DNA of 64,000 nt, from NCBI GenBank assembly GCA_016191845.1, contig JACPVF010000007.1:682001-746000 (forward strand), in the 5' to 3' direction. The DNA is from Chloroflexota bacterium (GTDB taxonomy: Bacteria > Chloroflexota > Anaerolineae > Anaerolineales > Villigracilaceae). The notes beneath the pieces were generated by a model. That model was not told where the DNA came from, searched no databases, and was given only the letters and a program-made list of their open reading frames with translations. Both the position numbers and the translations under genes were made by a program. Shown in pieces: positions 1-64,000 of this stretch; position 1 is the first letter of the stretch; every line of letters starts with the position of its first letter.

Positions 1-943
1 GCTCTGCATTCGGACCTGCAATCTGTGCGTAGCGATATGTATAAAAATCGCCTTCGCTGGCGCCCAGCAACGGATTCTTCATTCCTCCGCCGACCAGCAC
101 GATCGGGCGCGGTGCGATCTCTTTTAACAGCTCGACCAATGGTACAGGCTGCATGCTCAGCCTGACGCTGTAAGCCCAATCTAAAAAATAATTACTAAGA
201 GTGATGACCACCATGAGCGGGTCTCTTGGCGCAGGCAGGTCCTGGGCACGGATGGTGGACGCACCGTCCGCCCACACGGCATCCAGCGCGGGGTTGAGGG
301 CGGCGCTGTGCAAGGCGATATCCGCCCCCGTCGAGCAGCCTGCGATGCCTACGTTGTCAGCGGCTCCTCTTTCTGACAAAAAACGAATTGCTCCATCCAC
401 ATCGCGTGGGTCTTCCCAACCATAAGAGCGGTGATCGCCCTGGCTTTCGCCTGAGGCGCGCTCATCGTACATCAATACGCCGTAACCTGAATCCACCAAT
501 TGCTGAGCAAACCAGGTCATGCCCGTACGATTGCCTCCATAGCCGTGCAACAAAATGATCGTGGCCCCGTTCTGTGCGGGGACGTACCAGCCCGATAACG
601 TCAAACTGTCCGTACTTTTAAAACGGACGTCTTCCACGGTAAAACCCAGGTCCGCAGGGACGCTGACCTCACTCGGGGTGGGTGCCATTTCAGTGAGCAT
701 GGTCAGGATGTCACGTTCGAGCATGACGAACAGGGCCAGGCCGAGCAGGAGACCAAGTCCAAATCCCAGTATGCGCAGTAGATACAGCAATATAAAACGA
801 ACGCGCCCTCCGAACGTTGTCGGGTGGGGCGCTGGGTGTTGTGATCTATATTTTGCAGACCGCCATATACGCATCAGGATGAAAGACAGGATCGCCATGA
901 TTACGATGAGTTCTGCAGCGGGCCAGTATCGTAGCCAGGTCAT
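1..943 (-). CDS. alpha/beta hydrolase (partial, runs off window start), N-terminal TM segments
   Basis: Reverse-strand reading from ATG at 943 gives MTWLRYWPAAELIVIMAILSF...GATIILLHGYGGNRTGM...GIAGCSTGADIALHSAAL, with hydrolase HG and GxSxG-like motifs; start overlaps the recF stop (TCAT at 940-943). Confidence 0.8.
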   Translation of the reverse strand, partial: MTWLRYWPAAELIVIMAILSFILMRIWRSAKYRSQHPAPHPTTFGGRVRFILLYLLRILGFGLGLLLGLALFVMLERDILTMLTEMAPTPSEVSVPADLGFTVEDVRFKSTDSLTLSGWYVPAQNGATIILLHGYGGNRTGMTWFAQQLVDSGYGVLMYDERASGESQGDHRSYGWEDPRDVDGAIRFLSERGAADNVGIAGCSTGADIALHSAALNPALDAVWADGASTIRAQDLPAPRDPLMVVITLSNYFLDWAYSVRLSMQPVPLVELLKEIAPRPIVLVGGGMKNPLLGASEGDFYTYRYAQIAGPNAE

Positions 944-2151
944 ATTTCATCCCTTTCTGTGATGGTGCCAGCATCCACGTTCCATACCCTGGCTTGCTGT
1001 ACAAATTCGGATGTGAACAGGTTTAGATCCGTGGTAGTGAATAGCACCTGCTCGGTCTCGCCGACGTATTGCAGCAGGTCGGTGCGGCGCTGCGAGTCAA
1101 GTTCGGCCATCACCTCATCCAACAGGATGACGGGCCACTCCTGCGTGCGCTCCTTCATCCATTGCACCTCGGCCAGTTTGAGCGCCAGCAGGGTCGTGCG
1201 CACCTGTCCGCGCGAGCCGTAATCGCCGAGGTCGATGTTGTTGGCCAGGAAGCGCAGCTCGTCGCGGTGCGGACCGATGGTCGTCACGCCGCGAACGATC
1301 TCCTCTCCACGGATCTGTGTCAGCCGTTCGCGGAATCCCGCCTCGATGGTCTTCAGGTCCAGGCCCGAGCGGTCCACCACGGTGTCGATCTTCAGGCCGA
1401 GCTGTCCGCTCGGTTTGGGCAGCGGATCGTAGGCGGGCTCGTAGGCCAGGCGCAGGACCTCGGCTCCGCGTGTCAACTGTGAGTGGACTCGCGCCGCGAA
1501 GCGCTCGATCTCCTGTACAGCCTGGATGCGCCACAGGATGATCTGCGCCCCGAGGCGGGCCAGCGTTTCGTCCCACACCGAGAGCTGGTCGCCGTTGCCC
1601 GGGCGTTCGCTCAGCGCCTTGAGCAGGGCGTTGCGTTGCGTGAGCGCCTGGTTGTACTCGCTCAACACACGCGCGTAAGCGGGGACGGTCTGCGCCAGCG
1701 CCAGGTTGAGATAACGGCGGCGGTCATCGGGCGCGCCCTCGATGATTTGCGACATTTGCGGTACGAAGATAACCGCGTTGAAGTGGCCGATCACCTCGCT
1801 CATCGAGCGCTTCACGCCGTCCAGCAGGATTTCCTTGCGCAGGCGCTGTCCGTTGGCCCCGGTCGGCTCGAGGATCAGGCGCACTTCCATGCGATGACTG
1901 CGTCCACCGCGCGCATATTCCGCAACGAGACGGGTCACCGCCAGCGATTCACGCGCCGCTCGAAAGTTGACCAGTTGCCGGTCCGTGTGGGTTTGAAAGG
2001 ATGTGAACGCTGCCAGAAAATAGATGGCTTCCAGCACGCTGGTCTTGCCCTGCGCGTTGTTGCCTGTTAACACAACAACCCGCCGGGGCAGGCTTACGTC
2101 CAGGCGGGTGAAGTTTCTAAAGTTGGTCAGCGAGAGATGTTTGAGGTACAT
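940..2151 (-). CDS. recF: DNA replication and repair protein RecF
   Basis: MYLKHLSLTNFRNF...LTGNNAQGKTSVLEAIYFLA (Walker A) and VILLDEVMAELDSQRR (Walker B/signature); internal ATG preferred over ORF start at 2208. Confidence 0.95.
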   Translation of the reverse strand: MYLKHLSLTNFRNFTRLDVSLPRRVVVLTGNNAQGKTSVLEAIYFLAAFTSFQTHTDRQLVNFRAARESLAVTRLVAEYARGGRSHRMEVRLILEPTGANGQRLRKEILLDGVKRSMSEVIGHFNAVIFVPQMSQIIEGAPDDRRRYLNLALAQTVPAYARVLSEYNQALTQRNALLKALSERPGNGDQLSVWDETLARLGAQIILWRIQAVQEIERFAARVHSQLTRGAEVLRLAYEPAYDPLPKPSGQLGLKIDTVVDRSGLDLKTIEAGFRERLTQIRGEEIVRGVTTIGPHRDELRFLANNIDLGDYGSRGQVRTTLLALKLAEVQWMKERTQEWPVILLDEVMAELDSQRRTDLLQYVGETEQVLFTTTDLNLFTSEFVQQARVWNVDAGTITERDEI

Positions 2152-2165
2152 GGATGGGAAGGAAG

Positions 2166-2693
2166 CTATCCTTCGGCTTCGACCGGCACCGGCTCGGTTG
2201 GCTTCCACACCTTGACGGCCCGGTCAGGGAAGAGCACGCCGTTCAAGTGGTCGATCTCGTGCTGGAAGATGCGCGCCAGCCAGCCCTCGGCCTTGAGTTT
2301 GACGGGCTTGCCGTGGCGGTTGAGTCCCTTGATCTGGATGGCTGAGAAGCGTTCCACTTCGCCGACCAGGCCTGGGATGGAGAGACAGCCCTCCACGCCC
2401 ATTTCGGTCTCTTCGGAAGCTTTGATAATCTCGGGGTTGATCACCGCAAATAATTTCTTGGGCAGTTCGACGATCTCGCCGTTCTCGTCTTCGACCTCGT
2501 CGCCGTATTCGACCACGATCAGCCGCTCGCCGATATTGACCTGCGGCGCGGCCAGCCCAACGCCGGGCGCCTGGCGCATGGTCTCGATCATGTCATCGAT
2601 CAGGGTCTGCAGGTCGCCGTCGAATTTGGTAATGGGACGCGCCTTGCGGCGCAGGACAGGTTCAGGAAGGGTAACAATAGTTCGGAGTGCCAT
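2166..2693 (-). CDS. def: peptide deformylase
   Basis: Motifs GVGLAAPQVN, EGCLSIPG, FQHEIDHLNGVLFPDR. Confidence 0.96.
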   Translation of the reverse strand: MALRTIVTLPEPVLRRKARPITKFDGDLQTLIDDMIETMRQAPGVGLAAPQVNIGERLIVVEYGDEVEDENGEIVELPKKLFAVINPEIIKASEETEMGVEGCLSIPGLVGEVERFSAIQIKGLNRHGKPVKLKAEGWLARIFQHEIDHLNGVLFPDRAVKVWKPTEPVPVEAEG

Positions 2694-2722
2694 TTCTTCT
2701 TACCTCTGGAAGTCCACCGATT

Positions 2723-4411
2723 TTACCCGCTTTTGTTCTTGTTGTCATAGTCGCGGCGGAACTCATCCGCGTTCTGATGGTAGGCAGCCAGCCATTCGGC
2801 CATGCGGTCTCGTTCGGTGGCGACCTTGGCTTCGTTGGTCTTGGCGCTGCGCGCCATGCGGCGCCGGTCGATATCCGACTGGACCGTAGCGGGGTCGACC
2901 ACATCCTCAAAGGCTAACTGCGTCCCGCCCACGGTGATGTACACCGTCCCGTAGTTGAACAAATTGCTTAACACGCCTACGCGCTTGTACTGCGTGCTGA
3001 GGATGTTCTCCAGTTGCGCTGCGCGGCGTTCTTCCAGGCCGAAGGGCTTACGGTCGATGTCAATGATCTGATCGTTGGTCACCTGGAAGATATCGTTGCT
3101 CCAGTCCACTGCCTGCCAGCCCAGCCAGATAAAGAAGGGAATCATCATAATCGGGATGGCCAGGAAGAGCGTGTCGACGGTGAAGCCTGTATCCGACCAG
3201 AACAGGTTGCGCGCCGGGTCAGCGATCACGCCGATGGTATGGCTGATCCAGAAAACCGTCAGCACGAGGATGAATACCAGCGGTTGCCAGGTTTGCTCGA
3301 GGAGTACCATCCAATGTTTGCGATAAATGACCGTATCGCCCATCTCATAACGTAGTTTGAGCGTATTGGAGGCCATGGCCCGCAGAATGGGATTGCGTGA
3401 TTTGGGCGGTGGAGGTGGAGGCGGGGGCGGTTCAGGTTTCTTTGCAATGGGCAGGCCAAGGCGGGTGCGGATGGCGTTCTTCATGGCCTCTTTTTCGGTG
3501 CTGACCGCCACCTGCTTGGTACGGTTCCAGTATTCCTCGATCACCCGTGCAGCCTGGGAGGGCTGGGTGACGTTGTTGAAAGGGATCTGTCCCACGAAGG
3601 TGCGCACGATCACGTTTCCGTAATCCAGCACACGGCCCCACATGTCCGTTTCCACGCCCACCGAAAGGATCGTGCTGAGCGGCGCCTCTTGGCGGCTGTC
3701 GTAGATGCCGACCACCTTTTCGAGCCAGACCACGCGTTCGTTGGTTACCACGTAGTAATCGTTGCTCCAATCCAGAGCGCGCCAACCCGCCCAGGCAATA
3801 TCCAATACCAGAGTGATGACGGCCAGGATGCGCGGTACGATGGAGACGGGACTCATGACCGCAAAAAAAGCCAGTGCGAGCGGCAGGAGCAACATGAACA
3901 CGGGTGCCATCAACGACTGGTACAGCACGACGACATGTTTACGCGCCAGAAAATACACCACCTCGTTGGGGCGCAACCATTTGAAGTGCAGCAACCGCGC
4001 CAGGGTGCGGCTGCGGATGGTGATATCCAGATTGGATTTGAGCTTGGGATTCTTCTTGAGGATCTCGTGGAAGTTTGCCATCGAGAGCGCCAGCACACTG
4101 GTCGGCTGGAGCGCGGTGACGGTGGCCGAGCGAGATCGATTCGAGACCAGCGCCATCTCGCCGAAGTAGTCGTTGGTCACCAGGGTGGCCAGCACCTCTT
4201 CCTTACGATCCTTCCTGCGGACGATGCTGACCTTGCCCTTCGTGATGAGGTAGAAGTTTTCGGGCTTGTCCCCCTGGTGGAAGATCACCTCGTTCTCGGC
4301 ATACTCGTGCTCGGTGAAACGTTCTGCGATGTCACGCAGGTGTTCCTCCGCGAAATCGTGGAACAGGTGGATCTTCTTGAGCAGGTTGATGCGGGCCTGG
4401 ATATCGGTCAC
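2723..4411 (-). CDS. cyclic-nucleotide-binding domain membrane protein with two bacterial PH-like domains
   Basis: N-terminal cNMP fold (FTEHEYAENEVIFHQGDKPENFYLITKGKVSIV...YFGEMALVSNRSRSATVTA), TM pairs, and two repeats (YYVVTNERVVWLEK... and IFQVTNDQIIDIDRK...). Confidence 0.85.
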   Translation of the reverse strand: MTDIQARINLLKKIHLFHDFAEEHLRDIAERFTEHEYAENEVIFHQGDKPENFYLITKGKVSIVRRKDRKEEVLATLVTNDYFGEMALVSNRSRSATVTALQPTSVLALSMANFHEILKKNPKLKSNLDITIRSRTLARLLHFKWLRPNEVVYFLARKHVVVLYQSLMAPVFMLLLPLALAFFAVMSPVSIVPRILAVITLVLDIAWAGWRALDWSNDYYVVTNERVVWLEKVVGIYDSRQEAPLSTILSVGVETDMWGRVLDYGNVIVRTFVGQIPFNNVTQPSQAARVIEEYWNRTKQVAVSTEKEAMKNAIRTRLGLPIAKKPEPPPPPPPPPKSRNPILRAMASNTLKLRYEMGDTVIYRKHWMVLLEQTWQPLVFILVLTVFWISHTIGVIADPARNLFWSDTGFTVDTLFLAIPIMMIPFFIWLGWQAVDWSNDIFQVTNDQIIDIDRKPFGLEERRAAQLENILSTQYKRVGVLSNLFNYGTVYITVGGTQLAFEDVVDPATVQSDIDRRRMARSAKTNEAKVATERDRMAEWLAAYHQNADEFRRDYDNKNKSG

Positions 4412-4426
4412 AGTTCGATTCTAGCA

Positions 4427-4930
4427 TTAAATATCGCGCACGATGACGCAGCCGAAGGCGGGAGTCTCCTGAACCTCAGGCTGCCGCCCTTCCAATAACG
4501 CTTCAACCACCGCCTCGACGTAAAAGCGGGTCGGGGTTCTCTGCCGAAAGGCCACGTCGTCCACTGCGCCGCGATAGCGCAGGATGCCCTCCCGGTCGAC
4601 GACGAAGGCGTGGGGGGTGGTCTGTGCTTCATATAAACTGGCAACGGCCTGCTCCCTGTCCACCAGGACCCTGGGCAGGCGGCGCGTTTTAGCGGCCTCG
4701 GCCACCGCCTCGGCGGATTCGCTCCGATTCGCGGCGATGGTCAACAGCACTACTTCGTCATCCCATTGGATAAAGGTGGACATCAACGAGCGGTCAGTTC
4801 GCTCCGAGTGGGGGCATTCGCACGACCAGAAATCCACCACCACGATCCGCCCGTGGTAGTCACTCAGGCGGTGGGGATGCCCGTCGAGGTCGGGCAGTTC
4901 GAAGTCTGGTGCGGGCTGGTTGAGGTCCAT
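4427..4930 (-). CDS. redoxin/TlpA-like thioredoxin-fold protein
   Basis: MDLNQPAPDFELPDLDGHPHRLSDYHGRIVVVDFWSCECPHSERT; AhpC/TSA-redoxin family pattern. Confidence 0.85.
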   Translation of the reverse strand: MDLNQPAPDFELPDLDGHPHRLSDYHGRIVVVDFWSCECPHSERTDRSLMSTFIQWDDEVVLLTIAANRSESAEAVAEAAKTRRLPRVLVDREQAVASLYEAQTTPHAFVVDREGILRYRGAVDDVAFRQRTPTRFYVEAVVEALLEGRQPEVQETPAFGCVIVRDI

Positions 4931-4967
4931 GCGCGGATTATATCGCCGCCGTGTTACAATCCCGCCC

Positions 4968-5972
4968 ATGAAAAAATGGCAATTTTGGCTTGGAGTGCTG
5001 ATCAGCATCTTCTTCATCTGGTTGTCGCTGCGTGGCCTTCATCTGGACCAGTTTTGGGATACGGTCAAATCGGCCAACTATTGGTGGTTGATTCCAGGCA
5101 TCGGTGTGTATTTCATCGGCATGTGGATTCGGGCCTGGCGCTGGCATTACCTGCTGGGGCCGATCAAGAAGATTCCCACGAAGGTCATGTTTCCTGTCAC
5201 GACCATCGGTTACATGGGCAATAACATCTATCCCGCGCGGGCGGGCGAGGTACTGCGGGCGGTCATCCTGAAGCGCAAGGAGGGCGTGCCCGTTTCCGCT
5301 TCGCTGGCGACCATCATCGTCGAGCGTATCTTCGATGGCGTGGTGATGTTGGCCTTCGTGTTCGTCAACTTGTCTGAATTGGCCAAGCTGACGGGGTCTT
5401 CAGGCTTCGTGGGCAACATCCAGCAGGTGGCGGTGATCGGCACGGGCGTGTTCCTTGGTGCGCTGGTGATCTTCCTGCTGGCGGCCATGTATCCGCAAGT
5501 GACGGCCCGCCTTGGGATTTGGTTCATCGTGCGCTTCGTGCCAAAGGGGATGCAGGAAAAAGTCAGCGGCATCATGCACAAATTTCTGGATGGGCTGGCC
5601 TCGCTGCGTTCACCGTTCAACGTGCTGATGGTCTTCTTTACCTCGGTCCTCATCTGGCTGCTGGAGACGGGCAAGTATTGGTTCGTGATGCACGCCTTCC
5701 CGTTCCAGGTCAGTTTCTTCGCGTTGATGCTGATGAACGGCATCGTCAACCTGGCCACGACCATTCCGTCGGCGCCCGGGTACATCGGTACCTTCGATGC
5801 GCCAGGCATCGCCGTGTTGACCGCTTATGGCGTGGATCAAGCTACGGCGGCGGGGTACACACTCGTGCTGCATGTGGCGCTCTGGCTGCCCATCACCCTG
5901 CTGGGTGCATACTATCTGACGCGCGAGGGCGTCAAGTGGAGCGACTCGCTGCGCACGGAAGTTGAAAATTAA
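4968..5972 (+). CDS. lysylphosphatidylglycerol synthase TM region / UPF0104-type flippase-like membrane protein
   Basis: Multi-TM; RAWRWHYLLGPIKKIP..., GYMGNNIYPARAGEVLRAVILKRKEGVPVSASLATIIVERIFD is characteristic of the family. Confidence 0.9.
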   Translation: MKKWQFWLGVLISIFFIWLSLRGLHLDQFWDTVKSANYWWLIPGIGVYFIGMWIRAWRWHYLLGPIKKIPTKVMFPVTTIGYMGNNIYPARAGEVLRAVILKRKEGVPVSASLATIIVERIFDGVVMLAFVFVNLSELAKLTGSSGFVGNIQQVAVIGTGVFLGALVIFLLAAMYPQVTARLGIWFIVRFVPKGMQEKVSGIMHKFLDGLASLRSPFNVLMVFFTSVLIWLLETGKYWFVMHAFPFQVSFFALMLMNGIVNLATTIPSAPGYIGTFDAPGIAVLTAYGVDQATAAGYTLVLHVALWLPITLLGAYYLTREGVKWSDSLRTEVEN

Positions 5973-5979
5973 TTCGTAG

Positions 5980-5999
5980 GGGCGGACGGACGTCCGCCC
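5980..5999. repeat. short perfect inverted repeat GGGCGGAC-GGAC-GTCCGCCC between two co-directional genes
   Basis: 8-bp perfect arms, 4-nt loop, read from sequence. Confidence 0.7.
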
Positions 6000-6015
6000 A
6001 CAAAGGAAATATTTT

Positions 6016-7302
6016 ATGAAAATAGCCATCATCGGCGCGGGCTACGGCGGCATGGCTGCCGCCTACGACCTGCGCAACGCTGGACACGACGTGACAATTT
6101 TTGAATCCGCCAATTATGTGGGCGGACTGGCTTCGGGTTTCAAGGAGCCGCACTGGGATTGGTCGGTGGAGAAGTTCTATCATCACTGGTTCCAATCCGA
6201 TAGTCACATGCTGGGGCTGATCAATGAATTGGGACTTTCGGATAAGGTGATCTTCCCGCGTCCGCTGACCGTGATGTATCACAAGGGCAAGTTCTATCCG
6301 TTCGACTCGATCCTCAAGGCTTTGCTTTTCCCTGGCCTGGGCTTCAGCCTCGACAAGATCCGCTTCGGGTTCGTGGGCCTGTACCTGCGCCTGACGAATA
6401 ACTGGCGCGCGCTGGAGCAGGTCACCGCCGACTCGTGGATGATGAAGTGGGCGGGAAAAAACGTTTATGAAAAAATGTGGAAGCCGCTGCTGATCGGGAA
6501 ATTCGGCCCGTTCTATCAAGATGTCAACATGGCCTGGATGTGGGCGCGCATCAAGGCGCGCACCACGCGCCTCGGTACCTTCGAAGGCGGCTTCCAGAAG
6601 TTCGCGGACCTGTTTGCGGAGAAGCTGCGCGGCATGGGAGTCGAGATCAGGCTGGGGGCGCAGGTCAAGTCGATTAAACGGGATCAGGCTGGGCTGTCGA
6701 TCGAGTCGGACAAGGTCGAGACCTTCGACCGTGTGCTGGTCACCACGTCCCCGAATCTGCTGGCGAAGCTGGCTCCTGATCTGCCCGCGGGTTATCTCAA
6801 AGGCCTGCTGGACCTAAAGTCGATGGGCGCGGTGGTGATGGTGCTGTCGCTCAAGCATCAGCTTTCGGAGGAAGGCTACTACTGGTACAACCTGCCCAAG
6901 GAGGCGGGCTTCCCGATGTTGGCGTTGGTGGAGCACACGAACTACGTCTCGCCTGAGCATTTCGGCGGCGACCATATCGTGTATGCGGGCGATTATCTTG
7001 AACTGGGCCACAAGTATTTTTCGTTGAGCGATGACGAGCTGCTCGACATTTACATCACGGCCTTCCAGAAGATCAACCCGAAATTCACGCGCGAGTGGGT
7101 CAACAAGGTGTGGGTCTTCAAGACCAACTATGCCCAACCTGTGCCGCTGTTGAATCATTCGGTCAATATTCCCAGCATTCAAACGCCCATCGAAGGCCTG
7201 TATTTCGCGTCGATGAGTCAGGTCTACCCGTGGGATCGTGGCACGAACTTCGCGGTGGAGATCGGCCGCCGCGCAGCGCGCATGATCCTGGGGAAGGCGT
7301 AG
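6016..7302 (+). CDS. NAD(P)/FAD-dependent oxidoreductase (amine oxidase / protoporphyrinogen oxidase-like)
   Basis: N-terminal dinucleotide-binding MKIAIIGAGYGGMAAAYDLRNAGHDVTIFES; C-terminal GLYFASMSQVYPWDRGTNFAVEIGRRAARMI. Confidence 0.88.
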   Translation: MKIAIIGAGYGGMAAAYDLRNAGHDVTIFESANYVGGLASGFKEPHWDWSVEKFYHHWFQSDSHMLGLINELGLSDKVIFPRPLTVMYHKGKFYPFDSILKALLFPGLGFSLDKIRFGFVGLYLRLTNNWRALEQVTADSWMMKWAGKNVYEKMWKPLLIGKFGPFYQDVNMAWMWARIKARTTRLGTFEGGFQKFADLFAEKLRGMGVEIRLGAQVKSIKRDQAGLSIESDKVETFDRVLVTTSPNLLAKLAPDLPAGYLKGLLDLKSMGAVVMVLSLKHQLSEEGYYWYNLPKEAGFPMLALVEHTNYVSPEHFGGDHIVYAGDYLELGHKYFSLSDDELLDIYITAFQKINPKFTREWVNKVWVFKTNYAQPVPLLNHSVNIPSIQTPIEGLYFASMSQVYPWDRGTNFAVEIGRRAARMILGKA

Positions 7303-7307
7303 AAGTT

Positions 7308-8492
7308 GTGAACCCAACCTTCGTCAAGCCGCGCTACGATGCTGGCGGATTCGCGGGAATCCCGCAGCGTATTCGCGATGCCTTTGCGTCGGAGCAATAT
7401 GATGCGGTCGTGCTGTTTCTCGTGGATGGATTTGGCTGGCGTTTCTTCGAACGCTTTCAAGACGTGCCGTTCCTTCGGCGCGTTGCGCGCGACGGTCGCG
7501 TCGAAAAACTGACCTCGCAGTTCCCGTCCACTACGGCGGCGCACATCACCACCATCCACACGGGGCTGCCTGTGGGCGAGAGCGGTGTGTACGAGTGGTT
7601 CTTCTACGAGCCGAGTTTGGATCGCATCATTACGCCGCTGCTGTTTTCCAGGGCGGGCGATACGGTCCGCGATACGCTCAAGAAGTTCAAGGTCGATCCC
7701 GCGACTCTGTATCCGACTCGGACCTTCTACCAGGAGTTGGTGAACCTGGGCGTTCGCTCGCACGTCTTTGGCCTGCGCGACTACACCCCCTCGACCTACT
7801 CCCTGCAGGTGATGCGAGGCGCGGATCTGCACGCCTTCCGCACCCTGCCCGAGGCGCTGGTCAACCTGGGATTGGAGATCGAGAAGCAGACTTCTCCCTC
7901 CTATTTCCACTTTTACTTCGACAAGGTGGATGGCATCTGTCACGAGTACGGACCCAATGCTCCACAACTCGAAGCCGAAATTGAGACCTTCCTGCTGGTG
8001 CTGGAGAACTTCTTCGCACGTGTGTTCAAAAGCGGAAAGCGCGTCCTGTTCCTGTTGACGGCTGACCACGGCGCCTCCGAAGTGGATCCGCGGACGACCA
8101 TTTTCTTGAACGCCGATCCGCGTTTCAAGGGCGTGGAACACTTCTTCCGATCCAACCACAAAGGGGAGTTGCTTGTGCCTGCCGGCTCGGCGCGTGACAT
8201 GTTCCTGCATGTCAAGGATGGTCTGATCGACGAGGCGCAGTATTTCCTAGCCACGCGATTGGTAGGCAAAGCCGACGTGGCCAAGGTGCAGGAGTTGATC
8301 GAGGACGGTTACTTCGGTCCGACGATCTCCCCCGAGTTCCGCGCGCGGGTGGGGAATCTGGTGATCCTGCCCTATCGCGGTGAGGCGGTCTGGTGGTTCG
8401 TCAAGGACAAGTTCGAGCAGAAGTTCTACGGTCATCATGGCGGCCTGACCCCGCAGGAGATGGAGATTCCGCTGCTGAGGCTTGAGGTGTAA
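7308..8492 (+). CDS. alkaline phosphatase family / type I phosphodiesterase-like protein
   Basis: GTG start; VVLFLVDGFGWRFFERF, FPSTTAAHITTIHTGLPVGESGVYEW, LLTADHGASEVD, FFRSNHKGELLVPAGSARDMFLHV. Confidence 0.85.
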   Translation: MNPTFVKPRYDAGGFAGIPQRIRDAFASEQYDAVVLFLVDGFGWRFFERFQDVPFLRRVARDGRVEKLTSQFPSTTAAHITTIHTGLPVGESGVYEWFFYEPSLDRIITPLLFSRAGDTVRDTLKKFKVDPATLYPTRTFYQELVNLGVRSHVFGLRDYTPSTYSLQVMRGADLHAFRTLPEALVNLGLEIEKQTSPSYFHFYFDKVDGICHEYGPNAPQLEAEIETFLLVLENFFARVFKSGKRVLFLLTADHGASEVDPRTTIFLNADPRFKGVEHFFRSNHKGELLVPAGSARDMFLHVKDGLIDEAQYFLATRLVGKADVAKVQELIEDGYFGPTISPEFRARVGNLVILPYRGEAVWWFVKDKFEQKFYGHHGGLTPQEMEIPLLRLEV

Positions 8493-8514
8493 TTAGCGGC
8501 TTGGTAGGATTATT

Positions 8515-9159
8515 ATGAGCATTCCCGACGTTGATGCTAGTGGTTCGTTTTCAAAGATTCTCGCGCCTGTTCCCGACGATTGGCCTTGGATACTTCCACA
8601 CTACTATGCAGTTAACGTGGTTTCAAACCCTCAGGTGGCAGTTGTTGGTTGGACTGCTTCACCTGGTGGTGATAATCAACCTCATACAGCATTTGTAGCT
8701 GACTATTCAAAAATGGAAGTCGTTGCCTTTTGGCAAAATGCTTATGGAATAGTGAGCATGAAAGACTTTTTGAATAGAGCGGACGCAGAACAGCAGGCCA
8801 GAGAGCATTTCAGGAGCATACCGACAAAATACTTGATGTTTAATGGTCAGGTTATTGAAGAAAATCAGTCTGTTGTGCTTGCTGGTGATTGGCCGCCAGA
8901 TTGGGGATTTGCACAAATCCGAGACCTTGGGGTGTTCTTTTGTTATCTTGTGATTCTGGCTCAATCAAAAGGCGCAACAAAACGCGCTCAAAAGGTGAAG
9001 GAAAGTTTGTTGCCAGCATGGACTCAGACCGAATTGATTTTGAGTTATCAAAAAGCCTTTCAAGTTGCACAAAAAGAATTATGGTCACTATTGAGTTCTA
9101 GAGAAAATAAATTAATTGATAAAGCGTTAAAGACCTTAAGTAGCTGGCTAAGACAATAA
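8515..9159 (+). CDS. hypothetical protein, AT-rich orphan
   Basis: 214-aa ORF MSIPDVDASGSFSKILAP...; no recognised family; visibly lower GC than neighbours. Confidence 0.7.
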   Translation: MSIPDVDASGSFSKILAPVPDDWPWILPHYYAVNVVSNPQVAVVGWTASPGGDNQPHTAFVADYSKMEVVAFWQNAYGIVSMKDFLNRADAEQQAREHFRSIPTKYLMFNGQVIEENQSVVLAGDWPPDWGFAQIRDLGVFFCYLVILAQSKGATKRAQKVKESLLPAWTQTELILSYQKAFQVAQKELWSLLSSRENKLIDKALKTLSSWLRQ

Positions 9160-9200
9160 AAGCGGTTAACCATTTACAGTAAAGTTAAGAAATGACAAAG

Positions 9201-9240
9201 AAAAAGAGATTCGGACGCAATCACATCCGAATCTCTTTTT
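9201..9240. terminator. bidirectional rho-independent terminator
   Basis: Perfect 15-bp stem AAAAAGAGATTCGGA/TCCGAATCTCTTTTT between convergent genes. Confidence 0.9.
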
Positions 9241-9257
9241 ACTTTTCACTTCTATCT

Positions 9258-10178
9258 CTACTGTCCGCGAGCGTGATGAACCACATCCCAGTCGCAGACG
9301 GCGATGCTGCTGGTGGTCTGTCCGCCTTTGACGATGAGAGTCTTCATCGTGCGATCAGGGTTGACGTAGGCGCCTTCCAGGTTGTAGTTGGGCGCCCAGG
9401 CGTAGGCATAGTAGGTGCCGTTGGGCAGCAGCACGCTGAAGGTCAGGTTGTTCTCGGGGATCGAGAACTGGATAGCCTCACCTGTAACGGCGTTCTCGAA
9501 ATACAGGATCAACGGCGGGTTGAACTCGCTCGGGTAACAGAAGTTACCCGTCACCGTGCCATGCGGCAGGGTGTCCTTCGAGAGGATGTCCACGTAGAAG
9601 GCCGTGTCGGCCTTGGGGCCCGCGCCGAACAGGGAGCCCGCGGGGTTGCGCAGCATCCAGTAGCCTGTGTAGTGTCCGGCCGAGGGAGCCGTCAACGTGA
9701 CGGAGACATCCACGGTCTGGCCGGGGGCCACATAGCCAGGCAGCGAGATGACGGACGGTCCGCTCATCTGGGCGCCGCTGGTGAAGACCAGTTTGTAATC
9801 GGGAGTCCACGCGCAGGTGCCGCGGTTCTTCAACCGCCAGATCTTGGTGAAACTCTCGCCCGGCGCGAACGTGGATCCGTCTGGGATGGTCACGTCTTTG
9901 ACGAACTCGACCCAGTCACAGTACGAGACGGGGGTGGCCGTATAGACGGGGGTGCTGGTGGCGGGGATGACCGTCGGCGAGGGAATCAGGGCTGTGGGCT
10001 GTGCCGCCGACTGGGTCAACGCCACCTGGATTGTGGCTGCCGCCTGGGTGGCGGGCGCATCCTCTGACGGGGCGGCGGGATAGGCCATGACCATGGCAAT
10101 GGGCATGCAGGCGATCACGGCCAAAAACAGGACGCCAAAAACGATCAATATGTGCTTGGTGGTAATAGTGATATTCAT
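9258..10178 (-). CDS. membrane-anchored NBR1-type Ig-like domain protein
   Basis: VTIPDGSTFAPGESFTKIWRLKNRGTCAWTPDYKLVFTSGAQMSGP matches the Ig-like next-to-BRCA1 (NBR1) central-domain pattern; N-terminal TM. Confidence 0.85.
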   Translation of the reverse strand: MNITITTKHILIVFGVLFLAVIACMPIAMVMAYPAAPSEDAPATQAAATIQVALTQSAAQPTALIPSPTVIPATSTPVYTATPVSYCDWVEFVKDVTIPDGSTFAPGESFTKIWRLKNRGTCAWTPDYKLVFTSGAQMSGPSVISLPGYVAPGQTVDVSVTLTAPSAGHYTGYWMLRNPAGSLFGAGPKADTAFYVDILSKDTLPHGTVTGNFCYPSEFNPPLILYFENAVTGEAIQFSIPENNLTFSVLLPNGTYYAYAWAPNYNLEGAYVNPDRTMKTLIVKGGQTTSSIAVCDWDVVHHARGQ

Positions 10179-10229
10179 GTTCGTACACCTCAATAAAGTT
10201 TTGCTTACGAGGGACGAACAGGCAACGAA

Positions 10230-10258
10230 AAAGGTTCCACCATTTCGATGGAACCTTT
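10230..10258. terminator. intergenic terminator-like hairpin
   Basis: AAAGGTTCCA...TGGAACCTTT inverted repeat. Confidence 0.75.
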
Positions 10259-10274
10259 GGGGGATATGGCAGGA

Positions 10275-10817
10275 TTATTTGCCGAACCACATGCGGGCGA
10301 ACAAATTGTCCTTGCGGATGAACTGATGGAAGAGAGCCGCGCCGACATGCAGGGCCAGCAGGGCCAGCAGCAACCAGCTTGTCAACCCGTGGACGGCATA
10401 GGGCGGAAAGTCCAATAGGTGGTCGGGGATCGCAATGACGCTGCCCGACAGGATGGGAGTCAACTGAGCGGCCAACATCGTCCCTACTCCGCTCATCGCC
10501 ATCTGGAAGATGAAGAAGTACAACAGGTAATGGGTTGCCACGCCTACTTTATCGAGGAATGCGTTGCCCGTCGTGGCGGGTGCAGGCTTTGGGGTCCGCA
10601 GGCGGACGATGAAGCGCACGATCACCAATATCAGCAGGAACATCCCGATGAACATGTGGACCCGCACCATCTCCGACTCCCTGGCAGGATCTCCGCTCAG
10701 GGAAGGGAAGACCAGTCTGCCCACGGCCAGCATCATCAGAATGAAGAGCGCCATGAACCAGTGCAGGCCCACCAGGGCAGGGTGATAGCGCTTCGGCAAA
10801 TCAGGTTTTTCTGTCAT
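10275..10817 (-). CDS. cytochrome b561-family protein
   Basis: MTEKPDLPKRYHPALVGLHWFMALFILMMLAVG... four-TM pattern with conserved His. Confidence 0.9.
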   Translation of the reverse strand: MTEKPDLPKRYHPALVGLHWFMALFILMMLAVGRLVFPSLSGDPARESEMVRVHMFIGMFLLILVIVRFIVRLRTPKPAPATTGNAFLDKVGVATHYLLYFFIFQMAMSGVGTMLAAQLTPILSGSVIAIPDHLLDFPPYAVHGLTSWLLLALLALHVGAALFHQFIRKDNLFARMWFGK

Positions 10818-10913
10818 ATCGCACCTCCGTTTGGTTATCGCACAGACAAACCCGTTGCCGTATTTCTTACGGATAAAAAAGTGCGAACCTAAGTCCGCAC
10901 TCCGTGTTAGTTC

Positions 10914-12893
10914 TTATTTCAGGTATTTGGCACAGGCCTCGATATTATTGCGCGGCACGAGCAGTTCCACGCCCACACTCTTGAAAGTGAATAAAGGTTT
11001 GTAGAAACATAGCGTCGGCTTGGATACCCACTGCACCCACGAGTCGTTCTCCTCACCGAAATTATCCTCGTCGTTGCTCAGACCCATTTTGAGCGGCTCG
11101 CTCACGATCATCGCGAATCGACCCTGGCTCAGGTCGCGATAATATGCTTCAAAATAAGCCGCGTCATTCTCGATGGCGTTTTGCATCAATACTTTTTTTT
11201 CGTAATCAGGCACCAGTGGAATCCCCTTTACGTACCCAAAGGTCAGCAACTGGCGCTGGTCCATGAACAGCACCTCGCCCTGTTGTGCGGCGAAAGTCGT
11301 CTCCTTTTGGATGGAAGTCAACGCCTGCTGTACATCTTCCTTGGGCGGCAGGGACTGGGACTGTAACGCCGAGAAGGGCATGAAGGCCGGGATAGCGAGC
11401 ATCAACAGCAAAACGACCCGCTCGATCCGCCCTGTGAGCTGGTTCCGTAACAGGGACGTGAGTCTCGTCCCCTGTGTGGCGGCCACTGCAGCAAAGACCA
11501 TGCCGATCAGGAACATGTCCATATTGTGCAAGTTGCTCCCGCCGCCGATCTTCACACTGACGGTCAACCCCACACCCAGAAAAGCCAGCAGCGCACCGAT
11601 CACCGCCAATACCTGCCAGGGGTTGGGACGCCATACTCCGCGCCGTCCCAGCAGGAACAGCCAGATAACCAGTGGCCCCACTGCAAGGAACAGCGCCCAC
11701 AGGATCCCTGCGCCGAAGGTCGGGTTGGGAAACAACCGATACCACAACAAGGCCTGTGTCCCGATCTTACCCGCTGTGTAGGCGGGATCCAGTCCAGAGG
11801 GATTCAGATTACGGATCGTCACATACACCCAGGGAAGAACGTATCCTCCAAGAATGCCTGCAATGCCGAATGAGATGGCGCGGGCCCAGGTGCGGCGGTC
11901 GGTCAGTTTGGCGCTGCCAAAGGCCAGAATGATGGCCCACATCGACGGCGCAAACAGCCAGGTCCAGCGGCTGATCTGGGCCAGGAAACTTGCCAGGATA
12001 ATCGTTGTCAAGGCGAAAGGGGGCGGCCAGCGCCAGGCTAGCGCCACCAGCACCGCACATATCACCAACGGCGTATAGATGGGTCCCTGGTTGAGCACCA
12101 GAAAGACCCACAAGCCTGCCAGGAACCAGGGTAGACGCTCTTCACTCCAGTGGCGGAAAGCCAGCCAGCCGAGCAACATGTATGGGAAGGTGAAGATGAA
12201 CGAATCCCAAAAACGTACAATCACGATATTGGCTTGCGGAAAAAGGAAAGGCAGGCCCCACAAGAATTGGCGGCCCACGTCAATGAAGGCTTTGAGCGGT
12301 CGGTCAGCAGGATAAATGTAGCGCCCACGTCCAAACATAACCGACCAATCGTACATGCGATTGCCCTCGGACCAGGTCAGCGAAAAGGGGTATGACGTGA
12401 CCTCAAGCAGATAACCCGTCAACGCGGCGGCAGCACCTGCAAGGACAGAACCCAGCCAAAGTGCCTCCCACGCAAGCGGAGTCGCTCCGCGCGTGAGAAG
12501 GAAGCCCAATGCGGTTACCCACAGGATAAACACGTATAACCGCAGGTCGGATGAGGAAAACAACCCAGACCAGAAGGTGTATCCGAACAACCAGAGCGGC
12601 GCAGCAAGGAGCCCTGCCGCGATCAGCCAATTGACTTTACCCAGACGTTCACGCAGTCGGACGGGGCCCACCAGAAGCGGCAGGGTCTGTTGGGGCAGCC
12701 AGAGCAGGCCCAAGGTCAGGAGCAGGGTGACGAACTCCAGCGCAGAAAAGGCTGCCAGTCCCAGAATCCAACGCGGGGTCAGGGATCCGATGGATTGAGC
12801 GGCAGCATAAAATGCCAACCAGGCGCGGACCTCGATCCACAAGGTGACCAGGCTGAGGATGATCTTGAGCGTGTATGTTTTCAGGTTTTGCAT
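10914..12893 (-). CDS. polytopic membrane protein, possibly glycosyltransferase-like
   Basis: 659 aa, many hydrophobic segments; SLTWSEGNRMYDWSVMFGRGRYIYPADRP loop; family not certain. Confidence 0.65.
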   Translation of the reverse strand: MQNLKTYTLKIILSLVTLWIEVRAWLAFYAAAQSIGSLTPRWILGLAAFSALEFVTLLLTLGLLWLPQQTLPLLVGPVRLRERLGKVNWLIAAGLLAAPLWLFGYTFWSGLFSSSDLRLYVFILWVTALGFLLTRGATPLAWEALWLGSVLAGAAAALTGYLLEVTSYPFSLTWSEGNRMYDWSVMFGRGRYIYPADRPLKAFIDVGRQFLWGLPFLFPQANIVIVRFWDSFIFTFPYMLLGWLAFRHWSEERLPWFLAGLWVFLVLNQGPIYTPLVICAVLVALAWRWPPPFALTTIILASFLAQISRWTWLFAPSMWAIILAFGSAKLTDRRTWARAISFGIAGILGGYVLPWVYVTIRNLNPSGLDPAYTAGKIGTQALLWYRLFPNPTFGAGILWALFLAVGPLVIWLFLLGRRGVWRPNPWQVLAVIGALLAFLGVGLTVSVKIGGGSNLHNMDMFLIGMVFAAVAATQGTRLTSLLRNQLTGRIERVVLLLMLAIPAFMPFSALQSQSLPPKEDVQQALTSIQKETTFAAQQGEVLFMDQRQLLTFGYVKGIPLVPDYEKKVLMQNAIENDAAYFEAYYRDLSQGRFAMIVSEPLKMGLSNDEDNFGEENDSWVQWVSKPTLCFYKPLFTFKSVGVELLVPRNNIEACAKYLK

Positions 12894-12951
12894 GGTGCCA
12901 TGATTATAATGCGCGCGATAATCGAAGTAGTGTACAATAGTAGAAATTCAA

Positions 12952-12972
12952 AACGCCGCGCAATGCGGCGTT
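12952..12972 (+). promoter_or_regulatory. 5'-leader hairpin of ssb operon
   Basis: AACGCCGC-GCAAT-GCGGCGTT perfect 8-bp stem between TACAAT (12933-12938) and the SD (AAGAGGAG) before ATG 12999. Confidence 0.65.
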
Positions 12973-12998
12973 CCCTATACACAAGAGGAGATTCCCCC

Positions 12999-13424
12999 AT
13001 GTATCACACCCTGATCATCGTTGGCAATGTCGGCAAGGACCCTGAAATGCGCTATACGCCTTCGGGCCAGGCGGTCACATCATTCTCGGTCGCCACCAAC
13101 CGCCAGTACACGGCCTCGAATGGCGAGCAAGTGAAGGAAACCATCTGGTTCCGTGTTTCGGCTTGGGGCAAACAAGCCGAGATCTGCAATCAGTATCTAC
13201 GAAAAGGCTCGAAGGTGCTGATCGAAGGCCGGCTGACTCCCGACAAGAACACCGGCGGACCCCGCATCTGGTCCAAGCAGGATGGGACGGCGGGCGCTTC
13301 CTTCGAGGTGACGGCCTCCACCGTGCGCTTCCTCTCCTCCCGTGGCGAGGGCGAGGGCGGACCCGTGGCCGGCGGCGATATGGGCATGGCTGAGATGCCG
13401 CCCGAAGACGACATCCCGTTCTAG
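12999..13424 (+). CDS. ssb: single-stranded DNA-binding protein
   Basis: MYHTLIIVGNVGKDPEMRYTPSGQAVTSFSVATNRQY...ETIWFRVSAWGKQAEIC...YLRKGSKVLIEGRL; acidic tail PPEDDIPF. Confidence 0.97.
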   Translation: MYHTLIIVGNVGKDPEMRYTPSGQAVTSFSVATNRQYTASNGEQVKETIWFRVSAWGKQAEICNQYLRKGSKVLIEGRLTPDKNTGGPRIWSKQDGTAGASFEVTASTVRFLSSRGEGEGGPVAGGDMGMAEMPPEDDIPF

Positions 13425-13433
13425 GCTCAGCCC

Positions 13434-13763
13434 ATGACCACCCCGCCCAAACCGCCCGCCGGACCCAGCCTGGTCATCCCCGCGGACTTCGAGCCTGTCT
13501 ACGCCAATCTGGCGCGCATCTCGCACTCTCCCGCAGACCTGGTGATCGATTTCGCCCACCTGCTGCCCGGTGAGACTCAGGCCAAGGTCACGGCGCGTGT
13601 GTTGATGGCGCCGCTCAGCGCCAAGCTGTTTTTACGCGCGCTGGCTGAAAACGTAGCCCGTTATGAGGCTGCCTTTGGAGAGATCACCGTGCCGGGGAAT
13701 TCCTCGCTGGCCGAGAGTCTTTTCCGCCCGCCGCATCCTCCCGAACCTCCCACCACTGAGTAA
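13434..13763 (+). CDS. DUF3467-like protein
   Basis: PADFEPVYANLARISHSPADLVIDFAHLLPGETQAKVTARVLMAPLSAKLFLRALAENVARYEAAFGEI resembles the DUF3467 family. Confidence 0.85.
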   Translation: MTTPPKPPAGPSLVIPADFEPVYANLARISHSPADLVIDFAHLLPGETQAKVTARVLMAPLSAKLFLRALAENVARYEAAFGEITVPGNSSLAESLFRPPHPPEPPTTE

Positions 13764-13767
13764 TCCT

Positions 13768-14445
13768 GTGCAAAAACTCGAAACCATTGCCGAACAGATC
13801 CGCCAGACCTTCGACGCCCGCACCGCCGCGCGTGACAAGGCCCTGGCCACCGCGCGTCAACTGACCCGCGCTTGCTCGTTGTCCATCCGCGCCGTGCATC
13901 GCAGCGACACCGAAACGATGACCGCGCAACTGGCCGAGGCGCGCGCCCTGGCCGATGACTTGCGCTCCAGCCTGGCACAGTACCCCGACCTGTTTTATGC
14001 CGGGTACACCCAGGACGCGCTCAAGGAATTTGTCGAAGCCAACGTGACCTGTGCTCTGATTCAGGGTCAGCCGCTGGCCACGCCACAGGAATTGAACGTG
14101 GCTGAGGCTACTTACCTGAACGGTCTGGCCGAGGTGGTGGGCGAACTGCGCCGCCGTACGCTCGACATCCTGCGCCACGGTTATTCTGCCGAGGCCGAAC
14201 GCCTGCTCGGCATCATGGATGACATCTACTCGGTGCTGGTCACCATCGACTACCCCGATGCGATTACCAACGGCCTGCGCCGTCAGACTGATCTGGCGCG
14301 TGGCATCATCGAAAAGACCCGCGGTGACATCACCTTCAGCCTGCGCGGCCAGCATCTGGAACAGGCCATTAGCAAACTGCTCACCCAGTTCAACGGTGAT
14401 CAGTCCTCCGAGGCCAGTTCCTTCGTTCAAGACAACGAGGAATAG
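13768..14445 (+). CDS. translin-family protein
   Basis: GTG start 4 nt after the previous stop; YLNGLAEVVGELRRRTLDILRHGYSAEAERLLGIMDDIYSVLVTIDYPDAITNGLRRQTDLARGIIEKTRGDIT resembles the translin core (GLADLVGELRR...DYPD...GLRRK.D..R...E.TRGDLT). Confidence 0.88.
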   Translation: MQKLETIAEQIRQTFDARTAARDKALATARQLTRACSLSIRAVHRSDTETMTAQLAEARALADDLRSSLAQYPDLFYAGYTQDALKEFVEANVTCALIQGQPLATPQELNVAEATYLNGLAEVVGELRRRTLDILRHGYSAEAERLLGIMDDIYSVLVTIDYPDAITNGLRRQTDLARGIIEKTRGDITFSLRGQHLEQAISKLLTQFNGDQSSEASSFVQDNEE

Positions 14446-14447
14446 TC

Positions 14448-15065
14448 ATGGCGCGTTCGGGCCGCCGTTATCCGCTGGTGATCTACACCCGCATGATGGA
14501 CCGTTGGTGGCCCGCCACCTTTGCATTGGCCTTGGGACTCTTCGGCCTGGCCTGGGCTGTCCACCTGTACTACCCCGAACCCGCCTACGATTGGCAGTGG
14601 TTGACACTGGCCAGTGTGGGCGGGTTCGTGTTGGTTGTCACTTTGTTTCTCTTTACCCTGCGCAAGTCCGCCTACGTGCAGCCCAATCCTGACCACCTGC
14701 GGCTGGTCACTCCCTTCCTGCGTTTGAACATTTCCTATAAGCGCCTGCGCCGTGCCACTTCCGCCACCATGGAAGGCTTGTTTCCACCCAAGAGCGTGTC
14801 CAGTTGGCGGCGGGAAATCATCGAGCCGCTGGCCCGCAAAACCGCCGTGGTTGTGGAGTTGACGGGCTATCCCATCTCGCAGACGGTCTTGCGTTTCTTC
14901 CTTTCGCCGTTCTTTTTCAAGGACAAGACTCCGCACTTCGTTTTCCTTGTGGATGACTGGATGCGTTTCAGCACCGAGTTGGAGACCATGCGTACTGGGG
15001 GTGGGCAGGATGTCCAACGCAAGAAGACGGATCGCTCCATCCTCTCCCGATTGCCCCAGAAATGA
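14448..15065 (+). CDS. two-TM membrane protein with soluble C-terminal (PH-like?) domain
   Basis: 205 aa, 2-nt spacing from the translin gene; two hydrophobic helices then a soluble region. Confidence 0.75.
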   Translation: MARSGRRYPLVIYTRMMDRWWPATFALALGLFGLAWAVHLYYPEPAYDWQWLTLASVGGFVLVVTLFLFTLRKSAYVQPNPDHLRLVTPFLRLNISYKRLRRATSATMEGLFPPKSVSSWRREIIEPLARKTAVVVELTGYPISQTVLRFFLSPFFFKDKTPHFVFLVDDWMRFSTELETMRTGGGQDVQRKKTDRSILSRLPQK

Positions 15066-15481
15066 ACATCTACTTTGCCTGCTCCATCACCGGTGGACGG
15101 GAGTTTGAATCCGTTTATCAGATGTTCGTTTCCGCCCTGGCCGCGGATGGTCACGAGATTCCCACTTTTGGATTGGCCCAGCCCGGCGTGACAGACGAAG
15201 CCCACCTCGAGCCTGTCTTCGTCTACGAGCGCGACACTGCCTGGATTCGTGGCTGTGACGCGTTGATTGCCGAAGTTAGTGTGCCGTCACACGGGGTCGG
15301 CTATGAGGTCGGTTATGCCCTAGCCCTGGAAAAACCTGTACTCTGTCTGGCTCGCGAGGGGCGCATGGTCTCGAAGATGATCACGGGGAATCAACATCCA
15401 CTTCTGTGGGTGAAGTTCTATCCCGGCGTGGAGGAGGGAGTCGCCTGTGCCAGGGATTTCCTCTCTAGTCTTAAATTGTGA
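15062..15481 (+). CDS. nucleoside 2-deoxyribosyltransferase-like protein
   Basis: MNIYFACSITGGREFESVYQMFVSALAADGHEIPTF... CDALIAEVSVPSHGVGYEVGYALALEKPVLCLAR is the NDT/DNPH1 fold signature; 4-nt ATGA overlap. Confidence 0.88.
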   Translation: MNIYFACSITGGREFESVYQMFVSALAADGHEIPTFGLAQPGVTDEAHLEPVFVYERDTAWIRGCDALIAEVSVPSHGVGYEVGYALALEKPVLCLAREGRMVSKMITGNQHPLLWVKFYPGVEEGVACARDFLSSLKL

Positions 15482-15537
15482 ATAATATCACGAGTTAACT
15501 GTGACATTTGGAAATATGTAGGAATTGGCAGGTGATG

Positions 15538-15640
15538 TATCATAAGGGTGGAGACGGAACAAAGACACCTCCAAATGCTCCTCACTGTCTCCTCCTTTGG
15601 CGAAAGCCGACGCCGGGTCCTCCCCCGGCGTCGGCATTTT
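15538..15640 (+). ncRNA. candidate structured ncRNA ending in a strong terminator
   Basis: TATCAT at 15538-15543; AAGGGTGGAGAC (15544-15555) pairs with GTCTCCTCCTTT (15587-15598) in 11 of 12 positions; then terminator hairpin 15606-15635 with TTTT. Confidence 0.4.
15606..15639 (+). terminator. rho-independent terminator
   Basis: GCCGACGCCGGG-TCCTCC-CCCGGCGTCGGC perfect 12-bp stem followed by ATTTT. Confidence 0.88.
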
Positions 15641-15645
15641 AAGTC

Positions 15646-15675
15646 AAAAAATGCGGCCATTTGGCCGCGTTTTTT
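15646..15675. terminator. bidirectional terminator
   Basis: AAAAAATGCGGCCATTTGGCCGCGTTTTTT between convergent genes. Confidence 0.88.
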
Positions 15676-15693
15676 GATCCCAGACTCGGTTTT

Positions 15694-17142
15694 TTATTCC
15701 TGTGAGGGAAGGACTACAAAGAATGACGAACCTTTTCCCTGCACCGATTCCACCCAGATGCGCCCGTGGTGGTTTTCCACGATGGATTTGACGATGGCCA
15801 GGCCCAGGCCTGAGCCTTGAGTTCCATCAGGGACGTTGGTTGCGCGGTAGAACTTGTCGAAGATGCGAGTCTGCTCACTTTGCGGGATGCCCGGGCCAGT
15901 ATCGGTCACCTCGAGGATGATCTGCTGATCGCGTGCAGCCACGTTGATCAGTACCTTGCCGTCGGGCGGGGTGTATTTGATGGCGTTGCCCACCAGGTTG
16001 TCGAGCAATTGGCGGATGCGGATGGGGTTGGCGCGTACGGTCGGGATGCCCGGGGCCACGTCGCACTTCAGGTCGATCTTCTTGGTGACGGCCTGACCCT
16101 CGAATGTGTCGATGGTGAACTTGAGGATGCCCTCGATGGACACCGCCTCACGGCGTGTGTCGAAGCCTGCCTCGATGCGCTCCAGGTCGAGCAGGTCGTT
16201 GACCAGGCTGGTGATGTGCTGGACGCTGGCCTGCATGCGGTGCAGGAATTCCTTTTGCTGTTCGTTGAGCGGACCGATGCGGTCGATCAATTCGGCGTAG
16301 CCCAACAGGGCTGTCAGTGGAGAGCGCAGATCGTGCGAGACCGTGTGGACGAAATCGCTCTTCATGCGGTCCAGGTCCTTGAGATAGGAAATGTCCTGCA
16401 TGGTGATGGCGGACCCGATGCCTGGGATGGGTGTGAACTGTGCGTTCATCACCTGGCCGTTGTCCAGGGTAACCTCGTGATATTTGACCGGCCCTTCCGC
16501 CGAGCGGGTGAGCAGGGCGCGGACGTCGGGCTGGGTGATAACCTCCAGCAGCGGCCTGCCCTTCAGGTCCTGGTCACCCAGGCTGAAGGTCTCGCGGATA
16601 GAGGGATTCAGGATCACGATGTTATGGCGGCTATCCAGCACGATGACGCCGTCCTGGATGTTGGCAAAGATGGTCTCGTAGCGGTTGCGCTCGGACTCCG
16701 ACAACTGGGCGCGTTTCTCCAGCGAGGCAGTGGTCATCTTGACCTCGCGGCGCAGCCAGTCCCCAAGATGATGGGCGCGTTCCATGCTGCGATTGACTGC
16801 CGTCACGATGTCTTCGATACGCAGGGGGGGATAGAGATAGCCGCTCAACCCTATCCTCAACACTTCCTTGGCCAACCCGGTCGTATCGTGCTCGGCGAAG
16901 AGCAGGATGGGCAGGGTGGGGAAGCGGTCCAGCATGCTCTCGGCGAGCTTCAATCCGCTCTTGCCTGCGAAGGTCTCCCCGACCAGCACCAGCGCCGGGC
17001 TGGATTCCTGCAAGGCCTTCTGCATCGACTCGATATCCTGCACGATGGCCAGTTCGTATCCCGCCGCGCGCAAAGCGCGCCCGGTCAATTGCAGGATGGG
17101 TGAGTCGTCGAGGACCAGGAGGAGGAGGTCAGGTTTTGCCAT
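15694..17142 (-). CDS. sensor histidine kinase: degenerate receiver - PAS - HisKA - HATPase
   Basis: H-box DFVHTVSHDLRSPLTALLGYAELI, N-box LVGNAIKYTP, G-box DTGPGIP, GSGLGLAIV; N-terminal REC-like fold VLDDSPILQLTGRALRAAGYEL. Confidence 0.92.
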   Translation of the reverse strand: MAKPDLLLLVLDDSPILQLTGRALRAAGYELAIVQDIESMQKALQESSPALVLVGETFAGKSGLKLAESMLDRFPTLPILLFAEHDTTGLAKEVLRIGLSGYLYPPLRIEDIVTAVNRSMERAHHLGDWLRREVKMTTASLEKRAQLSESERNRYETIFANIQDGVIVLDSRHNIVILNPSIRETFSLGDQDLKGRPLLEVITQPDVRALLTRSAEGPVKYHEVTLDNGQVMNAQFTPIPGIGSAITMQDISYLKDLDRMKSDFVHTVSHDLRSPLTALLGYAELIDRIGPLNEQQKEFLHRMQASVQHITSLVNDLLDLERIEAGFDTRREAVSIEGILKFTIDTFEGQAVTKKIDLKCDVAPGIPTVRANPIRIRQLLDNLVGNAIKYTPPDGKVLINVAARDQQIILEVTDTGPGIPQSEQTRIFDKFYRATNVPDGTQGSGLGLAIVKSIVENHHGRIWVESVQGKGSSFFVVLPSQE

Positions 17143-17147
17143 TCAGA

Positions 17148-18314
17148 TCAGGATTCGGAATTCTTGGGTTGGGTGGTAGATTTCTCGGAGGTGCGGGCTA
17201 GGCGGTTGATGGCATCCTGGACGGAGAGCAGCGCCTGTTTTTGTTCATTGTTGAGCGACCCGGGCATTTCGGTCAGCACCAGGTTGAGCGGGTATCCCGC
17301 TGCCTGAAGTTCCTTCGCCACGGCTGCGCGCATGCCTTCCAGTGCTGTGTTCTGACGCTTCTCGCTTTCGCGGGCAGCCTCAGCCGATTGTTCCAGGGCG
17401 CGGAACAGGCGCGCATTGACCAGCGAGGTGGAGGCGAAATCGGCGACGGCTTCGAGCAGGGCCTGCTCTTCGCGGCCGATCTCGGTATCGAACCTGCGGA
17501 CCACGATCAGCAGGCCGATGACCTCGGCTTGTACTTTGATGGGAATGACCGCCGCTGACTTGCCCAGCGCGGCCACTTTGAATTTTTGCAGGGGTGGGCC
17601 GTGCATGACGAGTGTCTCGCCTGAAAGGCCCACCAGTGAACTGATGCCGTCGTCCAGCGGCTGGTTGCGTTTCTTGGCCCAGCCCTCGGGCAGGTTGCGG
17701 TCGGCAGTGAGCAGGAACTGGCGGGTCTTGTCGTCGCGCAACATCAACCAGCCGATCTCGGCCCCGGCCACCTGCAGCGCACCTTCCAGGATGCGGTCGA
17801 ACAACTGGCGTTGGCTGGTGATGTTGACCACCGCGCGGGCGATGCCCAGGATGGTGGTCAATTGATGGACCTTGCGCTGGAGTTCCTCGTTCATCCCCTT
17901 GACCTTCTGGTCCAGCTGCTGGCGCGTGCGGGATTCGCGGGTCTGGCGCAGGGCGCGCTCCACCACGGTCACCACCTCTGCGTCGCGGGCGGGCCAGAAG
18001 AGCACATCGTTGGCGCCCAGGCGGAAGGACTGAATCACATCCGCTTCCTGGCCCTTTTCGGCCACGAGGATCAGCGGCGCGGTGATGCCCTGGGCCGAAA
18101 AAGCCACCAGCAGGTCCTTGGCGCTCAGGCCGGGCAGGTTCAAGTTGGCAATGACCAGGTCCGGGCTGGAAAAAATCGCCTCCTGAATGGCGGAAGCGGC
18201 CTCCGTGGCAATCGACACTTGATACCCGAGAGGTTTGAGGGCCTGTCGGGCGATGAGGTCGCTGATGTCGGGGTCGTTTTCCACGACCAGGATGCGTTCG
18301 TTGGGAGACGCCAT
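17148..18314 (-). CDS. receiver-like domain + GAF domain protein
   Basis: RILVVENDPDISDLIARQALKPLGYQV...PDLVIANLNLPGLSAKDLL followed by coiled coil and GAF (FDRILEGALQVAGAEIGWLMLRDD...). Confidence 0.88.
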   Translation of the reverse strand: MASPNERILVVENDPDISDLIARQALKPLGYQVSIATEAASAIQEAIFSSPDLVIANLNLPGLSAKDLLVAFSAQGITAPLILVAEKGQEADVIQSFRLGANDVLFWPARDAEVVTVVERALRQTRESRTRQQLDQKVKGMNEELQRKVHQLTTILGIARAVVNITSQRQLFDRILEGALQVAGAEIGWLMLRDDKTRQFLLTADRNLPEGWAKKRNQPLDDGISSLVGLSGETLVMHGPPLQKFKVAALGKSAAVIPIKVQAEVIGLLIVVRRFDTEIGREEQALLEAVADFASTSLVNARLFRALEQSAEAARESEKRQNTALEGMRAAVAKELQAAGYPLNLVLTEMPGSLNNEQKQALLSVQDAINRLARTSEKSTTQPKNSES

Positions 18315-18430
18315 ATCTGCCTATGATAGCAAGGGTGGAACTGTAGGTACGGGCATTGTAACACTTTTAAAAGGGACTGCGTATATCGAAACGATTTCAA
18401 CACGGATGTGATTTCAGGTACAATCGCAGT

Positions 18431-20011
18431 ATGGACAATTTCACCTGGTGGCGCGACGGCGTCATTTACCAAATCTATCCGCGTTCGTTCGCCGACGGCA
18501 ATCAAGATGGCATCGGGGATCTGCCCGGTATCACCGACCATCTGGATTACCTGGCCGACCTGGGCGTGAATGCCATCTGGCTCTCGCCCTTCTACCCGAC
18601 TCCTGACAAGGACTTCGGCTACGACATCAGCGACTACTGCAACGTGGACCCGCGCTTCGGCACCCTGGCCGACTTCGACCGCCTGGTTGAGGAGGCGCAC
18701 AAGCGCGACATCCATGTCATTGCCGACCTGGTGCTGAATCACACCTCCGACCAGCATTCCTGGTTCCTAGAGTCCAGGTCCTCGCGCGACAATCCGCGCG
18801 CCGATTGGTACATCTGGCAGGACAAGATTCCCAACAACTGGCAGGCCGTCTTTGGCGGCCCCGCCTGGACCTTTGTGCCTGAGCGCGGCCAGTATTACTA
18901 TCATATGTTCCTGCCCGAGCAGCCCGACGTCAACTGGCGCAACCCCGAAGTGCGCAAGGCCATCCTCGACGTGGTGCGCTTCTGGCTCGAGCGTGGCGTG
19001 GATGGTTTCCGCCTGGATGTGTTCAATGTCTATTTCAAGGACGACCAGTTCCGCAGCAATCCCTCGGCCTGGGGCATCCGTCCCTTCGACCGCCAGAAAC
19101 ACATCTACGATACCGACCGCCCCGAGCTGGTCCCGTTATTGAAGGAATTGCGCGCCCTGCTGGATTCCTACCCCGAGCGCTACGCTGTGGGCGAGACCTT
19201 CATCTCGACGCCTGAGAAGATCATCCAATATTCCGGCGAGGACCGCCTGCACGCGGCCTTTAATTTTGAATTCACCCACACCACCTTTAATCCCACGCGC
19301 CTGCTGGCCCGCATCCTTGACTGGGAGCGTGTGGACCGCGAGCATAACATCTGGCCGACTTATGTGCTCAGCAATCATGACGTACCGCGTCCCGCTTCAC
19401 GTCACGGCTTCGGCGAGGACGACGCGCGTGTCAAGGTGATGATGGCCCTGTTGCTGACCCAGCGCGGCACACCCTTCCTCTATTACGGCGAAGAGTTGGG
19501 CATGCGTGATATTTCCCTGAAGCGCGACGAGATCCTCGACCCGCCGGGCAAGTTGTACTGGCCGTTCTACAAGGGCCGCGACGGCTGCCGTTCGCCCATG
19601 CAGTGGAATGCCGAAGCCAATGCGGGCTTCTCGACGGTCAAGCCGTGGCTGCCCGTACATCCCAACTATGTCCAGCGCAACGTCGAGGCCCAACGCGCCG
19701 ACCCCAAGTCGGTGTTCAACCTCACGCGCGCCTTGCTGCATCTGCGCAAGGAATATACAGCCTTGCGGCGCGGCGCGTTCCTCCCTGTGGACAGCGCCTC
19801 ACAGGATCATCTATCCTACCTGCGCCGCAGTGAGGGCGAGACCCTGTTGGTGACGTTGAATTTCAAGAACCGTCCCACGCGCGTGAACCTGCCGTCAGAC
19901 CTGCACGGCGGGACCTGGCTGGTGTTGTTCTCCACCCATCGCGCCGAGCCTGACTTGTTGAACGGACCGGTCTTGCAGCCGTACGAGGTTTGCGTGATGC
20001 GGCGGTTGTAA
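18431..20011 (+). CDS. GH13 alpha-glucosidase / oligo-1,6-glucosidase-like alpha-amylase
   Basis: WWRDGVIYQIYPRSFADGNQDGIGDLPGI, GVDGFRLDVFNVY, VGETF, LSNHDVPR, QRGTPFLYYGEELGM. Confidence 0.95.
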   Translation: MDNFTWWRDGVIYQIYPRSFADGNQDGIGDLPGITDHLDYLADLGVNAIWLSPFYPTPDKDFGYDISDYCNVDPRFGTLADFDRLVEEAHKRDIHVIADLVLNHTSDQHSWFLESRSSRDNPRADWYIWQDKIPNNWQAVFGGPAWTFVPERGQYYYHMFLPEQPDVNWRNPEVRKAILDVVRFWLERGVDGFRLDVFNVYFKDDQFRSNPSAWGIRPFDRQKHIYDTDRPELVPLLKELRALLDSYPERYAVGETFISTPEKIIQYSGEDRLHAAFNFEFTHTTFNPTRLLARILDWERVDREHNIWPTYVLSNHDVPRPASRHGFGEDDARVKVMMALLLTQRGTPFLYYGEELGMRDISLKRDEILDPPGKLYWPFYKGRDGCRSPMQWNAEANAGFSTVKPWLPVHPNYVQRNVEAQRADPKSVFNLTRALLHLRKEYTALRRGAFLPVDSASQDHLSYLRRSEGETLLVTLNFKNRPTRVNLPSDLHGGTWLVLFSTHRAEPDLLNGPVLQPYEVCVMRRL

Positions 20012-20034
20012 AGTTTTCTGTTCGGACTGCGAAA

Positions 20035-20073
20035 CGGCGAAGAGCGTCAAGGTTTTCTTGGTACTCTTCGCCG
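20035..20073 (+). terminator. hairpin terminator with internal loop
   Basis: CGGCGAAGAG cgt CAAG gtttt CTTG gta CTCTTCGCCG followed by a T-rich tract. Confidence 0.7.
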
Positions 20074-20113
20074 CTTGCTTTTTGCTTGGGGGAAAGTATA
20101 CTTTTGATATCTG

Positions 20114-22324
20114 ATGGAACCTCAGCCGTACATCCCTGGCACGCAGCCTGCCAACCCGGGCCTGTTATCCCGTTTCCTGCCGATATTAGAGGAGGGAACG
20201 GTCTCTGCCTGGCTGACGAATCGCGTCCCGCCTGGGGGCTGGTTGTTGGACCCGTTCGGGTTCTCGCCGAGGTTGGTGCTCGAGGCGGCGCGCGCGGGTT
20301 ATCGCGTGTTGGTGGCGGCCAACAATCCCATCACGCGCTTTCTGGTGGAGATGGCCGCCTCTGCGCCGACGGAGGCCGAACTCAAAGCCGCATTGGCAGA
20401 CCTGGCCGCCGCACGCAAAGGGGACGAACGCCTCGAGACTCATCTGCAATCCCTGTATCTGACGACCTGCGAAAAATGCGGCAAGACCATCCAGGCCGAG
20501 GCCTTCTTGTGGCGCAAAGGCGAGGACGCGCCGTACGCGCGTGTCTACACCTGTCCGCATTGCGAGGACAAGGGCGAGCGCCTCGTCACGCCCGCCGACG
20601 TGGAACGCGTCCACGAGGTGACGCGCTCAGCGGGCCTGCACCGCGCACGTGTGCTGGAGCGCGTGGCCCCCGTCGGCGACCCCGACCGCGAGTACGCCGA
20701 GGAGGCCTTGCAGGCCTACCTGCCGCGCGCTCTGTACGCGCTGGCCACGCTCATCAACAGCCTGGACCGTTTACCTGCCCCGCCCGAGCGGATGCGCCTG
20801 ATCCTTGCATTGGTGCTGGCTGCCTGCGATGCAGGTAACTCGCTCTGGTCAGACGAGCGTCCGCGCCCGAAACAGTTGACGGTCTCGAGTCAGTTCCGCG
20901 AGCACAACCTGTGGTCCGCGCTGGAGTTGGCGATCGGCCAATGGGCGGAAACAGGCTCGAGGGTCCCGTGGGAAGCCTGGCCGCGGAAGTTGCCCGAGAG
21001 CGGCGGCATTTGTCTGTTCGAGGGACGGCTCAAGGACCTGTCCGAGCAGGTCCGCAAGGAGATCCCCATCGAGGCGGTCGTGGCGGCCGTCCCTCGCCCG
21101 AACCAGGCCTTCTGGACCCTGTCCGCGTTGTGGGCTGGCTGGCTGTGGGGGCGTGAGGCTGCCGAGCCGTTCAAGGTCGGGTTGCGCCGCCGCCGTTACG
21201 ATTGGGCCTGGAACGCCACCGCGTTGAGCGCCGCCTTCCGCCACCTGGCTGACCTGCTACCCGCGGGCAAGCCCATGCTGGCATTGATGTCCGAACCCGA
21301 GCCATTCTTTGTGACTTCGGCCCTGACCGCCGCCGAGACTTCGGGCTTCGACCTGAGCGGCATTGCCCTGCGTACAGAACACGACCCGTTGCAGACGACC
21401 TGGATCCACAGTGACTCTGTCCGCCCGTCCTTTACCCGTGACCTTGAGCCTGTCCGCCGCGCGATGGACCTATATCTCAGCGAACGCGGTGGACCCGCAC
21501 CTTACCTGCACCTGCATACCGCTGCCCTGGCTGCGTTGACCGGGATGCACGCGCTCAAAGGCGCCGACGAAGACCTCGACGATGTACTGCGGCATACCAA
21601 CCTGCTGGTCGAATCCGCGCTGACCGGGGATGCGCGCTTTTCCCACTTCAGCGCGGGCGAGAGCGTGGACACGGGTCTGTGGGGCCTGCGCGAGGCAGAC
21701 GGCGCGGTTGAGTCGCTGACCGACCGCGTGGAAATGGCGACCGTCAACTTCCTGGTGAAGAATTCGCCCTGTCTGTACTTGGAGATCGAGAACGAGTTGT
21801 ACGCGCAGTTCCGCGGCTTGAACACGCCGTCGAAGGCCATGCTGTATAACGTGTTATATTCCTACGCCGACCGTGACCGCGGCCTGTGGACCCTGCGCAG
21901 CGAGGACCATCCCGCCGCGCGGCGCGAAGAGTTGAAGCAACTGGCGGGGCTGATCGAGATCGTGGGCGCCCGCCTCGGCTGTGGAACCCGCAGAGACGAT
22001 TCGGCGTTCTTATGGGAGCGTTCGGGTGTCGTGGAATATGCCCTATACTTGAGTGCCTCGGCGCTGGTCAGCCGCGTGCTGGCGGTCAATACGCATCCCG
22101 CCGAGAAATGCGTGCTGGTGTTGCCCGGCGGACGCGCCGCCCTGGTGGCTTATAAACTCAAACGCAATCCCGCCCTGGCGGAACACATGCGCGGCTGGCG
22201 GATGCTAAAATTCAGGTTGTTGCGTGCCCTGGCCGAGATCCCCGTGCTGACGCCCCAGACCTTCGAGGAACAACTGGCTGGCGACCCGGTCAAGCAGGCG
22301 GAAGGCCAGTTGATGATGTTCTAG
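20114..22324 (+). CDS. degenerate DNA-methylase-like (DUF1156-type?) protein with zinc ribbon
   Basis: WLLDPFGFSPRLVLEAARAGYRVLVAANNPITRFLVEM resembles SAM-MTase motif I/II; CEKCGKT...YTCPHCED zinc ribbon; PRPNQAFW where a catalytic (N/D)PPY-type motif would be expected. Confidence 0.65.
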   Translation: MEPQPYIPGTQPANPGLLSRFLPILEEGTVSAWLTNRVPPGGWLLDPFGFSPRLVLEAARAGYRVLVAANNPITRFLVEMAASAPTEAELKAALADLAAARKGDERLETHLQSLYLTTCEKCGKTIQAEAFLWRKGEDAPYARVYTCPHCEDKGERLVTPADVERVHEVTRSAGLHRARVLERVAPVGDPDREYAEEALQAYLPRALYALATLINSLDRLPAPPERMRLILALVLAACDAGNSLWSDERPRPKQLTVSSQFREHNLWSALELAIGQWAETGSRVPWEAWPRKLPESGGICLFEGRLKDLSEQVRKEIPIEAVVAAVPRPNQAFWTLSALWAGWLWGREAAEPFKVGLRRRRYDWAWNATALSAAFRHLADLLPAGKPMLALMSEPEPFFVTSALTAAETSGFDLSGIALRTEHDPLQTTWIHSDSVRPSFTRDLEPVRRAMDLYLSERGGPAPYLHLHTAALAALTGMHALKGADEDLDDVLRHTNLLVESALTGDARFSHFSAGESVDTGLWGLREADGAVESLTDRVEMATVNFLVKNSPCLYLEIENELYAQFRGLNTPSKAMLYNVLYSYADRDRGLWTLRSEDHPAARREELKQLAGLIEIVGARLGCGTRRDDSAFLWERSGVVEYALYLSASALVSRVLAVNTHPAEKCVLVLPGGRAALVAYKLKRNPALAEHMRGWRMLKFRLLRALAEIPVLTPQTFEEQLAGDPVKQAEGQLMMF

Positions 22325-22327
22325 CGG

Positions 22328-22451
22328 ATGTCGTTGCGAGCCGCAGTTGGTCGAGATGCAAAGTACGTATCGAGACCAGGCGGCGAAGCAACCTCCCTTA
22401 ATCCATGATTTCTGTTGCTTGAAGATTGCTTCGCTTCGCTCGCAATGACAT
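22328..22451. repeat. MITE-like element with 14-bp terminal inverted repeats
   Basis: ATGTCGTTGCGAGC (22328-22341) versus GCTCGCAATGACAT (22438-22451), 1 mismatch; internal IR GCGAAGCAA/TTGCTTCGC. Confidence 0.75.
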
Positions 22452-22461
22452 AGAATTTCAA

Positions 22462-23514
22462 ATGAAAAAACTTCTTCCCCTCTTTCTGACCCTCATGATC
22501 GTCCTGACCTCGTGCATCAAGGTGTCTTCCAATCAGCCCGCCGAAGAGACGCCTTATTTCGTCACATCCACGCTGCCGCCGACGCGCTCACTGGTCTCGC
22601 TGCCCTCGTCGACCGCCACGGACCTGCCCACCACTTCCACGCCGACGCTGGCCGTCACAGCCCCGCCCAACTGCAAGGTGGTGGCCGTGCTGCTCGAAGA
22701 CGTCACCATCCCGGACGGAACCAAGGTCGAGGCGGGGGCATCCTTCGTCAAAACCTGGAAGTTCAAGAATACGGGCACCTGTCCGTGGACGGGGTATGCG
22801 CTGGCTTTCGCCAGCGGCGACCGCATGGGCGCCCCCGATTCCGCACCGGTGCCGCAGACCCTGGCGGGCAAGGAAGTGAACGTCTCGGTGAACCTGATTG
22901 CGCCGAGTCAGGACGGCGATTACACGGGTAATTTTGAGTTGCACGATGAAAAAGGCAAGGTCGTGCTGATCGGCCTGGAGAAGACCTTCTGGGTCAAGAT
23001 CAAGGTAGGAGCGGGCGGCATCGGCTCGACACCCGTCAGCGGGTCCACGCCTGTCACGGGCGGCTCCACTCCCGTCAGCGCAACGAGCACCAGCACCACC
23101 AGTTCGGGTAGTTGTCAGTATAGCGAGAACGCGGCTTACATCAACGAACTGCTGTCGCTCATCAACGCCGAGCGGACCAAGGCGGGTGTTCCTGCACTGT
23201 CGTTGAATCCGCAACTTAGCGTTGCGGCCCAGGGGCACAGCGTGGACATGGCCTGCAATAATTTCCTCAGCCATAGCGGCTCGAACGGCTCGACCATCGG
23301 CCAACGCATCACCGCAGCTGGGTATTCTCCGTCTTATTACGTCGAGATCATCGCCATCGGCACACCACAGGATGCCCTCGCACAATGGAATGACGACGCC
23401 CTGCACCGCAATGCCATGCTCGATCCGAAGGCCACCGAGATCGGCATCGGTTACGCCTACTCGGCAAACAGTGATTATGGCGGTTACATCACTGTGGACC
23501 TGGCCAGTCCGTGA
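22462..23514 (+). CDS. lipoprotein with NBR1-type Ig-like domain and C-terminal CAP (SCP/PR-1) domain
   Basis: Lipobox-like MKKLLPLFLTLMIVLTSC; VTIPDGTKVEAGASFVKTWKFKNTGTCPWTGYALAFASGDRMGAP; CAP LLSLINAERTKAGVPALSLNPQLSVAAQGHSVDMACNNFLSHSG. Confidence 0.92.
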   Translation: MKKLLPLFLTLMIVLTSCIKVSSNQPAEETPYFVTSTLPPTRSLVSLPSSTATDLPTTSTPTLAVTAPPNCKVVAVLLEDVTIPDGTKVEAGASFVKTWKFKNTGTCPWTGYALAFASGDRMGAPDSAPVPQTLAGKEVNVSVNLIAPSQDGDYTGNFELHDEKGKVVLIGLEKTFWVKIKVGAGGIGSTPVSGSTPVTGGSTPVSATSTSTTSSGSCQYSENAAYINELLSLINAERTKAGVPALSLNPQLSVAAQGHSVDMACNNFLSHSGSNGSTIGQRITAAGYSPSYYVEIIAIGTPQDALAQWNDDALHRNAMLDPKATEIGIGYAYSANSDYGGYITVDLASP

Positions 23515-23570
23515 TTGAATCGCACTCGTTTCTGCTGTATACTGGTTCTGCTTAACAGTAAGGAGCAGAG

Positions 23571-24596
23571 ATGAGAAAAATTTTATCCTTGTTCGTTTTA
23601 TTTGTCTGGATGCTCTCCGCGTGTGGCGGAACCTCGACCTCCACCACCCAAGTCCCCGCGCCGAAGACCTCCGCGCCCGCCACGCAAGCTGTTTCCACCA
23701 AGCCGCCATCCGCCCCGACGAATACTTCCGCGCCGTCCAGTGCAGGGACCTGCACCGACGGCGCGGCTTTCGTTGCCGACGTTACTGTGCCCGATAACAC
23801 GCCGGTCGACAAGGGAGAGGCTTTCACCAAGACCTGGCGTGTTCGCAACACGGGCACCTGCACGTGGACCTCGGCTTACACGTTGGTCTTCGCGAGCGGC
23901 GAGCAGATGGGTGCTCCTGACTCGAGTCCGCTCAGCGGGCAGACCAAGCCCGGGGATGCGCTTGACATTTCGGTGGAGATGACCGCCCCGAGCGCCGTCG
24001 CCTCATACCGCGCCGACTTCGAGATCCACGATCCATCAGGCAAAGCCATTCCCATCGACCAGGCCTCCACCCTGTGGGTCATCGTCAGCGTGGGCGGATC
24101 CACCGCCAGTTCAGGCGGCGGCGCGACGTCCACGCCGGGCAGCGGGGGAGGGTCAGGGTCGGGATATGCCTCCACTACCTGTGCCTATACTGTCAGCCAG
24201 GCCAATGTCGATGCAGTGGTGGCGGCCATCAACACCTATCGCAGTCAGAACGGGTTGCCCGCCTACACGGTCAACGCACAACTGGCGGAGGCCGCTCAGG
24301 CCCACAGCGCGGACATGGCCTGTCACAACCTGTTCACGCACAAGGGCTCGGACGGGTCCACACCCGCCTCGCGTGTAGCGGTTTCGGGGTATGCCGCCTC
24401 ATCCGTCTCGGAAAATGTCTATGGCAGTTATCCACCCCTCACGGGGCAGGGAGTTGTCTCGTGGTGGGCCACCGATCAGACGGACCCGAATCACAACGCC
24501 AACCTGATTTCCACCGAGTTTACGGAGATCGGAGTGGGGTATGCGTTCTTCAATAATTACGGATATTACGTAGTGGTGTTTGCCACGCCAAATTGA
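23571..24596 (+). CDS. lipoprotein with NBR1-type Ig-like domain and CAP domain (tandem paralogue)
   Basis: MRKILSLFVLFVWMLSACGG; TKTWRVRNTGTCTWTSAYTLVFASGEQMGAP; CAP NTYRSQNGLPAYTVNAQLAEAAQAHSADMACHNLFTHKG. Confidence 0.92.
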   Translation: MRKILSLFVLFVWMLSACGGTSTSTTQVPAPKTSAPATQAVSTKPPSAPTNTSAPSSAGTCTDGAAFVADVTVPDNTPVDKGEAFTKTWRVRNTGTCTWTSAYTLVFASGEQMGAPDSSPLSGQTKPGDALDISVEMTAPSAVASYRADFEIHDPSGKAIPIDQASTLWVIVSVGGSTASSGGGATSTPGSGGGSGSGYASTTCAYTVSQANVDAVVAAINTYRSQNGLPAYTVNAQLAEAAQAHSADMACHNLFTHKGSDGSTPASRVAVSGYAASSVSENVYGSYPPLTGQGVVSWWATDQTDPNHNANLISTEFTEIGVGYAFFNNYGYYVVVFATPN

Positions 24597-24602
24597 GTAA
24601 AC

Positions 24603-24632
24603 AAAAGGGCGGGACCTGAGTCCCGCCCTTTT
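24603..24632. terminator. bidirectional terminator
   Basis: AAAAGGGCGGGAC-CTGA-GTCCCGCCCTTTT perfect 13-bp stem between convergent genes. Confidence 0.92.
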
Positions 24633-24636
24633 TGAT

Positions 24637-25233
24637 TCACTGTGTCAAAGCCCATTTCTGTAGAAATGCCATGAACACATCGAGAACATAAGAGTCGGCG
24701 CCGTCTTCTAATTCGCCAGTATTCTGCGAGTGCAGGAAGGTTCCATCCGAGTCTAGAATAAAGATGTGGGGATAGCCAGCTACTTCGGGATACCGTGAGA
24801 GAAATTCCTCGTTCGAATTTTCCGTGCTGACGTTGACCTTCACCAGCACATAGTGCTCTGTTCGATATTGCAAAAGGTCAGCATGCGCGGCGTAGAAATC
24901 ATCCATGTGTTTGCACCAGATGCACCAATTCCCGCCCATCTCCAACATAATGCGCTTGTTCTCTTTTTGTGCAAGCACGATGGCTTGATCCAGATCATCC
25001 GCAGGGTTGCGAGCGGGATCATAAATATTAACAAGGGCCGAATGTTCCATGTCGGCTGCGTTGTCCATATAGGGCGCGGCGACAGTCGCTTCTGGCGTGA
25101 GAGCCAAGGTAGGTGGCGATGTGGTCACCACAGTTGCGGGTGCTTCTGCCATGGGCTCGGGTGGAACAAGGCTGCTGCATGCCAGCGTGGTGAGCAACAA
25201 TAGTCCGAGTGCCAGCGATACGGTTCGTTTCAC
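24637..25233 (-). CDS. thioredoxin-fold lipoprotein (thiol:disulfide interchange-like)
   Basis: GTG start preceded by AGGAGG; lipobox LLLLTTLACS; MLEMGGNWCIWCKHMDDFYA CxxC motif. Confidence 0.88.
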   Translation of the reverse strand: MKRTVSLALGLLLLTTLACSSLVPPEPMAEAPATVVTTSPPTLALTPEATVAAPYMDNAADMEHSALVNIYDPARNPADDLDQAIVLAQKENKRIMLEMGGNWCIWCKHMDDFYAAHADLLQYRTEHYVLVKVNVSTENSNEEFLSRYPEVAGYPHIFILDSDGTFLHSQNTGELEDGADSYVLDVFMAFLQKWALTQ

Positions 25234-25300
25234 AATATCCTCCTGGGAGTGATGTTTTTTTGATGTTATCCCAGTTCCCAGGTTCGGACAATGTGACATA

Positions 25301-26518
25301 TCACTTAAAAATATTACGAAGCTGCGGCTGATAGTTGGGGAATATCTCATTTGTAGCGGGATTGTTCAGCCGTTTGACCAATACCTCTGACAGCACATCC
25401 CGATAGTCGGTCGTGACCGCCAGATCGCCTGGTCCCACCAGTTGACCTGATCCCAGCCCAGGCCATGGACCGTGCACCCGCCCGCCGAGAACGTCCCCGC
25501 CTATCACCATCATCATGCTGCCGTGGCCGTGATCCGTGCCAAGACTGCCATTCTCGGAGGCACGCCGCCCAAACTCGGACATGGTCACCACGGTCAGTTT
25601 GTGCAGATGGTCGTGCATCGCCGCGTGGAAGGCGGCCAGCCCGTCGCCCAGGTCACGGATGAGATTGGCCATCTGGCCTTCGGTCGAGCCCTGGGCGAAG
25701 TGCGTGTCCCAACCACCCAGATCGATGGCAGCCACTTCGAGGCCCACGTCCGCTTTGATGAGCATGGCCACCTGTTGCAGAGCCAGGCCAAAGGCGGAGG
25801 TTGGGAATTGGGATTCGGAGTCCGCTTTCGGGTCGAGCTTTTGCAGGATGTCGAGAATGCCGAGGGTTTCCTGCCCAAGTGCAGAGAAGGAGTCGCCGCC
25901 CGCATAGAGCGTATCCAGCGCGGAACGCATCTGGGCCACGGCACGCGCGTCGCCATTGAGATGGAAGTCCGCGATGGAGCGCAGGGCCGAGACGGGCACG
26001 GTACCGCTCAGGCTGCGCTGCGGCATCTCGCCCACGCCCACTGCCCGCAGCGGGGACGCGTTGCCCGTGTCGAGCGTGGCCAGGTGGCGGCCGATCCAGC
26101 CCGAGGCGGGACCTTTGGCATCGTCCACACCGCGTTCCATCAACTCCATCGCCTTGAAATGACTGCGCGACTCGTCGGGCGCGCCGCAGGCATGGATGAT
26201 GGCGAGCTGTTTTTCGTTCCACGCATCCAGCAGGTTTTGCAGGGCGGGATGAAAGCCGAAGAAGCCATCCAGGTCGAGTGTGCGCAACTTGGATTTGCGA
26301 TCGTCGGGGCGCGGAATGCCGAGCGTGGGACGCAGAGCATAATAGGCATCCTCTCCGTGCGGCACGATGATGTTGAGCACGTCCGCTGCGCCGCGCAAGA
26401 AGATGACTACCAATGTGTCGCCGCGTGGAGCGGAGTTTTTTGGCGCAAAAGCCAGGCGCGGCATCCACGGGGCGTGCAGGGTGTAGTCGTTTAACATAGG
26501 TAAAGTTTGTAAGGTCAT
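25301..26518 (-). CDS. DUF1501 domain-containing protein
   Basis: LVVIFLRGAADVLNIIVPHGEDAYY...GWDTHFAQGSTEGQMANLIRDLGDGLAAFHAAM...VVTMSEFGRRASENGSLGTDHGHGSMMMVIG; paired with DUF1800. Confidence 0.93.
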   Translation of the reverse strand: MTLQTLPMLNDYTLHAPWMPRLAFAPKNSAPRGDTLVVIFLRGAADVLNIIVPHGEDAYYALRPTLGIPRPDDRKSKLRTLDLDGFFGFHPALQNLLDAWNEKQLAIIHACGAPDESRSHFKAMELMERGVDDAKGPASGWIGRHLATLDTGNASPLRAVGVGEMPQRSLSGTVPVSALRSIADFHLNGDARAVAQMRSALDTLYAGGDSFSALGQETLGILDILQKLDPKADSESQFPTSAFGLALQQVAMLIKADVGLEVAAIDLGGWDTHFAQGSTEGQMANLIRDLGDGLAAFHAAMHDHLHKLTVVTMSEFGRRASENGSLGTDHGHGSMMMVIGGDVLGGRVHGPWPGLGSGQLVGPGDLAVTTDYRDVLSEVLVKRLNNPATNEIFPNYQPQLRNIFK

Positions 26519-26538
26519 AGAGTCATCCACAGAATAAT

Positions 26539-26580
26539 GCATCGCGCTGAGCGGAGCGCAGCGAAGTCGAAGCGTGATGC
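26539..26580. repeat. dispersed-repeat-like imperfect inverted repeat abutting a stop codon
   Basis: GCATCGCGCT...AGCGTGATGC (1 mismatch) with core CTGAGCGGAGCGCAGCGAAGTCGAA. Confidence 0.6.
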
Positions 26581-28067
26581 TATTTCCATTGAAATGCAGG
26601 CGAGGATAGAATTCCGGCAGTAAAGATATTGAGGCTTTCGGTCTCATCTGCCCCAGCAGCATGAAGTGCCGTCAGCAGTTCATCGCGCGCGAAGGGAGCG
26701 AGTGCAGAGCCAAGCAACAGGGATGCAATCTGGTCAGCGGATTCTTCAAGGGTCTTTGCATGGACGGTTTCCAGCAACCTGGGCAGATCGATCTCGGTGC
26801 CTTTAATCTCATTGCGCGCCAGGGCAAAGGCGAACTGCCAGCGTGGCATGAGGTTGCCCTGCCAGGTCTGGGTACGGTCGGGGTAGCCATCGGGGGTGGG
26901 CCACAGGAAGGGAACTTGTCCCATGCGCAGGAGGTAATCCTGCGTCGCATCGTCGCCATCGGTTTCGGCGTTGAGAGCACGCAGTGCGGAAGCAATGAAG
27001 TTGTTCGGACGTTTGTATTTGGACTGGGCCAGGGACAGTCCATCCAATAAAATCACGCGCAGGACGGCGCGGATGTCGCCGTGAGTCTGTTCAAAGGTTT
27101 GAGCAGCCTTGTCGATGATCTCGGCGGGCGGCTCGTCAGCCAGGAAGCGGCGGGCCAGCTTGGTCGAGATGAAACGCGCGGCGGCGGGATGCTCGACCAG
27201 CCGTTCGATCACACGCTCAGCTTCGGCCTGTCCTGCCTCGTGAATCTCCAGGCCGAGTACATGCTTCGTGCCTGTGTCGTGGACCTTCGCGTCGAAGGTG
27301 AACTGTCCGCGCCAGAAATGCTCTTTGACCGTCCAGCCCGTCAGACAGCGCGCCAGTTCCATCACGTCCTGTTGAGTGTAGCCCGCTTCGACTCCCAGCG
27401 TGTGCAGTTCCATCAACTCGCGCGCGTAGTTCTCGTTAGGCGCGGCTTTCTGGTTGGACTGGTTGTCGAGGTAGACCAGCATCGCGGGCGAGTGCGCCGA
27501 AGCCCACACCAGGTCGCGGAACGAGCCAAGCGCATGCTTGCGGATGACCTCGCGGTCGTCGACGGTCTTGAGATAGTAGCAGTCGCCCTTTTCGGTGCTG
27601 ATGTTGAAATTGTCGGACCAGAACTCGGCCATGACCTCGAACAACTGTCGGCGGCTGTAGACCTGTCGCAGCAACGTGGCTTGCCGCAACTCCTTCGGGA
27701 CCTTGAACCTGTCCACGTTATCGAAGATCTGGTCGCTGACATCGAACAGGTCCGAGGCGGACATGTCCAACGTGCCCAGGTTGCGCAAGCGGAACTCGCA
27801 GCTGTGATCGTCGATAGACTCAGGCGCAAGCTGCTCCTCGATCCAATTGGCTAGCCCGATCTGCGCAAAGCGCGCACGCTCCTCGGCGTTTGGCCCGAAG
27901 CTGAGTCGGTTCAGGGACAGGAAGTCTGCGGGAGACAATGCAGGCCAGACGACGTTCGCCAGTGGAGCCAGCAGCTGGTTGGCAGGTGCGCACGAGGCCA
28001 GGGCCGTGCTGGCAGCGATCAGGCCAGTCAGCTTGAGGAAGTCGCGGCGGGAAAGGTTCATGGTCAT
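26580..28067 (-). CDS. DUF1800 domain-containing protein, Tat-type signal
   Basis: MNLSRRDFLKLTGLIAAS signal; LLRQVYSRRQLFEVMAEFWSDNFNI, NENYARELMELHTLGVEAGYTQQDVMELARCLTGWTV. Confidence 0.93.
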   Translation of the reverse strand: MTMNLSRRDFLKLTGLIAASTALASCAPANQLLAPLANVVWPALSPADFLSLNRLSFGPNAEERARFAQIGLANWIEEQLAPESIDDHSCEFRLRNLGTLDMSASDLFDVSDQIFDNVDRFKVPKELRQATLLRQVYSRRQLFEVMAEFWSDNFNISTEKGDCYYLKTVDDREVIRKHALGSFRDLVWASAHSPAMLVYLDNQSNQKAAPNENYARELMELHTLGVEAGYTQQDVMELARCLTGWTVKEHFWRGQFTFDAKVHDTGTKHVLGLEIHEAGQAEAERVIERLVEHPAAARFISTKLARRFLADEPPAEIIDKAAQTFEQTHGDIRAVLRVILLDGLSLAQSKYKRPNNFIASALRALNAETDGDDATQDYLLRMGQVPFLWPTPDGYPDRTQTWQGNLMPRWQFAFALARNEIKGTEIDLPRLLETVHAKTLEESADQIASLLLGSALAPFARDELLTALHAAGADETESLNIFTAGILSSPAFQWK

Positions 28068-28074
28068 TTACCAG

Positions 28075-28135
28075 GGATGAACAGAGATAAACAGGGATGA
28101 GGCTTTGTTCATCACCGTTTATCTCTGGTTGGATT
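28075..28135. repeat. long imperfect inverted repeat
   Basis: AACAGAGATAAACAGGGATGA ... TCATCACCGTTTATCTCTGGTT downstream of the 28135 ORF on the minus strand. Confidence 0.5.
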
Positions 28136-28647
28136 TAAGCCTGCGTGGGCGCAGGTTCAACCACCTGCGCTGACTTGGGCAGCCAGTGCAACAGAGCGAA
28201 AGCCGCTGCTCCCAGCGTGGCGACGGTGGCCAGCGGGAAGAAGATGAACCAGCCGATGACGGGGAAGAACGAAGCCAGTTCGAGGATGACCGCGCCGCGC
28301 ACGAAGGCACCCAATCCGCTGGTGGGGCTGAGACGGCCGACCTGCTCTCCGAAACGGGCGGCCAGCCCTGCCGCACCGAGGCCCGAGAACGCCAGGGTCA
28401 GCGCGATCAGGATCCAGCCAAGGAACTTGGCGGGGCCGAAGGGTAGCGCCAGCAGGATGACGGTCGGGATGACCAGCACGGCCAGCACCACGCCACCCAG
28501 CCAGAAGGATTGCCAGGGCGTGCGGTCGAGGCGCACGCGGGCACGCTCCACCGTGGACGGGAACAACAGCCACCAGGCGGTCAGCAGGGCGGGATACGAT
28601 ACGCCAATGATGAGCAGAATGAAGAAGATCGCAGAAATGTCAGCCAT
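28135..28647 (-). CDS. four-TM membrane protein
   Basis: MADISAIFFILLIIGVSYPALLTAWWLLFPSTVERARVRLDRTPWQSFWLGG... Confidence 0.75.
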   Translation of the reverse strand: MADISAIFFILLIIGVSYPALLTAWWLLFPSTVERARVRLDRTPWQSFWLGGVVLAVLVIPTVILLALPFGPAKFLGWILIALTLAFSGLGAAGLAARFGEQVGRLSPTSGLGAFVRGAVILELASFFPVIGWFIFFPLATVATLGAAAFALLHWLPKSAQVVEPAPTQA

Positions 28648-28741
28648 GGAAAACTCCTTGTGTTTGCTTGTTAGTTGCTATACAAAAGAGTTCGCTGAAA
28701 TGTTGCAAGGGAAATCCACGTGGGGCACGAAGAGACACAAA

Positions 28742-28767
28742 AAAAGACACGCATTGGCGTGTCTTTT
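28742..28767. terminator. hairpin terminator
   Basis: AAAAGACACGC-ATTG-GCGTGTCTTTT perfect 11-bp stem. Confidence 0.8.
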
Positions 28768-28796
28768 CGAATCTTTGCGTTTTTGTAGCTTCGCGG

Positions 28797-29291
28797 TTAA
28801 TGGACCGATGGCTTCGAGAAGAAACTAAGGATGAATGCCCCCAACCCGGTCAAACCGACGTAGGGCAGCAGCAGGAACCATCCTGCCACGGGGACGGCAC
28901 TGCCGAGGCTGAGCGCCAGTGTGCTCCACAGCGTACGTTTCCACGTGGACTGGTCGGGGAAGATGCGCTCGCCCAGAACTCCCACCATGCCCGTCAGCCC
29001 GAAGGACAGGCCGATCAGCAGGATGCCAGTCAGAAACAAGGCAGGGATGAAGACGATGCCTTTGACCAGCCCCGTTGTGTTATTGCTGATACTGAACAGC
29101 ACCAGCGCGATCACACCGAAGAACAAGAAATTCACCACACCCACCATCAGCGAGCGCCCCGCCATGTGCTGTGCAGCAAAGCGGGTCTTCTCCACGCGTG
29201 CAGGGAAGAGCGCTTCGACGACCAGAAAGAATCCCACCAGCCCAACGGCGAGCAACACGACCAGGATCACGAACCCAACAATGTTGTCCAT
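28797..29291 (-). CDS. four-TM membrane protein (likely paralogue of 28135-28647)
   Basis: MDNIVGFVILVVLLAVGLVGFFLVVEALFPARVEKTRFAAQHMAGRSLMVG...; shares LFP..VE..R and S..P..GWF motifs with its neighbour. Confidence 0.75.
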   Translation of the reverse strand: MDNIVGFVILVVLLAVGLVGFFLVVEALFPARVEKTRFAAQHMAGRSLMVGVVNFLFFGVIALVLFSISNNTTGLVKGIVFIPALFLTGILLIGLSFGLTGMVGVLGERIFPDQSTWKRTLWSTLALSLGSAVPVAGWFLLLPYVGLTGLGAFILSFFSKPSVH

Positions 29292-29303
29292 GAAAGAATC
29301 TCC

Positions 29304-29846
29304 TTACGAACGGATCAAATTCGACTTGCGCAGCAACAGTCCGTTGCCCACCAGCCACAACAACGTCACGCTGAAGACGGCCACGGTGATATACAGGCTG
29401 GATACTTCGAAACTCAGGCGCGGTATCTGCCATTGGAATTGCACGAACATGGTTTGCATCTCTGCGAGAGTCTGCTCGAAACGCAGGGTTAAGTCGAACA
29501 AGGTCGGCAAAGTGATCGCGGGGACGTCCATTGCGAACATCGTTTGCAGCAGTGGCAGCGAAGCGATCAGTGCCGTGAGCGCGGCCGCCACTTGCAGCAG
29601 CGCCGTCCACTTGAGGAGGCGTGGCAGCGGCTGCGGGGTCAGAGTCCGCGCCACGTCGGCGGAGAGGTCGCGCATCAGGTCCGCTTCAGGTAGAGCGGAC
29701 AACTCGAAGAACACGTCGGCCAGTTCGTCGAGGCGCAGCTCACAGTCGGCGCAGTCGCGCAGGTGTGACTCAACCTCCGCCCGCGCATCGGGTGGCAGGG
29801 CGTCGTCGAGATATTCGTTCAGGATTTCATCGGAGAGATGGTTCAT
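29304..29846 (-). CDS. anti-sigma factor, zinc-finger (ZAS) type
   Basis: VESHLRDCADCELRLDELADVFFELSALP has H-x3-C-x2-C; C-terminal TM segments; overlaps upstream sigma gene. Confidence 0.88.
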   Translation of the reverse strand: MNHLSDEILNEYLDDALPPDARAEVESHLRDCADCELRLDELADVFFELSALPEADLMRDLSADVARTLTPQPLPRLLKWTALLQVAAALTALIASLPLLQTMFAMDVPAITLPTLFDLTLRFEQTLAEMQTMFVQFQWQIPRLSFEVSSLYITVAVFSVTLLWLVGNGLLLRKSNLIRS

Positions 29847-30375
29847 GGCTCAAACTCTCTGCCAAAATTTTTCGGGCGCGGAATAAATGGCTCTTCACGT
29901 CACTTAGCGGAATCTTCAACTCGGCCGCGATCTCATCATACGACAGGTCTTGATAATGCCGCAACTCGACCACCGCGCGATAATGCGGCGGCAGTTTGCG
30001 CAAAGCATTCCGCACGCGTTCAGCCTCTTCCTGGACCTCACGGCCTGACTCCGGCAAAGGGGCGGGGTCGGCGTCCCGTTCTTCGTCCAGTTCGGCGTGC
30101 TCTGGTTTGTGCATGGCCAGTTGGTTCAGACACACGTTGGCGGCCACGCGCCGCATCCACGGGCCGAAGGGACGCTCCACGTCAAAGGTGTTGATGCGCT
30201 CATAGGCACGGATGAACGCCTCCTGCGCCATATCCTCGGCCTCGCGCCGTTCGCCCATCATACGATAACACACGTTGAACACGCCCGCCTGATGCAGGCG
30301 GACAAGTTCGCCGAACGCCTCGGGGTCACCGCGACGGGCGCGCAGGATCAGGTCGCGGTCAGAGGACGCTTCCAT
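29827..30375 (-). CDS. ECF-type RNA polymerase sigma factor
   Basis: DLILRARRGDPEAFGELVRLHQAGVFNVCYRMMGERREAEDMAQEAFIRAY...LRKLPPHYRAVVELRHYQDLSYDEIAAELKIPLSDVKSHLFRARKIL. Confidence 0.95.
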   Translation of the reverse strand: MEASSDRDLILRARRGDPEAFGELVRLHQAGVFNVCYRMMGERREAEDMAQEAFIRAYERINTFDVERPFGPWMRRVAANVCLNQLAMHKPEHAELDEERDADPAPLPESGREVQEEAERVRNALRKLPPHYRAVVELRHYQDLSYDEIAAELKIPLSDVKSHLFRARKILAESLSHEPSLR

Positions 30376-30426
30376 GCTTGTAGTGTAATACAGGCGGGGA
30401 GGGGAAAAAGTTGCAGGTAGTTAAAA

Positions 30427-30469
30427 ATGTCGTTGCGAGGAGCTGCTATGTGACTTCTCGCAACGACAT
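30427..30469. repeat. perfect inverted repeat sharing termini with the 22328 element
   Basis: ATGTCGTTGCGAG ... CTCGCAACGACAT, 13-bp perfect arms, 17-nt loop. Confidence 0.8.
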
Positions 30470-30474
30470 CAAAT

Positions 30475-33225
30475 TTAGAACGGATATTTCTTCTTGTATG
30501 CCGCCACTTCGGCAGGCTGGATCGGTCGGCGCAGGATCTTGCTCCAGTCGAGCATGCGCGCCAGGTCCTGCATGGGCGCCTGTCCCTCGGGCACGTAGCC
30601 CACGAAGGAGCGGTTGTAGTCGTCCTCGCTGCCATCGGTCAGGAACCATTCGAGCGGCTTCTTGAAGATGCCAATCGACGAAGTGCCACGGTCATCATCG
30701 GGGAGAGCGGTCTCGTAGGTCAGGATGACCTTGCCATCGGCCGTCTCGCCGACCTCGGCCACGGTGGCCTCGTGGATCCAGCGCAGCCATTGCTGCTCGT
30801 TGACGCGCTGCTTGTCGGCGCCGACCGTGGTGCGGCTGCGGGTGACCGTGTCACCGCCGTGATAGGTCCAGCCTGAACCAGCCTTGGCGTTGCCTGTTGT
30901 GTTCGGCATGAGTCCCACGCCGTTTTTTGTGCTGACAGCTTTGGCGATCTGCCACGGGTTGGGTTCGGTGTTGACGAAGCGCAGCCACAGGATGCTGGCG
31001 CCTACGGTGTAATCCTTCTCGGAGGTGGCGTAGGTGTAATACGGGCGCGGCGCGCCAGGCAGTTTGTTCTCGTCTTCGTTCTTGCGATACCAGCTCGGCT
31101 TGGGGGTCAGGCCGCCAGGCGGCAAATGTCCGCGCATGTGCTGACAGTGTTCGGCGGTCTCATTGCAGACGGCGCGTGAGACGATCAGCTCATGCGTGTG
31201 GCCATGTTCTTCGCGCCAGGCCGTGGCATCGGCGTTCTCCCAGGCATCCAGGATGGCGCGGATTTCATTATGTTGCGGCAGGTAGCGCTCTGATTCTTCC
31301 TGCGCGGTGAGCTTCTCCCAGCCGACGTCGGTCACTTCGGTGACTCGCAGCGGGGTGAACTTGACGATCTCCTTCCAGGCCCAGGCAGGAAACTGACTCT
31401 TCATCGAAAGAAGGGTATCGAGCACTTCCTGCGTGGGCTTGCTGCGGATCTCGTAAGCGGCTTCGTCTTTCGATAGCTCGGTCAGGCCGATGCGGCGGGT
31501 CTTGGGACCAGGCGCCTTGACGTTGGGCAGATTCCAGCCGATGCGCTGTTTCCACTCGGGATCGGTGGTAGTGGCAAGTTTGGGTTTGGGGGCGGCCGTC
31601 CCTTCGTATTGTGCGATCTTCTCCTTGCAGCGCTGCTCGACGGCGGCATCGTCCAACGCCTTGATCGCGGCCTCGACCTTCGGTGCGCCCAGACGGATAA
31701 GCAGGTCCTTGGGGTCGGCCCAAGAGCCGTGGGCGCTGGCGTAGCGCATGCCCGAGAAATGCACCACCATGTATTGCAGCCAGAGCGGATAGCGCTCAGG
31801 CTGGGCCCAGAAGCGTTTGACCACTTCTTCGAGCAGGGCGACATGATCCTTACCGACCAGCGAGGCCTTGAAGGCTTCGCCCTTCCACAGGGCGATGTCG
31901 CGCGCGGTGACTTCCTTAGGCGGGACGTAGGTGGTCATGTATTTTTCCATCGATCCGCTGGCGGCCGCGTCGATGGACTTGAGCTCGGCTTGCAGGTCGG
32001 ACTGTTCCTTTTTATAGCCTGTCAGCTCTTGCTGAACCTTGGTCAGCTCGGTCTGCTTGGCCTGGATCTCGCGATCGCGATCCGCCTGCGGCTTGAGTGT
32101 GAATTCGAAGGCGGCGTAGAAGTCGTTGATCTTGTTCAACTCATCGGTCGTGACCTTGAGCTCAGTACTGCGGATCTGGTCCAGCCGCGCCTGACGGGCG
32201 GGACGTTCCTTCCAGTCGGCGGGCATGTTCTTGAGATTCGTGTCGAGGGTGGCGGCTTCCTTTTCGAGCGCCTTGACCTCCTGCGACCAGTTGAAGCTGT
32301 GGTTCTTGATGGTAGCCAGTTTGACGTTGGGATCAGCGACATAGTTGAACTCGTCCATCAGCGCCTTGTGCAGGGCATTGACCTTGGTAATACGGGCCTG
32401 GTCCACCTGCGGGGCGAGCTTGCGCAGTTGGGCGGAAGCGTCTGAGCTGGAGAAATACGTTTTGACGGGATCCAGCGCGGGCGGGTTCTTGAGTCGCGTC
32501 AGGGCTGTGGAGAGGTCCTGCTGCTTCGCTTCCAGCGGCTTGATCTCGGTGTCGAGCACGGGCAGTCGACGATTGATCTCTGCCTTGCGGTCCTGCGAGG
32601 TCTTTTGCGATTTGTCGTATTCCATCTTGCGCGGCTTGATGCGCGCGATGGCGTCGGCGAAATCCTCCACGCGGTCGAGCTCAGCCTCGGCCATCGGAAT
32701 GGTGACGTTTTTGAGCTGTTCCAGTTCCTTGGTCTCGACGGGGAATTTGGGATTGGCGGGATCCATGTTCTCGAGGCGGCGGGTCTTCTGCCCGAACTGC
32801 AGGCGCAGGATGCGGCAATGTTCCTTCCAGGGTAGGATCTGGTTGAGAACCAGATTTTCCTCGCTGCGCACGTCGGTGTACTTGGGCAGGTAGGCGGTGA
32901 ATCCGCCGTGGAATTCGTTGATGCGCGCCAGTTCGTTTTCGTCGATGGGAGAGAATTTGGCGTAATCGGCACGCACATCAGCTTTCATAAAATAGGCGCG
33001 CAGGTCGGTATAGGTCTTGTAGGCGCTGACCAGCAGGGCAGCCTGCGCGTCGTTATAAGCTTTGACCTCGGCTTGCAGTGCGGCAGGAGTCTTATCCTTG
33101 TATTGCTTCCACAGATCGATCTCGTTGAAGTAGACCAGGAAGTCGCGCAGTTTGACCTCACGCATCGGATAAATGGTTTTGCGCAACGCATCGTTCTGCC
33201 ACTGAAAATACAGGTTCCCAGCCAT
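30475..33225 (-). CDS. large hypothetical protein with coiled-coil centre
   Basis: 916-aa ORF MAGNLYFQWQNDALRKTIYPMREVKLRDFLVYFNEIDLW...; no known family recognised; His/Cys-rich segment EEHGHTHELIVSRAVCNETAEHCQHMRGH. Confidence 0.85.
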   Translation of the reverse strand: MAGNLYFQWQNDALRKTIYPMREVKLRDFLVYFNEIDLWKQYKDKTPAALQAEVKAYNDAQAALLVSAYKTYTDLRAYFMKADVRADYAKFSPIDENELARINEFHGGFTAYLPKYTDVRSEENLVLNQILPWKEHCRILRLQFGQKTRRLENMDPANPKFPVETKELEQLKNVTIPMAEAELDRVEDFADAIARIKPRKMEYDKSQKTSQDRKAEINRRLPVLDTEIKPLEAKQQDLSTALTRLKNPPALDPVKTYFSSSDASAQLRKLAPQVDQARITKVNALHKALMDEFNYVADPNVKLATIKNHSFNWSQEVKALEKEAATLDTNLKNMPADWKERPARQARLDQIRSTELKVTTDELNKINDFYAAFEFTLKPQADRDREIQAKQTELTKVQQELTGYKKEQSDLQAELKSIDAAASGSMEKYMTTYVPPKEVTARDIALWKGEAFKASLVGKDHVALLEEVVKRFWAQPERYPLWLQYMVVHFSGMRYASAHGSWADPKDLLIRLGAPKVEAAIKALDDAAVEQRCKEKIAQYEGTAAPKPKLATTTDPEWKQRIGWNLPNVKAPGPKTRRIGLTELSKDEAAYEIRSKPTQEVLDTLLSMKSQFPAWAWKEIVKFTPLRVTEVTDVGWEKLTAQEESERYLPQHNEIRAILDAWENADATAWREEHGHTHELIVSRAVCNETAEHCQHMRGHLPPGGLTPKPSWYRKNEDENKLPGAPRPYYTYATSEKDYTVGASILWLRFVNTEPNPWQIAKAVSTKNGVGLMPNTTGNAKAGSGWTYHGGDTVTRSRTTVGADKQRVNEQQWLRWIHEATVAEVGETADGKVILTYETALPDDDRGTSSIGIFKKPLEWFLTDGSEDDYNRSFVGYVPEGQAPMQDLARMLDWSKILRRPIQPAEVAAYKKKYPF

Positions 33226-33367
33226 CTTCGACTCCTTGAACCGATTGCTTTATGGATATTACTGGTACATATTGTACGGGATTTTTGGAAAATTCCAACA
33301 AGGAAAACGGATGAACTTCGGGGATATAATTTTCAAGAAGTAATTTCTGTAAACCAGGAGCACTATC

Positions 33368-34339
33368 ATGGAATTCACTCAGCTTGGCCGTACCGGCCTC
33401 AAAGTATCCCGCCTTTGTTTGGGGACCATGAACTTCGGTCCGCAAACCAGCGAAGAGGATTCCTTCGCCATCATGGACAAGGCCCTCGATCTGGGCATCA
33501 ATTTCTTCGACACGGCTAATGTCTACGGCTGGAAGCTCGGCGAAGGCGTGACGGAAAGCATCGTCGGGCGCTGGTTCGCCCAGGGCGGCGGCCGCCGCGA
33601 GAAGACGGTCGTCGCCACCAAGGTTTTCGGCCGCATGGGCACCTGGCCCAACCAGTCGCGCCTGTCGGCGCTGCACATCCGCGAGGCCTGCGAAGCCTCG
33701 CTGCGACGCATGCAGACCGACCACATCGACCTGTACCAGATGCACCATGTGGACCGTCTGGCCCCGTGGGAGGAGATCTGGCAGGCCATGGAAGTGTTGG
33801 TTCAACAGGGCAAGGTGCTGTACGTCGGTTCGTCGAACTTTGCGGGCTGGCACATCGCCAAGGCTCAGGAGGCCGCCAGGGCTCGTCACTTCATGGGCCT
33901 GGTCTGCGAGCAAAGCCTGTACAGCCTGAACGACCGCATGATCGAGTTGGAGGTCGTCCCCGCCTGCAAGGATTATGGTCTGGGCCTCATCCCGTGGAGT
34001 CCGCTTTCGGGCGGGCTGCTGGGCGGCGTATTGCAAAAGATCAAGGAAGGACGCCGCGCCTCCGAGGATATGAAAAAGGAGATCGAGAAGAAGCGCTCGA
34101 ATCTCAAGGCCTGGGAGCAATTCTGTCGGGACCTGGGCGAGGCGCCCGCTGATGTGGCGCTTGCCTGGCTGTTGGCGAATCCCGTCGTGACGGCGCCCAT
34201 CATCGGTCCGCGCACGATGGAGCAGTTGACCGGGTCCCTGCGGGCGTTCAAGGTCAAACTCAGCAAGGATGTCATGAAGAAGATCGACGAGATCTGGCCC
34301 GGCCCCGGCGGCGAAGCACCCGAAGCATACGCGTGGTAA
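33368..34339 (+). CDS. aldo/keto reductase
   Basis: MEFTQLGRTGLKVSRLCLGTMNFG...LGINFFDTANVYG...HIDLYQMHHVDR...GLGLIPWSPLSGGLLGG. Confidence 0.95.
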   Translation: MEFTQLGRTGLKVSRLCLGTMNFGPQTSEEDSFAIMDKALDLGINFFDTANVYGWKLGEGVTESIVGRWFAQGGGRREKTVVATKVFGRMGTWPNQSRLSALHIREACEASLRRMQTDHIDLYQMHHVDRLAPWEEIWQAMEVLVQQGKVLYVGSSNFAGWHIAKAQEAARARHFMGLVCEQSLYSLNDRMIELEVVPACKDYGLGLIPWSPLSGGLLGGVLQKIKEGRRASEDMKKEIEKKRSNLKAWEQFCRDLGEAPADVALAWLLANPVVTAPIIGPRTMEQLTGSLRAFKVKLSKDVMKKIDEIWPGPGGEAPEAYAW

Positions 34340-34363
34340 GGTAGTTACCCCAATACGGTTGAG

Positions 34364-34870
34364 ATGCTCACCTTCCTGCGCCATATTTTATCCATCTTGC
34401 TCCTGCCTTTTATGGTGGTTGTTGTTGTGCCGGCCTGGCTGTTGCATTCCTTCGAGGCCAGTGACTCACGCTGGGCAGGGTCTTCATCATGGGTCGGGTG
34501 GACGTTGGGCGTGGTCCTAGTCCTGGCGGGACTCGGGTTGTTTGCCTGGTGTGTCAGCCTGTTTGCGCGTGTAGGCCAGGGAACACTGGCCCCGTGGGAT
34601 CCGACTCAAAAACTGGTGGCGGTTGGGCCGTATCGGCATGTGCGCAATCCCATGATCAGCGGGGTGGCGTTGATGCTGATCGGTCAGGCTGTCTTTTGGG
34701 GTTCATGGATTGTTGGCCTGTGGGCGGGGATCTTCGTGCTGATCAATCATACGTACTTTCTGCTCTCTGAAGAGCCCGGGTTGGAGCGCCGTTTTGGTGA
34801 GAGTTATCGTACGTACAAGGCACACGTCCCGCGCTGGATTCCGCGCCTGCAGCCGTGGATGGGTGATTGA
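34364..34870 (+). CDS. isoprenylcysteine carboxyl methyltransferase-like / PEMT-like membrane methyltransferase
   Basis: KLVAVGPYRHVRNPMISGVALMLIGQAVFWGS...EEPGLERRFGESYRTYKAHVPRWIPR. Confidence 0.9.
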   Translation: MLTFLRHILSILLLPFMVVVVVPAWLLHSFEASDSRWAGSSSWVGWTLGVVLVLAGLGLFAWCVSLFARVGQGTLAPWDPTQKLVAVGPYRHVRNPMISGVALMLIGQAVFWGSWIVGLWAGIFVLINHTYFLLSEEPGLERRFGESYRTYKAHVPRWIPRLQPWMGD

Positions 34871-34873
34871 TTG

Positions 34874-34912
34874 AACTTCCCTGAAAGTAAGGCTTTCAGG
34901 GAAGTTTTTTCT
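34874..34912. terminator. bidirectional terminator
   Basis: AACTTCCCTGAAAG-TAAGG-CTTTCAGGGAAGTT perfect 14-bp stem then T-run. Confidence 0.92.
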
Positions 34913-34915
34913 CCA

Positions 34916-37900
34916 TTAGGGTGTGATAATGTTTTCTAAAAACACCTTGACCACCTGTGGGTCAAATTGTTTGCCTGCCTGTTCTTCGATGTATTCATAC
35001 ACCTTTTCCTTCGGCCAGGCCTTGCGATAAGGACGGTCGGAAGTGAGCGCGTCGAAGACATCCACCACGGCAAATACACGTGCGGTCAGCGGAATCTCCT
35101 CTCCTTTCAACCCGCGCGGATATCCGCTGCCATCCCATTTTTCGTGATGGCAATAGGAGACGTCCAGGGCGTGCCGCAGGTAGGTGATGGGGGCCAGCAT
35201 GTTGTAGGCATACACGGGATGTTGCCGCATGACTTCCCATTCGGGGCCGGTGAGTTCTCCGGGCTTGTGCAGGATTGCGTCGGGTACGCCCATCTTGCCA
35301 ATGTCATGCAGCAGAGCCCCACGCCATAAATCCTGTTTTTCACCGTTGCTCATGCCCATGCGTTCGGCCAGTTTCAAGGCCATGTCCGCCACGCGTTGGG
35401 TGTGACCCTCTGTTTCTCGATCGCGCAGGTCGAGGGCGCGGGACCAGCCCTCGATGGTGGCGTCGTAGGCCAGCATCAATTCGGCGTTGGAACGCTGCAG
35501 GTTCTCCATGAGGGACGCGCTCTCGATGGCGATGGCAGCCTGGGTGGCAAGGGTTTCGAAATAATCGATCCATTCCGTGTTGGGATCGAAACCCTTGCGG
35601 TCGAAGACCTCCAGCACGCCCTTGACCTGCCCCTTGACGATCAGCGGGGTGGCGTAGTGGACCTCGAAGCCTTCACCCGCCAAAAGTGAGGACCGGCTGA
35701 AGGGTCCGCCCTGATCGGTCAGGTCGCGGCAGGAGATGGTTCGATATTCGAGCGCGGCGCGCCCGGCGCAGCCGACCCCAATGCCGACATGGGAACGCTC
35801 AATGCTGCGAGTGTGAAATCCCAGCCCGGAGGCGTAATCGAGTGTATGTGTCACAGGGTCCAGCAGCAGGATGCTGGTTGCGTCGACCTCCAACTCCTCC
35901 CGTACGTTGGAGAGAATGAGGTTGAGTGTGACGTTTAGGTCGAAGTTGGTGGTGATGGCCACGTCAATCTGATGCAGGGCGGTCAGGTGATGTAATTGCT
36001 GCTCGGTCTGCTCGTTGAGGATGACACGATGAATGGCGTTGGCCGCAATATCGGCGATGGCATTCAACAGACGCAAATCCTGCTCGGTAATCTCGACCTG
36101 GCGGGCGATCCAGAGTGCTCCGATGACCAGGTCACGGGCGATGAGCGGAACCGCCGCGATGCAGCGGGAGTCACCCAACAGGTCGGGGCGATAGAAGTGC
36201 TCATCCTGATCGGCATGATTGGTCATGTAGGGTCGCCTGTTCTGGATGACCCAGTTGCAGACACCCTTGCCCGGCGGGATGCTCAGCCCGACCATTCGCT
36301 CCCCAACGACCCCGCGTCCCATTTCGTCGATGTAACCGCCTGTCCTGATGTTGGGCAGGACAAGGGTGGCGCCGTCTGCATCGAACAGGCGGATCAATTG
36401 GTCGAGGATCACATTTAGGATCTCGGTCCGTGTAGTGGCTTCACGCAGGGCAGCGCTGACAGCGATGATGGCTTCGCGTTCACGTTCATGGTGCTTGCGT
36501 TCCGTGATATCGCGCCCCACTGATAAAACCCCGTTGATATTTCCATGCTGATCATATTCTGGGACGATAATGTATTCCAGTGAGAGGGCCATTCCATAAG
36601 CGTTCACCCAGGCGAATTCCGTTGTCTGAGCGATTCCATTGGCCAAGGCCTGCTGAAGTTTCTCGAAATATTCATTGTTTATTGGGGCAGGGACATTGGG
36701 TAAGTCGCGTGGATGGATGCCGACCACCTCATTGGCTGGCAGGCCGCTTGCTTTTTCCCAGGCGGGATTAACGTAGATTCGTCGCAAATCCTTATCATAA
36801 CGCACGATCAAATCTGGGATATTCTCGAGCAGGACCCGGTATTCCCGTTCACGAGCAATCAGGTTCTGCTCCATCTGTTTTCGCTCGGTGATATCCTCGA
36901 ACGTACCCAGTACTCCGACGATCTCCCCGTCGAGCCCCCGGAGTGGGATCTTGCTGGTACGTACATTGGTAATGCGGCCATCGGCTGTCAGTTGCGTCTC
37001 TTCATAATTGAGCTTCGGAATGCCGGTTTCCATGACCACGCGGTCGTCAGCCCGGTAACTCTCCGCCTCTGCATCTTTCCAAGGCAAATCGAGATCGGTC
37101 AGCCCGACAATCTCCTCAGTGGATTTCAAGCCTGCGTTTGTCGCAAATAAATAGTTGCAACCCAGATAGACGCTATTGCGGTCCTTCCAAAATACAAATG
37201 CAGGCATGTTTTCCAGAACCAGCTTCCACATCTGCGACGATTTCCATAATGCTTCTTCCACCTGCTTTTTCTCAGTGACATCGCGTGCAATGCCGAGGTA
37301 AGACACCATGTTGCTGTCTGTATCATGGAGGATCGAAGCATTCGACGTATGCCAGCGCCAACTTCCGTCCTTGTGCTTGACCCGATATTCGATGCCCGAG
37401 ATTTTTTCACCGTTATGGATGGCCCGCTTCATAACATCGCGACATGAAGCGACGTCGTCAGGGTGGACAAAGAGTTCAAATAATTGACCTTCCACTTCGT
37501 TGACCTCATGTCCAAGGATTTCCTTCCAATTGGGCGAGACATAGGTGAAAACTCCGTCGGGGGAAATAGTGTATACAATGTCGTTTGCCTTTTCCACAAA
37601 GGAGCGGAAGCGCTCTTCGCTGGCACGCAGTTCTGCTTCCGCCCGTCTGCGCCTGATACGGGTGCGCAGAGTGGTGATGCCAAAGGCCAGGTCGCCGGCC
37701 AATTCTTCCAGGAGACGAATTTCCCCCGGCGTGAAGGCATTGACCTTTTCGGAGTAGATCACCATAACCCCGAATACATTCGTTTTATCGTCCTTGAGAG
37801 GTAGCGCGATATTAGAGCGGTATCCAAGTTGTAGGAGTGAATCGCGCCATGGAGCTATATGAGGATCCGTAGAAATATCTTGAACGTAGACGGTCTCTCC

Positions 37901-40066
37901 GTTTCGTATGGCGACCCCGGCCGATCCGTTGCCATTCTCCGTGTTGTCTGCCCAGGATAGGTGGACATCGGGCATAAAATCGCTATTTGGCCCATCCCAG
38001 GCAACTGGGCGGATGAACTTGGCCTCATCATGTTCTGCGTAACCCACCCAGGCCAGAAGATACCCGGCCTCATTGCAGACAATCCTGCAAATATCATTCA
38101 GGAGTGTTTGCTCGTCCCTTGCTCGCATCAAGGTCTGGTTACAGTCGCTGATGGCGCGCAACTCCCGATTCAGGCGATGCCCCTCTTCCTCCGCCCGCTT
38201 GTGCTCGTTGAGCAGGTGGACACGGTCCAGCGAAACCGCCATATGACTGGCCATTGCTTTAAGGTACTCTCGTTCAGAATCACTGGGGATACGCACCCCC
38301 TCGTCGCCAAAGGTGCCCATACCAACGGTTCCCAGGTGTTTCTCCAGGAGAAAGATGGGGACATTGACAATGGTACGATTTCCCATTTGTGCAACGATCT
38401 CTTTGTTGGTCCGCTCGTCAGTTCGTGCATCCTCGACCACGACAATATCCTGCGCCTCGGCGATCTCTTCGAGCATCCGATCACCCTGGATGGCCAGCGT
38501 GGCCACCCCTTCCTCAGACATCACAGTATCCGAGACCGCTCCGCCGGCGATTAGGGCATGCGCGTATTTCTTATCCTCCGTTAGCAGGTAGACCCATAGG
38601 TTCTGATACCCGATGACAGACTGCACTTCGTCGTGCGCTGCGTTCAACACCTCCATATAAGTCTGGGCTTGTTCCAGCCGTTTGGAGAGTCGCAACAGGG
38701 ATTGTGAATGGTATTCTCGTTCTTGTAATGCCTCTTCAGCTTGTTTACGAGACGTGATGTCCCTGGCAACCATCAAAGTTTGATCATCTGATATTGGAGT
38801 GGCAGTGGCGTAAAACCACAATTTTTTATCGCCAATCGATAGGCTGTATTCGAAATTGACCGATTTCCGGGTCGTGAGCGCCTCTCTCAGATGGCCGAGA
38901 AAGAAATCCGCCTGATCTTTTGGAAAAACCTCGTGTAGTGTTTTTCCCAACAAATCCTTCGATGGTTTGTATAAAAGCGATGTATCTGTTTCGATGATTT
39001 TCAGGTAACGCCCCTCCCAGTTGCCCACAAAAATGACGTCCGTCATTGCGCTGATCAGGGTGCGTAATTCAGCCTCGGATGCCCGCACCGCTTCCTCCAT
39101 GCGCTTGTGCTCGGTGAGGTCCATGAAAGTATTGAGATGCTTCTCTCCGATCGAAGACATGCGGAATTCGATGTGCCGCAGGGAGCCATCTTTGCAGGTG
39201 ACGGTTGCCTCCATCGGTTCGATCTGTCCCCGGCTTTCGATGGCCTTCGCGACCCTGCTGTGCCACTCAGCCTCCAATGCCTTTCGATATTCTGGATCAG
39301 GATAAGCCAGCGGCCACCAATGCTCCACATCGGGCATGTCCTCGAGGGTGTAGCCGAACAGTTCAATGAACTTGTTGTTAATCCATTCGACATGTTCATC
39401 TGTGCCTGAAGACACCACCATGGCCACGGGCGAGGAGTCAATCAATAGTTTGAGTTGCTGTTCGCTGGCTTCGAGGTTCTGATATGCAAGCAAACTGGTC
39501 AGAATGTCGGAGAGTCGTCTGCCAATTTCCTGAAACAGCCGTTTTTCCTCCTTGTCCCAGATGCGTGCGAATGAGCATTGATGCAACCCGAACGACCAGG
39601 GTTTTCCGATCCTTGGGTAGAACGCCATGGCGATAAAGGATTGGACCTGGAACCCCTCTGCCATTTCGGGTGGAACGGGATGCTCCCCACCCGGGCCAAA
39701 CTGGACCGGGCCGTCTGATTCGCACAGGATGCGATAAACCTTCGCCCCGGCCGGGTCAAGTGGCAACTCTACACCGATGGGGAGCACGCCCGGGTATTCC
39801 GGACGGGTCCGTTCCATGGGTACTTGCCAGGTGGGAGACTCCGGGTCGCACGGGTAGATCAGCCAGGCGCGGTCACACTCAAAGATCACAAGCAGGCTGT
39901 CGAGTACATCCTTCATTACCTGTTCCAGGTCGCTCTTCCCCTGCATAGCCCGGTTGACCTGGTCCATTTTTTCGAGGTAACTCAGATGGTGGATGTTACC
40001 CTGTCTGGTATTCTTACGGGATGTCTTGGGGTCGGGTGGCATCGCTTCGTCATCCTGTCGAGGCAT
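34916..40066 (-). CDS. multi-PAS/multi-GAF sensor with C-terminal HD-GYP domain (1716 aa)
   Basis: Repeated PAS (ENIPDLIVRYDKDLRRIYVNPAWEKASGLPANEVVG...) and GAF blocks; C-terminus LLHDIGKMGVPDAILHKPGELTGPEWEVMRQHP...HHEKWDGSGYPRGLKGEEIPLTARVFAVVDVFDALTSDRPYR. Confidence 0.93.
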   Translation of the reverse strand: MPRQDDEAMPPDPKTSRKNTRQGNIHHLSYLEKMDQVNRAMQGKSDLEQVMKDVLDSLLVIFECDRAWLIYPCDPESPTWQVPMERTRPEYPGVLPIGVELPLDPAGAKVYRILCESDGPVQFGPGGEHPVPPEMAEGFQVQSFIAMAFYPRIGKPWSFGLHQCSFARIWDKEEKRLFQEIGRRLSDILTSLLAYQNLEASEQQLKLLIDSSPVAMVVSSGTDEHVEWINNKFIELFGYTLEDMPDVEHWWPLAYPDPEYRKALEAEWHSRVAKAIESRGQIEPMEATVTCKDGSLRHIEFRMSSIGEKHLNTFMDLTEHKRMEEAVRASEAELRTLISAMTDVIFVGNWEGRYLKIIETDTSLLYKPSKDLLGKTLHEVFPKDQADFFLGHLREALTTRKSVNFEYSLSIGDKKLWFYATATPISDDQTLMVARDITSRKQAEEALQEREYHSQSLLRLSKRLEQAQTYMEVLNAAHDEVQSVIGYQNLWVYLLTEDKKYAHALIAGGAVSDTVMSEEGVATLAIQGDRMLEEIAEAQDIVVVEDARTDERTNKEIVAQMGNRTIVNVPIFLLEKHLGTVGMGTFGDEGVRIPSDSEREYLKAMASHMAVSLDRVHLLNEHKRAEEEGHRLNRELRAISDCNQTLMRARDEQTLLNDICRIVCNEAGYLLAWVGYAEHDEAKFIRPVAWDGPNSDFMPDVHLSWADNTENGNGSAGVAIRNGETVYVQDISTDPHIAPWRDSLLQLGYRSNIALPLKDDKTNVFGVMVIYSEKVNAFTPGEIRLLEELAGDLAFGITTLRTRIRRRRAEAELRASEERFRSFVEKANDIVYTISPDGVFTYVSPNWKEILGHEVNEVEGQLFELFVHPDDVASCRDVMKRAIHNGEKISGIEYRVKHKDGSWRWHTSNASILHDTDSNMVSYLGIARDVTEKKQVEEALWKSSQMWKLVLENMPAFVFWKDRNSVYLGCNYLFATNAGLKSTEEIVGLTDLDLPWKDAEAESYRADDRVVMETGIPKLNYEETQLTADGRITNVRTSKIPLRGLDGEIVGVLGTFEDITERKQMEQNLIAREREYRVLLENIPDLIVRYDKDLRRIYVNPAWEKASGLPANEVVGIHPRDLPNVPAPINNEYFEKLQQALANGIAQTTEFAWVNAYGMALSLEYIIVPEYDQHGNINGVLSVGRDITERKHHEREREAIIAVSAALREATTRTEILNVILDQLIRLFDADGATLVLPNIRTGGYIDEMGRGVVGERMVGLSIPPGKGVCNWVIQNRRPYMTNHADQDEHFYRPDLLGDSRCIAAVPLIARDLVIGALWIARQVEITEQDLRLLNAIADIAANAIHRVILNEQTEQQLHHLTALHQIDVAITTNFDLNVTLNLILSNVREELEVDATSILLLDPVTHTLDYASGLGFHTRSIERSHVGIGVGCAGRAALEYRTISCRDLTDQGGPFSRSSLLAGEGFEVHYATPLIVKGQVKGVLEVFDRKGFDPNTEWIDYFETLATQAAIAIESASLMENLQRSNAELMLAYDATIEGWSRALDLRDRETEGHTQRVADMALKLAERMGMSNGEKQDLWRGALLHDIGKMGVPDAILHKPGELTGPEWEVMRQHPVYAYNMLAPITYLRHALDVSYCHHEKWDGSGYPRGLKGEEIPLTARVFAVVDVFDALTSDRPYRKAWPKEKVYEYIEEQAGKQFDPQVVKVFLENIITP

Positions 40067-40142
40067 GGTTTGCGGAGAAATGGTCTATGTATATTTTGAC
40101 ACAATTGAGGAAGGTTTTCTACTGCTTTTAAGAGAACAAAAT

Positions 40143-40168
40143 ACCCGGAGGATGTATATCCTCCGGGT
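40143..40168. terminator. intergenic terminator hairpin
   Basis: ACCCGGAGGAT-GTAT-ATCCTCCGGGT perfect 11-bp stem. Confidence 0.75.
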
Positions 40169-40195
40169 GTGACGGCTGAAAAATATGTTTATCCC

Positions 40196-41821
40196 CTATT
40201 CAGGCATTTTATAGTCCTTAAATTGCGTGCGCAGGAGCTTCTTGTCGAATTTTCCTACGCTGGTTTTGGGCACCGCTTCAATAAAGACTACGTCATCGGG
40301 GATGTACATCTTGGGGAAGAATGGGCGAATATGGTCGAGTACCTCATCCTTGGTAAGTGTGTCCTTGAAGTCAGGTTTGGGGACTACGCAGGCCAGGGGG
40401 CGTTCCTGCCATTTGGGATGGGGCATGGCAATGACTGCTGCCTCCAGCACCTTGGGATGAGACATGATGGCGTTCTCCAATTCCTGGCTGGAGATCCATT
40501 CGCCGCCGCTCTTGACCAGGTCCTTGGTGCGATCCACAATCTGCATGAAGCCTTCGGGATCAATGGTCACCACGTCACCGGTGCGGAACCAGCCGTCCTG
40601 GAAGGATTCTGCGGTGCGGTCATCCTTGTAGTAACTACTGATGACCCATGCGCCGCGTACCTGGAGTTCGCCAAACTCTTTGCCGTCCCAGGCGATCTCC
40701 TTCCCCTCTTCGTTGATGGCGCGGATCTCGATGCCTGGCACTCCAACTCCCTGCTTGGCCCGCAGAGCAAACTGTTCGGCTTCGGGCAGTTCGAGTTGGT
40801 AGCTCTTCAGGCGGCTGACCGTCCCCAGCGGGGTGGTCTCTGTCATACCCCAGGCGTGCATCACGTCGAGGCCATGTTTCTTCTTGAACCCCTCGATCAT
40901 GGCTTGGGGAGCCGCCGCACCACCGACAATCATGCCGCGCAGGCTGCTCAGGTCGTAGCGCTCGTTATCGAGCAGGTGTAACAAGCCCATCCACAGGGTC
41001 GGGACGCCCGCAGTGAGGGTCACTTTTTCGGCCTGGATCAATTCCGCCAGGTCGCGGGGTTGCAGATGAGGCCCGGGGAATACCAATTTCGCCCCGAGCA
41101 TGACGGTGGCAAACGGCAGGCACCAGGCCAGCACGTGGAACATTGGCACGACCGGCATGAAGATGTCACGTTCCGAGATGCCGAACGAATCAGTCATGCT
41201 CAGCCCCAGGCTATGCAGGTAAATGGCACGATGGGAATAGACCACGCCTTTGGGGTTGCCGGTGGTTCCCGAGGTATAGCACATCGCGGCTGCCTCGTTC
41301 TCGTCGAGATTTGGCCAGGGATACTCAGAGCTGGCGTTTTTGAGCAGATCCTCGTAGGCCGAGACCGGGTTGAGCGTGGTGCCCTCGGGAACCTTGTCGC
41401 CCATGACGATGTAATGCTTGACCGTCTTTAGATGCGGCGCAAGCTTCTCGATGGCAGGCAGCAGACTGGGGTCCAGGAGCAGGACCTGGTCTTCAGCATG
41501 GTTGACGATGTAGGCGATCTGATCTCCAGGCAGACGCAGATTGATCGGGTGCAGGACGGCCCCCATACAGGGTACGGCAAAATAGATTTCAAGATGGCGG
41601 GAATTATTCCACGCAAATGTGGCCACACGGTCGCCGCGCTGGATGCCTAATTTTTCGAGTGCGTTGGCCAGTCGTCCCACACGCTCGCTCATTTGCTCAT
41701 AGGTATAGCGTTCGAGCGAGGGGCCCGCCTTGGTGACGATCTCCTTGCGCGGGAACAGGCGTCGCGCGCGTTCGAGCAAAGGCGTGAGCGTGAGCTGATA
41801 ATCCATCATCTGACCTTGCAT
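40196..41821 (-). CDS. long-chain fatty-acid-CoA ligase (AMP-binding enzyme)
   Basis: [83 protein letters not shown] before ATG. Confidence 0.95.
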
Positions 41822-41953
41822 TTCGGCCTCCTGGGAATAGGATCGTGCATCTCTTCGATTATATTGGGAATCGCCTGCTTCGACAAATCTAACACTTCTC
41901 TTATGTCCTGCAGACAAACCACCGGCGCGGTTTTGTTATAATGCCCACATATG

Positions 41954-42011
41954 GTAGGGGCACGGCGAGTTATCGGCAGTATGGGCGAAAATCGTCCCGC
42001 CGTGTTTCTAC
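41954..42011 (+). promoter_or_regulatory. structured 5' leader of clpC-like gene
   Basis: GTAGGGGCACGGCG (41954-41967) can pair with CGCCGTGTTTCTAC (41998-42011) at all 14 positions (3 G.U); inner GGGCGA-AAA-TCGTCC; SD AGGAG immediately after. Confidence 0.6.
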
Positions 42012-42027
42012 AGGAGAATTTTCCCCT

Positions 42028-44490
42028 ATGATGCGATTTGACCGATTTACCGAACGAGCTCAGGAAGCCGCCCAGCGCGCCGCGGAGATCATCCAGCGCT
42101 ACGGCCACAACCAGATCGATACCGAACACATCCTGCTGGCGCTGATCGAACAGCCCGGTGGGGTGATCCCCCAAATCCTCGAAAAACTCAATGTCAGCGC
42201 TGAGGCGCTCACCGAGCGTCTGGACGCCACCCTGCGCGCCAGCCCGAAGGCCAACATCTTCGGCGGCGGCGCGGGCCAGATCTTCATCACCCCGCGCGTA
42301 AAGCGTATTATCGATCTCGCCAACGAGGAGGCCAACCGCCTCAAGGACGAGTACATCTCCACCGAGCATATTTTCCTCGCCATCCTGACCGAGCGCAACA
42401 CGCCCGCTGCCCGCATTCTGGAATCGGCTGGCCTGACGCGCGACCGCGTCTACGATGCAATCCAGGACCTGCGCGGTGGACAGCGCGTCACGGACCCCCA
42501 GGCGGAGTCCCGTTACCGCACGCTGGAAAAATATTCCCGTGACCTGACCCAGCTGGCTCGTGAGGGCAAGCTCGACCCTGTCATCGGGCGCGACAACGAG
42601 ATTCTGCGGCTGATCCAGATCCTCTCGCGGCGCACCAAGAACAATCCTGTGCTGATCGGTGAGGCAGGCGTGGGCAAGACTGCCATCGCCGAAGGCCTGG
42701 CTCAGAAAATTGCCAATAATGATGTCCCCGAAATTTTGGCGGGCAAGAAGGTGGTGGCTCTCGACCTCGGTTCGATGATCGCGGGTTCGCGCTTCCGCGG
42801 TGAATTCGAGGAACGCCTGAAGGCCGTCATGGAAGAGGTCCAGCGCTCGCAGGGTGACATCATCCTGATGATCGACGAGCTGCACACCGTGGTCGGCGCG
42901 GGCGCGGCCCAGGGCGCCATGGACGCCTCGAACATGCTCAAGCCTGCTTTGGCGCGCGGTGAGTTGCAGTGCATTGGCGCGACCACGTTGGACGAGTTTC
43001 ACAAGTACATCGAAAAGGATGCCGCGCTCGAGCGCCGCTTCGCCCCGATCTACGTCGAAGAGCCGACCGTGGAAGATACCATCAAAATGCTGGGCGGATT
43101 GCGTGATCGCTATGAAGCCCATCATAAGGTCCACTTCTCGGATGAGGCCCTGGTGGCTGCCGCCCGCTTGGCGGACCGCTATGTCACCGACCGTCACCTG
43201 CCCGACAAAGCGATCGACCTGATGGATGAGGCCGCCGCCAAGTTGCGTGTGGCGCTCTACTCCATGCCGCCTGAACTCAAGACCATGAAGAGTGAAGTGG
43301 ACAAACTGCGCGCCGAGGAGGAACAGGCCGGCCTGGAGCGCGACTACGAACGTGCCGCCCAAAAGAAGGCTGAGCGTCTGCGCCTCGAACAGGAATACAA
43401 CGAGAAGCGCGACCGCTGGGAAGTGGACCACAAGTTGGACGAGGTGGTGGATGTGAATGACATCGCTGAGGTCGTCCACCAGTGGACGGGCATCCCTGTC
43501 ACACAGATGATGGAGACCGAGTCGGAGAAGTTGCTGCAAATGGAGGAGCGCCTGCACGAGCGTATCATCGGTCAGGAGGAGGCCATCCACGCCATTTCGG
43601 ATGCCATCCGCCGCGCCCGCTCGGGTCTCAAGGACCCCTCGCGCCCGATCGGTTCGTTCATCTTCATCGGTCCCTCAGGCGTCGGTAAGACCGAACTGGC
43701 CAAGGCGCTGGCCTGGTTTATGTTCGACGATGAGGAAGCCCTGGTGCGCATCGACATGTCCGAGTACCGCGAGCAGCACACGGTCAGCCGCCTGTTCGGT
43801 GCACCGCCAGGATATGTTGGTTATGAAGAAGGCGGCCAGTTAACCGAAGCCGTACGCCGCCGCCCGTATCGCGTGGTGTTGTTCGACGAGATCGAGAAGG
43901 CCCATCCCGAGGTCTGGAACGCGCTCTTACAAATCCTGGACGACGGCCGCATGACCGACGGTCAGGGCAACGTGGTGGACTTCCGCAACACGATCCTGAT
44001 CATGACCTCGAACCTGGGGACCGAGTACGTCCGCAAGGGCGGTACGCTTGGCTTCCTGCAGAAGACTGCAAATGACGACGAGCGCGAGGCGCACGACAAG
44101 GTCGAGAAGGCCCTCAAGGGCGCTTTCCGCCCCGAGTTCCTCAACCGCATCGACGAGATCATCATGTTCTCGCCGCTCTCGCTGGACGAGATGGCGCAGA
44201 TCGTCAACCTGCAGATGAAGGAAGTACAGGAGCGCCTGGGCGAGTATCACATCACGGTCGAGTTGACCGATGCCGCCTGCCAGTGGCTGGCCAAGGAGGG
44301 CTACGATCCCGCCTTTGGCGCGCGCCCGTTGCGCCGCGCCATCCAGAAGTACATCGAGAGTCCGCTCTCGGTGGAATTGCTGGCGCACCGCTTCAAGTCT
44401 GGCGCCACCGTCCTGGTGGATGTGGAGAACGAGAAGATTGTCTTCCATCCCAGCGAGGCGGTCAAACAACAACAGCCTGTGGAGGCTTAA
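42028..44490 (+). CDS. clpC: ATP-dependent Clp protease ATP-binding subunit (ClpC-type AAA+ unfoldase)
   Basis: [21 protein letters not shown]; Clp-N repeats; [17 protein letters not shown] and [17 protein letters not shown] Walker A; UVR-like linker. Confidence 0.95.
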
Positions 44491-44493
44491 CTC

Positions 44494-44528
44494 AAAGGAC
44501 GGCAGAGACCCTGCCGTCCTTTTTTATC
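44494..44528 (+). terminator. rho-independent terminator
   Basis: AAAGGACGGCAG-AGACC-CTGCCGTCCTTT followed by T-run. Confidence 0.93.
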
Positions 44529-44627
44529 TAATGTATCGCCCTGAGCGGAGCCGCATATTTATAAGCGGTGTAGTCGAAACGCGGACCCTCCTTGCAACAA
44601 TCTGCGACTTCTGCCTGTATCTTCTTC

Positions 44628-45365
44628 ATGCGATGTATCTTCACGCTCTCAGCCATTACCCGTCTGCTGGCAGTTTGGACGGGACTCTCCACCATTTTCC
44701 TTTTGTTGATTGCCATCTTTTTCATGGGGCCGAACAGCCGTGCGGTCATCTTCATGGCGACGGGCTTGGTGCTATTGTGGATCATCCTCGGCGGGAGCCT
44801 GATGTGGGTTATACGAGATCGAGTCCGCAACTTCATTCAAAGGATTCGGCTGCCGTGGGGACTCAAGTTTGTGTTCTTCTGCACCTTATTGGCACTGACC
44901 GAGGAATCTGTCACCGTTTCGATGACGAATCTGGCCCCTGTCTTCGGCGTGCCGCTGGGTGCGGCCTATATTACCGCCTCAGCCAACTACCTTGACGTCG
45001 TGGCTTTTCACAGCGTGGTGGTCTTCGTACCGATGTTCATCGCCTGGGCCTGGATGCTGGGCCGATGGGACTTCTCACCTAGCGCGGCCTTCCTGCTCTT
45101 TGGGCTGACAGGGTTCCTGGCCGAGGCGCAGTTCGCTGGGACCTTCAATTTGCTCCAGGCCCCGTTCTGGATCTTCGTCTACGGGCTGATGGTCTGGTTG
45201 CCTGCCTACAGCCTGCTCCCTAGGGGCGGGGTCAAGCCGCCGAAATGGTATCAAGCTGCAGTGGCGGTGCTTTTGCCATTCGTCTTCACCATCCCCGTGG
45301 CGGGTGTGGTCGGCATCCTGCATCCCGTTTCGATCCACTTCCCGCCTATCCTACCGAATTCCTAA
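44628..45365 (+). CDS. polytopic membrane protein, unknown
   Basis: Multiple hydrophobic helices; ORF opens at 44592, start uncertain. Confidence 0.6.
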   Translation: MRCIFTLSAITRLLAVWTGLSTIFLLLIAIFFMGPNSRAVIFMATGLVLLWIILGGSLMWVIRDRVRNFIQRIRLPWGLKFVFFCTLLALTEESVTVSMTNLAPVFGVPLGAAYITASANYLDVVAFHSVVVFVPMFIAWAWMLGRWDFSPSAAFLLFGLTGFLAEAQFAGTFNLLQAPFWIFVYGLMVWLPAYSLLPRGGVKPPKWYQAAVAVLLPFVFTIPVAGVVGILHPVSIHFPPILPNS

Positions 45366-45419
45366 TCCCTCTTTTAGTCAAATCAAGTATCATGGGCGAA
45401 TCTTTTCCACAGAAAGGGT

Positions 45420-47444
45420 TTGTTCATGGAATCCAATAAGTCAGGCTCCACAGCCGCGATCATCGCCGGTATCGTCGTGCTGTTGTGCTGTATCTGCCTG
45501 ATCGTGCTCGGCGTAGGCGGATACATCCTTTACACCTATTCCGTCCAGGCCGCGCAGGATATCGGCCTGCCCATCGAGGACCCGTTCGTGCCTGCCACGG
45601 CAACCCCCGTGGTGGTAGTGACCCGTCCGCCGACAGACCAGATCTCGACCGACACGGTCACAACACTCGAGACGACCGTTGTGCCGTTCAACGATCCGAG
45701 CGTGCTGGCCTGCCGCCTGAAAGGGGTATGTAACATCCCCGAAGTGATGGCGACCAGTGCTGCACCGCGTCAGGTGGGCGACAAGAGCACTTTCTGGGCC
45801 ACCGATATGGGCACCAATAAGAATTTCCAGGTAAACGCCAGCCTGCGTTACATTACACCGCATGTGTATTTTTGGGTCGAGGACGGCGTGAATGTCAACG
45901 AGCGCGACATGAAGGCCTTGGTGGACGCGTTCGAGAATCACATCTACCCCACCGACCGCGAGTTTTTCGGCAGCGAGTGGACGCCTGGCATCGACGGCGA
46001 CGAGCATATCTACATCCTGTACGCGCGCGGCATCGGCATGTCGATTGCGGGGTATTTCTCCTCGGCTGATTCGCTCAACCCGCTGGCGCACGAATATTCC
46101 AACGCGCACGAGATGTTCGTCTTCAACGCCGACAACACCAACCTCGGCGACGAGTTCACATATGGTGTGTTGGCCCATGAATTCCAGCACATGATTCACT
46201 GGTATCAGGATCGCAACGAGACCTCGTGGATGAACGAGGGTTTTTCCGAGGTGGCGGCCTTTCTGAACGGATATGATCCGGGCGGTTTCGATTGGCTGTA
46301 TATCGGTAACCCCGACCTGCAATTGAATGACTGGCCCAACGATTCGGATGCCACCTCACCGCATTATGGCGCCAGCTTCCTGTACCTGGCCTATTTCCTC
46401 GATCGCTTCGGTGAGGATGCCACCAAGGCTGTGGTCAAGGATCCCGCCAACGGCTTCGACAGCATCGACAACGCCCTGCGTGCCATCAACGCCACCGACC
46501 CGCAGACGGGTCAGCCCATCATCGCCGACGATATGTTCGGTGATTGGGCCGTGACCAACTTCCTGCTGGATGGCAAGGTGGGCGACGGCCGCTACGTCTA
46601 TCACAACTATCCCGATGCTCATCAGGCCAGACCCACCGATCAGATCGACTCCTGTCCGCAATCCGCGCAGGATTATTCGGTGCATCAGTATGGTGTGGAC
46701 TACATCGCCATCACCTGCTCGGGCGATTTCACCCTGACCTTCAACGGCTCCACGGTGACGCGCCTGCTGCCCGCCGACCCGAATTCGGGCTCCTATGCCT
46801 TCTGGTCGAACAAGGGCGACGAGTCGGACATGACCCTGACGCACGAGTTCGATTTCAGCGGTGTGACGGGGCCGATCGATTTGACCTTCAACACCTGGTA
46901 CGATATCGAGACCGATTACGACTATGTGTATCTCGAAGCCTCCGAGGATGGCGGTCAGACCTGGTCGATCATCACCACGCCTTCGGGTACGGGTGAGAAC
47001 CCTTCGGGCAATTCATACGGCTGGGGCTACAATGGCGTCTCGGACAGTTGGAAGGAAGAGACCGTGGACCTCTCGGCGTATGCGGGCAAGAAGGTACAGG
47101 TCCGCTTCGAGTACGTCACAGACGCGGCCGTCAACGGCGAGGGCTTCCTGATTGACGATGTCCGCGTGGATGCTGTCGGCTACTCGACCGATTTCGAATC
47201 TGATGACGGCGGCTGGGTGAGCGAAGGCTTTGCCCGTGTGCAGAATGTCTTGCCTCAGACCTTCCGCGTTTCGCTGATCGTCGAAGGCAATGATGGCACC
47301 ACGGTGCAGACCATCGTGCTTGACGAGAACCAGTCCGCCAGCATCCCGTTGTCTCTGAAGAGCGGCGAGCGCGCCATCCTGGTGGTTTCGGGCACCACGC
47401 GTTTCACCCGCGAACAGGCGGGTTATCAGATCGAGATCAAGTAA
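45420..47444 (+). CDS. membrane-anchored M6-like metalloprotease (immune inhibitor A-like)
   Basis: N-terminal TM anchor; YGVLAHEFQHMIHWYQDRNETSWMNEGFSEVAAFL (HExxH with downstream NEG-SE); C-terminal jelly-roll (SEDGGQTWSII...DLSAYAGKKVQVRFEYVTD). Confidence 0.88.
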   Translation: MFMESNKSGSTAAIIAGIVVLLCCICLIVLGVGGYILYTYSVQAAQDIGLPIEDPFVPATATPVVVVTRPPTDQISTDTVTTLETTVVPFNDPSVLACRLKGVCNIPEVMATSAAPRQVGDKSTFWATDMGTNKNFQVNASLRYITPHVYFWVEDGVNVNERDMKALVDAFENHIYPTDREFFGSEWTPGIDGDEHIYILYARGIGMSIAGYFSSADSLNPLAHEYSNAHEMFVFNADNTNLGDEFTYGVLAHEFQHMIHWYQDRNETSWMNEGFSEVAAFLNGYDPGGFDWLYIGNPDLQLNDWPNDSDATSPHYGASFLYLAYFLDRFGEDATKAVVKDPANGFDSIDNALRAINATDPQTGQPIIADDMFGDWAVTNFLLDGKVGDGRYVYHNYPDAHQARPTDQIDSCPQSAQDYSVHQYGVDYIAITCSGDFTLTFNGSTVTRLLPADPNSGSYAFWSNKGDESDMTLTHEFDFSGVTGPIDLTFNTWYDIETDYDYVYLEASEDGGQTWSIITTPSGTGENPSGNSYGWGYNGVSDSWKEETVDLSAYAGKKVQVRFEYVTDAAVNGEGFLIDDVRVDAVGYSTDFESDDGGWVSEGFARVQNVLPQTFRVSLIVEGNDGTTVQTIVLDENQSASIPLSLKSGERAILVVSGTTRFTREQAGYQIEIK

Positions 47445-47454
47445 AAGGCAAACG

Positions 47455-47488
47455 AAAAGAGCCTCATCATTTGATGAGGCTCTTTTTT
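47455..47488. terminator. bidirectional terminator
   Basis: AAAAGAGCCTCATCA-TT-TGATGAGGCTCTTTT perfect arms. Confidence 0.93.
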
Positions 47489-47498
47489 GTTGATTGTT

Positions 47499-48560
47499 TT
47501 AGCGTGGGGGCAGCATTTGCTTGAAGTCTTCGATCACGCCACCCGAGGAGGGATCCACATCATAGGCCAGAGCCAGATAATAGGCCATGTAATCGCCGAA
47601 CAGGATCGCCGTCCACATCTGCGAGAGGGGGGTGACGCCGCGTGCATCGAGGAAGTCGGTGTTCAGGCCTTCCATCATCACGCCCATCTTGGTCATCTCG
47701 GTGCGGACGAGGTTCCGCGGGTGCAGGGACGAGGCGCGCAGGAAGAGCGTCATCGTATGCGGCATGAGCACGTCCGTGGGCAGGGCCAGTCCTGCGATGG
47801 CATCGTGATTCGCCCCAGGCAGGATTTCCACGTTGGCGGCGGCGCGCGCCAACAAGTTGATCTGCATCTTGATGCGCGTCGCAACGGGCGCCATCAGCCC
47901 CGCGCCCATCACGGTCACCCAGCGGCCCATCAGTTGCCCTGCTTCGCGTTTGGCGGGATTGTTGACCACGGGTACGTCGGCGCGGAGGTGTTCCTGCGAT
48001 TGCTTCATGGCTTCGACCGCGCCCGCAACGGATTCTGCTTGGGGAGGGATCAGCCCGAGGCGCTCGCTCAGCGCCAGCAACAGCCCGAACGAGTAGCCGA
48101 GCGCCGCGCCCGCAGGCCCCTCGTGCGGAAAGATCCACAGCGGAAGATCGTGCGCGGCGGCGCGACGGGCCAACTCTCCACCCGTGGTGAGGACCAGGAT
48201 ACGGCAGCCGTGGACGCGCGCGGTCTCGAAGGCATCAAGAGTCTCTTCCGTGTTCCCTGAATGAGACGAGACCACGACCAGCGTGTCTGCGCCGCGCGCC
48301 CAGAAGGGCATGCCATAGTCTCGATGAACGGTGACAGGCACGGGCGCGGATGGTTGGAGATACGCCGTAAGCAGGTCGCCGCCCAAGGCAGAAGTCCCCA
48401 TCCCCGCGATCAACAGGTGACGGAGTCCCGTCCACTCGGGCAGGGGCAGACTCATTCCCAACGCGTAGGCCGCGGCGAGTTGATCAGGCAATGACTCGAT
48501 GTGTGCCAACATGCCCCGCGAGTCGAGGGCTTGGAGGTCGGTCAGGTCGTCGAGGTTCAT
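47499..48560 (-). CDS. bifunctional phosphoglucose/phosphomannose isomerase-like SIS protein
   Basis: LLIAGMGTSALGGDLL..., DTLVVVSSHSGNTEETLDAFETARVHGCRILVLTTGGELARRA, C-terminal NHDAIAGLA. Confidence 0.92.
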   Translation of the reverse strand: MNLDDLTDLQALDSRGMLAHIESLPDQLAAAYALGMSLPLPEWTGLRHLLIAGMGTSALGGDLLTAYLQPSAPVPVTVHRDYGMPFWARGADTLVVVSSHSGNTEETLDAFETARVHGCRILVLTTGGELARRAAAHDLPLWIFPHEGPAGAALGYSFGLLLALSERLGLIPPQAESVAGAVEAMKQSQEHLRADVPVVNNPAKREAGQLMGRWVTVMGAGLMAPVATRIKMQINLLARAAANVEILPGANHDAIAGLALPTDVLMPHTMTLFLRASSLHPRNLVRTEMTKMGVMMEGLNTDFLDARGVTPLSQMWTAILFGDYMAYYLALAYDVDPSSGGVIEDFKQMLPPR

Positions 48561-50026
48561 TTCGAATTTTGGATGAATTCGGCCAGGTCGCGCTTGAGCG
48601 CTTCGAGTGAGGGCATGTGGATGTACATCATGTGACCTGCCTCGTAGTATTCCATGCTGACGTTGCCGCGCAGCGACTCGTGCAGGCCAAGGTGGTTGAA
48701 GGTGTACTCCGTGGCGAAGTAAGGCGTGCCCAGGTCATAGTAGCCGTTGGCCACGAAGACTTTGAGATGCGGGTTATAGGTCATGGCCGAGCGCAGGGTC
48801 TCGCCCACATGGACGAAATGATTCTCGAACTCGGCGTAGCTCCACGGGTGGACAAATCCACTTAGGATCTCATAGGGCAGGTCGGTTTCGAACTTCAACT
48901 CGCTGCGGATGTAATCATAGAAGGCCGCGGTGTACGGGCCGAGCACGTTGGTCAGCAGCGGATCATACTCGGGCTGCTGGGTGACGCCCAGTCGGTCGAG
49001 ACCTGTGAAGCGGCTGTCGAGGCGGCCGACGGTCTGTCCGCGTTCGCGCAGCAATTCCTTGAAGAAATGCTGGTCGTTGATGCGCAGGTTCGAGCGTTCG
49101 ATGAAATCGGCCGAGAGACCGGTGTAGCGCGCCAGCTTTTCGACGACCGAAGCCCGCTCCCGTTTCGACAGGCTGTCGCCCTTGAGCAGGGCGGCGGCGT
49201 ATTCTCCCTGCGCGAATTTTTCCACCTCGCCCAGCAGTTTTTGCAGCGGCTTGCGCACGCGCAACGCGCCGTGATACCAGGCCGTGGCTGCGTAGGCGGG
49301 CAGGAACAGAACGTAAGGCAGGTCGTTGTTGACGTAGAAGTCGATGGTGGTGAAGTCGAGCACGGCCGAGATGAGCATCAGGCCGTTGAGGTACATGCCG
49401 TGACGCTCCTGCAGATAGCCCGAGAGGCCCGCTGCGCGGGTGGTGCCGTAGCTTTCGCCCGCCAGAAATTTGGGCGAGAGCCAGCGCCCGTAACGCGTGG
49501 TGTACAGACGGATGAAGTCGCCGACCGACTCGATGTCCTTCTTGAAGTTGTGCCATTCTTTGGGTTTCTGTCCCTCGACGGGACGCGAGTAGCCCGTGCT
49601 GACGGGATCGATGAAGACCAGGTCGGTCTGGTCGAGAATCGAGAACTCGTTGTCGACCAGTTGGAAGGGCGGCCTGGGCAGGTTCCCGTCGAACTCGAGC
49701 ACCACGCGGCGCGGTCCCAGCGTGCCGAGGTGCAGCCAGACCGACGAGGAGCCGGGTCCGCCGTTGAACGAGAAGGTGATCGGCCGTTTGGATTTGTCCC
49801 CCACGTCGTCCCGGGTGTAGGCGACGAAGAAGACCTGTGCCTTGGGCCTCTCGCCGTCGGCTTCCTTCTCACGGTCGGTCGTCTCTTCCTTGACGACCAT
49901 CGTCCCCGCAGTGACGGTATATTTGACCTCCCGTCCGCCGATGGTGACGCTGTGCTGGGTTTGGACGAGGTTGTCCGCAGGGGTGGGCTTGTCTTCCTTC
50001 TTGACTTCGGGTTTTTCTTCGGGCAT
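48557..50026 (-). CDS. serine carboxypeptidase (S10-like)
   Basis: RPITFSFNGGPGSSSVWLHLGTLGPRRV, KFLAGESYGTTRAAGLSGYLQ, VFVANGYYDLGTPYFATEYTFNHLGL, YEAGHMMYIH triad context. Confidence 0.93.
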   Translation of the reverse strand: MPEEKPEVKKEDKPTPADNLVQTQHSVTIGGREVKYTVTAGTMVVKEETTDREKEADGERPKAQVFFVAYTRDDVGDKSKRPITFSFNGGPGSSSVWLHLGTLGPRRVVLEFDGNLPRPPFQLVDNEFSILDQTDLVFIDPVSTGYSRPVEGQKPKEWHNFKKDIESVGDFIRLYTTRYGRWLSPKFLAGESYGTTRAAGLSGYLQERHGMYLNGLMLISAVLDFTTIDFYVNNDLPYVLFLPAYAATAWYHGALRVRKPLQKLLGEVEKFAQGEYAAALLKGDSLSKRERASVVEKLARYTGLSADFIERSNLRINDQHFFKELLRERGQTVGRLDSRFTGLDRLGVTQQPEYDPLLTNVLGPYTAAFYDYIRSELKFETDLPYEILSGFVHPWSYAEFENHFVHVGETLRSAMTYNPHLKVFVANGYYDLGTPYFATEYTFNHLGLHESLRGNVSMEYYEAGHMMYIHMPSLEALKRDLAEFIQNSK

Positions 50027-50049
50027 GAGGGCTCCTGTTGGCTAAAACA

Positions 50050-51171
50050 TTATGAGCGATACAACTTCTGCGCATGGATGTTAATCTCTGGCACGATCCA
50101 GCGCAAGACAAAAATCGAAATCCACTCGAAGGGCTTGAGCAGTAGATAGGCCGTATCCGCCACAAAAGGATTCGTCATGCGGCGGGCCAGAGGACGTCCG
50201 AGCGCGTCGTAGGTGGCGCGAAGGAGCCCGTGCAGGTGCGGGGCGACGGCTTTCAACGCCAGTTCCGCGCATTTGAGGCGCTGCAATTGCGCGTTGACCT
50301 GCAGGTGCGCGCCGCTGGTGAGAGTCACCTCGTGCGAGCCGACGAAGCGCGGATGTCCGTTCGCGGCAGCAGTGGCGATGTAGCAATCGGGCGGCTGGGT
50401 GGGCAACTCGGAGTACAGTTGCAGCATGCGCAGGATGGCCAGACTCCACGAGGCGGCGAACCCGCTCAGCCAGGCTAGGACGCCTAGTCCACGCGGGAGG
50501 GTGAGGCGCGTCTCGTAATATTTCAGCAGGCGATAGCTGGTGGTGGACATGATGAGCAGGACCCAGAACGGGGCCGAGGCGATCAAAAATCCCATCAGGA
50601 ACAGGAAGGGTGTGGAGAATGCATACGCGGGAGGAAAAGAACGGTCACGGATGGCTTCGAACAGCAGGTAGCCGAAATAGAAAAAGGCGGCAAGGACCAG
50701 CACGCCCAGCACGGTCCACTTGACGCCGATCTTTTTCGCCAGCCAGCGCAGGATCGGCCAGGCGAGCAACGGGGCGAACCAAATCAGCAGCGCCAACCAG
50801 GTAGGATCTCCCAATGCCAGCAAGGCCAGGACGGTAAATTGCAATCCTAAAAGCGCACCTGTGTAGATTCCCAGACGCACCCAGAATTCCTGTGCCCATT
50901 TCATCGGGGCGGATAACAAGAACAAAAAGGTAAGCGAGGAATATCCGATCAGCGGCGCGAAGATCCAGGAAGTTTTTGTAGAGAGCAGCAATGAAACATA
51001 GGATTGAAACCGTCCATCCTGCCACTCGGGTTCGAAGATGGAAATGACCAAGAATGCGCTCAGGGTCAGAACGGTGACCACGAAGCCCTGGAACAGACGC
51101 CAGAAAATGGATTGCGGGACGGGAAGGGGAGGAGTGACTTGGGGTTCGGGCGAGACGATCGGAGTTTCCAT
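50050..51171 (-). CDS. polytopic membrane protein (possibly DUF6688)
   Basis: Multi-TM with C-terminal DCYIATAAANGHPRFVGSHEV motif. Confidence 0.65.
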   Translation of the reverse strand: METPIVSPEPQVTPPLPVPQSIFWRLFQGFVVTVLTLSAFLVISIFEPEWQDGRFQSYVSLLLSTKTSWIFAPLIGYSSLTFLFLLSAPMKWAQEFWVRLGIYTGALLGLQFTVLALLALGDPTWLALLIWFAPLLAWPILRWLAKKIGVKWTVLGVLVLAAFFYFGYLLFEAIRDRSFPPAYAFSTPFLFLMGFLIASAPFWVLLIMSTTSYRLLKYYETRLTLPRGLGVLAWLSGFAASWSLAILRMLQLYSELPTQPPDCYIATAAANGHPRFVGSHEVTLTSGAHLQVNAQLQRLKCAELALKAVAPHLHGLLRATYDALGRPLARRMTNPFVADTAYLLLKPFEWISIFVLRWIVPEINIHAQKLYRS

Positions 51172-51225
51172 GAGCTTTTCCTTGAAGAAGATACCCGAGA
51201 AACGAACTGATATGAATTAGTTCCG

Positions 51226-52047
51226 CTATTGCTGGAGGATCAGTTTGTACACTTCCTTTTTCTTCCACCCTGACTGGTCCGCTAGTTCGCTTGCCAGTTG
51301 TGAAGCGGACTTGCCGCTTTGCAGTTCCGCCTGAATCGCGGACAGCAACTGCTCCTCGGTCCATCGTCCGCCACCCATGGTTTGCTGGCCTTCGACCACC
51401 AACGTAAACTCCCCACGCGGTTCTTTGGCGGTGAAATATTCGATGGCGCCAGTGATTGTCCCGCGCCAGGTCTCTTCGTAGAGTTTGGTCAGTTCGCGCG
51501 AGATGGAGATGCGGCGGTCGCCGAGCACGGACAGCAGGTCCGCGAGGGAGTCGAGCAGGCGGTGCGGGGTTTCGAGGAAGATGAGCGTGTAAGGCAGGTT
51601 GCCAACCTGCCCCACTTTTTTGATCCGCTCGCTGGATTTGTGCGGCAGGTAGCCGAGATATAGGAACGCGTCCGTGGGCAGGCCGGAGACGGTCAGGGCG
51701 GAGATGGGGGCCGAGGGTCCAGGGACAGGCCGAACGTCGAAGCCTGCGGCCAGGGCGGCGCGCACCAGCTCGTAGCCAGGGTCATTGATGGCGGGCGTGC
51801 CCGCATCCGAGACGAGGGCCACGTCGCCTTCGGATAATTTTCCAAGCACGTAATCCTGCTTGGTCAGTTTGTTGTGTTCGAAGTAACTGGTGAGCGGCGT
51901 TTTGATGTCGAAATGCTTGAGCAGCGAGCCGGTGTGACGCGTATCCTCGGCGGCGATCAGCACGGATTCGCGCAGGATGCGCACAGCGCGCGGCGAAAGG
52001 TCTTCGAGATTCCCGATGGGGGTGGCGACCAGGTAAAGAATTCCCAT
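51226..52047 (-). CDS. rsmI: 16S rRNA (cytidine(1402)-2'-O)-methyltransferase
   Basis: MGILYLVATPIGNLEDLSPRAVRILRESVLIAAEDTRHTGSLLKHF, ALVSDAGTPAINDPGYELVRAA, PVPGPSAPISALTVSGLPTDAFLYLGYLP. Confidence 0.96.
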   Translation of the reverse strand: MGILYLVATPIGNLEDLSPRAVRILRESVLIAAEDTRHTGSLLKHFDIKTPLTSYFEHNKLTKQDYVLGKLSEGDVALVSDAGTPAINDPGYELVRAALAAGFDVRPVPGPSAPISALTVSGLPTDAFLYLGYLPHKSSERIKKVGQVGNLPYTLIFLETPHRLLDSLADLLSVLGDRRISISRELTKLYEETWRGTITGAIEYFTAKEPRGEFTLVVEGQQTMGGGRWTEEQLLSAIQAELQSGKSASQLASELADQSGWKKKEVYKLILQQ

Positions 52048-52184
52048 GCAGGAATTGTATCATCTGGGTTGTATGGATGGTGAGATGTTGATCACAATTG
52101 AGGTGTCGAAATGCTATAATGACGAAGTCGACTGGGGAGATAAACCATCCGTTATTCAGGGGAATGATCCGAAAGGAGGATCTG

Positions 52185-52325
52185 TTGGCCAAGGTAAACT
52201 ACAACTACGAGAAGCGCCAGAAGGAAATCGCGAAGAAAAAGAAGAAGGAAGAAAAACTGAAGGAAAAGCTGAACAAGAAGAATGCCAAGCCCCAGGAGAA
52301 ACCTGTTCAGCCCGAAGAGAAGTAG
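52185..52325 (+). CDS. 46-aa lysine-rich small protein
   Basis: Strong SD (AAAGGAGGA) then TTG start: MAKVNYNYEKRQKEIAKKKKKEEKLKEKLNKKNAKPQEKPVQPEEK; TATAAT at 52115-52120. Confidence 0.75.
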   Translation: MAKVNYNYEKRQKEIAKKKKKEEKLKEKLNKKNAKPQEKPVQPEEK

Positions 52326-52548
52326 CTCGCGGTTTCGACGAGTTTGAAAAGAGACCAGTTCCCAGGCTGGTCCCTTTGTTTTTGATCCCTTTTGTAAAAG
52401 AGAAAAAAAAGCATCCACAGATTTCATGGATTGTGCTTAAAGATAGGCGCAATTTGCGCAGTCTGTGTTGGGAACCTTTGAATGGGTCTCGTGTTTATAC
52501 ACCCGTGTATTGATACAGTGTCATCTTATCGTTTCTCGGAGGATTTCA

Positions 52549-53205
52549 ATGATCGTTGTTTCAGACATGATGGGCACGTTGACCACGGGCTCGCCGTTCC
52601 TGGGCCTGGTGGATTGGGTCAAGCATAACCAGAGCAAGCTGCGCGCAAATTTCTATATGGCGTCGATCACGCCGTCCTATTTGCTGGCCAAGAATGGCAT
52701 CATCGACTGGCAGGCCTGGGGACAAAAGTTGATGATCGACAGCCTGGCGTACATCCAGGACGCAGACGAAGCCAAGGTGCGTCACGCCTCAGAGTGGGTG
52801 GTGGAGCACAACCTGTGGAAGCAGCGCCGCGAGGACGTGGTGGCGCGGCTGACGGCCCATCGCGAGGCAGGCGCAGAGGTGTACATTGCCAGCAGCGTGG
52901 TCGAGCCGTTCATCGAGCCGTTCGCGCGGCGCATCGGTGCACAGGTCAGCGGCACGCCTGTGGAGATCAAGGATGGACGTCTGCGCATGATGGGCGGCCT
53001 GGTGGCCGATGAGAAGAAACTGGAGCAGATCCTCGCCAGGCTGGGTGTCTCGCGCGTCGACTATGCCTACGGCGACACGGTGCTGGACATTCCATTGCTC
53101 GAACATGCCGAGTACCCCGTGGCGGTGTACCCTGATAAGAAGTTAAAGGCCGTCGCGCTGGAGCGCGGCTGGGAGATCATCGGCGATACGCCGAAGGTTG
53201 GATAA
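52549..53205 (+). CDS. HAD-superfamily hydrolase
   Basis: MIVVSDMMGTLTTGSPFLGL; YIASSVVEPFIEPFARRIGAQVSGTPVE; YAYGDTVLDIPLLEHAEYPVAVYPDKKLKAVALERGWEII. Confidence 0.9.
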   Translation: MIVVSDMMGTLTTGSPFLGLVDWVKHNQSKLRANFYMASITPSYLLAKNGIIDWQAWGQKLMIDSLAYIQDADEAKVRHASEWVVEHNLWKQRREDVVARLTAHREAGAEVYIASSVVEPFIEPFARRIGAQVSGTPVEIKDGRLRMMGGLVADEKKLEQILARLGVSRVDYAYGDTVLDIPLLEHAEYPVAVYPDKKLKAVALERGWEIIGDTPKVG

Positions 53206-53244
53206 AAAAGTGAGGTGGACCTGTAAGGTCCACCTCACTTTTTT
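53204..53244. terminator. bidirectional terminator, 19-bp perfect stem
   Basis: AAAAAAGTGAGGTGGACCT-GTA-AGGTCCACCTCACTTTTTT. Confidence 0.95.
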
Positions 53245-55950
53245 TTATCCCGTATTCCTCAACCCTGAAGCAATCCCGTTGATGGTCAGCGCCATGATCT
53301 CGCGTAGTGGTTTGGCCTCTGCGCCGTCGGGGTCGGGCAGGGAACGCAGGCGGCGCAGCGTCTCGACCTGGATGTAGTTCAACGGGTCGACGTAAGGGTT
53401 GCGAAGCTGGATCGCCTGGCGGGTGACGGGTTCCGTTTCCAGCAGGGCGGAGTGGCGCGTGATGCTCAGCACGCAATCGCGGGTGCGTTCGTATTCGGCG
53501 CGGATGGAGCCGAAGATCGCCTCCGCCAATTTTTTATCGGGGACCAGGCTCACGTACAGGGCGGAGATGTCCATGTCGGCTTTGAGCAGCGACAGTTCGG
53601 TATTATCCAGCAAGGCCTTGAAGAACGGCCAGCTATCATACATCTCCTGCAGCATGGACAGGTCATTGTGCGCGCAATCGAGGCCCGAACCGAGGCTGTA
53701 CCAGCCAGGCAGGTTGAAGCGGCTTTGCATCCACGAGAAGACCCACGGGATGGCGCGGATCTGATTCACGGCGCCCGCCTTGGCGCGCGAGACAGGCCGC
53801 GAGCCGATCTGCAGGCGCTTGATCTCGTCCAGTGGGGTGGCTGATTCCCAGAACTGGATGAAGCCTGGAGTCTCATACACCAGCGAGCGATACACCTTCA
53901 GCCCGATCTCGGACATGGATCGCAGCGACTCGCGCCATTTCGCGGGGACAGGTTCCCCTTTGTGCGGCGCGGAAGCCAGGATGACCGCGCTGGCGATCTG
54001 CTCCAGGTGACGGTGCGCTAGGTCGGGGTCGGCGTAGCGCGAGGCGATGATCTCGCCCTGTTCGGTGACGCGGAAACGGCCGTTGACGCTGCCCGCAGGC
54101 TGGGCGCGGATGGCCTGGTTGGCGGGGCCGCCGCCGCGTGCAATCGTCCCACCGCGCCCGTGGAAGATGGTCAGCTTGATGCCGTATTGCTGCGCAGTGA
54201 CAGTGATGGCCTCCTGCGCCTGATACAGTGACCAGTTCGCCATCAGGTAGCCGCCATCCTTGTTGCTGTCAGAATAGCCGATCATCACCATTTGCTCGTC
54301 GCCGTGGGTGGCCAGATGAGCGCGGTATAGATAGGACTCGAACAGCAGGGTCAGGATCTTGGATGCGTCCTGCAGATCCTGCACCGACTCGAAGAGTGGC
54401 GCGATGGGCGGCATGCGCTTGCAACCCGCCCACTTGGACAACAACATCACGGTCAACACATCGGCGGCAGTGTGGGTCATCGAGATGACGATCGGGCCCA
54501 GCATCTCGTCGCCGTAGATATCCTGCACGCGCGCGATCAACTGGAACAGCGACCACGTCTCAGCGGCGGCCGCGGTGACGCCAGGGTGGCTGGAAAGCTG
54601 CGGCGCGGGATTCGCTAACAGGCGGATCAACAGCGAAGCGCGACTCTCATCTGGCAGGTTCTCGAAATCGGGCGCGATCTTCAAGGCGCGCAGGATCTCG
54701 CCCAACGCGGCGTTCAATCGACTCGAGTCTTCGCGGATGTCGAGCCGCGCGGCATGCAGGCCAAAGATGCGCATCTTGCGGATCACGTTCTTGAGCTCAT
54801 CCTGTGCCAGGCTGGGCGGCATGGACGAAGCGATCAGCAGCAGCGATTCGAGCAGCCGTTTCGCATCGAGCCGCGCCTGATGCGGATACTGACTCAGCAG
54901 ATGGGTGGTCATGTCGTCGCGCGAGGCTTCGGCCAGGTCGTTGGCCAGCAGAGCCAGCACCAGCCGATAGGGTTCGTTGGCGTAACGCTGTTCGATGTAG
55001 GCCACGTGCGGCGGGAAGGGCCTGCGCGCCTCGATCCATTCGAGCAGGGCGGGCGGCGGCGGGATGCGGCTGGCGCTCACGCTCAGGTGGCGTCCCAACT
55101 CCTGAAAGGCGCGGCGGTGATTCTCCACGGCCAGTCCGCGATGCAGGCGCAGCGCCTCGGCGGTGACAGGCGTGGTGACAAAGGGATTGCCGTCGCGGTC
55201 ACCGCCGATCCACGAGGCCAGCTTGAGCCACTGCTCAGGGGCCTTCAGACCAGGGTAATATTTTTCCAGTGCATTTTCGAGATCGCGATACAGGATGGGG
55301 ATGAGATTCCAGAAATAGGTATCGACGAAATACAGGCCGGTGCGCACCTCGTCGGCCACGGTCAGCTTTTCGGCGCGCGAGCGGTCAGTCAGCCACAGGG
55401 CCGAGATGGCGGCCCGCAGGGCGGAGACCGCTTCCTGGCGTTCACGCTGCGAGAGTGAGTCGCTGTTGAGCTGACGCAGCAGCGAGGCGATGCGTTCGGT
55501 CTTGGAGAGGACCGTGCGGCGGCGCGCTTCTGTCGGATGCGCCGTCAGCACCAGCTCGATGGACAGATGCTCCAACAGGGCCGACATCTCCTCGGGGCTG
55601 ATCCCGTTTGCTTTGAGCCTCGCCAGCGCCTCGCCGATCGACTCGAGGATGGGCTCGGGGAAAAAGGCATCCTCCCGCTGACGGAGCAAGCGCACGCGTT
55701 GCTGCTCCTCGGCCAGGTTGACCAGGTCGAAGTAGGCCGCAAAAGCAGCCGCCATCACGCGCGCGTCGCCGTTCAGCAGCGACGAGACTTCCACCTGAAG
55801 CTGCTCTGCCGCCACCGAGTCACCGCTGCGCCGCGCCTTGGCCAGCGCGCGGATGCGCTCCTCGGTCTCGAATAACTCGGGCGATTCCAGCTCCGAGATG
55901 ACCTGGCCGAGCAGGTCGCCCAGCAGGTGGATGTTTTGGGAGAGGTCCAT
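53245..55950 (-). CDS. ppc: phosphoenolpyruvate carboxylase
   Basis: VLTAHPTEARRRTVL, GGDRDGNPFVT, MIGYSDSNKDGGYLMANWSLYQAQ, FHGRGGTIARGGGP, QIRAIPWVFSWMQSRFNLPGWY, RNPYVDPLNYIQVETLRRLR, LTINGIASGLRNTG. Confidence 0.97.
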   Translation of the reverse strand: MDLSQNIHLLGDLLGQVISELESPELFETEERIRALAKARRSGDSVAAEQLQVEVSSLLNGDARVMAAAFAAYFDLVNLAEEQQRVRLLRQREDAFFPEPILESIGEALARLKANGISPEEMSALLEHLSIELVLTAHPTEARRRTVLSKTERIASLLRQLNSDSLSQRERQEAVSALRAAISALWLTDRSRAEKLTVADEVRTGLYFVDTYFWNLIPILYRDLENALEKYYPGLKAPEQWLKLASWIGGDRDGNPFVTTPVTAEALRLHRGLAVENHRRAFQELGRHLSVSASRIPPPPALLEWIEARRPFPPHVAYIEQRYANEPYRLVLALLANDLAEASRDDMTTHLLSQYPHQARLDAKRLLESLLLIASSMPPSLAQDELKNVIRKMRIFGLHAARLDIREDSSRLNAALGEILRALKIAPDFENLPDESRASLLIRLLANPAPQLSSHPGVTAAAAETWSLFQLIARVQDIYGDEMLGPIVISMTHTAADVLTVMLLSKWAGCKRMPPIAPLFESVQDLQDASKILTLLFESYLYRAHLATHGDEQMVMIGYSDSNKDGGYLMANWSLYQAQEAITVTAQQYGIKLTIFHGRGGTIARGGGPANQAIRAQPAGSVNGRFRVTEQGEIIASRYADPDLAHRHLEQIASAVILASAPHKGEPVPAKWRESLRSMSEIGLKVYRSLVYETPGFIQFWESATPLDEIKRLQIGSRPVSRAKAGAVNQIRAIPWVFSWMQSRFNLPGWYSLGSGLDCAHNDLSMLQEMYDSWPFFKALLDNTELSLLKADMDISALYVSLVPDKKLAEAIFGSIRAEYERTRDCVLSITRHSALLETEPVTRQAIQLRNPYVDPLNYIQVETLRRLRSLPDPDGAEAKPLREIMALTINGIASGLRNTG

Positions 55951-56010
55951 ATTGGATAACAGTATAGCAAAACAATTCTCAGAAACAAATACCCAACAGG
56001 GTAACCCGCA

Positions 56011-56067
56011 TTGACATGCATTTGTTTGCCTGATATGATAATAACCGAATTTAAATTCAGTTATTAT
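56011..56067 (+). promoter_or_regulatory. sigma70-type promoter overlapping a 30-bp palindromic operator
   Basis: TTGACA (56011-56016) - 17 bp - TATGAT (56034-56039); palindrome ATAATAACCGAATTTAAATTCAGTTATTAT at 56038-56067. Confidence 0.85.
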
Positions 56068-56075
56068 GAGGAAGC

Positions 56076-56675
56076 ATGTCCCCCAAGCCAGACGTCAGCG
56101 CAGAACGCATCCCGTTCATCCTGAATGCAGCGATCAAGGTCTTTTCCAAAAAAGGCTTCGAGGCAGCGCGCATGGAAGACATTGCCAAAGCCGCCAAGCT
56201 CAGTGTGGGCGGCGTGTACTGGTATTACAAGGGCAAGGATGAGATCATCCTTGCCATCATGGAGCGCCTGATCGACCGCGACGTGAGCGACCTGTGCGGC
56301 TTGTTGGCTGCGGATGGCACGGTCCGCGCGCGCCTGGAGCATTACATCGATCTGAGCATTGCCCAGGCGGAACAGGTCCTGCCGATCACGTACGAGTTGT
56401 ATGCCCTGGCCCTGCGCAATACCCGTGTGCGCAATCACATCCGTTCGTTCCTGCACACGTATCGTGAAGTGCTGGAGCAATTCATCCAACAGGGCATTGA
56501 TCGCGGCGAATTCAGGCAGGTCAACGTGCGCGAGGCTGCCCTGACCTTCGCCGCGCTGTACGAAGGCGCGTTGGAATTGACCATGCTCGACCCGCAAAAT
56601 GTCGACGCGCGTCAGGCATTGCTGGCCGCGATGGGCTTGTTGATGAGTGGACTGGAAAACAAGGAGCAGGAATGA
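56076..56675 (+). CDS. TetR/AcrR family transcriptional regulator
   Basis: ILNAAIKVFSKKGFEAARMEDIAKAAKLSVGGVYWYYKGKDEIILAIME N-terminal HTH. Confidence 0.95.
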   Translation: MSPKPDVSAERIPFILNAAIKVFSKKGFEAARMEDIAKAAKLSVGGVYWYYKGKDEIILAIMERLIDRDVSDLCGLLAADGTVRARLEHYIDLSIAQAEQVLPITYELYALALRNTRVRNHIRSFLHTYREVLEQFIQQGIDRGEFRQVNVREAALTFAALYEGALELTMLDPQNVDARQALLAAMGLLMSGLENKEQE

Positions 56676-57745
56676 AATCACGGTTTACCGATCAAATCGT
56701 TCTCGTGGCAGGCGCCAGTGGCGGGCTGGGCTCGGCTTTTGCGCGAGCCTTTGCCGCCGAAGGCGCCCAGGTCATTCTGGCAGGCCGCAACCTGGACGGG
56801 TTGCAAGTCGTCGCTGCGGAATTGAACGGACAGGCGCACGTTCATGCGCTGGATGTCGCTGACGCGCAGAGTCAGGCCGCACTGCATCAATTCGTGATGG
56901 AGCGCTTCGGGCGGGTGGACGTGGTGGTCAACGCGGCGGGAGCGGATGTCCGCAAGCCGCTGGCGGATCACACTCCCGAGGAGATCCAGCGCCTGCTGGA
57001 TGTCAACCTGCGTGGGGCGATCCTGCTCACACAGAACTTCCTGCCCGAGATGCGCGCACGCAACACGGGCAGCATCATCCACGTGGGCGGCTTCGCAGAC
57101 GGGCGGCTGGCCTTCCCGTTCTACAGCGTGGACGCGGCGACGCGCGCGGGATTGTTCACGTTCATCGAAGCGGTCAACCGCGAGTTGCGGCTGGACCAGA
57201 GCCAGGTCCAGGTGGGGTATTTTTCCCCAAGCCCCGCTGAGACGGAGGCCGAGCGTCCCTTCCACCCCATCTGGCGTGAGATGGGTGTAAAGATCCTGCC
57301 CACAGAAGTGATCGCCGCAGACCTGTTGACGATGATCGCAAAGCGGCGCAGGCTGAGCATCATGGGCGGCGTCAGCACGCGCCTGTTCGCGGGCTTGAAC
57401 GCGGTCGCGCCCTCGCTGGCAGACGCTCTGCAGCTCGACCAGTATGGCCGCATCTTGAAGCGTCATCTGGTCGACGGGAACCCGACCCCGCCGCCTGTGT
57501 CGCCCTGGCTGATGTGGATAGGCGTCGCCCTGGTGGTCATTTCCACGATCCTGTACGGCGGACTGCTGGCGCTGCCCTTCCTTTCCATTTCGACCGCGGC
57601 CAAGCTGACAGCCACGCCTCTGCTCATTTTGTTCGGCGAGGTCACGTTCTGGGTTGGCGGCGCCATGCTGGGCAAGGAAGTGGTGGCGCGCTACAAGCAA
57701 TATCTGAATCCCTGCAACTGGTTTTGCAAGCCCACGACAAACTGA
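56672..57745 (+). CDS. short-chain dehydrogenase/reductase with C-terminal membrane segments
   Basis: VLVAGASGGLGSAFARAFAAEGAQVILAGRNLDGL, VVVNAAGADVRKP; C-terminal hydrophobic helices; 4-nt overlap with tetR. Confidence 0.92.
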   Translation: MKSRFTDQIVLVAGASGGLGSAFARAFAAEGAQVILAGRNLDGLQVVAAELNGQAHVHALDVADAQSQAALHQFVMERFGRVDVVVNAAGADVRKPLADHTPEEIQRLLDVNLRGAILLTQNFLPEMRARNTGSIIHVGGFADGRLAFPFYSVDAATRAGLFTFIEAVNRELRLDQSQVQVGYFSPSPAETEAERPFHPIWREMGVKILPTEVIAADLLTMIAKRRRLSIMGGVSTRLFAGLNAVAPSLADALQLDQYGRILKRHLVDGNPTPPPVSPWLMWIGVALVVISTILYGGLLALPFLSISTAAKLTATPLLILFGEVTFWVGGAMLGKEVVARYKQYLNPCNWFCKPTTN

Positions 57746-57757
57746 AAGCGAGAAGAT

Positions 57758-58357
57758 ATGAAGGTCAACATCGACTGGAACTACTCAGGCAAACCCAACG
57801 AATTCTTTGGCACGGGTGCGACGACCGCCGAACGCGCCTTGGTCTGGACCGTGGGCCTGTTCGCCACGGGCATCCTAGCCTGGGTGGTGTGGACCAAGTC
57901 CATCCCGTGGACGATCTGGCAGTACCTTGTGGCGGGCCTCATGGCGCTGGATGTGTTCGGTGGGGTGGTGGCGAACGCGCTCAATAGTTGCAAACGCTTC
58001 TACCACGCGCCGCTCCAGCCTGAAGAAACGGGCCTGACACGGTTGGCTAAGAATCATCTGGCATTCACGGCCTTTCACGTCCACCCGCTGCTGGCGGCCC
58101 TGCTCTTTGGCGGCAATTGGACCTACGGCCTGTTCTGGTACCTGGCTCTGCTGCTCTCCGCGTGGATGCTGTTACAAATGACGCTCTACCTGCAGCGTCC
58201 CACCGCCCTGGGAATCATCCTGATCGCCTTCCTGCTCAATCAATATATGCTCCAACCCGTGTGGGGATTCGAATGGCTGATCCCCGCGCTATTTTTGAAG
58301 ATCATCTATGGTCACCTTGTGCGCGAGGAGCCATATCGGCCGTGGATTCACCAATGA
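57758..58357 (+). CDS. polytopic membrane protein
   Basis: MKVNIDWNYSGKPNEFFGTGATTAERALVWTVGLFATGILAWVVW...; 12 nt after the SDR gene. Confidence 0.8.
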   Translation: MKVNIDWNYSGKPNEFFGTGATTAERALVWTVGLFATGILAWVVWTKSIPWTIWQYLVAGLMALDVFGGVVANALNSCKRFYHAPLQPEETGLTRLAKNHLAFTAFHVHPLLAALLFGGNWTYGLFWYLALLLSAWMLLQMTLYLQRPTALGIILIAFLLNQYMLQPVWGFEWLIPALFLKIIYGHLVREEPYRPWIHQ

Positions 58358-58664
58358 TGATGGAGAATTGATGGAAATACTTCATGCGCTTCTTATATCG
58401 AATCATCCAATAGGAATGGACATAGCTATTCTCGACCCCGAACTTGGCCCTGATGGTAAGTATGCCGTCGAGCTCACCTCGGCCATTGTTCGATCATTTC
58501 ATTCATAAATGCCACCTGCCGATCGATAACGATATCTGCAACATGGCAAGTACGCAAGTCATGGGGTGTCACAGAGAGTTGAAATTCGACAGAATTTGGC
58601 CTACACTTAATGCCAGCAGGAGGGAGGCGATCTGGATTTGTCGAAAAGAGTTTATGGAGTCCGC

Positions 58665-59033
58665 ATGGATCGATTGGTTGCAAAAGCCATCTTCCAGATG
58701 TGCGCAAAAGCCGCCCTGCTGACGGCGGTAGTTGGAGCCATCATTGGTGTGATCGGTTATGTCAATAAATGGGACGGGCAGTATGCATATAGCAATGCGT
58801 TTTTCCTTGCAGGTTGTTTGTTGATCATTGCCGGGGCGTCATCCCGCTATAACGCGGGCCAGGGTTGGAATGTTTTTCAGCAGTTCCATGCGGAAAGTTT
58901 CCGCGGAATGAGTCGCAGCGAGCAAGCCAAATTCATCGTCGATACAAGCAGTTCCATGAGCACAGTGATCCTGGGCGTGTTGAGCGGGATCTTCTTGATC
59001 ATCCTCTCTGCTCTGGCGGCCTACCTGTTTTGA
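58665..59033 (+). CDS. small membrane protein
   Basis: MDRLVAKAIFQMCAKAALLTAVVGAIIGVIGYVNKWDGQYAYSNAFFLAGCLLIIAGASSRYNAGQGWN...; hydrophobic helices. Confidence 0.65.
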   Translation: MDRLVAKAIFQMCAKAALLTAVVGAIIGVIGYVNKWDGQYAYSNAFFLAGCLLIIAGASSRYNAGQGWNVFQQFHAESFRGMSRSEQAKFIVDTSSSMSTVILGVLSGIFLIILSALAAYLF

Positions 59034-59047
59034 TCGGAGGATGGGGC

Positions 59048-59257
59048 ATGGAAAGATCTGAATGGCTGAGTCAGATGCGCAGGAATGCCGAGGCGTTGTA
59101 TGACCGCTTTGCAGCGCGCTATTGGGTGACATGGGGAATGACCGTGGAAGAAACGCCTCTCATTTAGCTCAGAAAAATTTTGAAACGGTTTCCACCGGGC
59201 GGAAGGATTTTTTGGGAATACGAAAAACGGGTTGGGAATGGACGAAGATCTTCCTGA
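59048..59257 (+). pseudogene. truncated SAM-dependent methyltransferase remnant
   Basis: MERSEWLSQMRRNAEALYDRFAARYWVTWGMTVEETPLI*LRKILKRFPPGGRI...: in-frame TAG at 59165-59167, homology-like pattern resumes in the same frame to the GGR(I/V)LDxxCGxG region, then ends. Confidence 0.55.
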
Positions 59258-59260
59258 GAT

Positions 59261-59800
59261 TTATCGCACGATCGCATACATGTAACAATCGCGCGGCTCG
59301 GGGCTGGAGTTGGGATGCATGGCTTCGCGCCGCAACAACCCTTCGCGCTGCATGCCTGCCTTTTCCAGCACGCGTTGCGACGGGATATTCTCCACGTCAG
59401 CGGTGGCATAGACGCGATAGATGCCTGGTTGCTGAAAGGACCAGTCGATCAGGGCGCGCGCCGCCTCGGTCATGTATCCCTTGCCCCACTGGGCGCGCGC
59501 TCCAGTGTAGCCAAAGCTCACCTTGAAGGCCTCCACTTCCAGACGTAATTCGATCATCCCTGCCAGTTCGCCGCCTGCCTTGATCTCCATCAGGTAACGG
59601 AACTTGGCGTCTCCATTCCAGGCTTCGATGGACTTTCGCAACAACTCCTCGCTCTGAGCCACGCTCGTATGCGGACGCCAGGTCAGAAAGCGGGTCACTT
59701 CGGGGTGGCGGGCCCAGCCTTCGAAGACGGCGGGAGCATCCTCCAGCCGCGGGACGCGCAGCAACAGGCGTTCGGTCTCGATCAGAGTCGGTGGCTTCAT
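59261..59800 (-). CDS. GNAT family N-acetyltransferase (RimJ/RimL-like)
   Basis: MKPPTLIETERLLLRVPRLEDAPAVFEGWARHPEVTRFLTW...GYMTEAARALIDWSFQQPGIYRVYATADVENIPSQRVLEKAGMQREG. Confidence 0.94.
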   Translation of the reverse strand: MKPPTLIETERLLLRVPRLEDAPAVFEGWARHPEVTRFLTWRPHTSVAQSEELLRKSIEAWNGDAKFRYLMEIKAGGELAGMIELRLEVEAFKVSFGYTGARAQWGKGYMTEAARALIDWSFQQPGIYRVYATADVENIPSQRVLEKAGMQREGLLRREAMHPNSSPEPRDCYMYAIVR

Positions 59801-60645
59801 TCTTCCTCCGCGTGGCCGTCGGGTCCATGCCCGGGCTTTTCCTTGCCTAATTCCAGCGAGCGTTGATAGGCCGCCCATACCGCACGTGAGATGGCTGTGC
59901 GGAAGCCTGCCTTTTCGAGATAATACAACGCCTCTGCCGACGTGCCGCCCGGTGAGGTGACCTGATTTCGTAGCGTGGCAGGATGACGTCCCGCCTGCTC
60001 GTAGAAATCGGCTGAACCTTTGATGGTTTGCAACACGAGCTGCTCGGCGATGCGGCGTGGGAATCCCATGTGGACGCCTGCATCGATCAACGCTTCAGTG
60101 AAGAGGAACACGTACGCGGGCCCCGACCCCGAGAGTGCGGTGGCCATATCGAGGTAACTCTCGTCCTCGACGTACACCTCCGCTCCCAGCGCGCCCAGGA
60201 TGGACTGTGCCAGTCCACGCTGCTCCTCGCTGACTTCCTTTGAGGCCGCCCAGACCGTGATGCCTTCGCCGATCTGCCCCGGCGTATTCGGCATGGATCG
60301 CACGATGGCTTTGTGCTTCAAGCCTGCACTGATCTTCTTCATGCTGGCGCCCGCGATGATCGATAACACCAGCGCATCTGAGCGAATACCCTTCAACCCT
60401 TTCATCACCTCGGTCAGCCGCTGTGGTTTGACCGACAGCACCACCACATCCGCTTCCTGGACGGCGACAGCATTGTCAGTGGTGACACGGATGCCATACT
60501 TCTTGCGGAGTTCCTCACCCCGTTCCGCGCGCGGACCCGAGGCGGTCAGGTTTTGTGGCCTGGACAACTTCTGGTTCAACAGCCCGGCGATCATGGCTTC
60601 GGCCATCACACCGGGACCGATAAAGGCGATTTTCCTATTCAGCAT
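59797..60645 (-). CDS. proC: pyrroline-5-carboxylate reductase
   Basis: KIAFIGPGVMAEAMIAGLL; VVLSVKPQ; SIIAGASMKKI; VRSMPNTPGQIGEGITVWAA; ATALSGSGPAYVFLFTEALIDAGVHMGFPR. Confidence 0.95.
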   Translation of the reverse strand: MLNRKIAFIGPGVMAEAMIAGLLNQKLSRPQNLTASGPRAERGEELRKKYGIRVTTDNAVAVQEADVVVLSVKPQRLTEVMKGLKGIRSDALVLSIIAGASMKKISAGLKHKAIVRSMPNTPGQIGEGITVWAASKEVSEEQRGLAQSILGALGAEVYVEDESYLDMATALSGSGPAYVFLFTEALIDAGVHMGFPRRIAEQLVLQTIKGSADFYEQAGRHPATLRNQVTSPGGTSAEALYYLEKAGFRTAISRAVWAAYQRSLELGKEKPGHGPDGHAEEE

Positions 60646-60688
60646 GGGACGTTCCTCCGGATGAAGATTATACACAATGGATAAAAAA

Positions 60689-60717
60689 AAGACGCTGGCC
60701 AGACCGGTCAGCGTCTT
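60689..60717. terminator. hairpin terminator
   Basis: AAGACGCTG...CAGCGTCTT adjacent to an A-run on the + strand. Confidence 0.6.
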
Positions 60718-60733
60718 GCTATTGCACGGAAAA

Positions 60734-61138
60734 CTACGCCTCCACCACTTCCGAATCATGCGTGATTTCGATGGCGTCCTTCAAAGTGGCGTAGACTGAA
60801 CAATACTTCTCTTCGCTCAACAGGATGGCCTTGCGCAGTTTCTCGGGATCGATGCCCTTGCCGATGGCCTGGTAATGGATGTGGATCCGGCGGAAGCGCC
60901 AGGGTGGGTCATCGTCCTGAACGGCTTCGGCGCTGACCTTGAACTGTTGCAAATCTTGGCGCTGTTTGGTCAGGATCTCCACCACGTCGTGCGAGGCGCA
61001 GCCGATCAGCGCCATTGGTAGCAAGTCGGAGGCGCTCACGCCCTTCGGCTTTTTCATGACGACACGGTGATCGTCGTTATCCTTGAGAATGAAATTCTCC
61101 TCGGGGTCCCAATTAAGAAATACGTTTTTGGTTGCCAT
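60734..61138 (-). CDS. OsmC family protein
   Basis: LPMALIGCASHDVVEILTKQRQDLQQFKVSAEAVQDDDPPWRFRRIHIHYQAIGKGIDPEKLRKAILLSEEKYCSVYATL. Confidence 0.93.
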   Translation of the reverse strand: MATKNVFLNWDPEENFILKDNDDHRVVMKKPKGVSASDLLPMALIGCASHDVVEILTKQRQDLQQFKVSAEAVQDDDPPWRFRRIHIHYQAIGKGIDPEKLRKAILLSEEKYCSVYATLKDAIEITHDSEVVEA

Positions 61139-61168
61139 GTCCGCAGTATAGCATAAGCATGGAAAAGA

Positions 61169-61195
61169 AGAGACCTCCGAAACTCGGAGGTCTCT
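61169..61195. terminator. hairpin terminator
   Basis: AGAGACCTCCGA-AAC-TCGGAGGTCTCT perfect 12-bp stem. Confidence 0.8.
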
Positions 61196-61205
61196 TGTCA
61201 TTCAC

Positions 61206-63215
61206 TTACTTCTTCTCTTCAGGTTTGGTCGCAGAGCCGTCTGCAGGTTTGCTCATGCTCTCGCGGATCTGCTGGCGCAGGGCCTCGATCTCGGGCGAGC
61301 GCGGGGCCTGTTCGTTCACGGCCACGCCCATCTTCTCGGAGAGCAGCATCGCCATCAGACCTTCGATCACGCTGCCGGTGCCGCTGTCTTCGCCTTCGCC
61401 CTTGCCCTTGATCAGGATGCGCGGCACGATGTCCACGCCCGACTGCTGGATGGCGTCTGCAAAGCGCTGGAGCACCTGCTGGGTCACCTGGAACTGCGGG
61501 CCGCCATACGCGCGGACCTGTTCCTCGGTGGCCAGGGCGTTCGCGATACCGATGCGGGCGATCTTTTCCGCCTCGGCTTCGGCCAGCGCGCGGATCTGAG
61601 CCGCCTGCTGGATCGAGCGCTGGTACTCCGCCTTACCCTGGTTGCTCTGGATGTTGATGCTCAACTCGGCTTCGGTCATCTTGGTCTGCATCTGGGCGCG
61701 GGACTGGGCCTCGCGCAGTTCGCGTTCCTTGACGGCGGCCTTTTCCTGCTGGTTGTAGGTTTCGACCTGCTCGACGGCCACCTGGCGCGAGCGCAACTGC
61801 ATCAGGATGGTCTCGATCTGGGTGTCGCCCGCGGCAGAGGAGGGCGTGCCGATTAGAACTTCCTCCAACTCGAGGTTGTAGTGCGCGAACTTCTCCTTCA
61901 TCTCGATGCTGGCCTGCTGCTGTATGGCTGAGCGGTCTTGCAGCAGTTGGATCAACGTGCGGGTCTGGCCGACGTTCTTGAAATAGGCCGAGACCATCGG
62001 GTCGAGGGTCTGCTCGACCAGTTTCTTGATGTCACCGAAGCGCTGGATGACCAGCGGGGCCTTCTTGTAGTCGATGTGAACCACCACCGAGAGCGGCAGC
62101 GACGGTTCGAAGGCATCCTTGGTGATAAGCGAGACCTCGGTCAGGTTCTCGTCGTATTGGTGCGAACCCGACTCACTGCGGATCCACTTCAGGATGATGT
62201 TGGTGGTTGGAACAGTAGATACCTTGCCCGCATACGTGTTGAAGGCGTACTTGCCGGGCAGCAGCGCATCGCTCCACACGCCGCGGTTGCCCTGCGAAAC
62301 CAGTTCGCCGTGGCGATATTCCATGCCCGAGAGGTCCGCGCCGGTCGCGCCGGTGTACGAAACCACCACACCCACGCTGCCGACCTCGATGATCGTCTTC
62401 TGGATCATCTCGACCGTGGCGAACAGGCGGTTGACATAATACGTACCTTCGACCAGCACCTGCAACTGACGCCCGCGGAAGCCGCCTGCCCGCAGGAAAC
62501 GATCCGAATCCTGGAACTTGTTGTGATAGGTGTCCTCCTCAGCAGGGTCGTCGCCTACGGTCGGAGCGATGATCTCGCCCTGGCGCAGTGACGGGCCGTC
62601 ATGTACGGTCACGATGCCGACCAGGTCGTCGGTGTCCTTGATGATGACCGGGCGGAAGCCTTTGCGCTCGTTGATGACCTCGGCCATCTTCTGGATGGTC
62701 TCGTTCTCTTCGCGGCTGAGCGGCAGGGTGTAGATGCGCCCTTCGGTAATGACCACGAACTGGACCAGGTTGAACGCGTAGGTACCTTCGCGCAGGATCA
62801 GGCGCTGGGGCCCGCGCTGGCCGCCGTTCTTCAGGAAGGATTCCACATCCTGGAAGTCGTGCGCGATCACGTTGCTCGCCAGGGTTTGAGTCGGTTCGAG
62901 CGGCTTGCCGTCACGGGCGAACACGTAACCGATCTTGCCCTGTGCGATGGTGATGAGCGGCATGGTGTGAACCACATACTGGACCGGCATCAAATAATGC
63001 AGGCCGCCGCGCAGCACCTTGGGCTGGAAGCCGGCTTCACCGTTCAACGCGATCAGGCCCGATTTCACCGAACCTTTGCCGCTGAAGCGCTTTTCCACGA
63101 TACCGATGCGATTGTTCGGAATGAAACGAATCCCGGACAGGAAAAACAGGACTAGGATCGCGCCTGGGACGACCAGACAAGCCCAAGCTAAAAACGGAAT
63201 ACCCAGAAAAGACAT
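61206..63215 (-). CDS. SPFH/band-7 domain (flotillin-like) membrane protein
   Basis: MSFLGIPFLAWACLVVPGAILVLFFLSGIRFIPNNRIGIVEKRF...; long coiled coil with AEAEAEKIARIGIANALATEEQVRAYGGPQFQ. Confidence 0.88.
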   Translation of the reverse strand: MSFLGIPFLAWACLVVPGAILVLFFLSGIRFIPNNRIGIVEKRFSGKGSVKSGLIALNGEAGFQPKVLRGGLHYLMPVQYVVHTMPLITIAQGKIGYVFARDGKPLEPTQTLASNVIAHDFQDVESFLKNGGQRGPQRLILREGTYAFNLVQFVVITEGRIYTLPLSREENETIQKMAEVINERKGFRPVIIKDTDDLVGIVTVHDGPSLRQGEIIAPTVGDDPAEEDTYHNKFQDSDRFLRAGGFRGRQLQVLVEGTYYVNRLFATVEMIQKTIIEVGSVGVVVSYTGATGADLSGMEYRHGELVSQGNRGVWSDALLPGKYAFNTYAGKVSTVPTTNIILKWIRSESGSHQYDENLTEVSLITKDAFEPSLPLSVVVHIDYKKAPLVIQRFGDIKKLVEQTLDPMVSAYFKNVGQTRTLIQLLQDRSAIQQQASIEMKEKFAHYNLELEEVLIGTPSSAAGDTQIETILMQLRSRQVAVEQVETYNQQEKAAVKERELREAQSRAQMQTKMTEAELSINIQSNQGKAEYQRSIQQAAQIRALAEAEAEKIARIGIANALATEEQVRAYGGPQFQVTQQVLQRFADAIQQSGVDIVPRILIKGKGEGEDSGTGSVIEGLMAMLLSEKMGVAVNEQAPRSPEIEALRQQIRESMSKPADGSATKPEEKK

Positions 63216-63394
63216 TCTGCCTCCTTTGTGCATTTTGCTCTGGGTGCACTACCATATCTACGATGTCAGAATTGGGGAGTTGCGGATCGTCCCCCGGGAA
63301 GTCATCGTGATAATAACATGGCCCAAGCATAGCACTGATTCCCATGGCGGGGAATAGCCTAATGGTCTGGACCCTGAGCCGGGTCCCGTTAAAA

Positions 63395-63421
63395 AAACTC
63401 CCGCAGTTCAACTGCGGGAGT
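63395..63421. terminator. hairpin terminator
   Basis: AACTCCCGCAG-TTCAA-CTGCGGGAGTT perfect 11-bp stem. Confidence 0.85.
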
Positions 63422-63439
63422 TAGCTGTGGTTGTCTGGA

Positions 63440-64000
63440 TCACGGCGCAGGGATATTTCCCACCAGCCCCAACTCGGGAGCGATGCGCCGCATGGCGGCG
63501 ATGACGTTGCCGACATGTTCCCACTGGTCGATGCCGAACTCCTGGGTGGCGGCTTCGATATTGGCGCGCTCGGCGCCCGCGGCGAAAGCCTTGTCCTTCC
63601 ATTTCTTCTTGACCGAGCTGGGCTCCAGGTCGTATAGCGAGCGCGAGGGACGTACCAGTGCCACGGCGGTGACGAAGCCCGTGATCTCGTCGCAGGCGTA
63701 GAGGGCCTTGCGGCGCAGCGTATCGCGCGGCACACCGGTGTGGTCGGCATGGCTGAGGATATCTTGGATGATGTCCTCGGGCACGCCGCGCTCGCGCAGC
63801 ATGGGCGCGCCTGCCGTCGGGTGCTCCTCCAGCGTCGGGTGGATCTCCCAGTCGAAGTCGTGGATCAGGCCGAGCAGGCCCCAGGTCTCCACATCTTCGC
63901 CGAACTTTTCGGCATAGAAGCGCATGGCCGCCTCCACCGAGAACATGTGACGTACCAGGCTTTCACTTTTCACGTATTCGCGGACCAGGGCAAGGGCTTC
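63440..64000 (-). CDS. HD domain-containing hydrolase (partial, runs off window end)
   Basis: VREYVKSESLVRHMFSVEAAMRFYAEKFGEDVETWGLLGLIHDFDWEIHPTLEEHPTAGAPMLRERGVPEDIIQDILSHADHTG; reading continues through the window edge. Confidence 0.88.
   Translation of the reverse strand, partial: EALALVREYVKSESLVRHMFSVEAAMRFYAEKFGEDVETWGLLGLIHDFDWEIHPTLEEHPTAGAPMLRERGVPEDIIQDILSHADHTGVPRDTLRRKALYACDEITGFVTAVALVRPSRSLYDLEPSSVKKKWKDKAFAAGAERANIEAATQEFGIDQWEHVGNVIAAMRRIAPELGLVGNIPAP

Follow-up and report, generated by a model that had tools for sequence, protein, structure and literature searches.

The locus described here raises the question of what a protein of the translin superfamily does in a bacterium, where its gene lies in an operon with that of a single-strand binding protein (SSB). 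Translin was discovered as a breakpoint-binding protein, and its role at DNA has been disputed ever since. To our knowledge, almost no biology has been attached to the bacterial members. The locus belongs to a 64,000-nucleotide stretch of a Chloroflexota genome, hereafter called the window, and the ssb-DUF3467-translin operon that it represents in Anaerolineae suggests a machine, so far undescribed, that cleans up single-stranded nucleic acid.

Five plus-strand genes occupy positions 12999-15481 and code, in order, for an SSB, a DUF3467 protein, a translin-superfamily protein, a protein with two predicted transmembrane segments (two-TM protein) and a homologue of the deoxynucleoside-monophosphate N-hydrolase DNPH1/Rcl. 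The first four are spaced 9, 4 and 2 nt apart, and the fourth and fifth share 4 nt. Coordinates and spacings reproduce exactly those of the preliminary description of this DNA, which had read a tight five-gene operon very likely producing one transcript; the short gaps and the arrangement kept in relatives uphold that view, and the five genes likely form one transcription unit. A strong terminator-like hairpin (plus strand, 15606-15635), with a 12-pair stem containing 11 G-C pairs followed by ATTTT, is located 3' of the DNPH1-like gene. Since the upstream gene (10914-12893) is oriented away from the five genes and the downstream kinase gene (15694-17142) towards them, the five constitute a stand-alone unit. 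Two adjoining signalling proteins of 482 and 388 aa are encoded on the minus strand at 15694-18314, facing the operon. This pair reads as a PAS/histidine kinase with a receiver and a receiver-GAF protein, and homologues are present at the same place in many relatives.

The third gene (13768-14445, 225 aa, GTG start) encodes, as judged from its sequence and predicted structure, a real member of the translin superfamily, of the archaeal single-gene Trax/C3PO type. Its score against the Pfam Translin model PF01997 is 23.0 bits, below the cut-off of 25.9. A phmmer search relates it to AfTrax (5.5e-24) and to the C3PO of N. equitans (2.6e-6), and a profile built from 24 Chloroflexota relatives recovers both AfTrax (2.2e-39) and human Trax (1.3e-8). 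The AlphaFold2 model (pLDDT 94.4) is all-helical and has an AfC3PO-like fold: the best PDB match found by Foldseek is AfC3PO (3zc1; TM 0.92 by target, 1.5 A), followed by NeC3PO, solved with ssRNA and with ssDNA, and then by human Trax, and every one of the 49 PDB chains with E < 0.001 is a translin or a Trax. The assignment to the translin superfamily first made from the letters is thus settled by phmmer, the family profile and the fold comparison. Like eubacterial translins, the protein matches the NCBIfam model PRK14562 (4.4e-79, its best model there), which is named 'haloacid dehalogenase superfamily protein'. Identity as a HAD phosphatase was rejected because the model is all helix with the translin fold, and the PRK14562 name is therefore wrong for the translin family.

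The preliminary description had also spoken of a eukaryotic/archaeal translin, which holds for the superfamily and fails for the eukaryotic type, the protein being of the Trax/archaeal C3PO type with catalytic carboxylates. Alignment of the nuclease carboxylates shows that all four positions have stayed acidic (E87, E90, E122 and E126), which makes it of Trax type; eukaryotic translin retains only one of the catalytic residues of human Trax, according to the account in PMC9246224. Single-gene and all-helical, it resembles the archaeal C3PO/AfTrax (3zc0, 3zc1) and NeC3PO (5jr9, 5jrc, 5jre) structures, on which it superposes at 1.5-1.9 A, and it shares with AfTrax (about 33% identity) and NeC3PO (about 20%) the carboxylate pairs E-x-x-E and (D/E)-xxx-E. 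Unlike the archaeal proteins, it has a bacterial host and a Glu as third carboxylate where they have an Asp, and its gene accompanies those of an SSB and DUF3467, whereas the archaeal gene is placed by PMC8762117 in a cluster with SepRS and endonuclease V. With the human and fly translin-Trax C3PO it has in common the fold (TM 0.6-0.7) and a Trax-like acidic site; in contrast to these two-paralogue complexes, a single gene is involved, the only translin-family gene found in the window's genome by single-sequence and profile searches, and the host has no RNAi pathway.

Translin is a core gene in Chloroflexota. A match was obtained in each of 31 genomes, that of the window and those of 30 bacteria from the same genus, family and order, and in 167 of 301 Chloroflexota genomes sampled, each with a single copy save one genome with two. 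PF01997 itself scored above cut-off in only 27 of the 301, and in three of 14 control genomes, all three archaea. No relatives were found in viral contigs or plasmids. The best 80 matches of the genome scan carry Chloroflexota names, including one labelled Herpetosiphon, itself a Chloroflexota genus. The earlier remark that the family is unusual in bacteria is thus fair for bacteria as a whole and does not hold for this phylum, where the gene is common. Translins had been recognised in bacteria before: Gupta et al. (2012, J Mol Evol; cited in PMC5424206, PMC3834833 and PMC8762117) described a eubacterial set, of which the window protein is a member.

The setting of the gene was compared at 80 loci, all on named Chloroflexota contigs; these come from related genomes with partly shared descent, so that the counts do not represent independent events. 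Upstream of translin, ssb is present at 70 of 80 loci (at one, L126, about 4 kb away) and DUF3467 at 69; downstream, the two-TM gene is found at 37 and the DNPH1-like gene at 25. Median gaps are 50 nt between ssb and DUF3467, 3 nt on either side of translin and -4 nt between the last two genes, and the arrangement is retained among translins down to about 51-60% identity. Such an arrangement is more than chance, and the conservation of neighbourhood anticipated from the window extends across its relatives. The conserved core is ssb-DUF3467-translin, and the two-TM and DNPH1-like genes are additions of the window's family; the five-gene module originally envisaged therefore survives as its first three genes and not as a fixed set of five. 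A search of the literature returned no report of this three-gene operon, and the ssb-DUF3467 setting of translin appears undescribed.

In a tree of the translins, 33 of the 36 sequences in an Anaerolineales clade (support 100/99) are linked to ssb, and the contigs of the other three (L077, L097, L109) start within about 500 nt upstream of translin. Among other families of Anaerolineae, one (L160) has ssb next to translin, and two more (L041, L164) have DUF3467 there. Outside Anaerolineae the neighbours differ by lineage and include thiE-like, H+-pyrophosphatase-like, ABC and aroA-like genes, as named from their sequences. The link with SSB probably arose within Anaerolineae, and the basic function of translin cannot depend on the operon SSB, given these other neighbours elsewhere. 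Small-genome Chloroflexota (L166, L167, L178, L180) carry translin behind a fixed string of genes that read as thymidylate kinase, tRNA thiouridylase, RNase HII and thiE.

The ssb gene of the operon (12999-13424) encodes 141 aa with an SSB OB-fold domain (PF00436, 109 bits; TIGR00621) and an acidic C-terminal tip, DDIPF. The window's genome holds three SSBs, one of which is encoded on another contig (L201) between genes reading as rpsF and rpsR. The order rpsF-ssb-rpsR is the standard place of the housekeeping ssb, and the possibility that the operon SSB is the only or the housekeeping copy was rejected on this ground. The two proteins are 42% identical, and when 70 operon SSBs were compared with the three of this genome, all 70 matched the window's operon SSB best. 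The operon SSBs end in I/L-P-F tails, such as DEIPF, with DDIPF the most frequent. By these comparisons the operon SSB is a dedicated paralogue, in an orthologous group separate from the housekeeping SSB and with its predicted interaction tail kept. A dedicated, orthologous SSB with an intact tail is better evidence of a joint task than a housekeeping gene.

The second gene (13434-13763) encodes a DUF3467 protein of 109 aa (PF11950, 71.2 bits against a cut-off of 25), for which AlphaFold2 (pLDDT 88) predicts a beta-beta-beta-alpha core. A search with this fold gave no significant match, the weak best ones (E at least 0.17) including PC4/Sub1, trypanosome MRP1/2 and Pur-alpha, all single-strand binders; a sequence search for PDB relatives found nothing, and in the literature searched the family is mentioned only incidentally. 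DUF3467 is possibly a PC4/Whirly-like single-strand binder. As an alignment of 34 relatives reveals, DUF3467 proteins encoded beside translin have a conserved C-terminal SLA(D/E)xLFRP and a proline-rich tail. DUF3467 also occurs without an adjoining translin, and Herpetosiphon-like copies away from translin do not have the SLA(D/E)xLFRP tail, which may represent a docking peptide. For DUF3467, which occurs in bacteria as well as archaea, the operon provides the first partners that recur consistently, within a single lineage.

The fifth gene (15062-15481, 139 aa) encodes a homologue of DNPH1/Rcl, with a match to PF05014 (Nuc_deoxyrib_tr) of 57 bits, above cut-off, and to rat Rcl by phmmer at 4.9e-19. 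In human numbering, Y24, D80 and E104 are the catalytic residues of DNPH1, and E55/H56, acting on the water and the base, serve the hydrolysis of hmdUMP, as outlined in PMC10603095. All three catalytic residues are conserved in the window enzyme, and the aligned Tyr, Asp and Glu do not vary among 24 operon members; two Ser positions are likewise retained, in agreement with the nucleotide-sanitation fold recognised at the outset. Unlike DNPH1/Rcl, it does not have equivalents of E55/H56, the aligned residues differing in a gapped and poorly alignable region, and for this reason we make no claim that it is specific for hmdUMP. In Bellilinea (G030) the gene lies apart from the operon, and several members of the window's family do not have it.

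Taking these elements together, we propose that the ssb2-DUF3467-translin genes of Anaerolineae encode a module for processing single-strand nucleic acid. A homo-oligomeric ribonuclease of Trax type would be its foundation, SSB2 the recruiter and DUF3467 the adaptor; we give this reading a probability of about 0.4. The gene identities, the translin fold, the kept carboxylates, the SSB tail, the catalytic residues of the DNPH1-like enzyme and the conservation of the operon are shown by the present analysis. In the proposed mechanism, translin would be a metal-dependent endoribonuclease of Trax type whose single kind of subunit would assemble into a C3PO-like hollow oligomer. Its substrate would be short single-stranded RNA, or RNA that is base-paired with DNA or has been displaced from it; the oligomer would engulf this RNA, and E87/E90/E122/E126 would cut it. 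The dedicated SSB would mark exposed single-stranded DNA, its acidic tail bringing the ribonuclease and DUF3467, and RNA would be cleared from single-stranded DNA in repair or in transcription-replication conflict. In the window's family, any damaged or unwanted deoxynucleoside monophosphates set free in the process would then be broken down by the DNPH1-like hydrolase. The parts played in the module by DUF3467 and the two-TM protein are presumed ones. Against the proposal stand the other neighbours of translin outside Anaerolineae, the DUF3467 genes lying apart from translin, a possible weakening or change of catalysis by the Glu at the third carboxylate, and the many members of the window's family in which the DNPH1-like gene is absent or unlinked; membership of one operon, moreover, need not mean a common task. 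The more specific proposal that SSB and DUF3467 physically recruit a Trax-type ring to single-stranded DNA for the removal of RNA, as a counterpart of the genome-stability role of translin, we regard as speculative and rather doubtful. If true, an RNase ring recruited in this manner would mean that the translin superfamily had a function linked to DNA from ancient times. An operon with a dedicated SSB also offers a one-subunit system for separating DNA-linked from RNA-linked roles of translin biochemically.

A first alternative is that translin acts purely in RNA metabolism, in the removal of tRNA leader fragments or the turnover of small RNAs, and that the ssb operon is a convenient housekeeping unit. 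Such a role has been proposed for archaea and for Neurospora: archaeal TRAX genes adjoin those of SepRS and endonuclease V, as reported in PMC8762117, and Neurospora C3PO removes pre-tRNA fragments, in work cited in PMC3834833. The unrelated neighbours of Chloroflexota translins outside Anaerolineae also fit this explanation. However, the ssb partner is a dedicated paralogue that translin keeps across a divergent order and a second family, DUF3467 is likewise retained at its side, and in many relatives the string runs on into RecN and a Cas4-like nuclease. We consider a role in RNA alone a serious candidate, albeit an unlikely one.

A second alternative retains the partnership with SSB and makes the ring, in the manner of eukaryotic translin, a non-catalytic binder of ssDNA or RNA that protects or remodels its substrate, the change at E122 having cost it the RNase activity. 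E87, E90 and E126 are invariant in 24 of 24 diverse Chloroflexota translins, and position 122 is E/D, with Glu in 23 of the 24; in a set of 80 loci, all four carboxylates are Glu throughout. AfTrax and NEQ131 have Asp at the third position, and the AfTrax Asp aligned to E122 is replaced by Ala in 3zc0, the entry of AfC3PO with duplex RNA. The exchange of Asp for Glu may have weakened or changed catalysis. A binding role also agrees with the invariance of six basic residues (R41, H44, R45, R128, R129 and R171) among the relatives, and with fission-yeast translin, which acts in genome stability without RNase activity as described in PMC9246224. Four positions that stay acidic in nearly all members are nevertheless unexpected for a dead site, and the loss of all but one Trax catalytic residue in eukaryotic translin (PMC9246224) forms a contrast to them. 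Loss of catalysis is in our opinion improbable as the explanation of this operon.

Finally, a defence or mobile-element system, suggested by the Cas4-like nuclease found in the same string in relatives, is highly improbable and was rejected, as no window gene belongs to a PADLOC family (best E 0.039), viral contigs and plasmids yielded no relative, and translin is distributed as a core gene with one copy per genome.

The proposed processing module has variable companions behind translin. The two-TM protein of the window (14448-15065, 205 aa) has hydrophobic segments near residues 22-41 and 51-71, as judged from hydropathy, and a soluble C-terminal part, and no known domain family matches it above cut-off. 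The suggestion that it tethers the module does not describe a general feature, the gene being lineage-specific. Among the loci seen, proteins of this uncharacterised type occur only in the window's family and its near relatives, and they conserve the motifs FFFKDKTPHFV and, at the C-terminus, SILSRLP. In Anaerolineaceae and other relatives, the slot behind translin is occupied by a Cas4-like gene pair, an NAD kinase, a B-box zinc-finger membrane protein and RecN. The window's own genome carries this string intact on another contig (L235:1163-5176). Some lineages have the ssb-translin and RecN strings as one and others keep them apart, a pattern that ties the ssb-translin unit loosely to DNA repair. 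The Cas4-like pair corresponds to a split PD-(D/E)XK nuclease made of two adjoining small membrane-anchored proteins, of 75-106 aa and about 170 aa (L093, L095, L096, L099 and others). The first part covers the start of the profile with its Cys and is a weak match alone, the second covers the rest, with the Asp, the ExK and three Cys, and each has a hydrophobic segment.
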